Positions 1-64,000 of a stretch of 64,000 nucleotides of DNA are shown piece after piece (position 1 is the first letter of the stretch; every line of letters begins with the position of its first letter). The notes under the pieces were generated by a model. That model made no database searches and was not told where the DNA came from. It worked only from the letters and a program-made list of their open reading frames with translations. Source of the DNA: Flavobacterium tibetense (GTDB lineage: Bacteria > Bacteroidota > Bacteroidia > Flavobacteriales > Flavobacteriaceae); NCBI RefSeq assembly GCF_003293845.1, contig NZ_QLST01000004.1, positions 124,001-188,000 on the forward strand. The letters are read 5' to 3'. The position numbers and the translations under genes are program-made.

Positions 1-2
1 AA

Positions 3-1034
3 AATGTTTGGTTACTTTACAACACCGATAATGAAGGAATTGATGCCGGCGAAAAAAGTCGTTTTATTACCCAATTAGAAATTGAAAAACAACCAAAACA
101 CAATATTACAAGCACAATTTACAACGCCGTTTTGCCCGAAAAAGCGTATGAACCAGTAACAATTCCAAAAACAGATAAAATTCTAACCCGTTTGCACGAA
201 ATCGCAACCGATAAAGGCTTTTCGCCATCGTCGTTGACGAATTATATTCGAAATCCATTACAGTTTTACATGCAACGCATTTTGCGCATTAACGAAGCCG
301 ACGAAGTGGAAGAAAATATCGCGGTAAATACATTGGGAACCATTATTCATAATGCGTTGGAAGATTTGTATACACCGTATTTGAATCAGTTTTTGGCATT
401 GCATCATATTGAAGCGATGGAAACAAAAATTGACGAAGTTATTCTAAAACATTTCAAAGAAATTTACAAAGAAGGCGAAATCACCAAAGGAAAAAATCTG
501 TTGGCTTTTGAAGTAGCAAAACGAAATGTCTACAATTTTCTACAATTGGAAAAGAAAGACATCGAAGAAGGTCAAGCCATAAAAGTATTGCTATTAGAAG
601 CGAGTTTGTCTTGTGAAATCGAAGTGAAATCATTACCATTTCCAATAAAAATTGCGGGTAAAGTCGATCGAATCGAAGAACGAAACGGCGCTATCAGAAT
701 CATCGATTACAAAACTGGAAAAGTACTTGGTAATAGTTTAAAAATTAACGATTTTACCGATTTGACTTCCGATATTAAAAATGAAAAAATCATCCAATTG
801 TTATGCTATGCGTTGATGTTTGAAAATCACGAATTAAAACAAAACCGAGAAGTTTCAGCCGGAATTATTTCGTTTAAAAACATGAAAAGCGGCTTTTTAC
901 CTTTCGGATTAGGGAAAGGAAAAGACAGTGAATTAGCTATTTCAAGCGAAATTTTAGAAGATTTTAAATTGGAATTAGAAACGTTGATTGTGGAAATTTT
1001 TAATGCTGAAATTCCGTTTAAAGAAAAGGTTTAA
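3..1034 (+). CDS. PD-(D/E)XK nuclease domain of an AddB/RecB-like protein (5' end outside window)
   Basis: The frame is open to the left edge, so this is the C-terminal 343 residues of a longer protein. Visible nuclease motifs are SPSSLTNYIRNP near position 230, GTIIHNALEDLY near 340, GKVDRIE near 657, IIDYKTGK near 700 and QLLCYA near 800. The order G-x-x-D-R, then D-Y-K-T-G, then Q-L-x-x-Y is that of the RecB/AddB nuclease family, which processes double-strand DNA ends for recombination. No iron-sulfur cysteine set of classical AddB is visible. A TTG at 132 could be mistaken for the start, but coding clearly continues upstream of it. Family confident; exact subunit name inferred. Confidence 0.85.
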   Translation, partial: NVWLLYNTDNEGIDAGEKSRFITQLEIEKQPKHNITSTIYNAVLPEKAYEPVTIPKTDKILTRLHEIATDKGFSPSSLTNYIRNPLQFYMQRILRINEADEVEENIAVNTLGTIIHNALEDLYTPYLNQFLALHHIEAMETKIDEVILKHFKEIYKEGEITKGKNLLAFEVAKRNVYNFLQLEKKDIEEGQAIKVLLLEASLSCEIEVKSLPFPIKIAGKVDRIEERNGAIRIIDYKTGKVLGNSLKINDFTDLTSDIKNEKIIQLLCYALMFENHELKQNREVSAGIISFKNMKSGFLPFGLGKGKDSELAISSEILEDFKLELETLIVEIFNAEIPFKEKV

Positions 1035-1102
1035 CGTTTTCTTATACTTTTCATACATTGTTTTTCGTTTTCTTTACTAAATATAGTAATCGAAAATTTA
1101 GT

Positions 1103-3283
1103 ATGAAAAAAATCTTCTCATTTGCTTTCGTTTTATTGGCAATTAGTTTGTTTTCGCAAACACAAGTTCCGGATTTTAACCTCGATTTTGAAAAATATTC
1201 TAAAAATGATGACTTACCAAATGGTTGGATTAAATGGGGTGATTATGAATTAATCATTGACTCAACAATAGCTGTATCAGGAAAAAATGCATTACTCATT
1301 GATTCAAAAAATGGCGAATCTTTTGGTTGTGTTGCTTACAAACTTCCTGCGAATTTTAAAGGTAAAGAAATTACTTTAGAAGGCTACATGAAGTATGAAA
1401 ACGCTACTGATGGTTTTGTAGGTTTGCTTATTAGAATGGATAAAGACGGACAATCCGTTGGATTTGATAACATGCAAAACCAAAAATTGCAAGGAACTTC
1501 GGAATGGAAAAAACACAAAGTAACCATTGAATTCAAAGAAAATGCAGATCATATTTTTGTAGCTGGAATTTTAGTTGGTAAAGGAAAAGCTTGGTTTGAT
1601 AATTTTAAAGTCACCATTGATGGAAAACCAATTGAATCGCTAAAGCCTATTGAAAAAGAACTTTCTATTATTGATAAAGACAATGAATTTGATGAAGGCT
1701 CTAAATTTGAATTGACTGAATTAAATGAAATTCAAAAGCGAAATGTATTCGTATTAGGAAAAGTTTGGGGTTTTGTAAAATATCATCATCCTGTAATTGC
1801 TGAAGGAAAAATTAGTTGGGATTATGAACTTTTTAGAATGTTGCCAAAAATTGATAATAAAAATTTTGATGATGAACTGATTGAATGGATTAATAAACTA
1901 GGAACTTTCAAAACTAGAACTCAAAAACTTCCAAAAGAAAGCGAAATTAAATTACTACCCAATACCAAATGGATTTCTGATACCCAATTAATTTCGGCAG
2001 AATTGTCTTCATTACTTCAAAAGGTAAACCATGCAGAAAGAAGCGATAAAAACTATTACATCCAATTATTTAAAAACGTAAATAATCCTGATTTTACGAA
2101 TGAAAAAGTATATGTTAAAATGAAATATTCCGATACTGGAATTAAACTTTTAGCTGCTTTTAGATATTGGAACATGATTGAATACTTTTTCCCAAACCGT
2201 CATTTGATGGATGACAATTGGGACAAAGTTTTAGAAGAGTTTATACCAAAAATATCGGCTACAAAAGATAAAAAAGAATACACGTTAACCTTATTGGAAT
2301 TAATAGGAAAAATTCAAGATACGCATGCCAATATTTGGCGTTATAATTCAGTTTTAGATACTTATTTTGGTGAAAATATTGCTCCTTTAAAAATAAAATT
2401 TGTAGAAAATAAAGTTGTAGTTGTAAAATTAGAAGACGAATTCAAGGATGCAAACGTAGAAGTTGGTGATGTAATTTTAGCCATCAATGGAACAACAGTG
2501 GAAGATTGGATAAAAAACAATTTGAAATATTTTCCTGCTTCCAATTACCCAACACAATTGCGAGATGTGGCACGAAAAATTTTACGTTCAAACGATAATT
2601 CTGTCCAACTTACAATTGAAAATAAGTCAGGAAGTAAGGATGTAACGGTTAATACTATTAAGTACAAATATTTCAAAGAGGAACCTATTTCGCATAAAAT
2701 TATCAATGAAAACATAGGTTACCTATATCCAGGAACATTGAAAAAAGGTGAAATTAACGAAATCATGGATAAGTTTTTAGATAAAAAAGGTTTGATAGTG
2801 GATTTAAGATGTTATCCATCTGATTTTATTGTTTTCAGCTTAACAAGATACCTTTTAAATGAGAAAAAAGATTTTGTGAAGTTCACCGCTGGAGACATCA
2901 AAACACCCGGATTATTTACTTTAAGAGGAGGAGAAATGCAGGTTGGTGGAAAAAATAAAGATTACTTCAAAGGAAAGGTAATTATTTTGATTAATGAAGA
3001 AACGCAAAGTAATGCAGAATATACTACTATGGCCTTACGTGTAGCTCCAAATGCAGTAGTTTTAGGAAGCACAACCGCTGGAGCAGATGGCAATGTGTCT
3101 GGAATTACACTACCAGGAAATATTTTTACTTACATTTCAGGAATTGGAGTCTTAAATCCAGATGGTTCTGAAACGCAACGTGTCGGAATTATTCCAGATA
3201 TTAAAATGGAGCCAACAATAAAAGGAATTCGTGAAGGAAAAGATGAATTGCTAGAAAAAGCTATCGAGCTGATTACTAATTAA
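1103..3283 (+). CDS. Secreted S41 family peptidase with PDZ domain
   Basis: A 726-residue protein starting at the ATG that opens a signal peptide (MKKIFSFAFVLLAISLFSQ); an upstream in-frame start at 1058 would hide this peptide. Residues about 25-180 form a carbohydrate-binding-like beta domain. A PDZ-like stretch (VEVGDVILAINGTTVEDW) lies near residue 455. The S41 core follows with GLIVDLR and ETQSNAEYTTMAL, in which Ser636 is the predicted nucleophile, then TTAGADG. S41 enzymes cleave protein C-terminal regions, and flavobacterial members are exported to the periplasm or surface. It stands alone, 68 bp after the nuclease gene. The substrate is unknown. Confidence 0.85.
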   Translation: MKKIFSFAFVLLAISLFSQTQVPDFNLDFEKYSKNDDLPNGWIKWGDYELIIDSTIAVSGKNALLIDSKNGESFGCVAYKLPANFKGKEITLEGYMKYENATDGFVGLLIRMDKDGQSVGFDNMQNQKLQGTSEWKKHKVTIEFKENADHIFVAGILVGKGKAWFDNFKVTIDGKPIESLKPIEKELSIIDKDNEFDEGSKFELTELNEIQKRNVFVLGKVWGFVKYHHPVIAEGKISWDYELFRMLPKIDNKNFDDELIEWINKLGTFKTRTQKLPKESEIKLLPNTKWISDTQLISAELSSLLQKVNHAERSDKNYYIQLFKNVNNPDFTNEKVYVKMKYSDTGIKLLAAFRYWNMIEYFFPNRHLMDDNWDKVLEEFIPKISATKDKKEYTLTLLELIGKIQDTHANIWRYNSVLDTYFGENIAPLKIKFVENKVVVVKLEDEFKDANVEVGDVILAINGTTVEDWIKNNLKYFPASNYPTQLRDVARKILRSNDNSVQLTIENKSGSKDVTVNTIKYKYFKEEPISHKIINENIGYLYPGTLKKGEINEIMDKFLDKKGLIVDLRCYPSDFIVFSLTRYLLNEKKDFVKFTAGDIKTPGLFTLRGGEMQVGGKNKDYFKGKVIILINEETQSNAEYTTMALRVAPNAVVLGSTTAGADGNVSGITLPGNIFTYISGIGVLNPDGSETQRVGIIPDIKMEPTIKGIREGKDELLEKAIELITN

Positions 3284-3367
3284 ATATAAAATAGTTTGCT
3301 GCAGATTGAAAGATTTACACAGATTTAAAATTCTGCTAATCTGTGAAGTCTGTGGCTTTGCTAATTT

Positions 3368-3403
3368 GCGTTCTTTGCGAAAAAACTTTGTGGGCTTTGC
3401 GTT
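3368..3403 (+). repeat. 36-bp intergenic repeat, left copy
   Basis: This is the left member of an inverted pair around the alpha/beta hydrolase gene. It matches the reverse complement of 4215-4250 at about 33 of 36 positions and is rich in CTTTGCG and AACTTTG words. The bases before it (3301-3365) hold similar CTGTG/CTTTG-rich text, so it belongs to a degenerate intergenic repeat family. Confidence 0.7.
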
Positions 3404-3410
3404 AAAATAA

Positions 3411-4193
3411 CTAAACCCTTTTCAAAAAACCACTCAAAACCGCCAACAATTCCACCTCATTTTCAAAATGACTCATGTGACCATCTTCAAAAGTGGTGAG
3501 TTCTACTTGCGTGCCTTCTATTTGTTCTAAATTTTCTTCGTAATTTAAAACAGGATCTTTTTTACCTAAAATTAGTTGAATAGGATAAGGTGCAAAATGC
3601 AAAATCACTTCGCGGTCTTTTCTAATTTTCATGCCTTCTAACGCAGCAACAATACCTTGAAGCGGTGTTTGTAAAGCGTCTAATTTCACTTCTTCAATAA
3701 TATTTGCCAAACGTTCTCGATTGTCTTCACTGAACAAATTCGCAATACTCATGCGAATAAAAGCCGAATAATTTTGCTTCACTGCTACAATAGCGCGGTC
3801 ACGATTTGCTTTTCGTTCGTCGCTATCAGCTTTGGAAGTGGAATTTTGCAACATAATTCCTTTTACATTATCAGGATACAATTCGGCGAAAGCCAACGCC
3901 ACATAACCACCCATCGAATGTCCAATTAAAACCGCTTTTCTGATTTTTAATTCGTGCAACACATGATGCACCATATCAGCTTGGTCTTCCATGGTGTGGA
4001 CATAACCCAAACATTCTGTTTCACCATGACCTAATAAATCGATAGTAATGATGCGGTGTTTTTTAACCAATTCAGGAATAAACGCCTTCCACATCGATTG
4101 ATTTTCCAAAAAACCATGCAATAAAACCACAGCCGTTCCTTTTCCTTGGTCGGTGAAACTGATTTTGGTGTTTTTGAAGTTGGTGGTTTTCAT
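3411..4193 (-). CDS. Alpha/beta hydrolase
   Basis: A 260-residue alpha/beta-fold hydrolase. HGFLENQSMW contains the oxyanion-hole HG; GHSMGGYVAL holds the nucleophile serine; GKKDPVL supplies the acid; and EDGHMSHFE supplies the histidine, giving a full catalytic triad. There is no signal peptide, so it is probably cytoplasmic. The start chosen is the ATG at 4193 (MKTTNFKN), because the longer alternative from 4229 runs into an intergenic repeat. The gene is monocistronic and bracketed by inverted 36-bp repeats. Substrate unknown; an esterase or enol-lactonase-like activity is possible. Confidence 0.85.
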   Translation of the reverse strand: MKTTNFKNTKISFTDQGKGTAVVLLHGFLENQSMWKAFIPELVKKHRIITIDLLGHGETECLGYVHTMEDQADMVHHVLHELKIRKAVLIGHSMGGYVALAFAELYPDNVKGIMLQNSTSKADSDERKANRDRAIVAVKQNYSAFIRMSIANLFSEDNRERLANIIEEVKLDALQTPLQGIVAALEGMKIRKDREVILHFAPYPIQLILGKKDPVLNYEENLEQIEGTQVELTTFEDGHMSHFENEVELLAVLSGFLKRV

Positions 4194-4214
4194 GTGGGCA
4201 AAGTTAGGATTTAA

Positions 4215-4250
4215 ACGCAAAGCCCGCAAAGTTTTTTCGCGAAGTACGCA
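4215..4250 (-). repeat. 36-bp intergenic repeat, right inverted copy
   Basis: Inverted partner of 3368-3403, lying 22 bp upstream of the hydrolase start codon. It contains CGCAAAG and TTTTTTCGCGAAG. Together the pair brackets the gene in inverted orientation. Confidence 0.7.
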
Positions 4251-4280
4251 AGGAAAATATTTTTGTCATTTTTGTCATTT

Positions 4281-4324
4281 CGACGTAAGGAGAAATCACA
4301 TCATATAAATAAAAAACGTATTTT
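4281..4324 (+). repeat. Left flank repeats of the AbiH insertion
   Basis: Two signals lie here. Positions 4281-4301 (CGACGTAAGGAGAAATCACA plus T) are an imperfect inverted partner of 5516-5535. Positions 4310-4324 (TAAAAAACGTATTTT) recur exactly, in direct orientation, at 5552-5566. The second word includes a TATTTTTG -7-like box at 4319-4326, so it may promote the AbiH gene. Confidence 0.65.
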
Positions 4325-4346
4325 TGAGAAAAGCATTTTTAGGTTT

Positions 4347-5516
4347 ATGAATAGATTAGTGATTATTGGAAACGGTTTTGATTTAGCACATGGTTTGCCA
4401 ACGAGATACAGCGATTTTATTGAGGATTATTGGAGAAATGTAAAAGATAGTAATCATAATGGATTAGTGTCTTTTAATCTTGATAATTTTGTTGAATTTA
4501 AAAACCATAAAAACATAGATGAATTGATAGATGAAATCGCAAAAATCAAAAATATATACAAGAGAGATGGTATAGAAGTTTATAAAATAAAAGAAAATCC
4601 TACACCTCTAGCAAATAATAGAATTCAAATTATCAATTATAAAAATAAATTTTTTAAATTGATGAGTTCTGAATCAATAGAGAATTGGGTTGACATTAAA
4701 AATTTATATTATAAAACTTTAAAAGAAAGAGCTAAAGGAGAATTACAAAATCAAAATTATATTTTGGGAATTAAACAATTAAATGAAGATTTTGAAGAAA
4801 TTAAAAATTTGTTTGAAAGTTATCTCATTAGGGTTTTTGAAGAAAGTTATAATTGGGAAAAAATAAAGAATGATGAAATTATTCAAAATTTAATTGAAGA
4901 TACAAAATTCAACGATTTTTCATTTGATATTAAGCAAGAAGAGTATTTCAATAATTTGGACAACTTTAGCATAGAAAATACAACCTTATTAAGCTTTAAT
5001 TACACGAAAACTGTTTTTGATTATTCTGAAGAAATCTTGAAATCAAAATTTGATATTTACTACAATTATATTCATGGTAAAATTGATTCAAAAGATTTGC
5101 CAATTATATTCGGATTTGGTGATGAAATGGATAAAGAATATCAATTGATTGAAGATATTGACGATAATGAATACTTGAAAAATTTTAAATCAATACAGTA
5201 TTTAGAGCACTCAAATTATAAGAATCTTTATAGTTTTATAGAATCTGGACCATTTCAAGTTTTTATTATGGGTCATTCGTGTGGATTGTCTGACAGAACA
5301 TTACTAAGCACAATTTTTGAGAATGAAAATTGTCTTTCTATGAAAGTCTTTTATTATCAATATTTAGATAAACAAACAAACAAAATAAAAGATAATTATA
5401 CGGAAATTACTCAAAATATTTCAAGACATTTTAAAGATAAAAAAATGTTGAGAAAAAAAGTGGTTGAAAAAAGACATTGTAAACCATTAATTAAGTTTCA
5501 AGAAACAAAATCATAA
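4347..5516 (+). CDS. AbiH-like family protein (abortive infection)
   Basis: A 389-residue protein starting at ATG 4347, since translation from 4263 would run through repeat sequence. The N-terminus (IIGNGFDLAHGLPTRYSDF) is the hallmark of the AbiH family, and a conserved C-terminal block reads FIMGHSCGLSDRTLL. AbiH was described in Lactococcus as a phage abortive-infection determinant; its biochemical activity is not settled. The gene has no partner and sits between direct and inverted repeats, next to a truncated DUF1398 gene, which suggests acquisition as a single unit. Assignment rests on the N-terminal motif. Confidence 0.8.
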   Translation: MNRLVIIGNGFDLAHGLPTRYSDFIEDYWRNVKDSNHNGLVSFNLDNFVEFKNHKNIDELIDEIAKIKNIYKRDGIEVYKIKENPTPLANNRIQIINYKNKFFKLMSSESIENWVDIKNLYYKTLKERAKGELQNQNYILGIKQLNEDFEEIKNLFESYLIRVFEESYNWEKIKNDEIIQNLIEDTKFNDFSFDIKQEEYFNNLDNFSIENTTLLSFNYTKTVFDYSEEILKSKFDIYYNYIHGKIDSKDLPIIFGFGDEMDKEYQLIEDIDDNEYLKNFKSIQYLEHSNYKNLYSFIESGPFQVFIMGHSCGLSDRTLLSTIFENENCLSMKVFYYQYLDKQTNKIKDNYTEITQNISRHFKDKKMLRKKVVEKRHCKPLIKFQETKS

Positions 5517-5566
5517 TGCGATTTCTCCTTTGTCGAAAGGACAAATCTCAGTAAAAAACGTATTTT
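5516..5566 (+). repeat. Right flank repeats of the AbiH insertion
   Basis: Positions 5516-5535 (ATGCGATTTCTCCTTTGTCG) pair with 4281-4301 in inverted orientation. Positions 5552-5566 are the second exact copy of the 15-mer TAAAAAACGTATTTT. The first word overlaps the last base of the AbiH stop codon. Confidence 0.65.
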
Positions 5567-5588
5567 AGCACTATAAAATTATTCACTT

Positions 5589-5663
5589 ATGTTCACAATC
5601 CAACAAATTAAAGAAGCGCACTCAAAAGTAAAAAGCGGTGCCGATTTTCCAAAATACATTTAG
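5589..5663 (+). pseudogene. Truncated DUF1398 gene (N-terminal 24 codons)
   Basis: An ATG opens 24 codons beginning MFTIQQIKEAHSKVKSG and continuing ADFPKYI before TAG. This matches what I recall of the start of DUF1398 proteins, which normally run to about 130 residues. The reading stops 6 bp before a hairpin repeat at 5670, so the rest appears to have been deleted or replaced. A TATTTTAG box just upstream may be its old promoter. The match is from memory of the family. Confidence 0.65.
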
Positions 5664-5669
5664 AACAAT

Positions 5670-5740
5670 CTTGTCGTTCTGAACTTGTTTGAGAATCTCG
5701 AGTTATTTTAGAGAAGCTGAAACAAGTTCAGCTTGACAAG
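5670..5740. repeat. REP-like hairpin element
   Basis: Two 30-bp arms (5670-5699 and 5711-5740) are imperfect inverted repeats, both built on CTGAAACAAGTTCAG or its complement, with an 11-bp loop. Such hairpins are common between genes in flavobacteria. This copy abuts the truncated DUF1398 gene. Confidence 0.65.
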
Positions 5741-5745
5741 TAGAG

Positions 5746-5778
5746 AAAAAAAACGGCTCACATTTCTGCAAGCCGTCT
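5746..5778 (-). terminator. Rho-independent terminator of the M24 peptidase gene
   Basis: On the minus strand ACGGCT, an AGCCGT partner and a run of eight T follow the stop codon at 5808. The stem bases are 5753-5758 and 5771-5776. Confidence 0.75.
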
Positions 5779-5807
5779 ATACTGTAAACTGAGACTGAAA
5801 CTGAAAA

Positions 5808-7100
5808 CTAACTATTCATTATCGCTTCAATTTCATCAATTTCAATTGGAATGTTTCGCATTAAATTGAAAGGTTCGCCTTGTTTTTGAATCACAACATC
5901 ATCTTCTAAACGAATACCAAAACCTTCTTTTGGAATGTAAATTCCAGGTTCAACCGTGAACACCATGTTGGCTTGCATGGGTTCGTGTAATAATCCGTAA
6001 TCGTGAGTATCTAATCCCATGTGGTGCGAAGTGCCGTGCATAAAATATTTTTTATACGCTGGCCAATCTGGATTTTCGTTTTGTACATCAGCTTTGTCGA
6101 TTAATCCTAAACCTAATAATTCAGAAGTCATGATTTTGCCTACTTCTAGATGGTATTGTTTCCATAATGTTCCTGGAACTAATAGTTGAGTAGCTTCGTT
6201 TTTCACATTTAAAACCGCTTGATAAACCGCTTTTTGTCTATCCGTAAAACGACCTGAAACTGGAATGGTTCGGCTCATATCACTTGAATAATTGGCATAT
6301 TCTGCACCAACGTCTAATAAAATCAAATCACCGGCTTTACATTGTTGGTTGTTTTCGATGTAATGCAACACATTTGCGTTGTTTCCAGAAGCGATAATTG
6401 GCGTGTAAGCAAAGCCTTTCGAACGATTTCTTAGAAATTCATGCGCAAATTCAGCTTCAATTTCGTATTCCATTACGTTTGGTTTCACAAAACTTAGAAT
6501 TCTTCGGAATCCTTTTTCGGTAATATCACACGCTTTTTGGATTAAATCCAATTCTTCACTTTCCTTAATTGAACGTAATTTTTGTAAAATAGGATTCGAT
6601 TTTTCTACTTTATGTGCTGGATAATTTTCTTTCCACCATTTTACAAAACGCGCTTCACGAGTTTCGGTTTCAATCACGGCTCTGTAATGTTCATTGGTAT
6701 TGATGTACATCGTATCAGCATAAGCCATAACTTCTTTCAATGTCTTGTGGAAATCTTGTAACCAAATCACCGATTTAATTCCCGAAACTTCAAAAGCTCT
6801 TTCTTTAGTAAGTTTTTCACCTTCCCAAATCGCAATATGCTCATTCGTTTCTTTTAAGAATAAAATTTCTCTCAAATGTTCATATGGTGCATCAGGAAAA
6901 AGCAATAAAATACTTTCTTCTTGATCCACACCCGATAAATAGAAAATATCTCTATGTTGCGCAAAAGGCAAAGTAGTATCAGCGCTTACTGGGTATATGT
7001 CGTTAGAATTAAAAACTGCAACGCTATTTGGTTTCATTTGAGCTGTGAATTTAGCTCTGTTTTTTATGTATAAATCGCGGTCTATTGGATGGTATTTCAT
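5808..7100 (-). CDS. Xaa-Pro aminopeptidase (M24B, aminopeptidase P family)
   Basis: A 430-residue metallopeptidase starting at ATG 7100 (MKYHPIDRD). The N-terminal domain (KNRAKF...) is typical of aminopeptidase P. The C-terminal pita-bread fold shows metal ligands in LLDVGAEYANYSSDMSRT (two Asp), HGTSHHMGLDTHD (His), FTVEPGIY (Glu) and GIRLEDDVVI (Glu). The enzyme removes N-terminal residues before proline, in the cytoplasm. Longer in-frame upstream starts fall in repeat sequence. It is transcribed alone and has its own terminator. Confidence 0.93.
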   Translation of the reverse strand: MKYHPIDRDLYIKNRAKFTAQMKPNSVAVFNSNDIYPVSADTTLPFAQHRDIFYLSGVDQEESILLLFPDAPYEHLREILFLKETNEHIAIWEGEKLTKERAFEVSGIKSVIWLQDFHKTLKEVMAYADTMYINTNEHYRAVIETETREARFVKWWKENYPAHKVEKSNPILQKLRSIKESEELDLIQKACDITEKGFRRILSFVKPNVMEYEIEAEFAHEFLRNRSKGFAYTPIIASGNNANVLHYIENNQQCKAGDLILLDVGAEYANYSSDMSRTIPVSGRFTDRQKAVYQAVLNVKNEATQLLVPGTLWKQYHLEVGKIMTSELLGLGLIDKADVQNENPDWPAYKKYFMHGTSHHMGLDTHDYGLLHEPMQANMVFTVEPGIYIPKEGFGIRLEDDVVIQKQGEPFNLMRNIPIEIDEIEAIMNS

Positions 7101-7129
7101 GATGTGAATATTTTTAATGTTTAAATTTA

Positions 7130-7263
7130 ACCACATAGATACATAGGCTTGACTAAAAAGTTTGAGAAAATATAGCATTTCATTTTCAGATAGTTTGAGC
7201 TATGTTTACTGAAATAATAGAATGCCTTTTCTAAAGAATCAAAATTCTATGTTTCTATGTGGT
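7130..7263. repeat. Small inverted-repeat element between divergent genes
   Basis: Positions 7130-7146 (ACCACATAGATACATAG) pair with 7247-7263 (CTATGTTTCTATGTGGT) with one mismatch, enclosing 100 bp. The interior has further CTATGTTT words. It resembles a short MITE-like or REP-like unit in the 5' region of the M24 peptidase gene and has no coding potential. Confidence 0.6.
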
Positions 7264-7324
7264 AAAAAAAGTTTTCCAAAATTAATAAGATAAATATGAA
7301 AAGTTGTTAAATACTATAGAAATT

Positions 7325-7355
7325 TTGTTGAAGTGCACTTTTTTGGCTAATTTTC
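7325..7355 (+). promoter_or_regulatory. Promoter of the BNR-repeat protein gene
   Basis: TTG at 7325-7327, a 20-bp spacer and TAATTTTC at 7348-7355 match the Bacteroidota pattern TTG-N20-TAnnTTTG with one mismatch. The predicted start lies about 10 bp before the ATG. Confidence 0.5.
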
Positions 7356-7371
7356 AACAAAATTTCTCAAG

Positions 7372-10152
7372 ATGAAGCAAATTACTATCCTGTTTTTATT
7401 GCTAGTGCAATCTGCAATTTCTCAAAATTCCTTGTTTAATCAAGTCGAAGCTAAGAATATTGGACCAACGATTATGAGTGGTCGTGTGGTAGATTTGGCA
7501 GTAAATCCAAAAAATCCAACCGAGTTTTACGTGGCGTATGCTACTGGCGGACTTTGGTATACCAACAACAACGGAACTTCTTTTACTCCAGTAATGGATT
7601 CAGCGGAAACCGTAAATTGTGGTTCGGTTACGGTGGATTGGAATTCGGGAACGATTTGGGTAGGAACAGGCGAGGTGAATGCTTCGCGTTCGTCTTATGC
7701 TGGAGTTGGTGTTTTAAAATCATCTGATAAAGGTAAAACTTGGGAAAATTTAGGATTAAAAGATTCACATCATATTAGCCGAATTTGGGTCAACCCAAGT
7801 AATTTAAATGAAATTGTGGTGGCTTCGGTCGGACATTTATATACTACCAACAAAGAACGAGGAATTTACAAATCAACTGACGGAGGAAAATCTTGGAAAC
7901 AAACCTTATTTGTAGCAGAAGACACTGGAATTATCGATTTAGCCGTTTCGAAAAATAATCCAAAAGTCATGTTTGCGGCATCTTGGCAAAAAGATAGAAA
8001 AGCGTGGCACTTTGATGGTGATGGAGAAAAATCAGGGATTTATAAAAGTGAAGATGGCGGAACTTCTTGGCAATTAGTTACCTCAAAAGAAAGCGGATTT
8101 CCTGCTAATGAAGGTGTTGGAAGAATTGGTTTGGCACTATTCAATGAAAACGTGATTTATGCGGTTTTAGACAATCAAAACAAGCGACCAAAAGTAGCTT
8201 CAAAAAATAAATTGACTACGATGTTGTCAACTCCAGGTGCGGATTTTATGGAAATTTCGAATAAAGAATTGAATATTGCTTTGAAAGAAAGTGGTTTTAG
8301 AGATAAATATCGTGCGGAAAACATTAAAAATTGGGTTGCCGATAATAATATGGAACCAAAAGAAGTTTTAGCGGTTTTATCGGATGCTAATAAAGCTTTA
8401 TTTGAAACCGAAGTAATTGGTTGCGAAGTCTACAAATCGGGAGATGGTGGAAAATCTTGGAAAAAAGCGAATCAAAATTACATCGACGATATGTTTTACA
8501 CGTATGGTTACTATTTTGCGAATATTTCGGTAGATGAAAAAAATCAAAATCGTGTTTATATTGGCGGTGTTCCGTTATTGTTTTCAGAAGATGGAGGAAA
8601 AACATTTGACATCATCTCAAAAGAAAATGTACACGCCGATCATCACGTAACTTGGGTAAATCCTGAAAATCCAAATCATATAATCAACGGAAATGATGGT
8701 GGTGTGAATATTTCGTATGATAATGGCGGACATTGGATTAAATGCAACAATGAAGCGGTAAGTCAGTTTTATGCGGTAAACGTGGATTATCAAGAAAATT
8801 ATAATGTCTATGGCGGCATGCAAGATAATGGCGTTTGGTTTGGTCCAAATAATTACTCGCACAATGTAGCTTGGCATCAAGAAGGGAAATATCCGTATCA
8901 AGAATTAATGGGTGGCGATGGAATGCAAACGCAAATCGATAGTCGCAATCCAAATGTGGTTTTCACAGGATATCAATTTGGAAATTACTATAAAATCAAT
9001 CAGAAAGAAGGTAAGTTCGATTACATCACACCAAGAGCTCCAAAAGGAGAAAAACCGTATCGTTTTAATTGGCAAACACCGATTTTATTGTCTTCGCACA
9101 ACCAAGATATTTTGTACATGGGTTCGGAGTTTTTGCACCGTTCCATGAATCAAGGCGAAACTTGGGAAAGAATTTCGGGTGATTTAACACATGGTGCTAA
9201 AGAAGGAAATGTGGCTTTTGGAACACTAACTACAATTTCAGAAAGTAAATTCCAATTCGGATTGCTTTATGCAGGTTCAGATGATGGAAAAATTAACGTT
9301 TCTAAAGATGGTGGCGCTTCATGGCAATTGATTTCGGGTAATTTACCTCAAAATTTATGGGTTTCAAGAGTTGCTGCTTCAACTCATAAAAAAGAAAGGG
9401 TTTATGCTACTTTGAACGCATATAGAAACGATAATTTTGAAAGTTATGCTTTTGTTTCGGAAGATTTTGGAGCAACTTGGAGTAATATTTCCTTAGGTTT
9501 AACCAATTCAGTAAACGTAATTGTAGAAGATTCGGTTAACGAGAATATTTTGTACGTTGGAACGGATAACGGTTTGTTTATTTCGTTAGATAAAGGCGCA
9601 ACATGGCAAGATTTCTCCAACGGAATGCCAAAAGTAGCAGTTCATGATGCGGTTATCCAAACCAAAGCTAAAGAATTAATCATGGGAACACACGGTCGTT
9701 CGATTTACAAAATTGATATTTCGAAAGTTCAGGAATTAACTAATGAAGTTTTGGCTAAAAATCTATATTTATTCAAAGTAAACGATAGAACCAAATCCGA
9801 TCGTTGGGGAACTCAAAATTACGCTTGGGGAACACCGAGCGAGCCTTCGCAAGAAATTTGGTTCTATTCAAATGCTGATGGAAAGGTGAATGTTTCGATT
9901 GCGAATGAATCAGGAAAGGCAGTTCATACTCAAAATGTAGCAGCAAAAAAAGGATTGAATTCGTTTGTTTTTGATTATTCGATGCCAAAAAATGTAGCTG
10001 ATAATTGGAATAAAAAAGATAAGAACATCAAGATTAAAGAAGCTGAAAATAAGAAGTTTTATTTACCTATTGGGAAATACAAAGTAACGATTTCCAAAGA
10101 TAAAGTTTCAGAAAGTAAAACGTTTGAACTAACTGCTCCCAAAAAACAATAA
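7372..10152 (+). CDS. Secreted BNR/sortilin-like beta-propeller protein
   Basis: A 926-residue exported protein with a signal peptide (ITILFLLLVQSAISQ). It carries many repeats with the Asp-box pattern S-x-D-x-G-x-x-W, for example SSDKGKTW, STDGGKSW, SEDGGTSW, SKDGGASW and SLDKGATW. These blades form a VPS10/sortilin-type or glycosidase-like propeller. Related proteins are often named glycosyl hydrolases, but no sialidase active site is evident. There is no clear T9SS tail. A 2-bp gap links it to the ChaN-like gene, so the two are probably co-transcribed. Enzymatic role unproven. Confidence 0.8.
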   Translation: MKQITILFLLLVQSAISQNSLFNQVEAKNIGPTIMSGRVVDLAVNPKNPTEFYVAYATGGLWYTNNNGTSFTPVMDSAETVNCGSVTVDWNSGTIWVGTGEVNASRSSYAGVGVLKSSDKGKTWENLGLKDSHHISRIWVNPSNLNEIVVASVGHLYTTNKERGIYKSTDGGKSWKQTLFVAEDTGIIDLAVSKNNPKVMFAASWQKDRKAWHFDGDGEKSGIYKSEDGGTSWQLVTSKESGFPANEGVGRIGLALFNENVIYAVLDNQNKRPKVASKNKLTTMLSTPGADFMEISNKELNIALKESGFRDKYRAENIKNWVADNNMEPKEVLAVLSDANKALFETEVIGCEVYKSGDGGKSWKKANQNYIDDMFYTYGYYFANISVDEKNQNRVYIGGVPLLFSEDGGKTFDIISKENVHADHHVTWVNPENPNHIINGNDGGVNISYDNGGHWIKCNNEAVSQFYAVNVDYQENYNVYGGMQDNGVWFGPNNYSHNVAWHQEGKYPYQELMGGDGMQTQIDSRNPNVVFTGYQFGNYYKINQKEGKFDYITPRAPKGEKPYRFNWQTPILLSSHNQDILYMGSEFLHRSMNQGETWERISGDLTHGAKEGNVAFGTLTTISESKFQFGLLYAGSDDGKINVSKDGGASWQLISGNLPQNLWVSRVAASTHKKERVYATLNAYRNDNFESYAFVSEDFGATWSNISLGLTNSVNVIVEDSVNENILYVGTDNGLFISLDKGATWQDFSNGMPKVAVHDAVIQTKAKELIMGTHGRSIYKIDISKVQELTNEVLAKNLYLFKVNDRTKSDRWGTQNYAWGTPSEPSQEIWFYSNADGKVNVSIANESGKAVHTQNVAAKKGLNSFVFDYSMPKNVADNWNKKDKNIKIKEAENKKFYLPIGKYKVTISKDKVSESKTFELTAPKKQ

Positions 10153-10154
10153 GT

Positions 10155-11006
10155 ATGAAGTTCGTTTTTTCTATAGTTGGTTTTTTGTTTGTGTGTAACA
10201 TAATTGCACAAGATAAAAAAGCATACCAGTTTTTTGATTCCAAAGGCAAAAGAGTTACTTACGAAAAAGTTTTGAAAGCTTCCGAAAAAACGGATGTAGT
10301 TTTGTTTGGAGAATATCATGATAATTCATTGGTACATTGGTTACAATTGGAATTCACCAAAGATTTAGCCAAAAGAAAAAACTTGGTTTTAGGTGCTGAA
10401 ATGTTGGAAGCTGATAATCAAGAAGTGGTTAATCGCTATTTGAAAGGAGCAATTAATCAAAAAGGATTGGATACTTTAGCTAGACTTTGGATAAATTACA
10501 TAACCGATTACAAACCTTTGGTTGATTTCGCAAAATCAAAACAAATTGATTTTATAGCTACCAATATTCCACGACGTTATGCCTCGTTGGTTTTTAGAAA
10601 AGATTTGGTAGCATTGGATTCGCTTACTTCTCAAGAAAAAGCATGGATTGCACCTTTGCCAATTGCATTCGACATTAATTTACCAGGTTATAAAAGCATG
10701 ATGGGCATGCAAGGCGGTCATGCTGGAGAAAAAATGCCAAAAGCACAAGCGATAAAAGATGCAACAATGGCTTATTTTATTAATAAAAACCGAAAAGAAA
10801 ATAGCGTTTTCATTCATTACAACGGAACGTATCATTCCGATAATTATGAAGGAATTAATTGGTATTTAAAAAAACTAGATGATAATATAAAAATTATCAC
10901 AATCGCTATGGTTGAACAAAAAGATTTAGGCAAATTAGAAAGCGAAAATTACAATAAAGCTAACTTTATTCTCGTTATAGATGAAGATGTGACAAGGTCT
11001 TATTAG
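10155..11006 (+). CDS. ChaN family (haem-binding uptake-like) protein
   Basis: A 283-residue protein with a signal peptide ending near CNIIAQ. Family motifs include VVLFGEYHDNSLVHWLQLE near residue 48, LGAEMLE, and a late FIHYNGTYHSDNYEG. The histidines of GEYHDN and YNGTYHSD correspond to conserved positions in the ChaN/PF04187 fold, whose Campylobacter member binds haem. No lipobox glycine or alanine precedes Cys14, so it is probably periplasmic rather than lipid-anchored. It follows the propeller gene by 2 bp. Confidence 0.8.
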   Translation: MKFVFSIVGFLFVCNIIAQDKKAYQFFDSKGKRVTYEKVLKASEKTDVVLFGEYHDNSLVHWLQLEFTKDLAKRKNLVLGAEMLEADNQEVVNRYLKGAINQKGLDTLARLWINYITDYKPLVDFAKSKQIDFIATNIPRRYASLVFRKDLVALDSLTSQEKAWIAPLPIAFDINLPGYKSMMGMQGGHAGEKMPKAQAIKDATMAYFINKNRKENSVFIHYNGTYHSDNYEGINWYLKKLDDNIKIITIAMVEQKDLGKLESENYNKANFILVIDEDVTRSY

Positions 11007-11140
11007 TCAGTTTGTTGTGTAGAATTATTTGTGTGAAATATTAAAAGTGTTTTAAACCAATACGATTTAGTCTCTTAATCCATTGATATTCAACGATAGT
11101 TAAATTCATTTTAAATTCATTATAAATTAGCGCCAAAAGG

Positions 11141-11171
11141 TTGTGGTTAATTTCAAATAGCTGTATTTTTG
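11141..11171 (+). promoter_or_regulatory. Promoter of sdhCAB
   Basis: TTG at 11141-11143, a 20-bp spacer and TATTTTTG at 11164-11171 fit the Bacteroidota primary promoter exactly. The expected leader is about 33 nt. Confidence 0.65.
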
Positions 11172-11210
11172 TTTGATTTTTTATTAAACTAGTACAATCA
11201 AATACAAATT

Positions 11211-12020
11211 ATGGCAAAATCAGCTCTTTTAAAGTCATCTATCGTTAAAAAATACTGGATGGCTCTTACAGGTTTATTTTTATGCTTGTTTTTGGCGGGT
11301 CACTTGGCAGGAAATTTACAGTTAATTTTCGGAACAAGTTTGCAGTTCAATGAATATGCTTTATTCATGACTACCAATCCAGCAGTAAAAATTCTTTCTT
11401 ATTTAACTTACATTTCTATTTTATTCCATGCAATTGATGGAATTCTTTTGACATTCCAAAACAAAGCGGCAAGACCAATTGGTTATGCTAAAACGGATGG
11501 TTCTTCAAGTAGTTTTGCTTCAAGAAACATGGCTGTTTTAGGAACAATTATTTTGGTTTTTATTGTGACGCACATGGTAAACTTTTGGGCAAAAATGCAT
11601 TTTGATGAAAGTATGCCTTTGCAAGAAACTGTTGTTGAATCACCAATGGGGGAGTTAACTTTGTATAACACAGTTAATGGAAGCTATGTAAACAAAGAAG
11701 CTGTTGAAGTGAGGAATGTTACTGATTTTTATGACCCTCAATTGAATTTAAAAGTTGGTCAAGGTTATAAAGACTTACACAAAATTACTTTCGAATTCTT
11801 TAAAGATGAGAAATTTGGATTAATCTTTACATTAGGTTATGTATTAGCTATGTTGGCTATGGCTTTTCACTTATGGCATGGTTTTCAAAGTGCCTTTCAA
11901 TCTTTGGGTGCAACGGGTTCAAAATTAACTCCAGCAATCAAATTATTTGGGAAGCTATTTTCGGTAATTGTTCCTTTACTATTTGCAATTATCCCAATTT
12001 ATATTCATTTCAGTAAATAA
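11211..12020 (+). CDS. sdhC: Succinate dehydrogenase/fumarate reductase cytochrome b subunit
   Basis: A 269-residue membrane protein with about five hydrophobic segments, beginning SSIVKKYWMALTGLFLCLFL. It belongs to the B-type (single large anchor) quinone reductases found in Bacteroidota, which bind two haems through histidines. GHLAGNLQ, LFHAIDG, VTHMVNFW and FHLWHGFQS contain the expected histidines. A soluble loop of about 70 residues lies between membrane segments 3 and 4. It opens the sdhCAB operon and is followed by sdhA after 16 bp. It anchors the complex and reduces menaquinone. Confidence 0.93.
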   Translation: MAKSALLKSSIVKKYWMALTGLFLCLFLAGHLAGNLQLIFGTSLQFNEYALFMTTNPAVKILSYLTYISILFHAIDGILLTFQNKAARPIGYAKTDGSSSSFASRNMAVLGTIILVFIVTHMVNFWAKMHFDESMPLQETVVESPMGELTLYNTVNGSYVNKEAVEVRNVTDFYDPQLNLKVGQGYKDLHKITFEFFKDEKFGLIFTLGYVLAMLAMAFHLWHGFQSAFQSLGATGSKLTPAIKLFGKLFSVIVPLLFAIIPIYIHFSK

Positions 12021-12036
12021 TCAACACATATAGATT

Positions 12037-14046
12037 ATGAAGTTAGATTCTAAAATACCAAATGGTCCATTAAAAGACAAGTGGACAAACCATAAAAACC
12101 ATTTAAAGTTAGTTGCTCCAAATAATAGACCAAAAATCGATATTATTGTGGTAGGAACAGGTTTAGCAGGAGCTTCAGCAGCTGCTTCTCTTGGAGAAAT
12201 GGGATACAATGTGAAAGCTTTTTGTTTTCAAGATTCACCTCGTCGTGCGCACTCAATTGCAGCTCAAGGTGGTGTGAATGCAGCTAAAAACTACCAAAAT
12301 GATGGTGACAGTGTGTATCGCCTTTTCTATGATACTATTAAAGGTGGTGACTACCGTGCGCGTGAAGCAAACGTGCACCGTTTAGCAGAAGTTTCAGGGA
12401 ATATTATCGACCAATGTGTAGCTCAAGGTGTACCTTTTGCTCGCGAATATGGTGGAATGTTAGACAACCGTTCGTTTGGTGGAACGCAAGTACAACGAAC
12501 TTTCTACGCTGCTGGACAAACAGGTCAACAATTATTACTAGGAGCATATTCTGCTTTATCGAGACAAATCGGGTTAGGTCGTGTAAAAATGTACAACCGT
12601 CACGAAATGTTAGATATCGTTAAAGTAGACGGAAAAGCGCGTGGAATTATCGCTCGTAACTTAGTTACAGGAGAAATTGAAAGACATTCGGCTCATGCGG
12701 TTGTTATTGCTTCTGGAGGTTATGGTAACGTATATTTCCTTTCTACAAATGCCATGGGAAGTAACGTAACTGCTGGATGGAAAATCCACAAACAAGGAGC
12801 GTTATTTGCAAATCCATGTTATGTACAAATTCACCCAACATGTATTCCAGTTCATGGAACGAATCAGTCAAAATTAACATTGATGTCTGAATCGTTACGT
12901 AACTCAGGACGTATTTGGGTTCCTAAGAAAAAAGAAGATGCTGAAGCAATTAGAGCTGGTAAATTAAAACCAACTCAAATTGCAGAAGAAGATAGAGATT
13001 ATTACTTGGAAAGAAAATATCCAGCTTTTGGAAATTTAGTTCCTCGTGATGTGGCTTCAAGAGCTGCAAAAGAAGTTTGTGATGCTGGACACGGTATCGA
13101 AGCAAATGATACTAACGAAGGAGTTTATCTAGATTTCTCAACAGAAATTCAAACTAAAGGAAAACAATCGGCGTACGCAAAAGGAAATCATAACCCAACG
13201 CCTGAAGAAATTACAGCTTTAGGAAAACAGTGGTTGGAAGAGAAATATGGTAACTTGTTTACTATGTATCAAAAAATCACGGATGAGAATCCTTATGAAA
13301 CGCCAATGAAAATTTATCCAGCGGTTCACTATACAATGGGTGGAGTTTGGGTTGATTATAACTTGCAATCTACAATTCCAGGTTGTTTCGTAGCAGGAGA
13401 AGCGAACTTCTCTGACCACGGAGCTAACCGTTTAGGAGCTTCTGCTTTAATGCAAGGTTTAGCAGATGGATATTTCGTATTACCTTATACGATTTCAAAT
13501 TATTTGGCTGACGAAATTAGAACTGGAAAGATCTCTACAGATTCTCCAGAATTCGCTGAAGCTGAAGCAAGAGTTAAAGATTCAATCAACATGTTCTTAA
13601 ATAATAACGGAACCAAATCTGTTGACTATTTCCACAAAAAATTAGGTTTGATTATGTGGAATAAAGTAGGAATGGGTCGTAACGAAAAAGGTTTAACAGA
13701 AGCTATTGCTGAAATCGCTCAATTAAAAGAAGATTTCTACAAAGAGGTTTATGTTCCTGGAAGTGCTGACGAATTAAATCCTGAGCTAGAAAAAGCATTA
13801 AGAGTAGCTGATTTCATCGAATTAGGACAATTAATGGCAATGGATGCTTTACAACGTAAAGAATCTTGTGGAGGTCACTTCCGTGAAGAATATCAAGATG
13901 CTGAAGGAGAAACCTTACGTGATGACGAAAACTTCAAATTTGTTGGAGCTTGGGAATACAAAGGTGATGACATCAGTAAAGAAGAACTTCACAAAGAAGA
14001 ATTAGTTTACGAAGAAATTAAAATCGCAGCTAGAAATTACAAATAA
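12037..14046 (+). CDS. sdhA: Succinate dehydrogenase/fumarate reductase flavoprotein subunit
   Basis: The 669-residue catalytic subunit of complex II. The Rossmann motif [14 protein letters not shown] lies at residues 40-53, and [13 protein letters not shown] carries His72, the expected covalent FAD attachment site. [16 protein letters not shown] and [18 protein letters not shown] are active-site and FAD-binding blocks. It oxidises succinate to fumarate in the TCA cycle and passes electrons to SdhB. It is the second gene of the operon, with sdhB starting 6 bp after its stop. Confidence 0.97.
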
Positions 14047-14052
14047 TAGATT

Positions 14053-14814
14053 ATGAGTGCAGCAAAAAACATCAATATAAACCTTAAAATTTGGCGTCAA
14101 AAGAACGCTAGTTCAAAAGGGAGCATGGAAACTTATAAATTAGATAATGTTTCTACTGCAAGTTCGTTTTTGGAAATGTTAGACCAATTGAACGAGCAAT
14201 TAGTAAATGAAAAGAAAGAGCCTGTAGCATTTGATCACGATTGTCGTGAAGGAATTTGTGGAATGTGTTCTTTATACATCAACGGACGTGCTCACGGACC
14301 TGATACGGGAATTACAACCTGTCAGTTACACATGAGAATGTTCAACGATGGTGATACGATTTATATCGAACCATGGAGAAGTAAAGCATTTCCAGTGATT
14401 AAAGATTTAGTAGTAGATAGATCTGCTTTTGATAGAATTCAACAAGCTGGAGGTTTCGTTTCTGTAAATACTTCAGGTAATACTATCGATGCGAATTCTA
14501 TTCCAGTTCCAAAAGACGATGCGGATAAAGCGTTTATGGCAGCAGCTTGTATTGGTTGTGGAGCTTGTGTAGCTACTTGTAAAAACGGTTCTGCGATGTT
14601 ATTCGTGGGAGCAAAAGTGTCGCAATATGCTTTGTTGCCACAAGGTAAAGTAGAAGCAACTCAACGTGTTTTAAACATGGTACGTCAAATGGACGAAGAA
14701 GGATTCGGAAATTGTACCAATACTGGCGCATGTGAAATCGAATGTCCAAAAGGAATTTCGTTAGAAAACATTGCACGTATGAACAGAGAGTTCTTAAAAG
14801 CAAGTGTTAAGTAA
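14053..14814 (+). CDS. sdhB: Succinate dehydrogenase/fumarate reductase iron-sulfur subunit
   Basis: A 253-residue protein with three cluster motifs. Cys64, Cys69, Cys72 (CREGICGMC) and Cys90 bind the [2Fe-2S] cluster. [11 protein letters not shown] (166-176) and [11 protein letters not shown] (221-231) serve the remaining clusters. It transfers electrons from SdhA to the SdhC quinone site. It is the last gene of sdhCAB and is followed by a strong terminator. Confidence 0.97.
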
Positions 14815-14838
14815 TTAGTTGCTTTTCAAAATAATCTA

Positions 14839-14873
14839 AAACGCATTCATTCATTTGGATGCGTTTTTTTTTG
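14839..14873 (+). terminator. Terminator of sdhCAB
   Basis: ACGCAT (14841-14846) pairs with ATGCGT (14859-14864) and is followed by a run of T. Confidence 0.75.
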
Positions 14874-14896
14874 TATTTTTAAACCAAATTAAACAC

Positions 14897-15661
14897 ATGA
14901 AAATCGCATTATTTCAAACCAAATTAGCTTGGGAAAACCCAGAAAAAAACAGAAAGTTTATAGAAGAATACGTTGTAAACGAAACACAGATGTTCGATTT
15001 ATTAGTGCTTCCTGAAATGTTTACTTCTGGATTTACCATGAATCCCCAAAATGTAGCCGAAGCTATGAATGGGCAAACCATTAAGTGGATGCAATCATTG
15101 GCAAAAATGAAAAATTGTGCCATCACCGGAAGTTTGGTCATTGAAGAAGATGGGAAGTATTTCAACCGCATGGTTTTTGTGTTTCCAACAGGCGAAATGG
15201 AATATTATGATAAACGCCATTTGTTTACTTTGGCTGGTGAAAATCAAAAATATCAAGCTGGGAAACAGAAGAAAATTGTACAGTATTTAGATTATAAATT
15301 TTGCTTACAAGTGTGTTACGATTTGCGTTTTCCGGTTTTCTCAAGAAATGTAGAAGATTATCATGTAATGCTTTATGTAGCCAATTGGCCTAAGCCAAGA
15401 ATTAGTGCTTGGGATGCCTTATTGAAAGCTAGAGCTATCGAAAATATGTGTTATACCGTTGGTGTGAATAGAATTGGCTTAGACGCTAACGAACTGGAAT
15501 ACGTAGGTCATTCGCAGGTAATTGATTATTTAGGAAATATCGTTGTTGATTGCGAGTCGGAACAAGGAATTTTTATCTACGAATTAGATAAAACCACCAT
15601 GATGACTACACGTCAAAAGTTGAATTTCTTAAACGATCGAGATGCGTTTGAAATATGCTAA
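14897..15661 (+). CDS. Nitrilase-superfamily amidohydrolase (omega-amidase-like)
   Basis: A 254-residue carbon-nitrogen hydrolase starting at ATG 14897. The catalytic triad is visible as Glu in LPEMFTSGF, Lys in YDKRHLF and Cys in QVCYDLRFP. GVNRIGLDANELEYVGHSQV is typical of YafV/Nit2-like omega-amidases, which hydrolyse alpha-ketoglutaramate and related amides. It is cytoplasmic. The gene is convergent with the next one and their ends overlap by 4 bp, so antisense read-through is likely. The substrate is inferred from family only. Confidence 0.88.
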   Translation: MKIALFQTKLAWENPEKNRKFIEEYVVNETQMFDLLVLPEMFTSGFTMNPQNVAEAMNGQTIKWMQSLAKMKNCAITGSLVIEEDGKYFNRMVFVFPTGEMEYYDKRHLFTLAGENQKYQAGKQKKIVQYLDYKFCLQVCYDLRFPVFSRNVEDYHVMLYVANWPKPRISAWDALLKARAIENMCYTVGVNRIGLDANELEYVGHSQVIDYLGNIVVDCESEQGIFIYELDKTTMMTTRQKLNFLNDRDAFEIC

Positions 15662-17259
15662 AAATCTTGTTCTACATCCCAATTGGCTCTTACATCAATC
15701 GCTTTTGGGAAGTAAATAATTTCTTCAGCTTGGCGTTTTTCGAGGAAATTTCCAGTATCCCAAATTCTATTTTTATTGTCGTCGTAAATGATTCGAAGAG
15801 TAAATAAATTGGGCTCCAATAATTCAAAATTAAGTGAAGTTTCGCCTTCCGAATACCCTTGAGCTGCTATTTCGCCATTTGACTTTAAAATTTCTACTAT
15901 CACAGGAAAACGAGTAGCACTTTTTAAATTCACTCTCAAATTTCCATAATCCGAATATTGTTTGGTAGTAAAATTAAATTTCAAAGTATCATTTGGCGTG
16001 TTATAAAAATCTACAAAAGCACCGGGTAAAGCAGTCATTTTGTATTTTTCGTTTTCTTCTTTTTTGAAGTCGAACACAATTTCTCTTTCAAATTCATTGT
16101 ATTTTGTGGTAAAGGCAACTTTTACAGAATCTTTATTTAAAAGCGTGATTTTTTCGTTATTGAATTGATCAATTGGTGTATTCGTTTTCAAGGTAAATTG
16201 GTCTCTAAATGCCAAAGCTCCTTTTTGTTTCGCATCGATACTCAAAGAATCCGTTTCTTGAATTTTTTTAATTTTGGAAGTGAAACTCTTCTTATAATTG
16301 TCTGCTTCAATTGTAAAAATTAACGAATCTTTCTCCATATTGGGAACAAAAAGTTGAACTGAGTCCTTTCCGCTAACAGGGAAATTCATCATTCGAACAG
16401 GAATATTTTCTTTACCATTCGTTGCTGAAATTTTTGCTTTTTTAATTTCACCTTCAAAAGCTAAAAAGAATTTATTACTGCTTTCTTGAGTCGGTTTGTC
16501 CACTTTTAAAGTTGGTTTTTCTTTAAATAATTCCAATTCAAAAATGGTATCGTTAGGCAAAGTGATTTTGTCTTTAAGAAAACCTATTTTATCAAACCTT
16601 GGGTCAAATTTGTAATTGTTGTTTTGGTCCTTTAAAGCAATCATGTAATAACTTCCTGCTTTTAAATTTTCTAATTTGAAAATTTTTGAGCTGTCTAAAG
16701 TATTGGCAATGTATAATGGAGGTTCTTTGTAAATAGTAGAATCGGTAAACGTTGCGGCTTCATACAATTGTATAGAAACAAAATTATCTGTTTTTTGCTC
16801 TAAGGCATCTTTTATTTTTCCGCCCAATTGCAAAGAATCTATATAAGAACCAGTTGAAAAAACATAACGGTATTGTGAATACGGATTTCCTTCGTTATTA
16901 TCTGTAATACTTTGTCCAAAATTGAAACTGTAAGTTGTGTTGGGTTGAAGCGTATCTTGAATTTTGATGGAAATAAAGCGACTAGCACTTCCTTGAGGAA
17001 CAATAATAGGTCGTTTATTCATTGGAGGCGAAATAATCAATTGTTTATTGATGTCTTTCACTTTAATGAGTTCATCAAAAACAATTTTGATTTCTTTTCC
17101 AGAAAAATTAGTGTTGTAATTTTCGGGGGAACTACTTACAATTTTTGGTGGAATAGTATCTTTTGCTCCACCAGTAATAAAACCGCGTTTGGCACAACTA
17201 GGAAGTAATAAAAGACTGCCAAAAAAAAGCGATAGTATGATTAAATATATTTTCTTCAT
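15658..17259 (-). CDS. Ig-like domain lipoprotein
   Basis: A 533-residue predicted lipoprotein. The signal peptide ends in LLLLPSCAK, with the lipobox cysteine at about residue 22. Residues about 38-135 (PPKIVSSSPENY, IKIVFDELIKVKD, YSFNFGQSITDNNEG) match the Big_5/SbsA-type Ig-like domain. The rest is beta-rich and ends in DNKNRIWDTGNF, a pattern common in flavobacterial surface lipoproteins. Function unknown; possibly outer-membrane associated. It is transcribed separately from the ComF-like gene, which ends 65 bp beyond its start codon. Confidence 0.75.
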   Translation of the reverse strand: MKKIYLIILSLFFGSLLLLPSCAKRGFITGGAKDTIPPKIVSSSPENYNTNFSGKEIKIVFDELIKVKDINKQLIISPPMNKRPIIVPQGSASRFISIKIQDTLQPNTTYSFNFGQSITDNNEGNPYSQYRYVFSTGSYIDSLQLGGKIKDALEQKTDNFVSIQLYEAATFTDSTIYKEPPLYIANTLDSSKIFKLENLKAGSYYMIALKDQNNNYKFDPRFDKIGFLKDKITLPNDTIFELELFKEKPTLKVDKPTQESSNKFFLAFEGEIKKAKISATNGKENIPVRMMNFPVSGKDSVQLFVPNMEKDSLIFTIEADNYKKSFTSKIKKIQETDSLSIDAKQKGALAFRDQFTLKTNTPIDQFNNEKITLLNKDSVKVAFTTKYNEFEREIVFDFKKEENEKYKMTALPGAFVDFYNTPNDTLKFNFTTKQYSDYGNLRVNLKSATRFPVIVEILKSNGEIAAQGYSEGETSLNFELLEPNLFTLRIIYDDNKNRIWDTGNFLEKRQAEEIIYFPKAIDVRANWDVEQDF

Positions 17260-17324
17260 GAGCTTCTAAACGAACTACAAAATAACAATTATAATTCGAG
17301 CTAAAATAGTCATTTTAATTTTTT

Positions 17325-18008
17325 TTAAGATTGGGTATAAGCAATAGTTAAAATACTAACTTTTGCATTAGGGATTTTCAATAATGCTTTGGCACAAATT
17401 TCCAAAGTGGAACCCGTGGTAATTACATCATCTACTAATAAAAAATGCTTGTTTTCATCATTCGATGTGAAATTCACATCAAAAATAGCTCGTGTTAATT
17501 GTTGTCTAGCTTCTCTGTTTTTCTTGGTTTGTGTTTTGTTGTATTGCGTTCTCAGTAATACGTTTTTATTTACCGGAATTTGTAATTGATTTCCAATGCT
17601 TTCGCAAAAAGAATCTACTTGGTTATAGCCTCTTTCTTTTAATTTTTTTGGATGTAATGGAACGGGAATAATCTCTGTTACTGAACGAATAGGTTCAAAG
17701 TTTTGTAAATCTTTTGCATACAATTCTCCTAGCAATGAACCAATGTTTTGTTGGTTTCTATACTTTAAATTATGAATCAATTCTTGCGCAATTCCGCCAT
17801 GATGAAAGTACAACATGGATACTCCAAATTCTAATGGAATTAGGCCATAAAACTTTTTTATTGTATCATTGTGTGGAATTTCATGATGATAAGTGAACGG
17901 CAAATCATGCCGACATTTCAAACAAATTAATACTTCGTTAAAAAGTAATAATGAGTTACAACCGCAACAAGTTTCAGGAAAAAAGAGTTTTAACAGATTT
18001 TTTAGCAT
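17325..18008 (-). CDS. ComF family phosphoribosyltransferase-like protein
   Basis: A 227-residue protein with an N-terminal double zinc-ribbon pattern (ETCCGCN...CLKCRHDLP) and a C-terminal PRPP-binding motif LLVDDVITTGSTL. The middle holds IPVPLHPKKLKERGYNQ, diagnostic of ComF/GntX proteins. ComF supports DNA uptake during transformation in some bacteria; in Bacteroidota its role is less clear. It is monocistronic, on the minus strand, with a 63-bp gap to a divergent gene. Confidence 0.88.
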   Translation of the reverse strand: MLKNLLKLFFPETCCGCNSLLLFNEVLICLKCRHDLPFTYHHEIPHNDTIKKFYGLIPLEFGVSMLYFHHGGIAQELIHNLKYRNQQNIGSLLGELYAKDLQNFEPIRSVTEIIPVPLHPKKLKERGYNQVDSFCESIGNQLQIPVNKNVLLRTQYNKTQTKKNREARQQLTRAIFDVNFTSNDENKHFLLVDDVITTGSTLEICAKALLKIPNAKVSILTIAYTQS

Positions 18009-18071
18009 TTCATCGAATAATAAATTCTTATAGTTTAATTTTTTGTTAATTTAATAAAAATTTTAAAAACC

Positions 18072-18875
18072 ATGTATAAAAAATCAATTCATACATTTAA
18101 ACTGGTGGCAGGTGCTTTAGCTGTGCTGTGCTCGGTTTTGATATTTCAATTGGTTCGAAATCATTCGGTTCATCAAGAATTTGAAACAAAGTCAAAATTA
18201 GAAAATATTGCGTTACAAAATCAAATTGATGAAATTTTTGGTAAATATGATTCTTTAAAAGCAGCGACTGATGCCAACGCATATACTAGTAGACCAGTAA
18301 TTGGTGAAGACTTTCCAAAAGTTGTATTTGAAGATGATAGCAAAGTTGCTAATAAAATCAATTTGCTAAAAACTTCCATAGATAAAGATAAAAATGAAGT
18401 AGTTTTTTTAACCAACAGAATTTCTTTTAATACCAAAGAGTTAAATAAGCTTTCTTTTGACGATAAGAAAAGAGCGAATAAAAAAGTACATTATTTAAGC
18501 GCTGTTAATGTTAATGCTAAAGGAGTAAAGATTTTATCTGACTTATACGCGTCATCTCCAGAGAAAAACATTCAACAAATTCGTGTTTGTTTTACATTGG
18601 AAAACAATGAATTTATAACCAAAGGTGATAAAAACATTTACATTCAAGTGGTAAATCCCAAAAATCAAATCATTTCGGTTAACAATACGTCTCTTGAAAC
18701 AGGTGAAACTACTCTTACTTACAGCGAGCAAGTAACTGCATATTTTAATCAAAAGGATACCGATGTTTGCACTTATGTAAACTTGGAAAAAAACAAAACA
18801 GTAAAAGGAAAATACTTGGTTAATATCTATGCTGATTTCAAGAAAATTGGCTCAACTACTTTCGAATACAATTAA
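18072..18875 (+). CDS. Membrane-anchored protein of unknown function
   Basis: A 267-residue protein not recognised. Residues about 10-27 (KLVAGALAVLCSVLIFQL) form one membrane anchor. They are followed by a charged, heptad-like stretch (EFETKSKLENIALQNQIDEI) that may be a short coiled coil, then a beta-rich C-terminal domain of about 170 residues ending STTFEYN. The anchor predicts a periplasm-facing protein. It is divergent from the ComF-like gene and 58 bp before glyS. The position suggests no specific function. Confidence 0.65.
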   Translation: MYKKSIHTFKLVAGALAVLCSVLIFQLVRNHSVHQEFETKSKLENIALQNQIDEIFGKYDSLKAATDANAYTSRPVIGEDFPKVVFEDDSKVANKINLLKTSIDKDKNEVVFLTNRISFNTKELNKLSFDDKKRANKKVHYLSAVNVNAKGVKILSDLYASSPEKNIQQIRVCFTLENNEFITKGDKNIYIQVVNPKNQIISVNNTSLETGETTLTYSEQVTAYFNQKDTDVCTYVNLEKNKTVKGKYLVNIYADFKKIGSTTFEYN

Positions 18876-18933
18876 TTTCATTTAATTGTAAAAAATCTTT
18901 TCTTTATTAAAATCCTATTTTTACTTTTGCATC

Positions 18934-20475
18934 ATGGCAAAACAAGACGATATTTTTAAGAACGTTATTTCGCATGCAAAAGAATACGGATTCATTTTTC
19001 CGTCGAGCGAAATTTATGATGGGTTAAGTGCGGTTTATGATTACGCACAAAATGGTGTGGAATTAAAGAAAAACATCCGTGAATACTGGTGGCAATCCAT
19101 GGTGCAAATGCATGAAAACATTGTAGGTTTAGACGCTGCAATTTTAATGCATCCAACTACTTGGAAGGCTTCTGGTCACGTAGATGCGTTCAATGATCCT
19201 TTAATCGACAACAAGGATTCCAAAAAAAGATATCGTGCCGATGTTTTAATTGAGGATTATGCCGAAAAATTAAATCAAAAAGCCGAAAAAGAAATCGAAA
19301 AAGCACGCGCACGTTTTGGAGAAGCTTTTGACGAAGAACAATACAAGTCAACAAATCCACGTGTGATGGAATATTTGTCAAGAAAGAAAGAGATTCTAGA
19401 AAGAATGGCCCGTTCTTTAGAGACAGAAAATCTTGCTGATGTAAAAGCTTTAATTGAAGAGTTAGAAATTGCTTGTCCAGATAGCGGTTCAAAAAACTGG
19501 ACCGATGTGAAGCAATTCAACTTAATGTTTGGCACCAAATTAGGTGCTTCTGCCGAAAGTGCAATGGATTTATACTTGCGACCAGAAACTGCTCAAGGTA
19601 TTTTTGTGAACTTCCTAAACGTGCAAAAAACAGGAAGAATGAAAATTCCTTTTGGAATTGCACAAACAGGAAAAGCGTTTAGAAACGAAATCGTAGCACG
19701 CCAATTCATTTTCCGTATGCGCGAATTTGAACAAATGGAAATGCAATTCTTTGTGAAACCAGGTGAAGAAATGAAATGGTACGAATACTGGAAAGAAACG
19801 CGATTAAAATGGCACCAATCGTTAGGTTTAGGAAAAGAAAATTACCGTTTCCACGACCATGAAAAATTAGCGCATTATGCTAATGCTGCTGCTGATATCG
19901 AGTTCAATTTCCCATTCGGATTTAAAGAATTAGAAGGAATTCACTCGAGAACCGATTTCGATTTGAAAGCGCACGAAGAATTTTCAGGTAAAAAATTACA
20001 ATATTTCGATACCGAAGAAAATAAAAATTACACACCTTATGTTGTAGAAACTTCTGTTGGTTTGGATAGAATGTTTTTAGCAGTTTTCTCAAAATCCTTA
20101 CAAGAAGAAACGCTGGAAGATGGCTCAACTCGTACAGTTTTACGTTTGCCTTCGGTTTTAGCGCCAACAAAAGCTGCTGTTTTACCATTGGTTAAAAAAG
20201 ACGGTTTGCCAGAAGTAGCGCGTAAAATTATTGATGATTTGAAATGGGATTTCAATGTGGCTTATGATGAAAAAGATGCCGTTGGAAGACGTTATAGAAG
20301 ACAAGATGCATTAGGAACACCTTTCTGTATTACGGTTGATCATCAAACATTGGAAGACAAAACCGTAACGATTCGTCATAGAGATTCTATGCAACAAGAT
20401 AGAGTTGAAATAGCAAAATTACGTGACATCATCAGTAATGAAGTTTCCATGAGAAACTGGTTGATGAAAATGTAG
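18934..20475 (+). CDS. glyS: Glycine--tRNA ligase (class II, single chain)
   Basis: The 513-residue alpha2-type glycyl-tRNA synthetase. Class II motif 2 is visible as FRNEIVARQFIFRMREFEQ, and motif 3 as VGLDRMFLAVF. The N-terminus (ISHAKEYGFIFPSSEIY) and LRPETAQGIFVNF are characteristic. A C-terminal anticodon-binding domain (VLPLVKKDG, VGRRYRRQDALGTPFC) completes it. It charges tRNA-Gly with glycine. A TACTTTTG box only 4 bp before the ATG hints at a very short leader. A hairpin terminator follows. Confidence 0.96.
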   Translation: MAKQDDIFKNVISHAKEYGFIFPSSEIYDGLSAVYDYAQNGVELKKNIREYWWQSMVQMHENIVGLDAAILMHPTTWKASGHVDAFNDPLIDNKDSKKRYRADVLIEDYAEKLNQKAEKEIEKARARFGEAFDEEQYKSTNPRVMEYLSRKKEILERMARSLETENLADVKALIEELEIACPDSGSKNWTDVKQFNLMFGTKLGASAESAMDLYLRPETAQGIFVNFLNVQKTGRMKIPFGIAQTGKAFRNEIVARQFIFRMREFEQMEMQFFVKPGEEMKWYEYWKETRLKWHQSLGLGKENYRFHDHEKLAHYANAAADIEFNFPFGFKELEGIHSRTDFDLKAHEEFSGKKLQYFDTEENKNYTPYVVETSVGLDRMFLAVFSKSLQEETLEDGSTRTVLRLPSVLAPTKAAVLPLVKKDGLPEVARKIIDDLKWDFNVAYDEKDAVGRRYRRQDALGTPFCITVDHQTLEDKTVTIRHRDSMQQDRVEIAKLRDIISNEVSMRNWLMKM

Positions 20476-20478
20476 TTC

Positions 20479-20520
20479 GAAGTACGAAATACAAAGTAAA
20501 AAGTACAAAGTACAAAGTAT
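20479..20520 (+). repeat. Short tandem TACAAAGTA-type repeat
   Basis: About four degenerate copies of a 9-bp TACAAAGTA unit lie between the glyS stop codon and its terminator. The last two units are exact. No coding potential. Confidence 0.55.
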
Positions 20521-20576
20521 AAATCCCAAATGTCAGTTCGAGCGAAGTCGAAAATACATTTGGGATTTTTCATTTA
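20519..20576 (+). terminator. Terminator of glyS
   Basis: AAATCCCAAATG pairs perfectly with CATTTGGGATTT over 12 bp and is followed by T5. The loop itself carries a small inner hairpin, TTCGAGCGAAGTCGAA, like a common flavobacterial repeat word. Confidence 0.8.
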
Positions 20577-20581
20577 TAAGT

Positions 20582-21631
20582 TTATTTATCGTAATTGTAA
20601 TTATTCGCAAAAGCTACTAAAGACAGCATAATTGGCACTTCAATCAGAACACCAACAACCGTTACTAAAGAAGCGCCAGAATTCAATCCAAATAAAGAAA
20701 TGGCAACTGCTACGGCTAATTCAAAGAAATTACTTGCGCCAATCATTCCTGCTGGTGCGTTGATGCAGTAAGGCAATTTCAAGAATTTCTTCCCAATGAA
20801 CCAAGATGCAAAAAAGATAAAATACGTTTGAATTATCAACGGAACGGCAATTAGTAAAATATTGAACGGTTGTGCTAAAATTTGTTCGCCTTGAAAAGCA
20901 AATAGTAACACTAGCGTAGTTAATAAAGCTAAAATCGAAAACGGTTTTAATTTGGGCATAAATTGGGCTTTAAACCAATCTTCCCCTTTTGTACGCAACA
21001 ACCATTTGTTCACCAAATAACCCGAAACTAAAGGAATAACCACAAATATCACTACCGAAGACGTTAATACATCATACGGAATCTCAACCGTTTTGTCAAT
21101 GCCAGTTAACCCAAAAAGTAAAGCAACAATTGGAATAAATGCTATAACCAAGATTAAATCGTTTACCGAAACTTGTACCAAAGTATAGTTGGCATCACCA
21201 TCTGATAAATACGACCAAACGAAAACCATTGCCGTACAAGGCGCAGCGCCTAATAAAATGGCACCAGCAATATATTCACCAGCCAATTCCGGACTAATAA
21301 ACGCATGAAAAATTTTTACGAAAAACAACCAAGCAAAAAATGCCATGGTAAACGGTTTTACTACCCAATTGATGAACAAGGTTAAACCAAGTCCTTTGGT
21401 ATTGCTTCCTGCTTTTTTAATGGAGCTAAAATCAATCTGAACCATCATCGGAAAAATCATAAACCAAACCAAAATCGCAACTGGAATGTTAATGGAATTT
21501 ACGTTCCACTGACTAATAACTGCAATAGAATCGCCAGCCATTTCACCTAATAGAATGCCAATAACAATGCAAAGAAATACCCAAACCGTTAAGTATTTTT
21601 CGAAAAACGCTATTTTTTTAACCGTAGCCAT
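20582..21631 (-). CDS. arsB: ACR3 family arsenite efflux transporter
   Basis: A 349-residue membrane protein with about ten hydrophobic segments. GAAPCTAMVFVWSYL holds the cysteine conserved in ACR3 permeases, and NAPAGMIGASNFFELAVAVA is the second family signature. It exports arsenite (and perhaps antimonite) from the cytoplasm using the proton gradient. Unusually it stands alone: no arsR, arsC or arsM neighbour is in the window. An ArsR-like palindrome overlaps its promoter region, so regulation by a distant ArsR is inferred. Confidence 0.93.
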   Translation of the reverse strand: MATVKKIAFFEKYLTVWVFLCIVIGILLGEMAGDSIAVISQWNVNSINIPVAILVWFMIFPMMVQIDFSSIKKAGSNTKGLGLTLFINWVVKPFTMAFFAWLFFVKIFHAFISPELAGEYIAGAILLGAAPCTAMVFVWSYLSDGDANYTLVQVSVNDLILVIAFIPIVALLFGLTGIDKTVEIPYDVLTSSVVIFVVIPLVSGYLVNKWLLRTKGEDWFKAQFMPKLKPFSILALLTTLVLLFAFQGEQILAQPFNILLIAVPLIIQTYFIFFASWFIGKKFLKLPYCINAPAGMIGASNFFELAVAVAISLFGLNSGASLVTVVGVLIEVPIMLSLVAFANNYNYDK

Positions 21632-21648
21632 AAAGTAGTTTTATTTAT

Positions 21649-21668
21649 ATATTGCAATATTACAATAT
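21649..21668 (-). promoter_or_regulatory. ArsR-like operator upstream of the arsenite exporter
   Basis: The perfect palindrome ATATTGCAATAT (21649-21660) overlaps a second near-palindrome ATATTACAATAT (21657-21668). Read on the minus strand, TAATATTG within it resembles a -7 box, so a bound repressor would block the promoter. The site lies 18 bp from the start codon. The regulator assignment is inference from the form of known ArsR/SmtB sites. Confidence 0.6.
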
Positions 21669-21690
21669 AGAATTGAAAAAACTAATTTTT

Positions 21691-21721
21691 TTCATAAAAA
21701 AAGAGGAATTAAATCCTCTTC
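21691..21721 (-). terminator. Terminator of thiL
   Basis: On the minus strand AAGAGGA, a 6-nt loop and TCCTCTT are followed by a T run. The stem bases are 21701-21707 and 21714-21720. Confidence 0.75.
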
Positions 21722-21728
21722 GTTTGTT

Positions 21729-22778
21729 TTATTCTTCTTGCAAGGCGTTCCAACCTCGAGCTTTTAGTGGAATTTTTGTACCAATTCTAGTAATCAAATG
21801 ATTACCTTCTTTGGCTTCTGTCATATGACCAATTACGGTTAAATTGGGATTGGCTTTGATTTTATCGTAATCGTTCATGTTGATGGTGAACAACAATTCA
21901 TAATCTTCGCCACCACTTAACGCAATGGTCGTAATGTCTAAATTAAATTCTTCACAAACACTAATTAACTGTGGATCAACCGGAATTTTTTCTTCATACA
22001 AATTACAACCCACGCCACTTTGCTTGCAAATATGCAACACTTCAGAAGAAAGTCCGTCAGAAATATCAATCATCGACGTTGGTTTTACTTCTAATTTTTC
22101 CAAAAGTTCTTTGATGTCAGTTCTTGCTTCGGGTTTTAATTGGCGTTCAATTAAATAGGTATAAGCTTCTAAATCGGGTTGGTTGTTAGGATTTACTTGA
22201 AATACTTGTTTTTCGCGTTCCAATACTTGTAATCCCATATAAGCAGCACCAATGTCGCCAGTAACCACTAATAAATCACCAACTTGAGCGCCATTTCTAT
22301 AAGCAACAGCATCTAATTTTACAGTGCCAATAGCGGTAATGCTAATAATTAATCCTTTTTGAGACGAAGTCGTATCACCACCAATAACATCTACATTATA
22401 GATTTTAGATGCCAAAGTAATCCCTTCAAATAATTCTTCCAATGCTTCCAAAGGAAAACGATTCGAAACCGCTATCGAAACCGTAATTTGCGTTGGAGTA
22501 GCATTCATAGCGCAAATGTCAGAAAGATTGGCAACAACCGCTTTGTATCCCAAATGTTTCAATGGCATATAAGCCAAGTCAAAATGAACACCTTCAATTA
22601 GTAAATCAGTCGAAACTACGGCTTTTTCGTCTTTGAAATCCAAAACAGCAGCATCATCACCAATACTTTTTAAAGTAGATTCTTGCGAAATTGTAAAATG
22701 TTTGGTCAAGTGCTCAATTAATCCAAATTCTCCTAATTGCGCTATACTGGTTCTCGATTGGTCTTTATTTTCTAACAT
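21729..22778 (-). CDS. thiL: Thiamine-phosphate kinase
   Basis: A 349-residue member of the PurM-like ATP-binding family. Motifs are SIGDDAAVL, VVSTDLLIEGVHFD, VVANLSDICAMNA, IGGDTTSS, LVVTGDIGAAYMGL, MIDISDGLSSEV and ALSGGEDYELLFT, in the order expected for ThiL. It phosphorylates thiamine monophosphate to the diphosphate, the last step of cofactor synthesis. No other thi genes are adjacent. Its start codon borders the tandem-repeat block at 22801-23196. Confidence 0.95.
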   Translation of the reverse strand: MLENKDQSRTSIAQLGEFGLIEHLTKHFTISQESTLKSIGDDAAVLDFKDEKAVVSTDLLIEGVHFDLAYMPLKHLGYKAVVANLSDICAMNATPTQITVSIAVSNRFPLEALEELFEGITLASKIYNVDVIGGDTTSSQKGLIISITAIGTVKLDAVAYRNGAQVGDLLVVTGDIGAAYMGLQVLEREKQVFQVNPNNQPDLEAYTYLIERQLKPEARTDIKELLEKLEVKPTSMIDISDGLSSEVLHICKQSGVGCNLYEEKIPVDPQLISVCEEFNLDITTIALSGGEDYELLFTINMNDYDKIKANPNLTVIGHMTEAKEGNHLITRIGTKIPLKARGWNALQEE

Positions 22779-22800
22779 GGCATTATTTTTTGCAAAAGTA

Positions 22801-23196
22801 CGGTTTTTTGTTACACTAAGTAGCGCAAAGTTTTACACAGAGTTTCACAAAGTAAATTTTCAAAATCTGCGAATCTGCGGTTTTATTGTTACACAAAGTA
22901 GCGCAAAGTTTTTCACAAAGTGACACAAAGTAAATTTTCAAAATCTCCGAATCTGCGGTTTTTGTTACACAGAGTAGCGCAAAGTTTTTCACAGAGTTAC
23001 ACAAAATAAATTTCAAAATCCGTGAATCTGCGGTTTTTTGTTACACTAAGTTTCGCAAAGTTTTTCACAAAGTGACACAAAGTAGATATTTATAAATTTG
23101 TGATAATCTGTGCAATCTGTGTTTATAAAGATTCACAAAGTAAATTAAAAACCTCTGTGAATCGCTGCGTTACTTCGTGTATCTCTGTGTAATAAC
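22801..23196. repeat. Tandem ~77-bp repeat block, non-coding
   Basis: This is the only gene-free stretch longer than 300 bp in the window (22779-23196). Units start with CGGTTTT...GTTACAC at 22801, 22878, 22956 and 23031, giving periods of 77, 78 and 75 bp; the fourth unit decays after about 60 bp. Each unit contains GCGCAAAGTTTTTCACA-like text, AAAGTAAATTTTCAAAATC and GAATCTGCGG. The rest (23090-23196) holds shorter related words. A minus-strand frame stays open for 66 codons through it, but this follows the repeat period and is not taken as a gene. Confidence 0.8.
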
Positions 23197-23679
23197 TCAA
23201 TTGGCTTCCAGTTCTCTCAACTTCTCAAAAATCAAGTTCGTTTCATATCCTTTACGAAGTAAAAAATCTACAAACTTTTTATTCTTTTTTGGTCCTTTTC
23301 TTTCTTTGATGGAATCCCAATGTTTTTCAGCCAATCGATGAAAATTTTCTAAGTAAGTAGTTTCGGGGATTTCCTTTAATGCTTCTTGTATGAGGCGTGA
23401 AGAAATGTTTCTAAATTTCAATTCGTTTGTAATGCGATTTTTACCCCAAAATTTATAGTTGTGTTTGCCACGAACAAAACTTTTGGCAAAGCGTTCTTCG
23501 TTAATAAAATTGTTTTCAATCAAGTAAATCAAAACTTGTTCTTTTTCTTTCGCTGTTAAATGAAAGTCAAACAATTTGCTTTCCACTTCTTTGTAACACC
23601 GTTCTTGATAAGCGCAATAATACTCTAGCTTTTGCTGAATTTCTTGTAATGAATATTGTTGATTTGACTTGTCTTTCAA
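23197..23679 (-). CDS. recX: Regulatory protein RecX
   Basis: A 160-residue helical protein with the RecX pattern: SLQEIQQKLEYYCAYQERCYKEV, a region with LIENNFINEERFAKSFVRGKH, then KFWGKNRITNELKFRNI. RecX modulates RecA filaments. The start appears to be TTG at 23679, because an in-frame TAA lies a few codons upstream and no nearby ATG is available. It is transcribed toward the tandem-repeat block. Confidence 0.88.
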   Translation of the reverse strand: MKDKSNQQYSLQEIQQKLEYYCAYQERCYKEVESKLFDFHLTAKEKEQVLIYLIENNFINEERFAKSFVRGKHNYKFWGKNRITNELKFRNISSRLIQEALKEIPETTYLENFHRLAEKHWDSIKERKGPKKNKKFVDFLLRKGYETNLIFEKLRELEAN

Positions 23680-23710
23680 TTTCTTAACTATTTATTAAAC
23701 TTCAAAATAT

Positions 23711-23741
23711 TTGAAAATCAAAAAATTATGATTTATCTTTG
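23711..23741 (+). promoter_or_regulatory. Promoter of the large T9SS protein gene
   Basis: TTG at 23711-23713, a 20-bp spacer and TATCTTTG at 23734-23741 match the Bacteroidota consensus, giving a leader of about 50 nt. Confidence 0.65.
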
Positions 23742-23800
23742 TAGGCTTTTCTTTATTGAAATGCAATTACAAACAAAATTAATTTTTAGTACTCAAATCT

Positions 23801-26800
23801 ATGAAATTAAAATTACTTTTTTTAACCTTGTTTTGCTCGGTTATTGGATGGGGGCAGATTGCTGCTTGGGATTTTACGGGAGAAACTACTTTAGCAACTT
23901 CAACTGCCGAAGTTTTTGATGCAAACCTTGATTCGTCTAATTTACTAACTAGAGGTTCAGGAGCTATTGCATCTGCTGGAGCTAATTCATTTAGAACTAC
24001 AGGTTTTCAGAATAATGGAATTTCAACTGCAAATACAGACTATTTTCAATTTACCTTATCAGCATCTTCAGGTAACACATTGTCTTTAACAACAATTGAT
24101 GCGAGATTTGCAGGGACAGCAACATTTGCTGCTAGTCCAGGTGTTAGTAGTCAGTTTGCTTATAGTTTAGATGGAGTTACTTTTACCTTAATCGGCTCTC
24201 CAATTATTACGGTTGGAACCCCAGCAGTTTTGCCTCAAATAGATTTATCAAGTATTCCTGCTCTTCAAAATGTGGCTGATGGGACTACTATTACAATTCG
24301 ATATTATGCTAGTGGTCAAACAACTACAGGTGGTTGGGGGTTTACTTCTTCAGCTGCTGGTGTTTATGGTTTAGCAATTGGAGGTATTGTTTCTCCTACA
24401 GCCGCTTCCCCTGAAATCAACTTACAAGGAAACGGCGTTTCAATTGTTTCAGGAGATACAACACCTGATTTAGCTGACCATACTGATTTTGGATCGGTAA
24501 GTACGGCTTCAGGCTCTGTTGTAAGAGAATTTACAATTCAAAATTTAGGAACGGCAGCTTTAAGTTTAACTGGAGCGAGTCCGTATGTGGTAATTTCTGG
24601 AGTTCATGCCACAGATTTTGCGGTTATGTTATTTCCTTCAAATAGTATTGCAGCTAGTAGCTCAACCACTTTTAGAATCGCTTTTGATCCATCGGCTGAT
24701 GGTTTACGTACGGCAACTATAAGTATTGCCAATAACGATGCTGATGAAAATCCGTATACTTTTGCCATTCAAGGAACGGGAATTAGTGCGCCAGTTATTA
24801 CAAGTCCATTAACGGCTTCAGGAAATGAAGGAACACCTTTTACCTATAACATTACTGCTACAAATTCACCTACAAGCTACAATGCAACAGGTTTGCCAGC
24901 AGGTTTGTCTATTAACACAACAACAGGCGCAATTACGGGAACGCCAACTACTTCAGGAACATATAATGTAACAATTACAGCTACAAATAGTGTAGGTTCT
25001 GATAATCAAACATTGGTTATTACTATTGGTGTTGGACCTTGTTTGTCTCAGATTACATTTACAGCTCTTCCATCAGGTTGGACAGCAACTGGAGTTACTT
25101 ATGCGGCTGGTGAGGCTGTTTTTGGCTCTAATAATGGAGAACTAACCACAATAGCAGTTTCAAATCCTTCAAGCTTAACATTTGATTTAAGAAGAACAAA
25201 TAATACTAGTCTAAAAGACATGATTATAGAGGTCTCTACAACAAGTCAAACAGGTCCTTTTGTTATTTTGTCAACCTATAATCATTCAAACACCACTTCT
25301 GCGGGAACAACGGCATGTACGGTTGATTTATCTGCTTACACTGCTGATTCAACAGTTTATATAAGATTTAGAAAGGCTTCTTCAACAACTTCTCCTTGGT
25401 ATTTGAATAATGTTAATGTTTTCTGCGGAAGTGCATGTACTCCTGCTGCTGTAACAGTTACACCAACTTCCGGTCCAGTAGGAACAGAAGTAACAATCAC
25501 TGCTTCATCTGGAGATTTAACAGGAGCGTCAGTTACTTTCGGAGGTGTAGCTGCTTCTATTATTTCAAATAATGGTACTCAAATGGTAGTAGTAGTTCCT
25601 GTTGGAGCAACAAACGGCACAATAGTAATTACAGATAATCAACCTTGTGATGCTATAGTTTCTTTTACTTTAATTACCAATGATAACACATCTTGTGAAG
25701 GTGCTTCTGCAACTACGGATTTAATAATTTATGATATCCATGATGAGAAAACAGGTTCAGGAGGATTTATAACCTTGTATAATGGTACAACTGCAACGGT
25801 TGATTTAGTTAATTACAGTATTTGGAGAACAGGTGATTACGGTGGTACTTATGTTAACTATGCTACTTTAACAGGAACTATTGCTCCTGGAGCTTTGGGT
25901 ATATTAAAAGTTTCTGTTGGAAGTTGCGGTCCAGCGTCCACAAATGGAACAATTACTAACGGATTTAACGAAAATGATGGTATTCAATTGCGAAATGCAG
26001 ATGGAAGTGTTGTTATAGATGATGTTCATACTTATATTCCAGCGGCTGGTTATTATATGGTTAGAGATAATGGTGCATTAAGCGCTAGAACAACATTTGT
26101 TGCGGCAGATTGGGTTACCATCCCATTAGCGGCTGGCGAATGTTATCCAAGTGCGGGATTAACGCTTCCATCGGGAGCAATACCAGTAGTAACTAATCAA
26201 CCAAATTATGTGTCATCTTGTAACTCTACAGTTGCTGTTTTAACAACTGCAGGTAATGAAGGTTTTGTGGGTGGAAATCCTTTGGCTTATCAATGGTATT
26301 TTGCGGCACCTGGTAGTACAACTTGGACAGCTGTTACAAATGGAGGTATATACAGTGGTGCAACAACCGCTTCTTTGACTATTTCTTCGATTATTGGTGT
26401 TATAAATTATCAGTATTATTGTCAAATCAGAGAAAATACTGCCACTTGTTATACAGCTAGTAATGCGGTAAAAATTACTGATATTGCCAATACTACTTGG
26501 AACGGTTCAGATTGGAGTAACGGAGTTCCGACTATTGGGTCTTATGCAATTATTGACGGCAATTACGATACAACTACTCATGGAAATTTCGAATGTTGTA
26601 GCTTGCTTGTTAATGCTACATTTACTTTGAATATTCAAGCTAATGATTTTGTTTTAATTGAAAATGATTTAACTGTTAATGGTAGCTTGAATGTGTTAAA
26701 TGATGGTTCATTGATTCAAGTAAATGATTTAGGAGTAAACACAGGAAATATTACTTACCAAAGAACAGCAATGGCAAGAAACTTAGATTATGTATACTGG

Positions 26801-28147
26801 TCTTCGCCTGTTGCTGCTTTTAATGTTGGTAATTTGCCTAATTCTTTACGTTACATTTGGAATACTACAATAGCTAATGCTAATGGTGGTCAAGGAACAT
26901 GGGTTGCAGCAAGTGGGAACATGATAGCAGGTAAAGGTTATATTGCAAGAGCTTCAAATGGTTCAGCAACACCTATTGCTACCACTACAACATTTAACGG
27001 TGTGCCAAACAATGGTGTCATTTCAATGCCAATTGAAAGAGGTGCTTACGAAGGAGCAGACTATGCAGGAACAAACGGAATTACTATTACACGTTTTAGT
27101 GATAACTGGAATTTAATTGGAAATCCGTATCCATCTTCAATTAATGTGGAAGATTTCTTAAACTTGAATACGAATATTGAAGGAGCAGTAAGAATTTGGA
27201 CACATGGAACATTACCGTCGTCAACAATTTCTAACCCATTTTATGGTTCGTATCAAGCGAATTATACACCAGATGATTATATAACTCATAATGGAGTAGG
27301 AACAGTTAGCGGTCCAATCGGATTTAATGGCTTTATGGCTGGCGGTCAAGGATTTTTAGTGAACATGTTAGACGGAGCTGCTGGTTCAGATAATGTGATT
27401 TTCAACAATTCACTTCGAGATAAAAATTACGATAATAGTCAATTTTATAGAACTTCGAATGTTGAAAATTCTTCCAATGATAAAAACAGAATCTGGCTAG
27501 ATATTATCAATAGCAACAACGCAGCGAATAGAACTTTGGTAGGTTATGTTCGTAACGCAACAAATGATAAAGACAGATTATACGACGCAGTTACTTCAGT
27601 AACAACAACCATGAGATTGTACTCTGTAATTGCTACTGATAAAATGACTATTCAGGGAAGAGAATTGCCATTTAATCCAAATGATAAAGTTCAATTGGGC
27701 TATTATGTGCCAGCAACAGGAACTTTTAGTATTGGTATAGCGGCTGTTGATGGTTTGTTTTCAGATAATCAAAACATTTATTTAGAAGATACTGAATTAG
27801 GGATTATTCATGATTTGAAACAATCTGTTTATTCGTTCTCAACAAATACAGGAGAAAATAATACTAGATTTATTCTAAGATATACCAATGAAACGCTAGA
27901 TAATGATGATTTTATTAGCAATGATTTAGCAACAGTTTATAGTAATACTTCAATTGTTGTTGAGTCTAACAAAGAAATTTTGTCAAATATCAAGGTTTAT
28001 AATGTATTAGGTCAGCTTTTATTAGATAAATCAAATATAAATTCATCTTCTTTTGAAATTAATTCATTACAAAAGAACAACCAAGCGTTAATTGTTCAAG
28101 TTGAATTAAGTAATGGAGTTCAGATAGTTAAGAAGATAATTTTCTAA
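23801..28147 (+). CDS. T9SS-secreted multidomain surface protein (type C-like sorting tail)
   Basis: A 1448-residue exported protein with signal peptide [15 protein letters not shown]. In order it shows: an N-terminal anchor-type beta domain; a choice-of-anchor D-like segment (about 205-330); a putative-Ig domain around 330-410 ([19 protein letters not shown]); an IPT/TIG domain from about 549 ([13 protein letters not shown]); a lamin-tail-like domain from about 637; and from about 900 a tail starting [11 protein letters not shown] and ending VQIVKKIIF. That tail is the form called T9SS sorting signal type C. No catalytic motif is seen, so an adhesin role is plausible. A terminator follows. 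Confidence 0.8.
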
Positions 28148-28169
28148 TAAATAATAACTTTTATTGTTA

Positions 28170-28198
28170 AAAAGCAACCTTATGGTTGCTTTTTTTGT
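28170..28198 (+). terminator. Terminator after the large T9SS protein gene
   Basis: AAGCAACC (28172-28179) and GGTTGCTT (28184-28191) form a stem with a 4-nt loop, followed by T6. Confidence 0.8.
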
Positions 28199-28242
28199 TT
28201 TATTTTGATAGTTTAGCTTAAAATTTCCCCAAATTTATTGTT

Positions 28243-31200
28243 ATGAACAAAAATTATTTTCTGTTTGTAGCTTTTTTATTGTTTTTTGCTAGTGATGTGC
28301 AATCCCAAAAAAAACAACAAGTTAGTGGTGCAGTTAAAGAAATACAAGTTTCTAAAACTAATCCTTTTTCAAAAAATAATCACTCGCAACATGCGAGAGA
28401 ATTCGCCCCAAGTGGTGTTGTGAGATGTTATACAACTGAACATCACAGAGAAATGCAACAAAATGGACTTGCAGCTCCTGATGATGTTTTTGAAAATTGG
28501 ATAGCGCCAAAAATTCAAGAACTTAGAAGTGCTCGATTAGCAAATCCTAATCAAACGCATGCTGTAATTACTATTCCAGTAGTTGTTCACGTCATCCATG
28601 ATGGAGATGCTGTTGGTAGTGGTGAAAACATTGCTGATTTACAAGTACTTTCTCAAATTCAGGTGATGAATGAGGATTTCAGAAGAATTGCTGGAACTCC
28701 TGGTTTTGGGCCTGGAGTAGATGTAGAAATCGAATTTTGTATGGCACAAACTGATCCAAATGGAAACCCAACTAATGGAATTAACCGAGTGAATTTAGGA
28801 CAGGCTTCTTATACTATGACACAAGTAAATTCAAACGTTAAACCTACGACACAATGGAATCCTAATGAATATTTGAACATGTGGTCCGTGCGATTTGGAG
28901 GTGGAGACGCAGGTATACTAGGTTATGCTCAGTTCCCTGATGCATCTGGTTTAGCCGGTTTGAATGCAACCGGTGGAGCAGCTAATACTGATGGAGTGGT
29001 AATGGCTTTTACAGCTTTTGGTTCGTCTGATATTTATCCAGCAGGGGTTTATGGCGCGCCTTATGACAAAGGAAGAACAACTACACACGAAGTAGGTCAC
29101 TGGTTAGGACTAAGACATATCTGGGGAGACGGTGGTTGTTCTGTTGATGATTTTTGTGCAGACACCCCAGCAGCAGCTGGTCCAAATTATGGTTGTCCTA
29201 CAGGAGCAGATTCTTGTGCAGGCGGCGGTCCAGATCAAATTGAAAATTACATGGACTATACCGATGATGCTTGTATGGATCGATTCACACAAAACCAAAA
29301 AGACCGTATGCTTGTTGTAATGGCTAACTCGCCAAGAAGGGCTTCTTTAGCTTCTTCAACGAAATGTTTAGCTCCAGCACCTTTTATTCAATTTGGTAAT
29401 CCAACAGGTTCTATAATAGAACAAAGTAATTGTAATTTTTCAGACTATAATTTCCCAATTAATATCTTGCGACCTGCGTCTGCTAATGCCGTTGTGTCTT
29501 TTGTGGTAACAGGAGGAACAGCTACACAAGGCGTTGATTATGCAATTGTAAATTCATCTGTGACATTTCCTGCAGGTAACATGACTACGCAAAATCTCAC
29601 TATTAGAGTATTTAATGATGGATTGGTAGAACCAAATGAAACCATTCAAATAGGATTGTCTTTAAATGCTAATGGTGGTGATGCCGTATTAAACGCAAGT
29701 GCAAGTTCAATGACTATAACAATCACGAATGATGATTTAGCACCAGTTTCAACTCAAGTAGTTAATTTATTGTCTGAAGATTTTGAAGATTTGACAGGTT
29801 GGTTAGTGCTTGATGGAGATGGTGATGGTAATAATTGGGGTGCAGTTAATGGTTTGAATGGTTTTGGTACAGCACCAAATACGATTACAGGAAGAGCGGG
29901 ATATTCAGCTAAACGATTAAATTATTTTGGAACAAATAGTACAGTTAATCCTAATAATTATTTAATTAGTCCTCAGATTTCAATTCCTGCTGGTGCAACA
30001 AATGTAGATTTATCTTTTATAGTTGGAGCTTATGATGATGGTGGACCTGTTAGAAATGCAGGTGATCTTATCGTTTATTTTACTACAGATATTACGAATC
30101 AAACCACAATTCAAAATGGTACAATTGTACAAGCTGCTTTAGTTATAAACGAAAATACAACTCAATTGAGAACCTATAATTTGAATGCTTTAGCAGGACA
30201 AACAGGTTATTTAGTGTTTAGGCACAATAACGCAACTGCAAACAATGTTGGATTGTTGTTAATTGATACTGTTCTCTTTAATGCTACAGTTAATACAAAC
30301 GTTCAAACCGAAGTGAACAATTCAACTCGTTATACGGCTACACTTCCTTCTTCAGGAACATTATTTGCTTCTGATGTTTCAACAAACAGAATAATGGCAA
30401 GTATCAATGCTACTAGTAATTTTAATTATGGTTGTACAGAAGTTGAAGTAAATAGAAGTAACACTAGTCAAGGTGCAGCAACAGCCCCATTTATTGCAAC
30501 AAATGTTCAAAATCACATATTGTCTAAAACGTTTTATGTAACTACTGCTAATGATACACCTTCAGGTAGCTATACAATTTCAATGTATTTCTCTGAAGCT
30601 GAAGTTGCAGCTTGGGAAGCAGCAACAGGAAAATCGAGAACAGAGTTAAGAATTATTAAAGCTATAGACACACCAATTTCGCTAATCAATGCTACGAACT
30701 TCACTAGCTATACTGTAGAGGAAATACCTGTGACTATTGGTGCATTTGGTTCAAATGTTGTTTTTAGCGCTACATTTAACTCTAATTTAAGAGGAGGTTA
30801 TGCTGTTGGACCAGCAACAGGAATTATTTGTGGAGACATCGCTACAACCTGGAATGGATCAACTTGGTCAAATGGAACACCTTCTAAAGTTCATGCGGTA
30901 ACATTTAACGGTGATTTTTCATCTTCTTCTGATGTAGAGGCTTGTTCAGTTTCAATTACTAATAATGCTGTTGTTACAATTAACCCAACACATACATTTG
31001 ATGTTATTGGATCGGTTAATATTGCAAATGGTTCTGTTTTAAACATTGAACAAAATGGAGCTTTAAAACAGACTGATGACGCGGCTATCAATTCAGGAAA
31101 TGCAGTTGTTAAAAGGGATTCATCTCCAATGATTCGTTTGGATTATACCGCATGGTCATCTCCAGTTATTGGACAACAATTGTTAGCTTTTTCACCAAAT

Positions 31201-32415
31201 ACTGTAGTTACAAGATTCTACGAATATCTATTCACAGGTACCACAACACCAACAGCTTATCAATCTGTAGATCCTTCTACTAATTTTGTTAGCGGAAAAG
31301 GATATATGATTAGAGCAGCAGATAACGCTTCTTCAACAGTTGCGGCATCTCATGGTGGTGTATTTAATGGTGTTCCTGTAAATGGTGTTGTAAACCAATC
31401 AGTTGGTTTAGGATATAATCTTTTAGGAAATCCTTATCCATCACCTATCGACGCTAATCGATTCTTGATGGCTAATAGTTCAATTGGTACTTTGTATTTT
31501 TGGACGAACACAACTCCTGCTTCAGGTGGTTCATATCCGCAAAATAATTTTGCTGCTTACACAACTTTAGGGGGTACTGCTGCTTTTGCAAGTGCTACAA
31601 TTCCAAATGGCAGAATTCAAACAGGACAAGGGTTTTATGTACTTACTAGTAGTGCAGGTGCTGTTACTTTTACAAACGATTTAAGAGAAAAATCTGTTGT
31701 GTCTTCGCAATTCTTTAGATCATCAGAAATTGAGTTAACCGAAACGATTGAAAAACATAGAATTTGGTTAAATCTTAACGATGAAAATACTTCTTATAAC
31801 CAAATTTTGGTGGGTTACATGGAAGGTGCTACTAATGGAGTTGATAACATGATTGATGGTAAATTATTGGAAAGTGAAAAACCACTTTTATATAACTTAG
31901 TGAATAATGAAAAATACGTTATCCAAGGTAGAGCTTTGCCGTTTACCGATGAAGACGTCATTCCGCTTGGATTAAAAATATTGACTTCTGGAAATTATTC
32001 CATTTCAATTGAAGTTTTTGATGGATTATTCGCTAGTCAAGATATTTTCTTAAAAGACAATACTTCCAATGTAATTCATGATTTAAAACAATCAGCATAT
32101 ACTTTTGGTTCTTCTGAAGGAATATTTGAAAACCGTTTCGAAATTGTATTCAAAAACAGTACTTTGTCAAATGAGGATTTCATTAACAGCGGAGATTTAA
32201 TTGTTTATACTACTAATAATGCAATAACGATTAATGCTCCTGAAAGTATTAAACAAGTTAAAGTATTTGATCTATTAGGTAGAAAATTATTTAATGATGC
32301 TTCATTTAAAGAAAAATCAGCTTCAATCAATTCTATTCTTCCAGCAAATCAAGCTTTATTTGTGAAAGTAGAGTTGATAAATGGTCAAATTATAACAAAG
32401 AAAATAGTTTTCTAG
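28243..32415 (+). CDS. T9SS-secreted M43 (pappalysin-like) metalloprotease
   Basis: A 1390-residue exported protease with signal peptide FLFVAFLLFFASDVQS. Zinc site HEVGHWLGLRH lies at residues 282-292, and the Met-turn is in NYMDYTDD; cysteines around GGCSVDDFC are typical of M43B. Then come a Calx-beta-like domain (about 386-500), a choice-of-anchor J/cleaved-adhesin-like domain (about 506-690) and, from residue 866, a tail beginning TTWNGSTWSNG and ending IITKKIVF. The catalytic half resembles the protein at 36292. The tail resembles the protein at 23801. Likely secreted by T9SS to degrade external protein. Confidence 0.88.
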   Translation: MNKNYFLFVAFLLFFASDVQSQKKQQVSGAVKEIQVSKTNPFSKNNHSQHAREFAPSGVVRCYTTEHHREMQQNGLAAPDDVFENWIAPKIQELRSARLANPNQTHAVITIPVVVHVIHDGDAVGSGENIADLQVLSQIQVMNEDFRRIAGTPGFGPGVDVEIEFCMAQTDPNGNPTNGINRVNLGQASYTMTQVNSNVKPTTQWNPNEYLNMWSVRFGGGDAGILGYAQFPDASGLAGLNATGGAANTDGVVMAFTAFGSSDIYPAGVYGAPYDKGRTTTHEVGHWLGLRHIWGDGGCSVDDFCADTPAAAGPNYGCPTGADSCAGGGPDQIENYMDYTDDACMDRFTQNQKDRMLVVMANSPRRASLASSTKCLAPAPFIQFGNPTGSIIEQSNCNFSDYNFPINILRPASANAVVSFVVTGGTATQGVDYAIVNSSVTFPAGNMTTQNLTIRVFNDGLVEPNETIQIGLSLNANGGDAVLNASASSMTITITNDDLAPVSTQVVNLLSEDFEDLTGWLVLDGDGDGNNWGAVNGLNGFGTAPNTITGRAGYSAKRLNYFGTNSTVNPNNYLISPQISIPAGATNVDLSFIVGAYDDGGPVRNAGDLIVYFTTDITNQTTIQNGTIVQAALVINENTTQLRTYNLNALAGQTGYLVFRHNNATANNVGLLLIDTVLFNATVNTNVQTEVNNSTRYTATLPSSGTLFASDVSTNRIMASINATSNFNYGCTEVEVNRSNTSQGAATAPFIATNVQNHILSKTFYVTTANDTPSGSYTISMYFSEAEVAAWEAATGKSRTELRIIKAIDTPISLINATNFTSYTVEEIPVTIGAFGSNVVFSATFNSNLRGGYAVGPATGIICGDIATTWNGSTWSNGTPSKVHAVTFNGDFSSSSDVEACSVSITNNAVVTINPTHTFDVIGSVNIANGSVLNIEQNGALKQTDDAAINSGNAVVKRDSSPMIRLDYTAWSSPVIGQQLLAFSPNTVVTRFYEYLFTGTTTPTAYQSVDPSTNFVSGKGYMIRAADNASSTVAASHGGVFNGVPVNGVVNQSVGLGYNLLGNPYPSPIDANRFLMANSSIGTLYFWTNTTPASGGSYPQNNFAAYTTLGGTAAFASATIPNGRIQTGQGFYVLTSSAGAVTFTNDLREKSVVSSQFFRSSEIELTETIEKHRIWLNLNDENTSYNQILVGYMEGATNGVDNMIDGKLLESEKPLLYNLVNNEKYVIQGRALPFTDEDVIPLGLKILTSGNYSISIEVFDGLFASQDIFLKDNTSNVIHDLKQSAYTFGSSEGIFENRFEIVFKNSTLSNEDFINSGDLIVYTTNNAITINAPESIKQVKVFDLLGRKLFNDASFKEKSASINSILPANQALFVKVELINGQIITKKIVF

Positions 32416-32433
32416 TTTCTTAATGATAGTTTT

Positions 32434-32465
32434 TAAAGCCCAACTTTATCAGTTGGGCTTTTTTG
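32434..32465 (+). terminator. Terminator after the first M43 protease gene
   Basis: AAGCCCAAC (32436-32444) and GTTGGGCTT (32452-32460) are followed by a T run. Confidence 0.8.
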
Positions 32466-32496
32466 TTGTTTTACCCAATTCAATTTTGTATTTTTG
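32466..32496 (+). promoter_or_regulatory. Promoter of the M20 dipeptidase gene
   Basis: TTG at 32466-32468, a 20-bp spacer and TATTTTTG at 32489-32496 match the Bacteroidota consensus exactly. It begins immediately after the preceding terminator. Confidence 0.7.
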
Positions 32497-32515
32497 ACTT
32501 TATCAAATCAATACA

Positions 32516-33904
32516 ATGGACAATATAAAACAGTACGTTCAGGAAAATAAAGAACGTTTCATTAATGAATTAATCGATTTATTGAAAATTCCATCGGTAA
32601 GCGCGGATAGTGCTTATGCTCAAGATGTAGTTGATACAGCTGAAGCAGTTAAAAAAAGCTTAGAAAAAGCGGGTTGTGATTTCGTAGAGCTATGTGAAAC
32701 ACCGGGTTATCCAATCGTTTACGGAGAAAAAATTATTGATAAAAATTTACCAACGGTTCTAGTTTACGGACATTACGATGTGCAACCACCAGATCCAATG
32801 GATTTATGGACGTCGCCACCGTTTGAACCAGTTATCAAACCAACAGAAATTCATCCTGAAGGAGCAATTTTTGCTCGTGGTGCTTGTGATGACAAAGGAC
32901 AAATGTACATGCATGTGAAAGCGTTTGAATACATGATTCAAAACAATTGTTTGCCTTGTAATGTGAAATTTATGATTGAAGGTGAAGAAGAAGTTGGGTC
33001 AAAAAGCTTAAGTTGGTTCGTAGAAAGAAATCAAGCTAAATTAGCTAATGATGTGATTTTAATTTCTGATACGGGAATGATTTCAAACCAACAGCCATCA
33101 ATTACAACTGGTTTAAGAGGATTGAGTTATGTTGAGGTTGAAGTTACAGGACCAAATCGCGATTTGCACTCTGGATTATATGGTGGAGCAGTTGCTAATC
33201 CAATTAATATTTTAGCTAAAATGATTGCTTCGTTGCATGATGAAAACAATCATATCACAATTCCGGGTTTTTACGATAAAGTTCAAGAATTATCATTGGA
33301 AGAAAGAGCGGAAATGGCAAAAGCACCTTTTAGCTTAGAAAATTACAAAAAAGCATTAGATATCGAAGATATTCATGGAGAAGCAGGTTATGTTACCAAT
33401 GAAAGAAACTCCATTCGTCCTACGTTAGATGTAAATGGAATTTGGGGCGGTTATACTGGTGAAGGAGCTAAAACGGTTATTGCAAGTAAAGCTTTTGCAA
33501 AAATTTCGATGCGTTTAGTGCCTAACCAAGATTGGGAAGAAATTACAGAATTATTCAAAAAGCATTTCGAAAGTATTGCTCCAAAATCAGTAAAAGTAAA
33601 AGTTACACCACACCATGGCGGACAAGGTTATGTTACACCAATTGATAGCATTGGCTATAGAGCGGCTAACAAAGCGTATACGGAAACGTTTGATGTTCCT
33701 GCCATTCCTGTTCGTTCTGGTGGAAGTATTCCAATTGTAGCGTTATTTGAGAAAGAATTAAAGAGTAAAACCATTTTGATGGGCTTTGGTTTAGATAGCG
33801 ATGCTATTCACTCGCCAAACGAACATTTTGGGGTATTTAATTACTTGAAAGGAATTGAAACTATTCCATTGTTCTACAAGTATTTCACCGAAATGACTAA
33901 ATAA
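32516..33904 (+). CDS. M20 family dipeptidase
   Basis: A 462-residue metallopeptidase. Metal-ligand motifs are VYGHYDVQPPDP (His), ARGACDDKGQMYMH (Asp), IEGEEEVGS (Glu pair), SDTGM (Asp) and DAIHSPNEHF (His). This is the M20 CNDP/PepV-like dipeptidase arrangement. LHSGLYGGAVANP marks the dimerisation lid. With no signal peptide it is cytosolic and probably completes breakdown of peptides, which would fit the secreted proteases encoded around it. It has its own promoter and terminator. Confidence 0.93.
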   Translation: MDNIKQYVQENKERFINELIDLLKIPSVSADSAYAQDVVDTAEAVKKSLEKAGCDFVELCETPGYPIVYGEKIIDKNLPTVLVYGHYDVQPPDPMDLWTSPPFEPVIKPTEIHPEGAIFARGACDDKGQMYMHVKAFEYMIQNNCLPCNVKFMIEGEEEVGSKSLSWFVERNQAKLANDVILISDTGMISNQQPSITTGLRGLSYVEVEVTGPNRDLHSGLYGGAVANPINILAKMIASLHDENNHITIPGFYDKVQELSLEERAEMAKAPFSLENYKKALDIEDIHGEAGYVTNERNSIRPTLDVNGIWGGYTGEGAKTVIASKAFAKISMRLVPNQDWEEITELFKKHFESIAPKSVKVKVTPHHGGQGYVTPIDSIGYRAANKAYTETFDVPAIPVRSGGSIPIVALFEKELKSKTILMGFGLDSDAIHSPNEHFGVFNYLKGIETIPLFYKYFTEMTK

Positions 33905-33907
33905 AAC

Positions 33908-33938
33908 GAATCCCGATGTAAAAATCGGGATTTTTTAT
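33908..33938. terminator. Bidirectional terminator between convergent genes
   Basis: AATCCCGAT (33909-33917) and ATCGGGATT (33924-33932) form a hairpin followed by T run on the plus strand. The minus-strand side is less T-rich, and the stop codon of the convergent HTTM gene overlaps its end. Confidence 0.75.
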
Positions 33939-35239
33939 TCTTGTAAAAGTATCCATTCGTTATGTTTGAAATGACTCCATTCTGCCTTTGCCATATCAAA
34001 TTTTGGGTCAATTAGTGGTCTGTATTCTTTACGATTTATAGCAATGGAGCAATCAACATAAATGGAAATATCTTTTCCTTCATTTTGTTTTTTAATTCTT
34101 TGACAATACTGCCAAATAAAATCGGGTTTAGTGGCTAAATTTGAAGCTTGTTTTGGCGTTACATCGTTGTAATAGTTATGAATCCAAACTTCATTTGTGG
34201 TATTATCTTTTACTTTAAAAACTATAAATCCTGATTTTTCTCTAAGCATCATGCGCCAACTCATTCTGTGGCCTTCCTCGGTTTGCAAAACATCACCTGC
34301 AATAAAATGATGTCGCAATGGTAAAGCAAATTGAATAATCAAATAAGGAATAATCAAGAAGTAAAATACATTTTTATTGGAATTACTAAAAGGCAAAATA
34401 ACAAAGTCTTGTTTTAGTCTTTTTGGATAAAAAAGTTTCCTAGCAGTTATTGGTGGATAAAAGAACAATGCAAAAGTTAACGCAAAAAAAGGAAAAATTC
34501 CAATTTGAAGCGTGATAGAATTAAACAAATGAAACACCAAGGAAGCAATTAACGCTAATGTTCGAGTTCGTTTAAAAAGGAGAAATGGTACAATGAATAA
34601 GTCAAATGCAATTCCCGCGTAAGCTATAAACAAATAGAACCATTTTTGACTGAAGATTTCTAAGAAGAATGGTCTTGTAGTGGTTCCTTGTAATAAATTT
34701 TTAGTAAAAGTGCCGTCTAACCAATCCGGATAAAATTTTGCTATTGCCGCATAAACATAAACAAAAGTAACCTGACAAATGAATAAGAATATAATCCAGT
34801 AAGGCATTTGGTTTTCGGTTTTCACCTTTCCAAATTTAGTATCCAAAGACAAATTTTTATTGGCAGGAAGAAAAACCATTAAAAAGCTAATTAATAAAAC
34901 CAAATAGTAATGATTATTGTAAGCTGATTTTTGCATGAAATACACTCCAGCCCAGAGTAACGTAAAACTTATTATTGCGATGCGATAACGAAAACCAAGC
35001 ATGATCAACAACCCAAAAGTTCCCATTAAAGCAAAGTAAAAGTACATGCCGTTTCCAGACAAAGGTTGCAACCACTCGAAACCAATAAATGAAAATGTAA
35101 ATTTTGGAGTAATTAAAACATTTTTAACCCAACCTGTAATGATTGCGCCAAAACTTTCGCAAGCCATTAAAAATCCAAAAAAGATTCTAAAGACAATTAG
35201 TGGTGCATTATCAACGGGTTGAAAAAATCGCTCTTTCAT
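33935..35239 (-). CDS. HTTM domain membrane protein (vitamin K carboxylase-like fold)
   Basis: A 434-residue protein with about eight membrane segments and a soluble C-terminal domain of about 130 residues. The N-terminus (PLIVFRIFFGFLMACE) and QVTFVYVYAAIAKFYPDWLDG match the horizontally transferred transmembrane (HTTM) family, related to vitamin K-dependent gamma-carboxylase. Bacterial members have no settled substrate. Its ATG overlaps the ribF stop by 4 bp (ATGA), suggesting translational coupling. Confidence 0.85.
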   Translation of the reverse strand: MKERFFQPVDNAPLIVFRIFFGFLMACESFGAIITGWVKNVLITPKFTFSFIGFEWLQPLSGNGMYFYFALMGTFGLLIMLGFRYRIAIISFTLLWAGVYFMQKSAYNNHYYLVLLISFLMVFLPANKNLSLDTKFGKVKTENQMPYWIIFLFICQVTFVYVYAAIAKFYPDWLDGTFTKNLLQGTTTRPFFLEIFSQKWFYLFIAYAGIAFDLFIVPFLLFKRTRTLALIASLVFHLFNSITLQIGIFPFFALTFALFFYPPITARKLFYPKRLKQDFVILPFSNSNKNVFYFLIIPYLIIQFALPLRHHFIAGDVLQTEEGHRMSWRMMLREKSGFIVFKVKDNTTNEVWIHNYYNDVTPKQASNLATKPDFIWQYCQRIKKQNEGKDISIYVDCSIAINRKEYRPLIDPKFDMAKAEWSHFKHNEWILLQE

Positions 35240-36165
35240 AGGTTGTCAAAATACGATTTAGAAAAGGTTTGGTCTTTTTTTAATTGCAATCGCAAGGCTT
35301 CAAGGGAATCAAACTTTTGTTCTTCTCTTATTTTTTCCAAAACTTTTATTGCAAGCATTTTTTTGTAAATGTTCTGGTCAAAATCAAAAAAATGAATTTC
35401 GATGGTTTGTTGGTTTTCTCCCAATGTTGGATTGGTTCCAATGTTCATCATTCCGTGATAAAGGATGTTGTCAATTTCTGATTCTATAATGTAAACCCCA
35501 TTTTTGGGTACTAATTTGTAATTTTCTTCAATAGAAATGTTGGCTGTTGGAAATTGAATTGTTCTGCCAATTTTCTTGCCTTCAATCACTTTTCCAGTAA
35601 ATTCAAAAGTGTAACCTAAGAACTGATTGACCAGTTTTATATTTCCTTCCAATAATGCTTTTCTAATTTTGGTAGAACTTATAGCTATGTCACCAATTTC
35701 TTCAGCTGAAATTTGTTCAACTTCAAAACCGAATTGCTTTCCAAATTCAATTAAATCATTAATGTCAGCTGTTCTTCCTTTGCCAAATTTATGGTCGTAA
35801 CCAATTATTATTTTCCCAACATTAAGTTTCCCAACAAGAATTTTTTCTACGAAATCAAACGCGGTTAAATCAGCAAAATTGGTATCAAATTCATGAACAA
35901 TGAGGTTGTCAATTCCAAGGGCTTCCAATAATAGCTTTTTCTCTTCAATGGTATTAATGAGTTTAATGGAATTCTCTTTTCCTAAAACCATTCTCGGATG
36001 CGGAAAGAAAGTCAGCACCAAACTTTCATATTGCAAGGCTTTGGCTTCTTCAACTAATTGACTCAAGATTTTTTGGTGCCCAAGATGTACACCATCAAAA
36101 GTGCCAATAGTGATTATGGTTCTTTTTGTTGAATAAAAATCGTGTATGGAGTGGTGGGTTTGCAT
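35236..36165 (-). CDS. ribF: Bifunctional riboflavin kinase/FMN adenylyltransferase
   Basis: A 309-residue FAD-synthesis enzyme starting at ATG 36165 (MQTHHSIHDF). The adenylyltransferase half shows GTFDGVHLGHQKIL, FFPHPRMVL and GYDHKFGKGR with SSTKIR. The kinase half has GKKIGRTIQFPTANI and GVYIIES. It converts riboflavin to FMN and then FAD in the cytoplasm, cofactors also needed by sdhA. It is the first gene of a two-gene operon with the HTTM gene. Confidence 0.96.
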   Translation of the reverse strand: MQTHHSIHDFYSTKRTIITIGTFDGVHLGHQKILSQLVEEAKALQYESLVLTFFPHPRMVLGKENSIKLINTIEEKKLLLEALGIDNLIVHEFDTNFADLTAFDFVEKILVGKLNVGKIIIGYDHKFGKGRTADINDLIEFGKQFGFEVEQISAEEIGDIAISSTKIRKALLEGNIKLVNQFLGYTFEFTGKVIEGKKIGRTIQFPTANISIEENYKLVPKNGVYIIESEIDNILYHGMMNIGTNPTLGENQQTIEIHFFDFDQNIYKKMLAIKVLEKIREEQKFDSLEALRLQLKKDQTFSKSYFDNL

Positions 36166-36233
36166 AAGAATTATCAATTGCAAATATAAGATAATGTTAG
36201 GTAATATGCTTTTAAAAATAAATTAAGAATTAT

Positions 36234-36264
36234 TTAACACGGTAATGGTTTTTTGTTATATTTG
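36234..36264 (+). promoter_or_regulatory. Promoter of the second M43 protease gene
   Basis: TATATTTG at 36257-36264 is a perfect -7 box. TTA at 36234-36236 occupies the -33 position with a 20-bp spacer. The leader is about 20 nt. Confidence 0.5.
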
Positions 36265-36291
36265 CGCATTAACCTCATAATTTTACCAAAA

Positions 36292-38313
36292 ATGAAAAGA
36301 ATATTACTAACTTTTTTGGCTTTATCACTTACTATTACCTCTTTTTCTCAAGATAAGAAGGTAAAAACGAATAAAGGCAAATTCGATTTTTCTGCGGCTA
36401 TGGAGCAAGCAAGATCATTTGGTCCAAGCGGTGTTGTGCGTTGTGCGTCAACAGAGTATAACAAACAATTACAAGGCAAAAAACAGGCTGTTTCAGATCA
36501 AGAATTTGAAAACTGGTTAGCGCCTAAGGTAGCGGCATTAAAAGCAAAAAGAGCAGCTAATCCTAACCAACCCAATGCTGTTATTACCATTCCAGTTGTA
36601 GTTCACGTTATTCACAATGGGGATGCGTATGGAACAGGTGAAAACATCAGAGATGAGCAGGTTCTTTCTCAAATTCAGGTTATGAATGAAGACTTTAGAA
36701 GAATGTTAGGCACTCCTGGTTACAATAATCATCCTGACGGTGCTGATGTGGAAATTGAATTTTGTATGGCTGTTGTAGATCCTAATGGAAATCCAACAAA
36801 TGGTATCGATAGAGTTAACTTAGGTGTTGCTTCTTGGGATCAATCAGGTGTTGAAGGTAATTTAAAACCAAATACTTCATGGGATCCAAATTCTTACCTA
36901 AATGTTTGGACAGCGCGTTTTGGTGGTGACTTAAATGGTGTTTTAGGTTACGCTCAGTTTCCTAGTTCTTCTGGTTTAGCGGGTATGCCGGCCAATGGTG
37001 GAGCTGCGGGAACAGATGGGGTTATTATGGCGTTTAATGCTTTTGGATCTTCAACGATTTATCCAGCAGGTTCTTATGCAGTGCCATATGATAAAGGGAG
37101 AACAACAACTCACGAAATCGGTCACTGGTTAGGACTTAGACATATTTGGGGAGATGGCGCATGTGGTGTAGATGATTTTTGTGCGGATACTCCAGAATCT
37201 GATGCTTCAAATGGAGGTTGTCCAACGGGACACGTTTCCTGCGGTACAGTAGATATGATTGAAAATTACATGGATTATACAAATGATACATGTATGAACA
37301 TTTTTACTAATGATCAAAAAGCAAGAATGTTAACAGTTATGGATGTGTCACCAAGAAGAGCGTCATTAAAAACTTCAAGTGTTTGTTTCTCAGCGGTACC
37401 ACTTGATGGTCAATGTCAAATTGAAGATTTAAATATTGCTAATTGCGGGACAACAATGGCTCCAATAGTTAGGTTAACTAATAGAGGAACTACCACTTTA
37501 ACATCTGCAACTATTAGTTATAGAATAGACGCTAATCCTTCTGCAACATATAACTGGACAGGTTCTTTAGCTCAAAATGCTAGTGCGCTAATTAACTTAC
37601 CTTCAATCTCATTAACAGCTGGAACGCATACGTTTACCGCTACAGTTTCAAACCCTAACGGAGGAACCGATGGTAATAGTATTAATGATTCTCAAACTTC
37701 TTCATCTTTCGCTGCTTATTTTGAGACAACTTCAGTAAATATTAATATAGTTCCTGATGACTATGGTTCGGAAATTACATGGGAATTTTTAAGAGATTCT
37801 GATGGTGCTGTACTTGCTTCAGGAGGACCTTATACCGATGGTGACTCAACCCCTATAGATGAAACAGTTAATGTTGTTGTAGGAGAATGTTATACATTTA
37901 CTATTTATGATGGTTTTGGAGACGGTATTTGCTGTGATTATGGAATTGGGTCTTACACATTAACAACTGCAGAAGGTGCTACAATAAGAACTGGTGGAGC
38001 ATATGCAAATTCAGAAACAACTTCAGTTACAATTGATGAAGAACTTTCTTCTGATAATTTTGTTAATGAAAATATATTTAACGTATATCCAAATCCTAAC
38101 AATGGGTTGTTTAATTTACATTACAATCCTACTTCTGAGAAATTTGATGTAGTGGTTTTAGATGTTAGAGGTAGAACAATATTCTCAAAACAATTCCAAA
38201 ATAACGGTGTTTTTAATGAGTCAATTCAATTGAATAATGTTCAGTCGGGTGTATATTTAATTACTGTCCAAGACGGAAATACAAAGACAACCAAGAAAAT
38301 TATTATTAAATAA
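36292..38313 (+). CDS. T9SS-secreted M43 (pappalysin-like) metalloprotease, short form
   Basis: A 673-residue exported protease starting at ATG 36292 (MKRILLTFLALSLTITSFSQ). Zinc site HEIGHWLGLRH lies at 274-284, followed by GACGVDDFCADTPE and Met-turn NYMDYTND. A CARDB-like beta domain (about 375-475) and another beta domain precede a T9SS type A tail: NVYPNPNNGLFNLHY, VLDVRGR, and a basic end TKKIIIK. The catalytic domain closely parallels the protein at 28243, but the tail matches those at 38412 and 41180. Confidence 0.9.
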   Translation: MKRILLTFLALSLTITSFSQDKKVKTNKGKFDFSAAMEQARSFGPSGVVRCASTEYNKQLQGKKQAVSDQEFENWLAPKVAALKAKRAANPNQPNAVITIPVVVHVIHNGDAYGTGENIRDEQVLSQIQVMNEDFRRMLGTPGYNNHPDGADVEIEFCMAVVDPNGNPTNGIDRVNLGVASWDQSGVEGNLKPNTSWDPNSYLNVWTARFGGDLNGVLGYAQFPSSSGLAGMPANGGAAGTDGVIMAFNAFGSSTIYPAGSYAVPYDKGRTTTHEIGHWLGLRHIWGDGACGVDDFCADTPESDASNGGCPTGHVSCGTVDMIENYMDYTNDTCMNIFTNDQKARMLTVMDVSPRRASLKTSSVCFSAVPLDGQCQIEDLNIANCGTTMAPIVRLTNRGTTTLTSATISYRIDANPSATYNWTGSLAQNASALINLPSISLTAGTHTFTATVSNPNGGTDGNSINDSQTSSSFAAYFETTSVNINIVPDDYGSEITWEFLRDSDGAVLASGGPYTDGDSTPIDETVNVVVGECYTFTIYDGFGDGICCDYGIGSYTLTTAEGATIRTGGAYANSETTSVTIDEELSSDNFVNENIFNVYPNPNNGLFNLHYNPTSEKFDVVVLDVRGRTIFSKQFQNNGVFNESIQLNNVQSGVYLITVQDGNTKTTKKIIIK

Positions 38314-38335
38314 TCTTTAAGATAATTATTAAAAA

Positions 38336-38367
38336 AAAGCGGTATTATTTGTAATACCGCTTTTTTT
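38336..38367 (+). terminator. Terminator after the second M43 protease gene
   Basis: GCGGTATTA (38339-38347) pairs with TAATACCGC (38352-38360) around a 4-nt loop, followed by T7. Confidence 0.8.
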
Positions 38368-38378
38368 ATTTATTTTTG
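38349..38378 (+). promoter_or_regulatory. Promoter of the first reprolysin-like protease gene
   Basis: TTG at 38349-38351, a 19-bp spacer and TATTTTTG at 38371-38378. The -33 element lies inside the preceding terminator hairpin, so termination and initiation signals are nested. Confidence 0.5.
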
Positions 38379-38411
38379 TTAATTAAAACAAGTCTTTATA
38401 ACCCCTATATT

Positions 38412-41093
38412 ATGAAAAAAACAATACTTTTATTTTCAATGTTGTTTTTTGGAATTAACTTCACTTATTCTCAAAGCAAGAATTTTTGGAGTCAATCTAT
38501 TAAACAGGATTTTCAGTTAACAACTTATGCTGAAAATGGTAATTTGCCTAGTCAATTTACAAAATTGCAGTTAGATTTAAATGCAATTGTTACAGCGTTG
38601 CAAAGCGCTCCTGATCGTTTTGAAACTAAGATTTCATCATTAGTGATATCTTTTCCAGACGCTGAAGGTAACTTTGAAGATTTCATGATGTTTGAAGCTT
38701 CAAATTTTGAAGACGAACTAAAGGCCAAATTCCCTCAAATTAACTCCTACATTGGTGTGTCTTTAAAGAATAAGGCAACGGTTTTAAGATTGAGTGTTGA
38801 TCCACGTGGTCTTAATGGTATGATTCTTAGAGGTAATGGCGTTACAGAATTTTTTACTCCAATGTCAACAGATGGTGCTATCCACGCATTTTACAAATCT
38901 GATAGAAACAAAGGGAGCAATAAAAACAAAAAACCTTTTACTTGTGCAACACCTGATGAAGAATTAAACTTCGATGAAATTAATGGTCGTCTTCAAAATG
39001 AAACAATGGCTAGTGATGGTCGTTTATTAACATTTAGAACTGCTGTTTCTTGTACTGGAGAATATGCTCAATATCATGGCGGAACTGTAGCTGGTGCAAT
39101 GGCTGCAATTAATACTACTATGACCAGAAATAATGGATTATATGAAAGAGATCTTGCAATAAGAATGGTTTTAATTGGTAATAATGATTTGGTTGTTTAT
39201 ACTAATCCCGCAACAGACCCTTATACAACGAATTATAACAATCAATTACAAACTACTTTAACAAACGTTATTGGAGAAGCAAATTATGATGTAGGTCACT
39301 TATTTGTTTTTGGTCCTGATAATGGTAATGCTGGATGTATTGGTTGTGTTTGTAATGCAGGTAAAGGAAGTGCTTTTACAGCAGCTGATCCTCCAGAAGG
39401 AGAAACTTTTGATGTTGATTACGTTGCTCACGAGTTTGGTCATCAATTTGGAGGAAGACATACGTTTTCTCATGCTAGTGAAGGGCCAAATTTCGCTCAA
39501 AAAGAAGTGGGTGGAGGAACAACTATTATGGCATATGCGGGTATTACTGCTCAAAATGCAGCTTTGGCTTCTGATGATTATTTTCACGCTGCTTCTATCC
39601 AACAAGTTCAAGCGAATATGGTAGCTAAAACTTGTCCTACATCTACTCCTATTACCCACGGTGCTCCCGTTGTGAATGCAGGTGTAAATTATACAATACC
39701 AATAAGTACTCCTTTTATGCTAACCGGTTCTGCAACTGATGTAGGTGGAGGAAGTTTAACGTATTGTTGGGAGCAATATGATACTATGACAGGTACTCAA
39801 ACTGGTGCAGCAAGTGCTGCGTCTCCAACAAAAGCATCGGGACCAAATTTCAGATCATATAGCCCAACAACAAGCCCAACTAGATATTTCCCTAATTTAA
39901 ACTCAGTTTTTAATGGTTCTACTACAACTGCGGGAAGTAATATCTTAGTTGAAGCCCTCAGTTCAGTAGCTAGAACTCTAAATTTCAGATTAACTGTTAA
40001 AGATAATGAACTAAATGGAGGTCAAACAAATTTTGCAGATATGGTCGTAACAGTTGATGGGACTAGAGGTCCTTTAACAGTTACATCTCAAAATACTGCA
40101 GGTATTTCATATGATGTGAATACTGTTCAAACGGTTTCATGGACTGTAAACAATACAAATTTAATTGCAGGCGGTGCTAATGTAGATGTTCTTATTACTA
40201 CGGATAATGGTCAAACTTGGACTACTTTATTAGCTAATACTCCAAATACAGGTTCTGCAAATGTTACTATGCCATCTGCTCCAGCGCCTTTTTGTAGGTT
40301 AATGGTTAAGGCTTCAAATAATATTTTCTTTAATGTGAATTCTCAGGTTTTTGCGGTAGGTTACACTATAACTACAACTTGTAATTCATATACTAATAAT
40401 ACAGCATTAAATATCCCTGACGGAGTCGGTGCAAATGCATCTGGACCTGTAGTTTCTAAATCTATTAATGTTACCACTCCTGATGTTACAATATCAAGCG
40501 TACGAGCTACTTTAGGAATTACTCATACTTGGATGAATGATTTGGTGATTTCACTAGAACATCCTGATGCTACTCAAGTTACATTGTTTAATAGAAACTG
40601 TGGGAATAGTAATGGAATTGCGAATTTAACATTTTCTGATGGGAACGCAGCAATTCCTGCTGCTTGTGCTGGAGTTACTGGAACTTATTCTCCAGCTACA
40701 CCACTATCCGCTTTCGGAGGAAAATCATCAATTGGTACTTGGAGATTGTTGGCTGCGGATTTCTACAATGGTGATACTGGAAATATTGGTAACTGGACAC
40801 TTGAAATTTGTACACAGCAAATTACTTTAAATAGTGATTCTTTTGAAATTAATAATTTAGCATTATATCCAAATCCGAATAACGGGTCTTTTACAATACA
40901 ATTTAGTCCTAAATCTGAAAAAGTGAATGTAATAGTTCATGATATTAGAGGGAGACAAATATTTGAAAGAAGTTATACAAATACAGGTCTTTTCAATGAG
41001 AATATTAACTTAAGCAATGTACAATCAGGAGTTTATATGGTAACTGTTTTGGATGGTGCTCAAAAACAAGTTAAAAAAATTGTAATTCAATAA
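38412..41093 (+). CDS. T9SS-secreted reprolysin-like metalloprotease with P-domain
   Basis: An 893-residue exported protease starting at ATG 38412 (MKKTILLFSMLFFG). The zinc site HEFGHQFGGRH starts at residue 340 and belongs to the M12B-like metzincins. A PKD/Ig-like segment begins PVVNAGVNYTIP. A proprotein-convertase P-domain follows, containing NIPDGVG, ITHTWMNDLVISLEHPD and GTWRLLAAD. The last ~75 residues (LALYPNPNNGSFTIQF, VHDIRGRQIFERS, KQVKKIVIQ) form a T9SS type A sorting tail. It is a tandem paralogue of the next gene. Confidence 0.9.
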   Translation: MKKTILLFSMLFFGINFTYSQSKNFWSQSIKQDFQLTTYAENGNLPSQFTKLQLDLNAIVTALQSAPDRFETKISSLVISFPDAEGNFEDFMMFEASNFEDELKAKFPQINSYIGVSLKNKATVLRLSVDPRGLNGMILRGNGVTEFFTPMSTDGAIHAFYKSDRNKGSNKNKKPFTCATPDEELNFDEINGRLQNETMASDGRLLTFRTAVSCTGEYAQYHGGTVAGAMAAINTTMTRNNGLYERDLAIRMVLIGNNDLVVYTNPATDPYTTNYNNQLQTTLTNVIGEANYDVGHLFVFGPDNGNAGCIGCVCNAGKGSAFTAADPPEGETFDVDYVAHEFGHQFGGRHTFSHASEGPNFAQKEVGGGTTIMAYAGITAQNAALASDDYFHAASIQQVQANMVAKTCPTSTPITHGAPVVNAGVNYTIPISTPFMLTGSATDVGGGSLTYCWEQYDTMTGTQTGAASAASPTKASGPNFRSYSPTTSPTRYFPNLNSVFNGSTTTAGSNILVEALSSVARTLNFRLTVKDNELNGGQTNFADMVVTVDGTRGPLTVTSQNTAGISYDVNTVQTVSWTVNNTNLIAGGANVDVLITTDNGQTWTTLLANTPNTGSANVTMPSAPAPFCRLMVKASNNIFFNVNSQVFAVGYTITTTCNSYTNNTALNIPDGVGANASGPVVSKSINVTTPDVTISSVRATLGITHTWMNDLVISLEHPDATQVTLFNRNCGNSNGIANLTFSDGNAAIPAACAGVTGTYSPATPLSAFGGKSSIGTWRLLAADFYNGDTGNIGNWTLEICTQQITLNSDSFEINNLALYPNPNNGSFTIQFSPKSEKVNVIVHDIRGRQIFERSYTNTGLFNENINLSNVQSGVYMVTVLDGAQKQVKKIVIQ

Positions 41094-41114
41094 ATTTTTT
41101 CAACAATTTTTACG

Positions 41115-41145
41115 AAAAAGCTAGACATTTGTCTAGCTTTTTTAT
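41115..41145 (+). terminator. Terminator between the tandem reprolysin-like genes
   Basis: AAAGCTAGAC (41117-41126) and GTCTAGCTTT (41131-41140) form a perfect 10-bp stem with a 4-nt loop, followed by T. Confidence 0.8.
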
Positions 41146-41179
41146 AATTGACAATTAATTTCCCCAAATAACATTTATT

Positions 41180-43849
41180 ATGAAAAAAATTACATTATTA
41201 TTGATAATTCTGTCGCTAAACTTAGGGTTTGGCCAACAGGGTTATTGGGTAAAAACTGACGAGGCTAAGCTTGCTTCGAAGGAAAAGTTTGAAAGAGCAA
41301 CTAATCCCTCTAAAGCCCAACTTTACAACTTGAATTTTCAATTGTTCAAGAATTTATTGGTAAATGCGCCAATGGAAAATCCAGAATTGCAATCAGATTT
41401 AATTTTACAATTTCCCGATTTTAATGGAAATTTATCTAGATTTAAAGTTTTTGAAGCCCCTGTCATGGAAAAGGAGCTAATGGATAAATTCCCTTCTATT
41501 AAATCGTATTCAGCTCAAGGTATAGACGACAAGTCTGCAACATTGCGTTTTAGTGTGACTAACTTTGGTTTACACGTGATGTCGCTTTCGGGTGGTTTAG
41601 GAACTTACTATATCGATACTTATACCAAAGATTTAAATAATTATATTGTATACAGCAGAAAAGACATTCAACCAGCTCGACAGTTTGGTTGTTTAGTTCA
41701 AGACGAAGAGTCAATGTCGGTTGATGCTGGAAGATTTGACAATCAAGAAATGGTTAACGATGGTAATTTAAGACAATACCGTTTAGCTGTGGCATGTACT
41801 AATGAATATTCAGTGTATCACCTTAATGCTGCAGGTGTTCCTTTGACAGATCCAGAAAATATTAAAAAAGCTACTGTAATTTCTGCAATAGTAGTTAGTT
41901 TAACAAGATTAAATGGAATCTATGAAAGGGACATGGCGGTTAGAATGAATTTGATAGCTAGCAATGATGCTATTGTGTTTGTTGATCCTTCAGTTGATGA
42001 TGGTCTAACAAATAACAATGCTGGCACTTTGATTAATGAAGTACAAGCAGTTATTGACGGAGCCATTAGTTCTGCAAACTATGATATGGGCCATGTTTTT
42101 TGTACAACAGACTCTGGAGTTGCTCAATTAGGATCAGTTTGTAATAATACTGGTAAAGCCCGAGGAGTTACAGGTCAACCAAATCCTGTTGGAGATCCAT
42201 TTGATGTAGATTATGTAGCTCACGAAATGGGACATCAATTTGGAGCTAATCATACACAAAACAACAACTGTAACCGTTCAGGTGCTTCTGCTTTTGAACC
42301 AGGAAGCGCAAGTACAATTTTAGGGTATGCTGGAATTTGTGCTCCTAATGTACAAAACAATTCTGATGCTTATTTTCATTCTAGAAGTATATTAGAAATG
42401 ACTAATTTTGTCTTAAGCGCTTCAGCTAACTGTAGACAACTTAGTGCTTCAGGAAATACAGCTCCAGTAGTAAACGCTGGTCCAAATTATACTATTCCAA
42501 ATGGAACAGCTTTCCGATTGACAGGTTCTGCTACAGATGCTAATGGTGATGCATTAACGTATTGTTGGGAACAATATAACAATAATGTTAGTACACAACC
42601 ACCATTAACCACTGCTACTACTGGTCCAAATTTTCGTTCGGTGACACCTTCAAGTTCTCCTACACGATATTTTCCAAGATTTCAAGATGTGTTAAATGGA
42701 AATTTAGCACCAACATGGGAAGTTGTGCCCACAGTTGCAAGAACAATGACTTTTGCATTAACGGTAAGAGATAACCGCGCTGGTGCAGGTATGACAAATA
42801 GAGCAGATATGACTGTCACAACTGCTGCAGTTGGACCGTTTCGAGTTACTAGCCCAACTTTGAATGCTTCATTAGATACAGGTTCAATACAAACCATAAC
42901 TTGGGATGTTGCAGGAACTACTGCAAATGGTATTAATACAGCTAATGTTAATATTTTAATTTCTACAGATGGCGGAACAACTTTTACCACATTACTAGCT
43001 AATACGCCTAATGATGGTACTCAAGATGTAACTATGCCAGCAACACCTGCTGTGAATTGTAGAATTCTTATTGAAGCTGTTGGTAATATTTTTTATGCAG
43101 TTTCACCAAATTTTGCATTAGGCTACACAGTGGTTACACAATGTGACACTTACACAAACTCAACAGTACTTAATATCCCTGATGGAACAGGGGAAAATGT
43201 TTATGGAGCAGTTGTTTCAAATACCATTAATGTTCCTGCAACAGGAAATATTTCACAAGTTAGAATTGGATTAAATGTAACTCATACATATCCTCAGGAT
43301 TTACAAATTGCTATTAATCATCCTGATGTTACTCAGGTTATGGTATGGAATAGAGCTTGTGGTGCCAATGATAACTTTAATGTTACCTTAGAGGATGGCG
43401 CTCCAGCTTTTACTTGTGTTGCAAACATGACAGGGACATTTGCTCCTTCGGCTCCTTTGTCTGCATACAATGGAAAACCATCAAACGGAATATGGACTCT
43501 TTTAGCAAGAGATGGATATATTGGAGATACGGGTAGTATTAATTCTTGGTTTGTAGAAGTTTGTAGAGAAACAGTTACCTTATCATCGACTAGCGTTACC
43601 TTAAATGATTTTGTGATTTATCCAAACCCTAACAGTGGTAACTTTAATGTGCAGTTCTCTTCTAATTCAGGGAATGAAATTAAAGTATTGGTTCACGATA
43701 TTAGAGGAAGACAAATCTTTGAAAGAAGTTTTAATAATTCGGGTCTTTTCAATGAGAATATTAACTTAAGCAATGTGCAATCAGGTATCTATATGGTAAC
43801 TGTTCTCGACGGAGCTCAAAAACAAGTTAAAAAGATTGTTGTTGAATAG
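41180..43849 (+). CDS. T9SS-secreted reprolysin-like metalloprotease with P-domain (paralogue)
   Basis: An 889-residue exported protease, signal peptide LLLIILSLNLGFGQ. The zinc site HEMGHQFGANH starts at residue 348. The layout copies the upstream gene: PVVNAGPNYTIPNGTAF, an Ig-like segment, a P-domain (NIPDGTGENVYGAVV, NVTHTYPQDLQIAINHPD) and a type A tail (FVIYPNPNSGNFNVQF, VHDIRGRQIFERS, KQVKKIVVE). The last ~60 residues are almost identical between the two, so duplication or gene conversion is likely. It has its own terminator and probably its own promoter. Confidence 0.9.
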   Translation: MKKITLLLIILSLNLGFGQQGYWVKTDEAKLASKEKFERATNPSKAQLYNLNFQLFKNLLVNAPMENPELQSDLILQFPDFNGNLSRFKVFEAPVMEKELMDKFPSIKSYSAQGIDDKSATLRFSVTNFGLHVMSLSGGLGTYYIDTYTKDLNNYIVYSRKDIQPARQFGCLVQDEESMSVDAGRFDNQEMVNDGNLRQYRLAVACTNEYSVYHLNAAGVPLTDPENIKKATVISAIVVSLTRLNGIYERDMAVRMNLIASNDAIVFVDPSVDDGLTNNNAGTLINEVQAVIDGAISSANYDMGHVFCTTDSGVAQLGSVCNNTGKARGVTGQPNPVGDPFDVDYVAHEMGHQFGANHTQNNNCNRSGASAFEPGSASTILGYAGICAPNVQNNSDAYFHSRSILEMTNFVLSASANCRQLSASGNTAPVVNAGPNYTIPNGTAFRLTGSATDANGDALTYCWEQYNNNVSTQPPLTTATTGPNFRSVTPSSSPTRYFPRFQDVLNGNLAPTWEVVPTVARTMTFALTVRDNRAGAGMTNRADMTVTTAAVGPFRVTSPTLNASLDTGSIQTITWDVAGTTANGINTANVNILISTDGGTTFTTLLANTPNDGTQDVTMPATPAVNCRILIEAVGNIFYAVSPNFALGYTVVTQCDTYTNSTVLNIPDGTGENVYGAVVSNTINVPATGNISQVRIGLNVTHTYPQDLQIAINHPDVTQVMVWNRACGANDNFNVTLEDGAPAFTCVANMTGTFAPSAPLSAYNGKPSNGIWTLLARDGYIGDTGSINSWFVEVCRETVTLSSTSVTLNDFVIYPNPNSGNFNVQFSSNSGNEIKVLVHDIRGRQIFERSFNNSGLFNENINLSNVQSGIYMVTVLDGAQKQVKKIVVE

Positions 43850-43869
43850 TCGTTATTAAATACATAATA

Positions 43870-43903
43870 CTAAAAGTGCTGGCATTGCCAGCACTTTTTT
43901 ATT
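43870..43903. terminator. Bidirectional terminator
   Basis: AAAAGTGCTGGC (43872-43883) and GCCAGCACTTTT (43887-43898) form a 12-bp stem with a 3-nt loop. A- and T-rich flanks on both sides fit the convergent gene pair. Confidence 0.8.
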
Positions 43904-44420
43904 TTACAGAAAAACGAATTGTCTTAAGTTTTTGATCAGTATTTTGAATTTCAAACGATAATTGAATAGTGTTTAATTCGTTTTCTTTGGTAAAGACTAA
44001 TTGTCCACTTGTTATTTTGTAAACCCCAGCTTGTCCTCTACAAAAGCATTGTTTGTCAAACAACATTTTAACATTTTGTAGATTTTCATCTTTTAAGTTA
44101 AGTTCTTTCGAATTGTTTTCTATTTCAAATAAAATGGTTTCAGAATAATGATTGTCAACTAAAGTGGAATCAGTGTGCTTTTTATATTCGTAGCTAATAA
44201 CTGAAGTGTTTTTGTTTTCAGTCAAACGATAATATAGGGCTCCTGTTTCATCAACTTCAATCTGTAATTGTTGGTTTCTGAAAATTTTTGGAGTACAAAC
44301 ACCATCTTCAGGACAAATTGATTTTGCTTCCTCTTTCATTGGCTCTTTACTTGCATTATTATAATTGGCACACCCAAAACCTAACGCAGTGATAAAAGTT
44401 AATAGTAGAATTTTTTTCAT
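43899..44420 (-). CDS. Lipoprotein of unknown function
   Basis: A 173-residue protein with signal peptide and lipobox (ITALGFGCAN). Four further cysteines occur in CPEDGVC and CFCRG, which could form disulfides or bind a metal. The remainder is beta-rich with no motif I recognise. It is convergent with the second reprolysin-like gene and shares the terminator region. It lies 28 bp downstream of pth and may be co-transcribed with it. Confidence 0.65.
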   Translation of the reverse strand: MKKILLLTFITALGFGCANYNNASKEPMKEEAKSICPEDGVCTPKIFRNQQLQIEVDETGALYYRLTENKNTSVISYEYKKHTDSTLVDNHYSETILFEIENNSKELNLKDENLQNVKMLFDKQCFCRGQAGVYKITSGQLVFTKENELNTIQLSFEIQNTDQKLKTIRFSVK

Positions 44421-44448
44421 AAAAAGTTAAGTTTCAAAAATGATACCA

Positions 44449-45069
44449 TCATTTCCCATTAAATGCATTCATTGTGTTTGCTAATCCAGCTAGAGCAAAA
44501 GATTTGATCACTTCTGAGGCTATTTCTAGGCGCTCTTTAAGCTTTTCTTTCTCTTCTTCACCCCATTCGCCCAAGACGTAATTGACTTGCTGTCCTTTTT
44601 TAAAAGCATCACTTATACCAAAACGAAATCGCGCATATTCTGTAGTGTTTAAGACCAACTGAATATTTTTTAACCCATTATGGCCACCATCACTTCCTTT
44701 AGCTTTGATTCGAATGGTTCCAAAAGCTAAATTTAAATCATCGGTAATCACTAATAAATTTTCCTTTGGAATATTTTCTTTTTCTAACCAATAATGAATT
44801 GCTTTGCCACTTAAATTCATGTAGGTATTGGGTTTAAGTAAAAGAATTGAACGTCCTTTTACTTTTAGTTCTGATATTTCACCAAGTTTAGCCGTTTCAA
44901 ATGAAATACCTTCTTTTCTAGCTATATAATCCAAAATTTTAAAACCAATATTATGACGTGTATTCACATATTCAGCTCCAATGTTGCCTAAACCAACAAT
45001 CAAGAATTTTTTCATAGTTTGTTTTGTGTTGTCTGTTTCCTTGTTAAATAAATGTTTCCACCATTTCAT
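44449..45069 (-). CDS. pth: Peptidyl-tRNA hydrolase
   Basis: A 206-residue protein containing FLIVGLGNIGAEY, NTRHNIGF (catalytic His), KPNTYMNLSGKA and VITDDLNLAFG (Asp), which define bacterial Pth. It recycles peptidyl-tRNA released from stalled ribosomes. The start is uncertain: ATG 45069 adds an 18-residue polar extension, while ATG 45015 (MKKFLIVGLG) gives the usual bacterial length of 188. It lies downstream of prs and rplY/ctc, a grouping also known in other bacteria, but a terminator separates it from rplY. Confidence 0.95.
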   Translation of the reverse strand: MKWWKHLFNKETDNTKQTMKKFLIVGLGNIGAEYVNTRHNIGFKILDYIARKEGISFETAKLGEISELKVKGRSILLLKPNTYMNLSGKAIHYWLEKENIPKENLLVITDDLNLAFGTIRIKAKGSDGGHNGLKNIQLVLNTTEYARFRFGISDAFKKGQQVNYVLGEWGEEEKEKLKERLEIASEVIKSFALAGLANTMNAFNGK

Positions 45070-45121
45070 TCTGTAAAAGTACGGTAACTCACTTAATTAG
45101 AAAAATATTGAATTCATTTCA

Positions 45122-45152
45122 ATAAAAAAGCACCAGTGTTGACTGGTGCTCT
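45122..45152 (-). terminator. Terminator of rplY/ctc
   Basis: On the minus strand AGCACCAGT pairs with ACTGGTGCT (45129-45137, 45142-45150), followed by T6. Confidence 0.8.
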
Positions 45153-45172
45153 TTTGGTATGTGGTAAAGAAA

Positions 45173-45781
45173 TTATTTTTTCTTTTTTCCTGCGTCTTTT
45201 GCAGCTTTTGCAGCCTCTTGAGCAGCTTTCATTGCCGCACGAGAAATTCTCACTTGACACACTACTGTGTTGTCTGGGTGCATTAGTTTGAAGTTGTTTG
45301 TAGGGATTTTAGTCACATACAATTTGTTACCCATTTCTAATGGAGTAATGTTAGCTTCAACAAAATCAGGTAAGTTTTTAGGTAAAGCTTTTACTTTCAA
45401 ACGACGTTGGTTTAAACGTAAAACACCTCCTAATAAAACACCAGGTGAAGTACCCGTAACTTTCACAGGAACTTCCATAACAATTTCTTTTTCATCGTTT
45501 AATTGGAAGAAATCGATATGTAAAATTTTGTCAGAAACTGGGTGAAATTGGATATCTTGTAAGATACAATCTACTTTTTTACCACTTTCTAATTCAATTA
45601 CAACAGTATGAGCGTTTGGAGTATACACCAAGTCTTTAAATGCTCTTTCATCTGCTGCAAAATGTACTGGTTGATTTCCTCCGTAAATAACGCAAGGAAC
45701 CATTCCAGCATCACGTACGGCTTTAGTTGCCTTTTTGCCTACGTTTTCTCTTTCTGATCCTTTAATCGTAATTGATTTCAT
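45173..45781 (-). CDS. rplY: 50S ribosomal protein L25/general stress protein Ctc
   Basis: A 202-residue TL5/CTC-type L25 with two domains. The N-terminal 5S rRNA-binding domain has [15 protein letters not shown] and [18 protein letters not shown]. The C-terminal beta domain has [17 protein letters not shown]. It ends with an Ala/Lys-rich tail ([13 protein letters not shown]). It binds 5S rRNA in the large subunit. It follows prs by 51 bp, the order known from Bacillus (prs-ctc). Confidence 0.95.
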
Positions 45782-45832
45782 TTGTAAATATATATAATTA
45801 ATAAAAATTCTCTTTTTGGTTCAAAAAACGGT

Positions 45833-46774
45833 TTACATTAAAAATTTACCGCTAATTGAATTGTTGTTTTGTACCATGTGCATCACTTCTGCAAATAATG
45901 GGGCACAACTTACCACTTTTATTTTTTTTGATTCTTTCTTTAACGGAATAGAATCGGTAACGATTAATTCTACTAATTTAGAATTTTCAATCTTTTCGTA
46001 AGCCTCGCCAGATAATATTGGATGTGTACAGATCGCTCTAACACTCAATGCTCCTTTTTCCATCATTACATCGGCTGCTTTTGCTAATGTTCCACCGGTG
46101 TCAATCATATCGTCCACTAAAACAACATGTCTTCCTGTAACTTCTCCAATCAACTCCATAGTGTCAATTACATTAGCTTTTTTTCTTTGCTTGTAACAGA
46201 TTACTACATCCGATTCTAAAAATTTAGAATAGGCATAAGCTCTTTTAGAACCACCCATATCTGGTGATGCGATAGTTAAATTTTCTAAATTTAAACTTTT
46301 CACATACGGCAAAAAGATAGTCGATGCAAACAAGTGGTCAACTGGTTTTTCGAAAAAGCCTTGGATTTGATCGGCGTGTAAATCCATAGTCATGATTCGA
46401 GTGGCTCCAGCAGTTTCCAATAATTTTGCAACTAATTTCGCTCCTATTGGTACTCTTGGTTTGTCTTTTCTGTCTTGTCTTGCCCAGCCAAAATAAGGAA
46501 TTACCGCGGTAATATGTCTGGCAGAAGCTCTTTTAGCAGCATCTATCATCAATAAAAGTTCCATTAGGTTGTCGGCACTTGGAAAAGTGGAACAAACTAG
46601 AAACACGCGTAAACCTCTAATTGATTCTTCAAAAGAAGGTTGAAATTCACCGTCACTATAAGTTGAGAACGTAACTTTACCTAGCGGAACGCCATACTTT
46701 TCAGCAATTTGTTCGGCTAAATACACACTTTGAGAACATGCAAAAATTTTTGCTTCTGGCTCTTTGTATGACAT
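45833..46774 (-). CDS. prs: Ribose-phosphate pyrophosphokinase
   Basis: The 313-residue PRPP synthetase. FSDGEFQ-like YSDGEFQPSFEESIRG, the substrate loop YFGWARQDRKDKPR, TMDLHADQIQGFF and the PRPP-binding VLVDDMIDTGGTL are all present. It makes PRPP from ribose 5-phosphate and ATP for nucleotide, histidine and tryptophan synthesis. It is the first gene of the prs-rplY unit; a TAAATTTG-like -7 box lies upstream on the minus strand (46827-46834). Confidence 0.97.
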   Translation of the reverse strand: MSYKEPEAKIFACSQSVYLAEQIAEKYGVPLGKVTFSTYSDGEFQPSFEESIRGLRVFLVCSTFPSADNLMELLLMIDAAKRASARHITAVIPYFGWARQDRKDKPRVPIGAKLVAKLLETAGATRIMTMDLHADQIQGFFEKPVDHLFASTIFLPYVKSLNLENLTIASPDMGGSKRAYAYSKFLESDVVICYKQRKKANVIDTMELIGEVTGRHVVLVDDMIDTGGTLAKAADVMMEKGALSVRAICTHPILSGEAYEKIENSKLVELIVTDSIPLKKESKKIKVVSCAPLFAEVMHMVQNNNSISGKFLM

Positions 46775-46879
46775 TTTAATTTATTGTTTAGTAGTTAGTT
46801 AGTGTTGTGTTGTTGTAAATAGGGTGCAAATTTAGAAATTAATTTCGACTCTGAAAGCAATTTTTCAAGTATTTTAGTT

Positions 46880-46907
46880 TTGTTTTTTAAAATTTTAATT
46901 ACATTTG
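46880..46907 (+). promoter_or_regulatory. Promoter of tRNA-Leu
   Basis: TACATTTG at 46900-46907 is a perfect -7 box. TTG at 46880-46882 lies 17 bp upstream, shorter than the usual 20. Confidence 0.5.
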
Positions 46908-46935
46908 CACTCGCTTACTGAGAGAATCAATAGCA

Positions 46936-47015
46936 GCCCGGATGGCGGAATTGGTAGACGCGCACGACTCAAACTCGTGTACTTAGGTGTGTGGGTTCGA
47001 TTCCCACTCCGGGTA
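46936..47015 (+). tRNA. tRNA-Leu (anticodon CAA)
   Basis: Acceptor arms GCCCGGA and TCCGGGT pair with one G-U. The anticodon stem is CACGA/TCGTG with loop CTCAAAC, giving CAA. The T arm is GTGGG-TTCGATT-CCCAC. Discriminator A; CCA is not encoded. It has a leucine-type variable region. Confidence 0.93.
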
Positions 47016-47021
47016 CTTCAT

Positions 47022-47066
47022 AAATCCTTAATTAACTGACTACAGTTAATTAAGGATTTTTTATTT
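47022..47066 (+). terminator. Terminator of tRNA-Leu
   Basis: A perfect 17-bp stem (47022-47038 with 47043-47059), tetraloop ACTA, followed by a T-rich tract. Confidence 0.85.
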
Positions 47067-47128
47067 ATATTTAGCCAACATTTTGCCGAAAAATCATTCT
47101 GATTCGATTTTAAAATTCTAACTTTTAT

Positions 47129-47704
47129 ATGAAACTAAAATTTTTAATACTTCTCCCTTTATTCACTCTTCTAGTTAGTTGCAAAACGGATGAAAGTGGT
47201 TTGTCAAGAATAGAGAAAAAAATTCTAAAAGAATGTTATAAGACCGTTATTGAATCTGCTCCTTATTTAATAGACAGCGCGTATGTTGTAAATCCTTATT
47301 TTGGTTCTTTTGAATTTAATAAACATATTGCCAATTACTCTAATAACAGCAGAGATAAATATAATGTCGAAAAGTTAGAAAAAGTAGGATTAAATGAGGA
47401 AGAATTTAACTTTTTACAAAAAGAGATTAATAAAAGATTTCAAAACAAGAGAAATCCCTATTTAGAAACGCTATCCAAGCATAGAAAAAGTAAAAGAATC
47501 ATCACTTTTTCTGGAATTAGTGAAAAAATAATATATGTAGAATACATTACTTATTTGGAAGAAATAGATTTGGATGAATTTAAAAACAAACTAATTAGTA
47601 TTGATGATAAAAAAATTAAGGATATAATTGCATTAGTTTTTATTTTGGAAGGAAACAATATTAAAGAATATATAGTTGATGGTGGTATTGTTTTTGAAAG
47701 GTAA
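47129..47704 (+). CDS. Small lipoprotein of unknown function
   Basis: A 191-residue protein not recognised. It has a signal peptide with a lipobox (LFTLLVSCKTD), then a mostly polar, Lys/Asn/Glu-rich body and no visible catalytic motif. Base composition is more AT-rich than the core genes. It is followed 43 bp later by another small lipoprotein gene of similar style; the two may be co-transcribed. Confidence 0.65.
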   Translation: MKLKFLILLPLFTLLVSCKTDESGLSRIEKKILKECYKTVIESAPYLIDSAYVVNPYFGSFEFNKHIANYSNNSRDKYNVEKLEKVGLNEEEFNFLQKEINKRFQNKRNPYLETLSKHRKSKRIITFSGISEKIIYVEYITYLEEIDLDEFKNKLISIDDKKIKDIIALVFILEGNNIKEYIVDGGIVFER

Positions 47705-47747
47705 TAGTATTTTCATTTTTTATAAATAACAATTATTCATTTGTTTT

Positions 47748-48185
47748 ATGCTTTTAAATTTTAAAATAATTTTTTGTATAAGCCTTTTTTGTTGTGTTTC
47801 CTGCTCAATTTTAAAACAGGAAAGTTATTTTAAGCTAGAATTTGGTAATTCGAAATTTAAAATAGAACTTCCAAATGATTTATCAAAAAAAGAAATCATT
47901 TTTAATGGAACGTCATCAAAAGAATATAGATTTACAAGAAAAGATTCGTCGACTGTTTTTGTTACTGATAGCAAGAATGGTTCGGCATTAATTCATTCTT
48001 TTTTGGAACGTAAAGATTTTATTATTTTATTAGACGAAGAGAATGTTAAATATGAATTTAAGGAAAATCAAAGGCTTTTTCATATGCGAAAAATAAATGG
48101 GATGTTCATCGGTTTCGCAAATGTGATTAAGAATGATGAAGATTATTTTAATTCAATTCTGGCTTCTTTCAAGAAGCTAAAATAA
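47748..48185 (+). CDS. Small lipoprotein of unknown function
   Basis: A 145-residue protein with signal peptide and lipobox-like CVSCS. The body starts YFKLEFGNSKFKIELP, reads as a beta-rich domain, and ends in FNSILASFKKLK. That layout resembles domains in which a final helix follows a beta sheet, but I cannot name a family. It follows 47129 in the same orientation. Confidence 0.6.
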   Translation: MLLNFKIIFCISLFCCVSCSILKQESYFKLEFGNSKFKIELPNDLSKKEIIFNGTSSKEYRFTRKDSSTVFVTDSKNGSALIHSFLERKDFIILLDEENVKYEFKENQRLFHMRKINGMFIGFANVIKNDEDYFNSILASFKKLK

Positions 48186-48247
48186 TACATTGAATCAATT
48201 ATCAGATTGAATGCTTTTGTTCTGATTAAAATATTTCTCACATCCAT

Positions 48248-48278
48248 TTCCAAATAAAAATATAAAGTTTTACCTTTG
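48248..48278 (+). promoter_or_regulatory. Promoter of the NPPHG-motif lipoprotein gene
   Basis: TACCTTTG at 48271-48278 is a perfect -7 box. TTC at 48248-48250 occupies the -33 position with a 20-bp spacer. The leader is about 14 nt. Confidence 0.5.
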
Positions 48279-48297
48279 GTACTTAATCAATTGCAAA

Positions 48298-48780
48298 ATG
48301 AAAAAGAAACTATTTTTATCCCTACTTATAAGTTCGTTGTTTTTAACTTCATGTAAAAAAGACGAAGAAACAAAAATAACAGAAGAAACACAGCAAACAG
48401 CCCAACCCATCACAGGAGAGCAATGGCTGAAACAACGAATAGGGCAACCACAAGTGCAACCAGCGCAAACGCAACAAACCCAACAAACAAATGCAACAGA
48501 AACACCTCCAGGAATTAATCCTCCGCACGGGCAACCAGGTCACCGATGTGAAATTGCAGTTGGCGCACCTTTAAATTCGCAACCAACTACAAGTCAACCG
48601 CAAGTAACACCACAAACGGCACCGCAAGTAGTGAATCAAAAACCGGCAGAACAACCACAAATGAAAATCAATACCAATACAGGTTCTGCAACTATATCAG
48701 GTGCAAAAATGAATCCACCACACGGACAAGATGGACATAGATGTGATGTTGCTGTAGGAGCACCGTTACCAGCGGAGTAG
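48298..48780 (+). CDS. Lipoprotein with duplicated NPPHG...GHRC motif
   Basis: A 160-residue lipoprotein (lipobox LFLTSCKKDE). The motif NPPHGQPGHRCEIAVGAPL occurs at residues 74-92 and again, as NPPHGQDGHRCDVAVGAPL, at 139-157. The two are joined by a Gln/Thr/Pro-rich, probably disordered linker. Each motif offers two His and one Cys, so metal or haem binding or an interaction role is conceivable but unproven. I do not recognise a named family. It is convergent with the FtsX-like permease gene, 7 bp from its stop codon. Confidence 0.7.
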   Translation: MKKKLFLSLLISSLFLTSCKKDEETKITEETQQTAQPITGEQWLKQRIGQPQVQPAQTQQTQQTNATETPPGINPPHGQPGHRCEIAVGAPLNSQPTTSQPQVTPQTAPQVVNQKPAEQPQMKINTNTGSATISGAKMNPPHGQDGHRCDVAVGAPLPAE

Positions 48781-48787
48781 TGGATTT

Positions 48788-49987
48788 TTACCCAAACAAA
48801 TTTTTACTCACCGTTCTTGAAGCAATCCAAGAAGAGGCAAACCCAAGTGTAGCAATGGTGGCTAATACAATTCCAATGTTTTGCCATTCATAAACCACAG
48901 GATAAGCTAAAGTGGGCGTAATCATCAAAAATTCAAACTGCTGTTGTAAAAGAACTAAGGCGCTTCCTAAAATCAATCCAATAGCGCTACCAATAACTGT
49001 GATTAACAAACCTTGGTATAAGAATATTTTTTGAAGCGTTCCAATGGTGTTGCCTAAGTTGTAAAGGGTTTTTAGGTTTTCTTTTTTATCAATAATAATC
49101 ATTACCAAAGCACCAATTAAATTAAACAAGGCAATAATAATAACTAAAGTAAAAATCAGATAAACCACTACGTTTTCTGTATTGAGCATTTTGTATAATG
49201 CATCATTCAACTGCATTCGGGTTTTTACCGTTACGGCGTTGTTGAATGTTTTTTCAATAAAAGTTATGGCTTCTTTTTCAGAAACATTGGGTTGTAATTT
49301 AAATTCAATGTGCGAAACTTGATTGGGTTGTAATTGCAGTACATTTTGGGCTAAATCTAACGAACAATACACATATTTTACGTCAACTTCTTCATTGATG
49401 TTGTAAATCCCAACGGGTTGTAAAGTAGCAATATTGAAAGCATCTTCCGGTCGGTCAAAAGTTCCTTTTCCTGGTTTTGGTGTGTAAACTTCTAATCTAT
49501 TGGTATAATCAAACAAACCTAGAGAGAGTTTTCGGCTAATTTCGGCACCAACAATCACTTCTTTGGTGTTGTCTTCCAGCCAATTGCCTACATACAAATG
49601 TTGGTCAATAGCACTTACTTTGGTAAATACACTATCAACTCCTTTTAAATAAGCCACTTGTTCTTTTTGGTCGTAAAAAAAAAGCACGCGATCTTCAACT
49701 ACTTTGCTGTAATTCGCAATTAAATTACTGTTGTTTAGAGCAGTTTCTTGTTGGGAAGTAATAAAAAGTGTTTTTCCTTCTTTGGGAGCCAATTTTAAAT
49801 CGGGATCGCTGGCATTGGTAAACCCAATACTAAAGTTGCGCAAACCACTAAATGCCGAAAGCACTACAAAAAGCGCCATGGTTCCAGCAATAATGCCCAG
49901 CGATGCAATACCTGTTATAATATTGATAGCGGTATTTTTGCTAAAACTCGCAGTGTAACGTTTGGCTATGTAAAAAGAAAAATTCAA
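48788..49987 (-). CDS. FtsX-like/LolCE-type ABC transporter permease
   Basis: A 399-residue permease with one N-terminal and three C-terminal membrane segments around a large periplasmic domain, the MacB/LolE layout. The N-terminus NFSFYIAKRYTASFSKNTAI and GIASLGIIAGTMALFVVLS are typical of flavobacterial LolE-like proteins that extract lipoproteins from the inner membrane. The start is TTG at 49987, 1 bp after the rbfA stop; no in-frame ATG lies nearby. The ATPase partner is not in the window. Translationally coupled to rbfA. Confidence 0.85.
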   Translation of the reverse strand: MNFSFYIAKRYTASFSKNTAINIITGIASLGIIAGTMALFVVLSAFSGLRNFSIGFTNASDPDLKLAPKEGKTLFITSQQETALNNSNLIANYSKVVEDRVLFFYDQKEQVAYLKGVDSVFTKVSAIDQHLYVGNWLEDNTKEVIVGAEISRKLSLGLFDYTNRLEVYTPKPGKGTFDRPEDAFNIATLQPVGIYNINEEVDVKYVYCSLDLAQNVLQLQPNQVSHIEFKLQPNVSEKEAITFIEKTFNNAVTVKTRMQLNDALYKMLNTENVVVYLIFTLVIIIALFNLIGALVMIIIDKKENLKTLYNLGNTIGTLQKIFLYQGLLITVIGSAIGLILGSALVLLQQQFEFLMITPTLAYPVVYEWQNIGIVLATIATLGFASSWIASRTVSKNLFG

Positions 49988-49988
49988 G

Positions 49989-50381
49989 TTACGATTTCTT
50001 TCTTTTGTCTAATAATTCAGGGTTCACTAACGGATTTTCATTTCCAGTCAAAGCGTTGTCAATTTTTTCAATGTAATCTAAACTGTCATCAATGTAAAAA
50101 ATCAAGTTAGGTACTTTACGCAATTGGTTTTTTACACGTTGCGCTAAATTGTGTTTGATTAGCGGTGCATTTGTTTTTACTGCTGCTAATAATTCTGGGC
50201 CTTTCTCCGAAGGGAACACACTCAAAAACACTTTAGCTATCGATAAATCAGAGGTTACATTTACTTTAGAAACCGAAATAATTAAATTCGTAATCCCATT
50301 TTTGCGCACTTCACCTTGTAGAATATCTACTAAATCGTTTTGTAATAAAGCGCCTATTTTCTTTTGTCTATTTGTTTCCAT
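49989..50381 (-). CDS. rbfA: 30S ribosome-binding factor RbfA
   Basis: A 130-residue single KH-like domain protein. METNRQKKIGALLQNDLVDIL, LIISVSKVNVTSDLSIAKVFLSVFP and LRKVPNLIFYIDDSLDYIEKID match the family. RbfA assists 16S rRNA maturation and cold adaptation. It is first of a two-gene unit with the permease. Confidence 0.93.
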   Translation of the reverse strand: METNRQKKIGALLQNDLVDILQGEVRKNGITNLIISVSKVNVTSDLSIAKVFLSVFPSEKGPELLAAVKTNAPLIKHNLAQRVKNQLRKVPNLIFYIDDSLDYIEKIDNALTGNENPLVNPELLDKRKKS

Positions 50382-50469
50382 GGTGCAAAAATACGTAAAA
50401 GCGGTTTAAAGTTAGCAATTTTGTTTTTTGAAGCGAAAGTTTCTGTTATTTTTGTAATCCATTTTCCTG

Positions 50470-50545
50470 CTTTCCGTTGCAATCTTTTTTAATTCTTTCA
50501 GGTTTAAAACGTTGAAAGAATTAAAAAAGGATTTCCACTACAATC
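50470..50545. repeat. Long hairpin element upstream of mce
   Basis: A perfect 16-bp stem (50485-50500 with 50513-50528) encloses a 12-nt loop. It is bracketed by similar direct words CTTTCCGTTGCAATC (50470-50484) and TTTCCACTACAATC (50532-50545). It is non-coding and lies between divergent rbfA and mce. It could be a mobile hairpin repeat, a terminator-like element or a structured leader of mce. Confidence 0.6.
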
Positions 50546-50579
50546 AGGGCTAGATGGTAATCCATAAACCTTTTGCAAA

Positions 50580-50981
50580 ATGAATAAAATAGAACATATC
50601 GGTATTGCCGTTAAAAATTTACAAGAGTCAAATGCTGTTTTTGAAAAATTATTTGGTCAACCACCTTATAAAGAAGAAGAAGTGGCTAGCGAAGGCGTAA
50701 AAACATCCTTTTTCATGAACGGACCGAATAAAATTGAGTTATTAGAAGCCACAAACCCAGAAAGTCCAATTGCAAAATTTCTAGAAAAAAAGGGAGAGGG
50801 CATTCACCACATCGCTTTTGATGTAACCGATATTGAAGCGGAAATTCAACGACTAAAGCAAGAAGGTTTCGTAGTTTTAAACGAAATTCCTAAAAAAGGA
50901 GCTGATAATAAATTAGTTGCCTTTTTACATCCTAAAAGCACAAATGGCGTGCTAATTGAGTTGTGTCAAGAAATAAAATAA
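50580..50981 (+). CDS. mce: Methylmalonyl-CoA epimerase
   Basis: A 133-residue vicinal-oxygen-chelate protein. Metal ligands are seen in IEHIGIAVKN (His), IELLEAT (Glu), GIHHIAFDV (His) and GVLIELCQ (Glu). It interconverts the 2R and 2S forms of methylmalonyl-CoA, linking propionate metabolism to succinyl-CoA. A hairpin element sits just upstream. Confidence 0.93.
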   Translation: MNKIEHIGIAVKNLQESNAVFEKLFGQPPYKEEEVASEGVKTSFFMNGPNKIELLEATNPESPIAKFLEKKGEGIHHIAFDVTDIEAEIQRLKQEGFVVLNEIPKKGADNKLVAFLHPKSTNGVLIELCQEIK

Positions 50982-50988
50982 AAAAATC

Positions 50989-51019
50989 TTGCAACCCAAA
51001 AAAAATAGTAGTAATATTG
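50989..51019 (+). promoter_or_regulatory. Promoter of the CAT-anticodon tRNA
   Basis: TTG at 50989-50991, a 20-bp spacer and TAATATTG at 51012-51019, one mismatch from TAnnTTTG. Confidence 0.55.
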
Positions 51020-51032
51020 CACACTCAAAACT

Positions 51033-51106
51033 GGTCCTATAGCTCAGTTGGTTAGAGCACCTGACTCATAATCAGGTGGTCCCTGGTTCGAGCCCAGGTG
51101 GGACCA
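51033..51106 (+). tRNA. tRNA with anticodon CAT (tRNA-Ile2 or elongator tRNA-Met)
   Basis: A 74-nt tRNA. Acceptor GGTCCTA/TGGGACC, D arm with GCTCAGTTGGTTAGAGC, anticodon stem CCTGA/TCAGG with loop CTCATAA, T arm CCTGG-TTCGAGC-CCAGG. CCA is not encoded. C-G pairs at positions 4 and 5 resemble the lysidine-synthetase (TilS) determinants of tRNA-Ile2 in E. coli, so Ile2 is favoured, but Met cannot be excluded. It appears to be the attachment site of the downstream island. Confidence 0.93.
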
Positions 51107-51115
51107 CAAAGAAAA

Positions 51116-51151
51116 CAAAGGCTTTACAGAGATGTGAAGCCTTTGTTTTTT
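51116..51151 (+). terminator. Terminator of the CAT-anticodon tRNA
   Basis: CAAAGGCTT (51116-51124) and AAGCCTTTG (51137-51145) are followed by T7. Confidence 0.8.
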
Positions 51152-51220
51152 TATCAGGTCAAACATAGGTCAAACATTATTGAATATTCAATATTTTTAT
51201 CTTTCAAAACCATTGATAAT

Positions 51221-52108
51221 ATGTTGCCTGAAAGTCTCAAATTTTACTACGATTTAGCTTTTAATGAAAGTCAAGATATTTTATTATCTGATTTTTTAAA
51301 TAATACAGAACTTTTAGAAAAAGGATTTGATTACATTCCAGATAATGACTGCTATTTATTGACTAATTTAATTGAAGCAGGTGAAAAATTTGAACTGCAT
51401 GTTGTTAGTATAGACAGAAATGATTTTGCAAAAAATAAATTAAAAGTATATAAAAATCAATTATTTGATTACTTGTATACTAATAACTTTTGTTTAATTG
51501 ATGATGAAAAAAATAAATTCTTCAACAATATTTTTGATGAAATTTATTTAATATTTAAGAAGATTAATATTTCCAGTAATAAAAATCAAGCTATTATTCA
51601 AAAGGAAATTAATGAAGTTGTAGAAGAGATTTATTCCTTATATGGAGATGTTTCTAAAACCCACAAATTATTCAGAAGTTTACTTCTCAACAGAGCTAGT
51701 GCTAATACATCAAAAACGTATTTTGGATTAAAGCCAGATATTAAAAAATCTTTTTTAGTTGAGCTTTATGACTTGTGTGTAGATTTATTTTTGATTGATG
51801 ACACATCATTAACTGAAGATAGTTTTATAGAAGTGTTTAGCTGCACAAAGCCAAGTTCATCAGCCCATATTCAATTTGTTGAAAAAAATTACCCTATAGT
51901 TGTTTTACTAGAGGGAATACAGCCATTCTTTGAAAATCTAAATTTCATGACAATTGAGAAAAGTCAAATGTTTTCTAACAAACAACATAAACTTTTAGCA
52001 TCAAATGATATGTATGCAGTTAAATCACGTAACAAAAACAATCAAGACCCTTTGATAGAAGAGATAAATGAGAGAATTGAAGAACTTAAATCAACTCATT
52101 TGAAATAA
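51221..52108 (+). CDS. Island protein of unknown function
   Basis: A 295-residue protein starting at ATG 51221 (MLPESLKFYYDLAF). A longer reading from 51098 would overlap the tRNA and its terminator and is rejected. It is mostly helical, with an acidic first half and a C-terminal block FIEVFSCTKPSSSAHIQF followed by VVLLEGIQPFF. The size and position just before an excisionase-like gene recall regulators of Bacteroidota mobile elements such as RteC-like proteins, but I see no firm motif. Probably the first gene of the island. Confidence 0.7.
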   Translation: MLPESLKFYYDLAFNESQDILLSDFLNNTELLEKGFDYIPDNDCYLLTNLIEAGEKFELHVVSIDRNDFAKNKLKVYKNQLFDYLYTNNFCLIDDEKNKFFNNIFDEIYLIFKKINISSNKNQAIIQKEINEVVEEIYSLYGDVSKTHKLFRSLLLNRASANTSKTYFGLKPDIKKSFLVELYDLCVDLFLIDDTSLTEDSFIEVFSCTKPSSSAHIQFVEKNYPIVVLLEGIQPFFENLNFMTIEKSQMFSNKQHKLLASNDMYAVKSRNKNNQDPLIEEINERIEELKSTHLK

Positions 52109-52150
52109 CCTTACATTTTACCTTACACTTTGCCTTAAGTCCCCCTTACA
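52109..52150 (+). repeat. Four CCTTA direct repeats at 11-12 bp spacing
   Basis: CCTTACA at 52109, CCTTACA at 52121, CCTTAAG at 52133 and CCTTACA at 52144. The period of 12, 12 and 11 bp places the sites on nearly the same DNA face. They lie between the unknown gene and the excisionase-like gene, where arm-type sites or iterons would be expected. Confidence 0.65.
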
Positions 52151-52201
52151 CTAACAATTTTGGGGTTTTTTTATGCTGTTTCTTTGCTTCATAATTAACA
52201 A

Positions 52202-52217
52202 GGAAAAGCGCTTTTCC
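52202..52217. promoter_or_regulatory. Perfect 16-bp palindrome (candidate operator)
   Basis: GGAAAAGCGCTTTTCC is its own reverse complement and lies 15 bp upstream of the HTH gene start codon. Its position fits an autoregulatory operator or a Xis/replication-initiator binding site. Confidence 0.5.
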
Positions 52218-52232
52218 ATAATATTTAAAATT

Positions 52233-52532
52233 ATGGAATTAATCCAAAAGTTAAATGAAATTGAGGTATTGTTAAAAAATCAGCATACCTTTTTTAAAGA
52301 GTTTTTAACTCTTAATGAAGCATCAGAGTATCTTGATCTGTCAAAGTCAGCATTATACAAGATGACCAGTAAAAAGGAAATTCCTTTTTACAATCCTGGA
52401 GGTAAAAAGATTTACTTCAAAAAAGAAGAATTGAATAACTGGATAACAAATGCCAGAGTAGATTCATCTTTAGAAGTAGAACTTGATGTTACTTCTTATT
52501 TAAGTAGAACTAACAAAAATCAAAAGTTATGA
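52233..52532 (+). CDS. HTH domain protein, excisionase family
   Basis: A 99-residue protein starting at ATG 52233 (MELIQKLNEIEVLL). The core TLNEASEYLDLSKSALYKMTS followed by KEIPFYNPGGKKIYFKKEELNNW is the winged helix of the MerR-like/excisionase HTH_17 family. Such proteins direct integrase toward excision or regulate replication genes. Its stop overlaps the next start by 4 bp (ATGA), so it is coupled to the replication-like gene. A palindrome and CCTTA repeats lie upstream. Confidence 0.88.
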   Translation: MELIQKLNEIEVLLKNQHTFFKEFLTLNEASEYLDLSKSALYKMTSKKEIPFYNPGGKKIYFKKEELNNWITNARVDSSLEVELDVTSYLSRTNKNQKL

Positions 52533-53419
52533 TAGATTTTGTTAGAATATTCTACAAGGATAAATTTAAGTTAGAAGAATCTATTATGACTGACTCAAGA
52601 GTTAATGAAGTTAATTGTGTGTTTGATTATAAGTCAGATGAGCTTAAATATCCATATAAGTCAAAAATTGAAAACGTTGAAATTAACATTACCAATAATT
52701 TAGGCTTTGTATATGGTTCATTACATAAGTTCTACAATAGTTGGAAAACAGGAGAAGAGCAAAATTACAATGATTTTACGTATTCAAATTTGATAGAAGT
52801 AATAGATTATTTATCGTTAAGAATTGTTGATTTTGACATTATTGCTTTAACTCAATTAGAAGTAGGTTTGAATCTGGACTTGGAGATTTCACCAAAAGAG
52901 TTTTTAGAAAAAAATGTTCATTTTCATAGCTTTAAAGGATTTAATCGCGATATCAATTATTCAGGTGGAGGTAAAATGTTTCAATTTGATTATACTCAAT
53001 TTTACATTAAAATTTATGATAAAGGCAAAATGTATAAACAGAAAAAAAATATTTTAAGATTTGAATTAAAACTTTTTAGAAAAAGTATGTTTCAGGAACT
53101 TGGAGTATACAATATTTCAGATTTAAGAGATAAAAATAAGCTACGAAAACTGTTTATTTTATTGACTAAAAGGTTTGATGAGATGTTAATTATTGATGAT
53201 TACAGTGAAAAAAACATTGATAAAAAAGATTTGATTTTACTAAATAAATACACAAATCCAAGATTTTGGAATAATGAAATTAAAAACAAAACAAGAACTA
53301 CAAAAGCTAATCATGTTAGAAAGTTAAATCAACTTTTAGAAAAATATGATTTGACAAATCTTAAATCAAGTTTAAAACTTCAATTACTTCAAAAGTATTT
53401 ACAATTTATAAATAATTAA
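52529..53419 (+). CDS. Putative phage/plasmid replication initiator-like protein
   Basis: A 296-residue protein. FVYGSLHKFYN, LTQLEVGLNLDLEISP, FYIKIYDKGKMY (159-170) and ILRFELKLFRK resemble, from memory, the phage/plasmid replication protein families related to filamentous phage gene II. These are rolling-circle initiators. An H-F-H triplet at 131-133 could be a HUH-type metal site and Y159 or Y163 a nicking tyrosine, but the alignment is uncertain. It is coupled to the HTH gene and followed by the integrase, so the element may replicate after excision. Confidence 0.6.
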   Translation: MIDFVRIFYKDKFKLEESIMTDSRVNEVNCVFDYKSDELKYPYKSKIENVEINITNNLGFVYGSLHKFYNSWKTGEEQNYNDFTYSNLIEVIDYLSLRIVDFDIIALTQLEVGLNLDLEISPKEFLEKNVHFHSFKGFNRDINYSGGGKMFQFDYTQFYIKIYDKGKMYKQKKNILRFELKLFRKSMFQELGVYNISDLRDKNKLRKLFILLTKRFDEMLIIDDYSEKNIDKKDLILLNKYTNPRFWNNEIKNKTRTTKANHVRKLNQLLEKYDLTNLKSSLKLQLLQKYLQFINN

Positions 53420-53480
53420 AACTTTACGCTTTTACAACATAGTATATGTGGAATTCGTAAACCTTAAAGAAATAATAGCC

Positions 53481-54731
53481 ATGGTAAATGTCAAGATAAT
53501 TTTAAGAAAAAAAGTAAATAATGAAGGATTATATCCTGTTGTTTTAAGAATTACAAAAGATAGAAAATCCAAGATTATATCACTTAATTTTAAGTGTAGT
53601 TTAAATGATTGGAATGATTCAAATAGTCAGTTTAAAAAGTCATTTCACAATCACAGCCAAAGTAACCTTGCACTAGCTAGGATTAAGGAAAAGGCATTGA
53701 AAGTAATAAATGATTTTCAGCTTGATGAGATTGACTTTACTTTAGAACAATTTGAAGAAAAATTTAGGGGTAAAGAACTTAATAAAATATCTGTTTTTGA
53801 GTTCTTCGATGAATTAATAACTGATTTAATTAAATCTGGAAGGGTTGGAAATGCAAAAGCAATAAGAGAAACTAAGCAATCATTTTTTTCTTTTTGTAAA
53901 AGGAAAAACATAGTTTTCAAGGAGATAACACCATCCATGTTAGATAAGTATGAAGTTTTTCTAAAGCAGAACAATAATTCTGATGGAGGTGTAGCTTTCA
54001 AAATGAGAGAATTACGTTCTGTTTACAATAAAGCTATTAAACAAGGTGTAGTTCAGGAAAAGTATTATCCATTTAAAATCTATAAAATCTCAAAATTGAA
54101 AATTGGAAACATTAAAAAGGCATTAACAAGAGAAGAAGTTAGGCTAATTGAAAATTTTGATGTTTCACTATATCCAAATTTAGCAGAAGGAAAGAGCCTT
54201 TTTTTGTTCTCATATTTTTGTAGAGGTATGAATTTTTACGATATGATGTTATTAAAGTGGGCTAATATTTCTGGAAATCGAATCTACTATATTAGATCAA
54301 AAACTAAAGGGAGGTTTAACATTGAAATTTTACCAATAGTTCAAGAAATACTTGATTTCTACAAAATGCAAAACTTAGGAACAGATTATGTGTTTCCCAT
54401 ATTATTAAAGGAAAACATGACTGCTACAGAGATTCAAAATAGGAAGCATAAAAAGTTAAAAAAGTTTAATAGTGATTTAAAAAAGATGGCTGAAATACTT
54501 GAAATAAACAAACCAATTTCAAGTTATGTAGCTAGACATAGTTTTGCAACAAATCTAAAGCATTCTGGAGCTGCAACTGATATTGTGTCTCAATCAATGG
54601 GGCATAAAAATGTTGCCATAACAATGAGTTATTTAAAAGATTTTGATAACGATATTATTGACAAAGAAATGAATAGGTTGGTTCAAGAAAGTGTGATTAC
54701 ACATTACGAATATTCAAGGTTTGCTGTTTAG
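53481..54731 (+). CDS. Tyrosine-type site-specific integrase
   Basis: A 416-residue integrase starting at ATG 53481 (MVNVKIILRK); the GTG at 53448 is less likely. It has an arm-binding N-terminal domain, a SAM-like core-binding domain (about 102-190) and a catalytic domain. Catalytic residues are Arg248 (FCRGMN), Lys in SKTKG, Arg352 (YVARHSFAT), His375 (MGHKN) and Tyr384 (MSYLKDF). The first His of the usual H-x-x-R box is Tyr349, a variant common in Bacteroidota integrases. It should recombine the element at the tRNA 3' end. A terminator overlaps its stop codon. Confidence 0.93.
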   Translation: MVNVKIILRKKVNNEGLYPVVLRITKDRKSKIISLNFKCSLNDWNDSNSQFKKSFHNHSQSNLALARIKEKALKVINDFQLDEIDFTLEQFEEKFRGKELNKISVFEFFDELITDLIKSGRVGNAKAIRETKQSFFSFCKRKNIVFKEITPSMLDKYEVFLKQNNNSDGGVAFKMRELRSVYNKAIKQGVVQEKYYPFKIYKISKLKIGNIKKALTREEVRLIENFDVSLYPNLAEGKSLFLFSYFCRGMNFYDMMLLKWANISGNRIYYIRSKTKGRFNIEILPIVQEILDFYKMQNLGTDYVFPILLKENMTATEIQNRKHKKLKKFNSDLKKMAEILEINKPISSYVARHSFATNLKHSGAATDIVSQSMGHKNVAITMSYLKDFDNDIIDKEMNRLVQESVITHYEYSRFAV

Positions 54732-54745
54732 CAAACCTTTTTTTA
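54716..54745 (+). terminator. Terminator of the integrase gene, overlapping its stop codon
   Basis: AAGGTTTGC (54716-54724) and GCAAACCTT (54731-54739) with a TGTTTA loop containing part of the TAG stop, followed by T5. Confidence 0.75.
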
Positions 54746-54766
54746 TTAATTCAAAAACTCAAAAAA

Positions 54767-55630
54767 ATGCAATTAAAAAAATCAGAAAGAAGTAAAGCCA
54801 AGATAAAAATGGCTTTACAAGGACCAAGTGGTTCAGGAAAATCAATGAGTGCTATTTTACTAGCACAAGGAATTACAAATGGAAATTTATCAAAAGTAGC
54901 TTTGATTGATTCAGAAAATGGTTCTGGAAACCTTTATGCACATCTAGGGGGCTACAATGTTTTAAATTTAGAAGCTCCACATTCTCCAGAGAGATATATT
55001 GAAGCAATTGAAGTATGTGAAAAAGCAGGAATGGAAGTGATAATTTTAGATTCCATAAGTCATGCATGGGATTATTTAATAGATTATCATTCTTCATTAC
55101 CCGGTAACTCATTTACAAATTGGGCAAAAATCACTCCAAGACAAAAAGCATTTGTAGATAAGATTTTACAATGTAATGCCCATGTAATTTGTACCATGAG
55201 AGTAAAACAGGATTATGTGTTGAGTGAAAAAAATGGTAAAATGGTGCCTGAAAAAGTAGGATTAAAGGCAATTCAAAGAGATGAGATAAGCTATGAATTT
55301 ACAATTGTATTTGATGTTGATAGCAAACATTATGCTACTGCATCAAAAGACAGAACTTTGCTTTTTGAAGGGAAGCCACAATTTCTAATTAATGCAAGTA
55401 CTGGTAGTAAAATTTTGCAATGGTGTAATAGCACACTTACTATAGCACAGTTACAACAGAAAATTGTGGAATGTATGACTGTTAAGGAATTAACGGATTT
55501 ATACCATGCTAATATTTCTCTTTCCACAAGTATTGAAAAAGATTTTGTCAACAAAAGAGACCTTCTTAATAATTTAACTTCAAAAATTTCAAGCAATGGA
55601 AATGGAACTTACCCTAGCACCAGCAAATAA
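54767..55630 (+). CDS. AAA/RecA-fold ATPase (phage Sak4/AAA_24-like)
   Basis: A 287-residue P-loop ATPase. Walker A GPSGSGKS is at 19-26, IDSENGSGNLYAH near 47, Walker B VIILDSISHAWDY near 91-103, and NAHVICTMRVKQDYVL follows. The layout matches phage AAA_24/Sak4-type RecA-core proteins, which bind single-stranded DNA and assist annealing. The last ~70 residues are variable. It overlaps the DUF3871 gene by 35 bp, and the two are commonly paired in Bacteroidota genomes. A role in element replication or recombination is inferred. Confidence 0.82.
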   Translation: MQLKKSERSKAKIKMALQGPSGSGKSMSAILLAQGITNGNLSKVALIDSENGSGNLYAHLGGYNVLNLEAPHSPERYIEAIEVCEKAGMEVIILDSISHAWDYLIDYHSSLPGNSFTNWAKITPRQKAFVDKILQCNAHVICTMRVKQDYVLSEKNGKMVPEKVGLKAIQRDEISYEFTIVFDVDSKHYATASKDRTLLFEGKPQFLINASTGSKILQWCNSTLTIAQLQQKIVECMTVKELTDLYHANISLSTSIEKDFVNKRDLLNNLTSKISSNGNGTYPSTSK

Positions 55631-56627
55631 CAGTATCACAATTCTTGAGAGACTTGTAGAGAAAAAAGCTCCTACTTTTTTAGAAGTAAAACAACCATTA
55701 GTATTGCCAAAACTTCCATTTATTGAAGCTAATACAGAAAATGTTAGCCTCTCTCATTTGAAAGAGAATTGTATCATACCTGTCTTTACAAAGGATAATG
55801 AAATAACTATTAGCCATCAACAATTTATAGAAACTGTTTTAGAAGCAGTTAGTCAAGTTTTTGGAAATGAAACCATTGAATCTCCTGAAATCAGAACCAG
55901 TCATTTGATAAGAGGAAGAACTCCTGATGCACTTCATGTTCCTGCTAAAGAGCTGTTAGACCACCAGAAAACCATGTATTATGAAAGAATGGCTTTTTGC
56001 ATTAAAATCCCTAGCATTGCTCAAGATGTTGGCGGAAACAGGCTAGAATTGACAATTGGAGGGGTGAGAGCCTATAATCAAGAGAACTTGTACAACAAAA
56101 AGACATATGAAAAATTCAAATTTTTTATTGGATTCAAAAATATGGTTTGCTGTAATTTATGTATTTCTACTGATGGTTACCAAAGTGAAATCAAGGCAAT
56201 AAGTAATTATGATCTTTTGGAAAAGGTAAAACTTACAATTCAGCAATACAAAATGGAGGAGCATGTTGCAACCTTGAAAAACCTTAACAATTTCCAACTT
56301 TCAGAAAGGGAATTTGCTCAAATTATTGGTAAAAGTAAACTGTATAATTACCTGCCAAAAAATGAAAAAGCACATATACCTGAGTTGCTTTTGAATGATG
56401 GGCATATTAATGCTGTAGCAAAAGACTACTATAATGATGAAAGCTTTTGTAGAGATACAAATGGTGACATTAACCTTTGGAAATTTTATAACTTATTAAC
56501 CGGAAGCAACAAATCTTCCTACATTGACACTTTCCTTTCAAGAGGAGTGAATGCCTTTGATTTCAGTAAAGGCATCTCAAAAGCACTAAGTGATGGTGAT
56601 TCCAACTATGCTTGGTTTTTGAGTTAA
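55596..56627 (+). CDS. DUF3871 family protein
   Basis: A 343-residue protein. CIIPVFTKDNEITISHQQFIE, SHLIRGRTPDA, ELLDHQKTMYYERMAF, GFKNMVCCNLCISTDGY, FAQIIGKSKLYNYLP and NLWKFYNLLTGSNKSSYID are hallmarks of DUF3871, a family of unknown function from Bacteroidota. Its length is full. The conserved CCNLC and GSNKSSYID blocks could be functional sites. It overlaps the upstream ATPase gene by 35 bp and ends the plus-strand module; the residues suggest a soluble, cytoplasmic protein. Confidence 0.88.
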   Translation: MEMELTLAPANNSITILERLVEKKAPTFLEVKQPLVLPKLPFIEANTENVSLSHLKENCIIPVFTKDNEITISHQQFIETVLEAVSQVFGNETIESPEIRTSHLIRGRTPDALHVPAKELLDHQKTMYYERMAFCIKIPSIAQDVGGNRLELTIGGVRAYNQENLYNKKTYEKFKFFIGFKNMVCCNLCISTDGYQSEIKAISNYDLLEKVKLTIQQYKMEEHVATLKNLNNFQLSEREFAQIIGKSKLYNYLPKNEKAHIPELLLNDGHINAVAKDYYNDESFCRDTNGDINLWKFYNLLTGSNKSSYIDTFLSRGVNAFDFSKGISKALSDGDSNYAWFLS

Positions 56628-56632
56628 ATGAG

Positions 56633-56699
56633 AACCCAGCTTTTTAGCTGGGTTTGTCATAAAAAAATAAACCCAGAGCAAGTCTGGGTTGTTGTTTTA
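56633..56699 (+). terminator. Double hairpin ending the plus-strand island module
   Basis: AACCCAGCT/AGCTGGGTT (56633-56641, 56646-56654) and AACCCAGA/TCTGGGTT (56670-56677, 56683-56690). The two hairpins share the AACCCAG word; the second is followed by a T-rich tract. Confidence 0.65.
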
Positions 56700-56784
56700 T
56701 TTTTTTATAGTGCAGTATTAAAGCATAATGAATAATAGGGCACTTTGTAGTGCAAAGATACATAACATATTTGTTATATACAAA

Positions 56785-57654
56785 TTAATCTATATAACCA
56801 ATTTCATTTGTGATTATATTTTTAAGTACTTCATTTTCAGAATGCTTGTCAAAAGTTTCTTTTATCTTTTCTTGCATTTCATTTTTTCTGTCATTTGAAA
56901 TTTGTTCTAAAATATATAGAATTACTTTTATTGATGAATCAAGAGAATGTCTATTGTTATTGTTAAAAGTTATTCCAGGTATTGCAGATATTCCTTTAGG
57001 TAATCTAAGGTCAAAAAGGACACCACCATGAGCACAAGTATTCCTAATATAAACAATAGTTTCCATTAGATTAATAAATTTATCAATGTTGATAATACCA
57101 TATTCATTAGCAATTCTCTTTTTTATTTCACTATCCAAAAATGATTTATAAATTTTTAAAATTGTTCCAAAAGTAAAAAACTCAAGGGTTTTCCACGCAG
57201 GAGCAAATTTGTCATTAATGTATTTTTGATGATGAAGTTTTATTACTTTGTTGTTTTTTTTAAATTCATCATTATAGTGATTTTCAACAGCATTAATAAA
57301 TTCAGAATTAATTACCTTTGGATCTATAAACCAAGTTGGAGAATTTTTGTGAGTGTTTGAGGCGTAATAAACAACTTTTGTTCTAAAGTTTATTTCAATT
57401 CTGTTCATGTACTTAAGAAGTATGTTTCTCAAATCAACATCTAAATAGTATAATAAAACAGCATTTGAAAACTTAGTCCCTTTTGCAAAATTATGGTCTT
57501 TATCAATTTCAAATGGATTCCAATAAAAGCCAAGCCTATAATAACCAATATCTAATAAAAACTCTTTGATTTTGTCTTTGTCATAATCAAGCTCCATTCC
57601 TCTTTCTTCAAGCTTCACTATTTGCTCATTAAAATTTGTTGCCTTATTGCCCAT
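56785..57654 (-). CDS. Abi family protein (Abi_2/AbiD-AbiF-like, HEPN)
   Basis: A 289-residue Abi_2 family protein. LLDIGYYRLGFYWNPFE near residue 35 and RIEINFRTKVVYYAS near 85 are family motifs. IRNTCAHGGVLF (203-214) holds the R-x4-H of HEPN ribonucleases (Arg204, His209). Lactococcal AbiD/AbiF relatives abort phage infection, probably by RNA cleavage. It is transcribed with mcrB and mcrC on the minus strand, 72 bp beyond mcrC, forming a defence block within the island. Confidence 0.88.
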   Translation of the reverse strand: MGNKATNFNEQIVKLEERGMELDYDKDKIKEFLLDIGYYRLGFYWNPFEIDKDHNFAKGTKFSNAVLLYYLDVDLRNILLKYMNRIEINFRTKVVYYASNTHKNSPTWFIDPKVINSEFINAVENHYNDEFKKNNKVIKLHHQKYINDKFAPAWKTLEFFTFGTILKIYKSFLDSEIKKRIANEYGIINIDKFINLMETIVYIRNTCAHGGVLFDLRLPKGISAIPGITFNNNNRHSLDSSIKVILYILEQISNDRKNEMQEKIKETFDKHSENEVLKNIITNEIGYID

Positions 57655-57726
57655 CTTATCTATAACTTTTTACAAAGATTACCCTTTATTATATTAAAGG
57701 AAAGTCAAACTTATTCACAATTAAGA

Positions 57727-58956
57727 TTAGTTTTTAACAACCAGTTTATCAAAAATATCTTGAGATAAAATTCTTCCTTCCCTCACTTTTGAACCATTTA
57801 AAACACTTACAAAACCTAACTTACATTTCTTTTTTAAGTCGTTATAATGATATTCTCCAAACTTACTATCCTCTTGATTGACTTTTGGATATAAAAGCAT
57901 ACTTTTTTCAGCTTTCCAGTGTAAATTATAGGTAAACATCTGTTTTAAATCATCATCTGCTGGTTTATTTGCTTCAACAATTTTCCACTTTGTATCAATA
58001 ACAAATATTTCTCCTGTATTAGAAGTAATTACTATGTCAGGTCTAATTGTTTTTGTTTCCCAAAAGTCTTCTTTATTTTGAAATGAAATTTGATAGCCTT
58101 CTGGCTTGTGTTTTTGTAGTATTCTATAAATATACTCTTCCCATAACTTATTCATGTCAAACAATAAGGTTAGCATATTATCATTTCCTGAATTTAAGTT
58201 AGGAGAATAATTTAAAATCAACATTTTTGCTATATCAATAGATTTTAAATAAGGTCTTGTTTTTCTATCAGTATTTAGTTTGTTAAAATGTGATTTATTA
58301 ATGTTTAATTGCTGGTAATCTTGGAACTCAAACAACAATCTGTTTAATTTATCTTTTAAATGATTATTTAGTAAATCCTCTAAAACTAATAATCCTCTGA
58401 ATAATATTTGATGGATTAAATGGTCTTTGTCATAAACTTGGTGTTCACAATAAAACCTTTCTTTATGAACTACATTTTTTTGAATATTTTGAGAGAAAAC
58501 TAATTTACCTTTTAATGCATTTTGATTGCTTTGAACTCTTCTGTATTTTTTGATTAATCCCTTTTTTACAAGGCTTTCAATTTCATTTAAGTACATTTCA
58601 AAATACACTTCTAAAATAGAATTGTATTTTTTATTAAGGTTAGTTTCTGAAACATTATCTACTTGAATGTGTTTACAAACCTTAAGCATGTTTAGTAATG
58701 CATTTTGCCAAGTTCCCTTGTCAGGGTTATCACTTTTGTCTGCTTTTGGAAGTATCTCAATTGTTAAACTACCTATTTGAATTACACCAACATAACTATT
58801 AAATAAAACTCCTTTGTGAACTATAGTAAAGTACTTGTTTTGGTTCTTTTCATTGAATAGAACCATTGCATCAAAATGATTTTTTTTGAAATCTGAATTT
58901 TCATCATATTTCAATTTTTGATATTCAAATACCTGTATGAAGTTCTTTTTACTCAT
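57727..58956 (-). CDS. mcrC: McrC-like nuclease subunit of a modification-dependent restriction system
   Basis: A 409-residue McrC family protein. The N-terminal domain includes HKGVLFNSYVGVIQIGSLTIEILPK. The PD-(D/E)XK nuclease appears as RPDIVITSNTGEIFVIDTKWK, with Asp307, Asp321 and Lys323. McrC binds the McrB GTPase ring and cleaves DNA carrying modified cytosine. Its start overlaps the end of mcrB by 8 bp, so the pair is translationally coupled. Length and motifs look intact. Confidence 0.9.
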   Translation of the reverse strand: MSKKNFIQVFEYQKLKYDENSDFKKNHFDAMVLFNEKNQNKYFTIVHKGVLFNSYVGVIQIGSLTIEILPKADKSDNPDKGTWQNALLNMLKVCKHIQVDNVSETNLNKKYNSILEVYFEMYLNEIESLVKKGLIKKYRRVQSNQNALKGKLVFSQNIQKNVVHKERFYCEHQVYDKDHLIHQILFRGLLVLEDLLNNHLKDKLNRLLFEFQDYQQLNINKSHFNKLNTDRKTRPYLKSIDIAKMLILNYSPNLNSGNDNMLTLLFDMNKLWEEYIYRILQKHKPEGYQISFQNKEDFWETKTIRPDIVITSNTGEIFVIDTKWKIVEANKPADDDLKQMFTYNLHWKAEKSMLLYPKVNQEDSKFGEYHYNDLKKKCKLGFVSVLNGSKVREGRILSQDIFDKLVVKN

Positions 58957-61423
58957 AGATAGAAATGAAATCTTTTGCTATTAAATTATCACAGTTTTTA
59001 ATTTGATACATTTTCTTTTCAGTCAAGAAACTTGTATCCTCATAAGGAGTGAATTTTGCTAATTTAGCTTTGCTTTCTTTTTTCTCATCTATAAAAGCTT
59101 CTCCTAAAACTAAACCTATTTTACCAAAATCACCAAAAAAGTACTCTTCTAAAAGAGGAATAATTTTATTTTTAAATACAGATTTTAATTCCTCTAATTT
59201 TTTGAGGTTTATAAAAAATGAATGTCCTATTTGATGGTCTTTATCAATTAACAATTCTATCCTATCATTAATTGTTGTTAGCATTTGAGTTAAATTAATT
59301 TCTTTTGCATCTTCAATACTCACAAGTTCTAATAACTCAGGCTTTGAAGACATTTCTACAAAAGAAAATCTTCTTCTTAATGCAGTATCTAATGCTTCAA
59401 CACTTCTATCAGCTGTATTCATTGTGCCAATAATGTACAGATTATTTGGTACTGAAAATTTGTCTTGAGAATAAGGTAATATCACTTCTATTTCTTCTCT
59501 GTTTCCTTTTCTTTTATCCTCTTCAAGTAATGTTATTAATTCTCCAAAAACAGATGAAACATTACCTCTGTTTATTTCATCAATAATTAGTACATACTTT
59601 TTTTCAGCTGTACTGCTATTTATCTTTAGGTTATGTTTTTCTTTTAAATATTGAATTACACTGTTTACATACCCTTCCCATCCATTAAATTCCTGATGAC
59701 CATTAACTTGCTTGAAGAGTTTCTCTTTTGTAAGTGTTCCTTGTTTATTTATGTTTTCAGATGTAAATAGATTTAGATTATTATTAGAATTAACATTAAC
59801 TCTAAAAGTCTTGTTTTTAGGTGTTGTAAGAACTAAATAGTCATTGTCTTTCTCTAAAATTTCTTTTACCAAATTACTATATGCTTCTTCAAAATTTGAA
59901 TCATTTTTAACATCTGCATATCCAGCTATTTGTTTAAAAATACCATCTTTAACTTCATATTTTATTTGATCATCTACATTTTCAGGTTTTATTCCTTCTA
60001 TGAAATCTTCATAGCTCAAACTTTGATGAAAAGTGGTAAAATGAATCTGGTTTGATTTTACTAAATCTTTATATCTATTTAAAATTACATCTCTGTCTTT
60101 TTCTGTCTTATCTTCATAGCTTTTGTCATCTATTAACTCAATAGCTATCTTTTTTGTTGAATAGGTTTTTCCTGTTCCTGGTGCACCAAAAAGTATTTGA
60201 TTTAATGCTTTGTTTTTAGAAGTTCCTTGCATTTTGTCATTAGTGTTTGAAGATGTTGTACTTTTTAATTCAGATTCAATTTTGTTTAATGTTTCCTTTT
60301 TAGAAAGGTTATAAAATGTAGTTTGTGGACCATCAGAAATTACAAAATTTGAAATATCTTTTTTTAAAAACTCAACTTCTCTATAATGCGAAAATGGTTT
60401 TGTATCATCAAAATTATAATCTGTAATTATTTTACCAATTGCCAAAACTGAATTTCCATCCATTAAAGTAAAAACATCATTAATAGCGGCATTAGAATAA
60501 AAATCATAAATTTCTCCTGCTTTCCTTGAACATGTTTTTTTATCTTTAAATTCATACCCTGCTTCTGTTAACAATTCCTGAATTTTATTTCTATCTTCAA
60601 CCTCTTGCTCTTCTAAATCACCAATTTCATTCCAACCAATTGCTATATAATTTTCATTCAACATTTGGTTATAATATGAGTTGTTTCCATCATTACTTCC
60701 TATTCTCCAATATTTTTTACCTTCATTGAAATGACTAGCAATGGTGTATATGAAATCTTGTGTCAGTAGATGAAGATTATCATCATTGTAATTTTCAGTT
60801 TCAGAAGTAAATTTTTTATAGGTATTAATAAAATCAGAGTCTTTTTTTATAAAGTCTAAAACTTCATTAGAAAGATCAAGGAAGTTTAAAAGATTATTGT
60901 AATCTCCTGCCTTAACTTTTGGTAATTCAAGTTTTAAGCTAAAGTTTTTAAACATAGTAAACTTATACAAAAAGTACTTTTCAGGGTAATGTAAAGTTAG
61001 GTATAGTGCAATAGCTCTAAAGTCTTTATGACTGTGATAGTTTATCTTTTTATCAGGAACTAAACTTTGAAGTTCAGGAAGTTTTGAATCATAAAACTTT
61101 ATGAAATTTTTTATTCTCTCCTTTAGTTCAATTTCTTCATTGAATAAATTATTGAATTCATCAATAGTCTCTTCTTTAAAGTTTTCAAACATCCAAAGAG
61201 TATGTTTAGTAGGGTAAAAGTTACCACTTTCCCATAAATTCCTTTTCCCTTCAACAATAAAAGCATTTTTATACATTTCTGGAATATCTTCAGCATTCCA
61301 GTTCCATTTACTATAAACTTGATTTAAAACACCCCATTTATATTTCTCTTGGTGTTCTGATTTTGGAAGTTCAAAATATCTTTTATAGTCTTCCCAATAT
61401 TTTTGGAGTTTAGTAATATTCAT
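58949..61423 (-). CDS. mcrB: McrB-like AAA+ GTPase with EVE-like reader domain
   Basis: An 824-residue protein. Residues 1-235 are helical with no named domain. Residues about 238-360 (YWRIGSNDG, YIAIGWNEIGDL, VLAIGKIITDY, FSHYREVEFL) look like an EVE/PUA-type modified-base reader. The McrB GTPase follows: Walker A GAPGTGKT (413-420), Walker B VLIIDEINRG (611-620), the McrB signature NTADRS (669-674) and arginine finger LRRRF. It should recognise modified DNA and drive McrC cleavage. The EVE call is inferred from sequence pattern. The gene upstream has been disrupted by IS21. Confidence 0.88.
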   Translation of the reverse strand: MNITKLQKYWEDYKRYFELPKSEHQEKYKWGVLNQVYSKWNWNAEDIPEMYKNAFIVEGKRNLWESGNFYPTKHTLWMFENFKEETIDEFNNLFNEEIELKERIKNFIKFYDSKLPELQSLVPDKKINYHSHKDFRAIALYLTLHYPEKYFLYKFTMFKNFSLKLELPKVKAGDYNNLLNFLDLSNEVLDFIKKDSDFINTYKKFTSETENYNDDNLHLLTQDFIYTIASHFNEGKKYWRIGSNDGNNSYYNQMLNENYIAIGWNEIGDLEEQEVEDRNKIQELLTEAGYEFKDKKTCSRKAGEIYDFYSNAAINDVFTLMDGNSVLAIGKIITDYNFDDTKPFSHYREVEFLKKDISNFVISDGPQTTFYNLSKKETLNKIESELKSTTSSNTNDKMQGTSKNKALNQILFGAPGTGKTYSTKKIAIELIDDKSYEDKTEKDRDVILNRYKDLVKSNQIHFTTFHQSLSYEDFIEGIKPENVDDQIKYEVKDGIFKQIAGYADVKNDSNFEEAYSNLVKEILEKDNDYLVLTTPKNKTFRVNVNSNNNLNLFTSENINKQGTLTKEKLFKQVNGHQEFNGWEGYVNSVIQYLKEKHNLKINSSTAEKKYVLIIDEINRGNVSSVFGELITLLEEDKRKGNREEIEVILPYSQDKFSVPNNLYIIGTMNTADRSVEALDTALRRRFSFVEMSSKPELLELVSIEDAKEINLTQMLTTINDRIELLIDKDHQIGHSFFINLKKLEELKSVFKNKIIPLLEEYFFGDFGKIGLVLGEAFIDEKKESKAKLAKFTPYEDTSFLTEKKMYQIKNCDNLIAKDFISIYE

Positions 61424-61456
61424 TAATTCGTTTTTAGTGTATTCCTTAATAATATT

Positions 61457-61752
61457 CTAAACTTCTTGGTTTTTGAAAACCTCATACTTTTCCAGTTTAT
61501 GCTTATTAAGAACTGTGTTGATTTTTTTTGATATTACTGAATTTGTTACAAGTTCTTTATCTTTTTTATCTATTGAAAGATTTGAAATATTAAATTGAAA
61601 TTCTGAAATATCCATATTTTTTTTATCAGGAAATTCAAACTCAATTACACATGTTCCATCACAACCTAGTTTGTCAAATCTATATTTAAATTTAATAGAT
61701 TTTAATTGTATAAATTGATGATTCTCTTTTTGAGTGCAAATTCCAGTGATAT
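61457..61752 (-). pseudogene. 3' remnant of a gene cut by IS21, upstream of mcrB
   Basis: About 98 codons stay open from the IS21 boundary down to TAA/TAG at 61457, ending 33 bp before mcrB on the same strand. The residues (IKFKYRFDKLGCDGTCVIEFEFP and on) do not match a family I know. Reading further upstream enters IS21 terminal repeats, giving a spurious start at 61807. The native 5' part should lie beyond the right end of the IS. It may have been a partner of McrBC, or an unrelated gene; expression of mcrB may now depend on an IS-borne promoter. Confidence 0.7.
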
Positions 61753-61848
61753 TGACCACCCAATTCCAATTTAAAGTGACCACCTGATTCCAATTCAAAA
61801 TGACCACCTAATTTCGGAGCAAAATGACCACCTCCATTTTTCATTAAA
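61753..61848. repeat. IS21 left-end repeats, TGACCACC every 24 bp
   Basis: TGACCACC occurs at 61753, 61777, 61801 and 61825, exactly 24 bp apart. The bases between the copies are also similar in the first two units (ATTCCAATT). These are the multiple terminal transposase-binding repeats expected at an IS21-family end. They fix the left boundary of the IS at about 61753. Confidence 0.85.
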
Positions 61849-61894
61849 AACTACATTTTTTCTTGTGTTAATTTGTGATTCAAATATACTAAAA

Positions 61895-62632
61895 TTACTC
61901 TTTGTTAATTCCTCTTTTCTTTCTCATGGATTCGCCTAGTAATTCAATGCGATGGGATTGATGTATGAGTCGGTCTAAAATGGCATCAGCTATGGTTTTT
62001 TCTCCGATTATATCGTACCAACCTTGTACTGGTATTTGAGAAGTTACGATTATAGAACCATTATTGTGTCTATCTTCAATGATTTCCAAAAGTGTAATTC
62101 GGTTTTGACTATCTAACGCTTGAAGTCCAAAATCGTCTAATATAATGACGTCTTGTCGTTCTATTTTGGCTAATTCTCTCAGATAAGAACCATCGGCTTT
62201 AGCCATTTTTAACTTAGCGAATAACTTAGATGTGTTATAATAACTGACTTTATATCCTTGGATGCAAGCTTGATAACCTAATGCGGTTCCTAAAAAACTT
62301 TTACCTACTCCTGTACTTCCTGTGATTAATACATTCTGATTTTTCTCAACAAAATCGCATGCAGCTAATCTCAACACCACGTTTCTATCCAGATTGCGTG
62401 AAGCATCAAAATTGATATTTTCAATATTAGATTTGTAATGGAATCGAGCGTTTTTAATACTTCTTTCAATGCGACGATTGTGTCTTTCATCCCATTCAGC
62501 ATCAATGAGCATTGCGATAAATTGGTCTAGCGTGTAATGATCTGTTTTTCCACTTTCAATAGCGGTTTTAAAAGCGTTATGCATGCCATAAAGCTTCATT
62601 TGTTTCATTTTGGTTGTGGTGATTTCATTCAT
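61895..62632 (-). CDS. istB: IS21-like element helper ATPase IstB
   Basis: A 245-residue DnaC-like AAA+ ATPase. Walker A is LITGSTGVGKSFLGTALG; Walker B is DVIILDDFGLQ, followed by sensor IIVTSQIP and the arginine-rich AILDRLIHQSHRI. IstB helps the IstA transposase select target DNA and assemble the strand-transfer complex. The length is normal. It lies 17 bp after istA in the usual istA-istB order. Confidence 0.95.
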   Translation of the reverse strand: MNEITTTKMKQMKLYGMHNAFKTAIESGKTDHYTLDQFIAMLIDAEWDERHNRRIERSIKNARFHYKSNIENINFDASRNLDRNVVLRLAACDFVEKNQNVLITGSTGVGKSFLGTALGYQACIQGYKVSYYNTSKLFAKLKMAKADGSYLRELAKIERQDVIILDDFGLQALDSQNRITLLEIIEDRHNNGSIIVTSQIPVQGWYDIIGEKTIADAILDRLIHQSHRIELLGESMRKKRGINKE

Positions 62633-62649
62633 AAGTATTTGATTTTAAT

Positions 62650-64000
62650 TTATTTGTAATAGTTTTTTCCTCTGATGTTGTTGTGATTTGGTAATTCAAA
62701 TTCTTCTTCTTGCTCATTCTCAGCGTTGTCTAAGTTGTTTTCTAAAATGTTTTGGATGGCTTTAAAACTGTAAATCCTAAAATCGAGTGCACGTTTACAA
62801 GCGTTGATTAATCGTTGTTTTCCTACTTTCTTCTCAAAGTTTAGTATTCCTAAACAACTTTTATATGCTTGCTCTGGATGATTTCTACTTTCGATAATTT
62901 GGATAATATAATCCGCTACAGCTTGGTCAATACTGTTTGCCCAATCAATAAAACGACTAGCACTCCAATCAGCAACAAACTGATGCGTGCTAGCTAAATG
63001 TTCAGCAATAGTTGTGTAATGGTAAGGTTTGTAATTTCTGGGATGAATAGCGATTCGGTTGTATTTGTAGAAGATTTCAACCGAAGTTTTGGTATACAAA
63101 AGTTTTACTTTTTTTCTCACGTATTGGTACGGAACACTGTAATAACTCTTGTCTTGACTTAATAATGCATGACCGTTCTGCATTACTGTAGCGAAGGATT
63201 GGTACTTGATTTCAAAACGTTCTTGAGGTAATGGACGTAGTTTTTGCTTCTCATCTTCTATAAATAATTCATAGCGAGAATACGGTCTTCCTGTGAGCTT
63301 TTTGTGATTATGAACATCTAATAAATCCCATATTTGTTGATTTAATTCTTCCAAACTATAGAACTGTTTTTGTTTTAGATGTACATAAATTCTTCGATAC
63401 AAGATTTTTACAGCTCCTTCTACCAATGATTTATCTCTTGGTTTGTAAGCTCTTGCAGGTAATATGGTAGTTTCGTAATGCTCTGCTAAATCGGCTAAGG
63501 TTTCATTAATTGTAGGTTCAAAACGACTACTCTTAATTACGGCTGACTTTAGATTATCGGGAACAATTGCCGCAGGAACACCTTCAAAAAAACGCATAGC
63601 ATTCTCTACCGAAGTCACAAAATCTTCTTTTTGTTGACTCATTGAAGCTTCTGCATACGTGTGTTGACTTGCGCCTAGTATGGCAACAAAAAACTGAACT
63701 TCTTTAATCTCTCCTGTATCTTTATCAACAATAGAAAGTGTTTTTCCAGCATAATCCACATACATTTTATCACCTGCTTTGTGATTCATGTGCATTACTG
63801 GATTAACGCGTTTACCCCATATTTTAAAGTGATGTCTAAATTGAGAACTCTTAAAACCATCAGGGTGTATAGCAATATATCGCTCCCACATGTGCTGGAC
63901 GGTAACACCAACTTTCTTGAGTTCGCGTTCCATTTGTGGAAAAAAATCATGAAGCTTTTGTAGTCTAGGATCTATGCTTTCAACAGTATTCTGTGAAAAT
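62650..64000 (-). CDS. istA: IS21 family transposase IstA (N-terminus outside window)
   Basis: The frame is open to position 64000. An ATG at 63933 is internal: the codons before it (QNTVESIDPRLQKLHDFFPQ) read as normal IstA sequence. The DDE catalytic residues are Asp in YVDYAGKTL, Asp in VPDNLKSAV and Glu in KSLVEGAVKILYRRIY. Full-length relatives have about 515 residues, so roughly 65 may be missing with the N-terminal HTH. It cuts and joins the IS ends. Confidence 0.95.
   Translation of the reverse strand, partial: FSQNTVESIDPRLQKLHDFFPQMERELKKVGVTVQHMWERYIAIHPDGFKSSQFRHHFKIWGKRVNPVMHMNHKAGDKMYVDYAGKTLSIVDKDTGEIKEVQFFVAILGASQHTYAEASMSQQKEDFVTSVENAMRFFEGVPAAIVPDNLKSAVIKSSRFEPTINETLADLAEHYETTILPARAYKPRDKSLVEGAVKILYRRIYVHLKQKQFYSLEELNQQIWDLLDVHNHKKLTGRPYSRYELFIEDEKQKLRPLPQERFEIKYQSFATVMQNGHALLSQDKSYYSVPYQYVRKKVKLLYTKTSVEIFYKYNRIAIHPRNYKPYHYTTIAEHLASTHQFVADWSASRFIDWANSIDQAVADYIIQIIESRNHPEQAYKSCLGILNFEKKVGKQRLINACKRALDFRIYSFKAIQNILENNLDNAENEQEEEFELPNHNNIRGKNYYK

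Follow-up and report, generated by a model that had tools for sequence, protein, structure and literature searches.

The window, the whole 64,000-nt stretch of Flavobacterium tibetense DNA analysed here, carries six plus-strand genes at 51107-56627, directly behind a tRNA-Met(cat) gene, and all six reported there by the first-pass annotation are present. The first, orf1 (51221..52108, with its ATG at 51221; about 295 aa), has no family match; it is fast-evolving and conserved in position, and related proteins are encoded by 23 ORFs among 88 loci. It is followed by a Xis-like protein of the HTH_17/excisionase family (52173..52532; PF12728, E 6.7e-14; TIGR01764 above cut-off), whose start probably lies at 52233 because its homologues are about 100 aa long. 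Next come the genes for Rep (52529..53419), a tyrosine integrase (53448..54731; PF13102, PF00589 and PF17293, comprising Arm-DNA-bind_5, SAM_5 and Phage_integrase), an AAA_24 ATPase described as a Sak4-like RecA-fold annealing protein (54767..55630; PF13479, E 8.5e-19; phrog_1366; the Sak4-like phrog_124, E 1.5e-9) and a DUF3871 protein (55596..56627; PF12987, E 1.4e-134).

Pfam, PHROG and NCBIfam give no match above cut-off for Rep. Its AlphaFold model (pLDDT 91.2) matches 4cwe_A in Foldseek with E 2.5e-7 and by VIA with Z 12.2, rmsd 4.3 and 230 aligned; the top VIA rows, 4cwe, 4cij and 4cwc, span Z 11.6-12.2, and the next unrelated row has Z 6.0. The predicted structure therefore has the Rep_trans fold, that of a rolling-circle initiator, which agrees with the earlier description of a replication-like gene, and Rep would act as such an initiator. 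We call the protein Rep_trans-like because the Pfam Rep_trans sequence model matches neither this Rep (E <= 0.1) nor 21 scanned members (E <= 0.01). Tyr163, the candidate nicking tyrosine, is invariant in 21 of 21 alignment rows; the conserved tyrosine motif is lost in L048, a more distant homologue.

The DUF3871 model (pLDDT 81.3) has a predicted fold resembling phage and plasmid DUF932 proteins: the best BFVD row is unnamed (E 1.6e-6), and rows named DUF932 begin at E 3.3e-6 with a TM of about 0.4. The best VIA candidates for a solved relative, actin-capping proteins at Z 7.1, were taken as chance, and a PDB sequence search with Rep, DUF3871 and orf1 returned only chance-level matches or designed proteins.

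On the minus strand beyond DUF3871 lie an AbiD/Abi_2 abortive-infection protein (56785..57654; PF07751, 3.6e-45; PADLOC AbiD, 2.3e-48), a McrC-like subunit (57727..58956; PF10117, 1.4e-62), a McrB-like AAA subunit (58949..61423; PF07728; NCBIfam McrB model, 4.7e-37, below cut-off) and a C-terminal fragment of GapS4b (61457..61735; profile positions 271-355). The fragment, cut by an insertion sequence, is the sole NF047934 match in the genome (4.4e-18, below cut-off as a fragment). The insertion sequence, an IS21 (61735..64000, minus strand), includes ORFs that we take to be istB (61895-62632) and istA (from 62650); the full repeat of 2645 nt extends 379 nt beyond the window, to the contig end, and is identical at six contig ends in the genome. 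The 5.5 kb first assigned to the element are accordingly its left module only, since the element runs on through AbiD, McrC, McrB and the GapS4b fragment into IS21.

Ends of the element and state of this copy

The integration target is the tRNA-Met(cat) gene (51033..51107, plus strand; ARAGORN), whose last 45 nt (51063-51107) form attL. The right-hand attachment site, which the first-pass annotation proposed to seek beyond the window, was found on another contig: the 45 nt recur identically at G000:C13:37311-37355, an exact match between C34 (attL) and C13 (attR) that can be extended on neither side. In three genomes of the same genus (L154, L155 and L156) the left flank runs uninterrupted into the C13 right flank, with 74-75% identity over about 1.57 kb. 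Among the 29 relatives' loci compared, these three are collinear, 10 have the same order with partial identity, 15 match at the tRNA end alone and one is unmatched. This empty-site synteny rules out an unrelated repeat on C13 and, together with the tRNA 3'-end direct repeat at both ends, upholds the earlier view of a compact tRNA-integrated element. With its own integrase and Xis-like genes between att repeats, the element carries the excision and integration functions of an integrative and mobilizable element (IME), and elements of this plan are predicted to excise.

We infer that C34 and C13 join through their common IS21, giving an element of 13.5 kb. IS21 is multi-copy, so the 2645-nt contig overlap was rejected as proof of the join, which rests on the flank synteny instead. 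Additional DNA may lie between two IS21 copies at this point, and no target duplication linking both IS21 flanks was seen by eye. With the far end 13.5 kb off, the six genes are not a free-standing 5.5-kb element.

A paired repeat, AGGTCAAACATAGGTCAAA, at 51156..51174 (plus strand, 11-nt spacing) is a candidate arm site for integrase or excisionase; L203 and L210 carry the pair at each of their two ends, and L211, L217 and L113 have variants of it. In the present element the two ends differ, GGTCAAAC on the left and AACACACAGATTGCACACAA on the right, both with 11-nt spacing (the right read by eye). The right end is without the GGTCAAAC pair, and this copy may thus have lost the ability to excise. 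Beside attR lies a truncated ORF; a search with its first 22 residues gives a match of 18 residues in L138 (E 8e-4), all other hits being chance-level.

In all 15 genus loci fetched, a ~133-aa protein and RadC form a right-end module. These loci were picked among the best DNA matches, and five are probably the same places as members of the 87-locus set described below (L203/L070, L206/L068, L207/L095, L209/L073 and L211/L065). This genome lacks the ~133-aa protein, which the same check finds in five of five control genomes, and the sole RadC match in the genome lies on a contig other than the element's. Since the right module is absent, this copy is probably IS-damaged; an IS21-linked deletion would have taken out the module, with the cognate right end probably trimmed or replaced as well.

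The same observations, together with the missing paired repeat on the right and the truncation of GapS4b by IS21, make it a serious possibility, somewhat short of an even one, that the locus has become immobile, a remnant defence island retained for McrBC and AbiD after loss of the right module. However, each of the six core genes is open and attL is identical to attR, which leaves immobility unproved. It is rather unlikely that two tandem elements fused by recombination between IS21 copies, one supplying the left end and cargo and the other the right end. Such a fusion would be consistent with the differing repeat pairs, the lack of a visible IS21 target duplication and the several IS21 copies in the genome, but the right-most 214 nt match no right end among the compared loci, and AACACACAGATTGCACACAA was not chosen as best repeat by the repeat scan.

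Relatives and exchange of replication genes

Related loci were collected through DUF3871, as the best 80 of 147 genome matches plus 7 viral matches; these 87 loci include close relatives, so their frequencies are not population estimates. The order xis-rep-int-sak4-DUF3871, whose occurrence elsewhere the first-pass annotation had proposed to check, is found in 20 of the 87, some of them mutually close relatives; the arrangement is thus neither unique to this genome nor due to chance. Integrase and sak are located upstream of DUF3871 in 72 of the 87. Of the 67 testable loci, 54 have a same-strand tRNA (nine types in all) no more than 1.2 kb from the first core gene; the expected tRNA is missing in the other 13. 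Repeats of 39-47 nt occur at both ends of 7 of the 87 loci and 4 of the 15 genus loci, and these eleven span 9.5-18.3 kb. Terminal repeats, tried as a sign of circular contigs, were seen on 0 of 12 small contigs, and the single circular record with DUF3871 (B. finegoldii, NZ_OY725960.1) yielded no tRNA-type att (E <= 0.01); the present element itself was not encountered as a circle.

The replication slot varies. Among 61 typed rows, the window included, rep occupies 22, a ~815-aa protein 17 and DUF3987 12, and no two of these co-occur; loci without rep often have the DUF3987 primase/helicase or the ~815-aa helicase-like protein. The two DUF3987 proteins tested both match the DNA primase family phrog_3022, and the ~815-aa protein tested by itself (L118) has a DEAD helicase match. 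Because L065 and L067 have both rep and a ~270-aa protein, the latter, though treated as a replication type, may not belong to the slot. On the DUF3871 tree the replication type changes at least 30 times (61 labelled rows; 200 shuffles, mean 32.8, minimum 26), as against 14 times on the integrase tree (58 labelled rows; 200 shuffles, mean 31.0, minimum 27). These counts suggest that the elements swap their mobility and recombination halves as blocks, and part of the difference may be explained by the weak resolution of the DUF3871 tree, in which 23 of 84 inner branches are open and long branches are flagged.

Cargo ORFs (108 of 117, after dropping the longest and near-duplicate loci) match 384 PADLOC families, versus 80 for 108 of 131 flank ORFs, both being whole-set totals; two flank ORFs were dropped, and the final 21 in locus order were omitted to equalise the numbers. 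The flank set has some defence genes too: the matches listed include mad2, mad3 and mad8 (two members each) and type I methyltransferase and specificity models.

Possible routes of spread and place among known elements

Profile searches of the joined 13.5-kb element recognised no phage structural genes, T4SS families or canonical relaxase; nor was a coupling protein recognised in the element. PF03432 and Terminase_6N are absent from the genome as a whole. Eleven relatives were also scanned, namely the seven with repeats of at least 39 nt and L098, L109, L111 and L125, whose repeats of 17-26 nt make their ends less certain. Their 73 plus-strand non-core proteins yield 23 Pfam families, with no terminase, portal, capsid or T4SS among them, and the 10 of 36 minus-strand proteins scanned with Pfam show no structural or T4SS family. 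PHROG tail matches in these relatives are single-member, among the best 25 of 55 families, and the Pfam matches include Collagen and LRR domains.

The element is accordingly neither a prophage, structural genes being unrecognised in it and in the scanned relatives, nor an ICE, no T4SS being recognised in it. Towards its far end, where phage structural or conjugation genes would have assigned it to a larger known element, it carries defence cargo instead. The first-pass statement that capsid and conjugation genes are missing holds for the joined element and the scanned relatives. Its statement that a relaxase is missing is not safe, as Rep_trans proteins can double as MobT relaxases (PMC5704250).

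We consider it probable that the locus holds one probably damaged copy of a compact Bacteroidota integrative-element family that combines Int/Xis mobility at tRNA genes, Rep_trans-like rolling-circle replication, Sak4/DUF3871 processing of ssDNA, a defence swap zone and helper-borne spread. The integrase and Xis-like protein would shift the element into and out of the tRNA 3' end, and the Rep_trans-like protein would nick the excised circle for rolling-circle replication. The Sak4-like ATPase and DUF3871 may process or anneal single-stranded DNA, joined in intact relatives by the ~133-aa protein and RadC. The middle, judged by homology, is a swap zone for anti-phage systems, occupied here by AbiD, McrBC and a GAPS4 remnant. 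Because no transfer machine of its own was recognised, the element would spread with a helper.

As to that helper, a co-resident conjugative element might move the circle if the Rep_trans-like protein were a MobT-type relaxase, perhaps also replicative, which would make this a non-canonical IME; we regard this as doubtful. The MobT relaxases of Tn916 and ICEBs1 are Rep_trans family members with a second role in replicating the excised element, and 45 of 144 Streptococcus IMEs have MobT/Rep_trans-type proteins (PMC5704250); the model of the present Rep shares the fold. However, the genome lacks a PF03432 relaxase, no coupling protein was recognised, and many relatives have in place of rep a primase/helicase, which is not expected to serve as a relaxase. 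The non-canonical Streptococcus IMEs resemble the present element in having a tyrosine integrase and a Rep_trans-type protein, in their sites at tRNAs or gene 3' ends and in lacking a T4SS, whereas the latter belongs to Bacteroidota, has the Sak4-DUF3871 pair and no recognised coupling protein, and has relatives in which rep is swapped for a primase/helicase. Bacteroides NBU1/Tn4555-type IMEs share the phylum and a tyrosine integrase and encode MobP relaxases (PMC5704250), none of which was recognised here.

Packaging by a tailed helper phage, whole or as concatemers, which would make the element a phage satellite like the PICMIs, is likewise improbable as the route. It would fit the Sak4-like genes, which match 247 phage-collection records, the phage DUF932-like predicted fold of DUF3871, and the compact size and defence cargo, which recall PICMIs, satellites that lack capsid-remodelling genes. 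PICMIs are alike in their compactness, excision and replication core, defence function and absence of capsid-remodelling genes (PMC10803314); they sit next to fis and not at tRNA sites, and the present element differs in gene content as far as seen and has a rolling-circle-type Rep. Against packaging stand the lack of terminase, portal and capsid families among the 23 Pfam families of the scanned relatives and the lack of Terminase_6N in the genome. Matches in IMG/VR were limited to seven contigs, which gives no evidence of packaging. Rep itself has one weak match in the phage collection (E 3e-4) and two weak matches in IMG/VR.

Actinobacterial AICEs share with the present element the tRNA site, Int/Xis and an exchangeable replication gene, and differ in their FtsK/TraB transfer gene, not recognised here. 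Tycheposons, small tRNA-integrated elements with replication genes, cargo and a presumed helper, are alike in layout and differ in phylum and genes. The Riemerella anatipestifer 10K genomic island, 10 kb long, beside tRNA-Arg, with a tyrosine integrase and a circle seen by PCR, resembles the present element in size, tRNA adjacency and integrase (PMC6764341). Our search of the open-access literature returned no published description of the family, in agreement with the earlier remark that no described system has exactly this content.

It is an evenly balanced proposition that the relatives form a widespread, undescribed Bacteroidota family, tRNA-seated and 9.5-18 kb long, in which the replication engine is swappable (rolling-circle Rep, DUF3987 primase/helicase or large helicase), the Sak4-DUF3871 pair is constant, the right module consists of the ~133-aa protein and RadC, and defence genes fill a swap zone, and that in Flavobacteriaceae this family is a main vehicle for anti-phage islands linked to tRNAs, moving by a still undiscovered helper route. 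Anti-phage genes often lie in islands of unexplained mobility; here such an island comes with ends, an empty site, a plausible initiator and many relatives of the same plan. DUF3871 and the ~133-aa protein, whose functions are unknown, gain context beside a Sak4-like annealing ATPase, and the excision, replication and helper dependence of an island of this kind are now directly testable.

The tRNA-Met insertion and its far end

All six genes named by the first-pass annotation are present, in the same order and on a single strand, directly behind the 3′ end of tRNA-Met(cat) (51033–51107), the integration target. The coding strand switches after the last of them, DUF3871, and the minus strand downstream carries AbiD, McrC and McrB in that order, a GapS4b remnant of about its last 85 residues and, beyond it, a transposon (61735–64379) that we take to be IS21 from its two genes. 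An ORF beginning inside IS21 continues into the GapS4b fragment (61735–64379 region). In the source assembly (2.74 Mb in 56 contigs; window, bases 124001–188000 of contig C34), C34 terminates at the IS21 edge, 379 nt beyond the window. On the other side of the tRNA, a Flavo-1 RNA (RF01705, 78.6 bits; 50459–50555, minus strand) is unrelated to the element; like the nearest relatives, it suggests that the genus is Flavobacterium.

A genome search with the 45-nt tRNA end found one further perfect copy, on contig C13, which supplies the attR that had been expected outside the window. C13 likewise ends in IS21, 214 nt from this copy, and past the copy lie housekeeping genes, presumably riboflavin synthase, pdxA, rpmF, fabH, accB and accC. 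The insertion from attL to attR is at least 13,531 nt, including one repeat, and the 5.5 kb first assigned to it was too short.

The IS21 copies at six contig ends (both ends of C34, and C6, C13, C16 and C17) are 100% identical and break the assembly of the genome. The 2645-nt overlap between C34 and C13 is therefore worthless alone as proof of a join. The decisive evidence for the predicted join is synteny: of 30 loci retrieved with the left flank, one was the window's own copy, and in three of the remaining 29 (the empty sites L154, L155 and L156) the left flank, the tRNA and the C13 right flank follow one another uninterrupted (74–75% identity, about 1.57 kb), so that attL on C34 and attR on C13 delimit one insertion. 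Within the DNA compared, a further 10 of the 29 have the same order with partial identity, 15 match at the tRNA end only and one (L171) has no match.

Related elements and probable damage to this copy

A DUF3871 scan (alignment against one genome per species) yielded 87 loci, the best 80 of 147 relatives plus seven viral contigs. The integrase and Sak4-like genes lie upstream of DUF3871 in 72 of these, and the order xis-rep-int-sak-DUF3871 is retained in 20. Of 67 loci in which the tRNA position could be tested, 54 have a tRNA on the same strand that ends no more than 1.2 kb from the first core gene (Met 21, Asn 16, Asp 5, Arg 4, Ala 3, Gly 2, and Val, Pro and His one each), and 13 have no such tRNA. 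DNA of sak-DUF3871 occurs in 42 of 299 genomes of the genus, and Rep alone matches 18 of 249 genomes of the family, own genome included in both counts; among 18 loci read from the other Rep-matching genomes, two keep the order xis-rep-int-sak-DUF3871, one of them on the contig of L114.

Exact att repeats of 39–47 nt bound L100, L104, L113, L118, L133, L136 and L139 and the genus loci L203, L210, L211 and L217, and these 11 relatives span 9.5 to 18.3 kb. Usually a left module sits at the tRNA, cargo that varies follows, and a ~133-aa protein and RadC form the right module; L104, with a differing gene order, and L100, with its tRNA on the opposite strand, fit this plan less well. The cargo frequently switches strand: in 50 of 81 loci the minus strand encodes the first ORF of at least 150 aa past DUF3871. 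Where at least 9 kb lies downstream of DUF3871 (66 loci), the ~133-aa protein is present in 35 and accompanied by RadC in 27; both occur in 15 of 15 genus loci, five of which overlap the 87-locus set.

Two contigs with DUF3871 that are assigned to Bifidobacterium breve and Oscillospiraceae MAGs (L117, L132) are probably binning contamination. A circular 15.5-kb Bacteroides finegoldii "plasmid" (L148, NZ_OY725960.1) that encodes DUF3871 alongside two integrases and an Eco57I-type gene is possibly a circular form of a related element, and two short "Bacteriophage sp." records encoding DUF3871 (L149, MT839478.1, also with a Sak4-like ATPase; L150, MT840031.1) may be element fragments rather than phages.

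The window copy is probably damaged. A genome search did not find the ~133-aa protein, the identical search being positive in five of five control genomes known to carry the right module, and RadC is matched once, within a 229-aa open frame of a different contig (C3). The left end carries an 11-nt-spaced pair, AGGTCAAACATAGGTCAAA, that is found at both ends of L203 and L210, with variants in L211, L217 and L113, and is missing from the right end. About 130 nt inside attR on C13, another 11-nt-spaced pair, AACACACAGATTGCACACAA, read by eye, occupies the position of the relatives' GGTCAAAC pair. No IS21 target duplication linking the two flanks was seen by eye. The missing right module, right pair and target duplication would all follow from a deletion running from one IS21 copy to another, perhaps across two tandem elements. 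The 214-nt stretch before attR holds a minus-strand ORF start, MYNYSKDGITIASILDW, truncated by IS21; it has a weak 18-residue match in L138 and could be a lost cargo gene.

Replication and recombination genes

Rep has no above-cut-off match in Pfam, PHROGs or NCBIfam, and a Pfam scan of the 21 aligned members detected no Rep family. A structure model built from these 21 sequences (pLDDT 91.2) best matches, among solved structures, two rolling-circle initiators, 4cwe (the Staphylococcus aureus RepDE; Foldseek E 2.5e-7) and 4cij (from Geobacillus); the best comparison gives VIA Z 12.2 with an rmsd of 4.3 over 230 residues, the first unrelated row having Z 6.0. The modeled fold thus matches rolling-circle initiators, in keeping with the first description of the gene as replication-like, and Rep is Rep_trans-like by predicted fold and not by sequence model. 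Two inovirus proteins match among named viral models (E < 1e-4). Tyr163, in a K-x-Y-D-K motif, is unchanged in all 21 rows; a more distant homologue, in L048, is without the motif. Action of Rep as a MobT-type relaxase is a live rival reading, as Rep_trans proteins of Tn916 and ICEBs1 serve as both relaxase and replication protein (PMC5704250).

Rep is present in 21 DUF3871 loci. DUF3987 occurs in 12 rep-less loci, mostly in the position of rep between xis and int; a ~815-aa protein in 17 rep-less loci, between int and sak; a ~270-aa protein in eight, twice beside rep; and a ~497-aa protein in four without rep. Both DUF3987 proteins that were tested hit the DNA primase family phrog_3022; of the ~815-aa proteins, that of L118 was tested singly and matches a DEAD helicase. 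By tree-row labels, rep, DUF3987 and the ~815-aa protein are mutually exclusive among the loci. The replication type switches at least 30 times on the DUF3871 tree (61 labeled rows), near the random count (200 shuffles; mean 32.8, minimum 26) and inflated because this tree is weakly resolved, and 14 times on the integrase tree (58 rows; shuffled mean 31.0, minimum 27).

The AAA_24 protein is Sak4-like (phrog_124 match) and has relatives in 247 phage-collection records; Sak4 of phage HK620 is described in PMC5928155 as RecA-like, with annealing stimulated by the phage SSB. The predicted fold of DUF3871 resembles phage and plasmid DUF932 (DUF932-named rows from E 3.3e-6, TM about 0.4). Among the open-access papers searched, DUF3871 is named in one, on iron stress.

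Cargo, transfer genes and a proposed cycle

Cargo ORFs matched 384 PADLOC families at E ≤ 1e-5 (108 of 117 ORFs taken as the set), the commonest among the matches listed being type III restriction (seven members), AbiD (six) and type I restriction (four). Flank ORFs of the same loci matched 80 (108 of 131 taken), with at most two members each among the matches listed and some defence genes included. AbiD, McrC and McrB relatives number 8, 5 and 8 ORFs, respectively, in 88 loci. In L136 (12619–14931), a Multi_ubiq/Prok-E2_E cargo protein followed by a 449-aa gene is possibly, from family matches, a bacterial ubiquitin-like operon; ThiF was among the Pfam families in the same scan of 11 relatives.

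No transfer genes were recognised in the window element, nor among 23 Pfam families matched by the 73 non-core proteins that 11 relatives (seven with long repeats, four with short) encode on the plus strand; the ten scanned among their 36 minus-strand proteins matched restriction, AAA, TonB-receptor or peptidase families or had no match. The original remark that no capsid or conjugation gene was recognised thus extends to the Pfam matches of these relatives. PHROG tail-fibre matches are single members among the best 25 of 55 families. A genome-wide search covering two families, the PF03432 relaxase and Terminase_6N, found neither; in 14 control genomes they were positive in one and six, respectively.

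Open-access text sampled on satellites in Bacteroidota, integrative elements in Flavobacterium, defence islands in Bacteroidetes and islands in Flavobacteriaceae does not describe this gene set, which is weak evidence. The nearest likeness in it is a 10-kb Riemerella island that excises as a circle (PMC6764341).

The att structure shows that the element integrates at the tRNA 3′ end. It would then be excised with the Xis-like protein, and Rep, judging from its predicted fold, would drive rolling-circle replication, with Sak4 and DUF3871 acting on the single strands so produced. The cargo, by homology, would give defence, and, since no transfer machine of its own was recognised, a helper would move the element horizontally.
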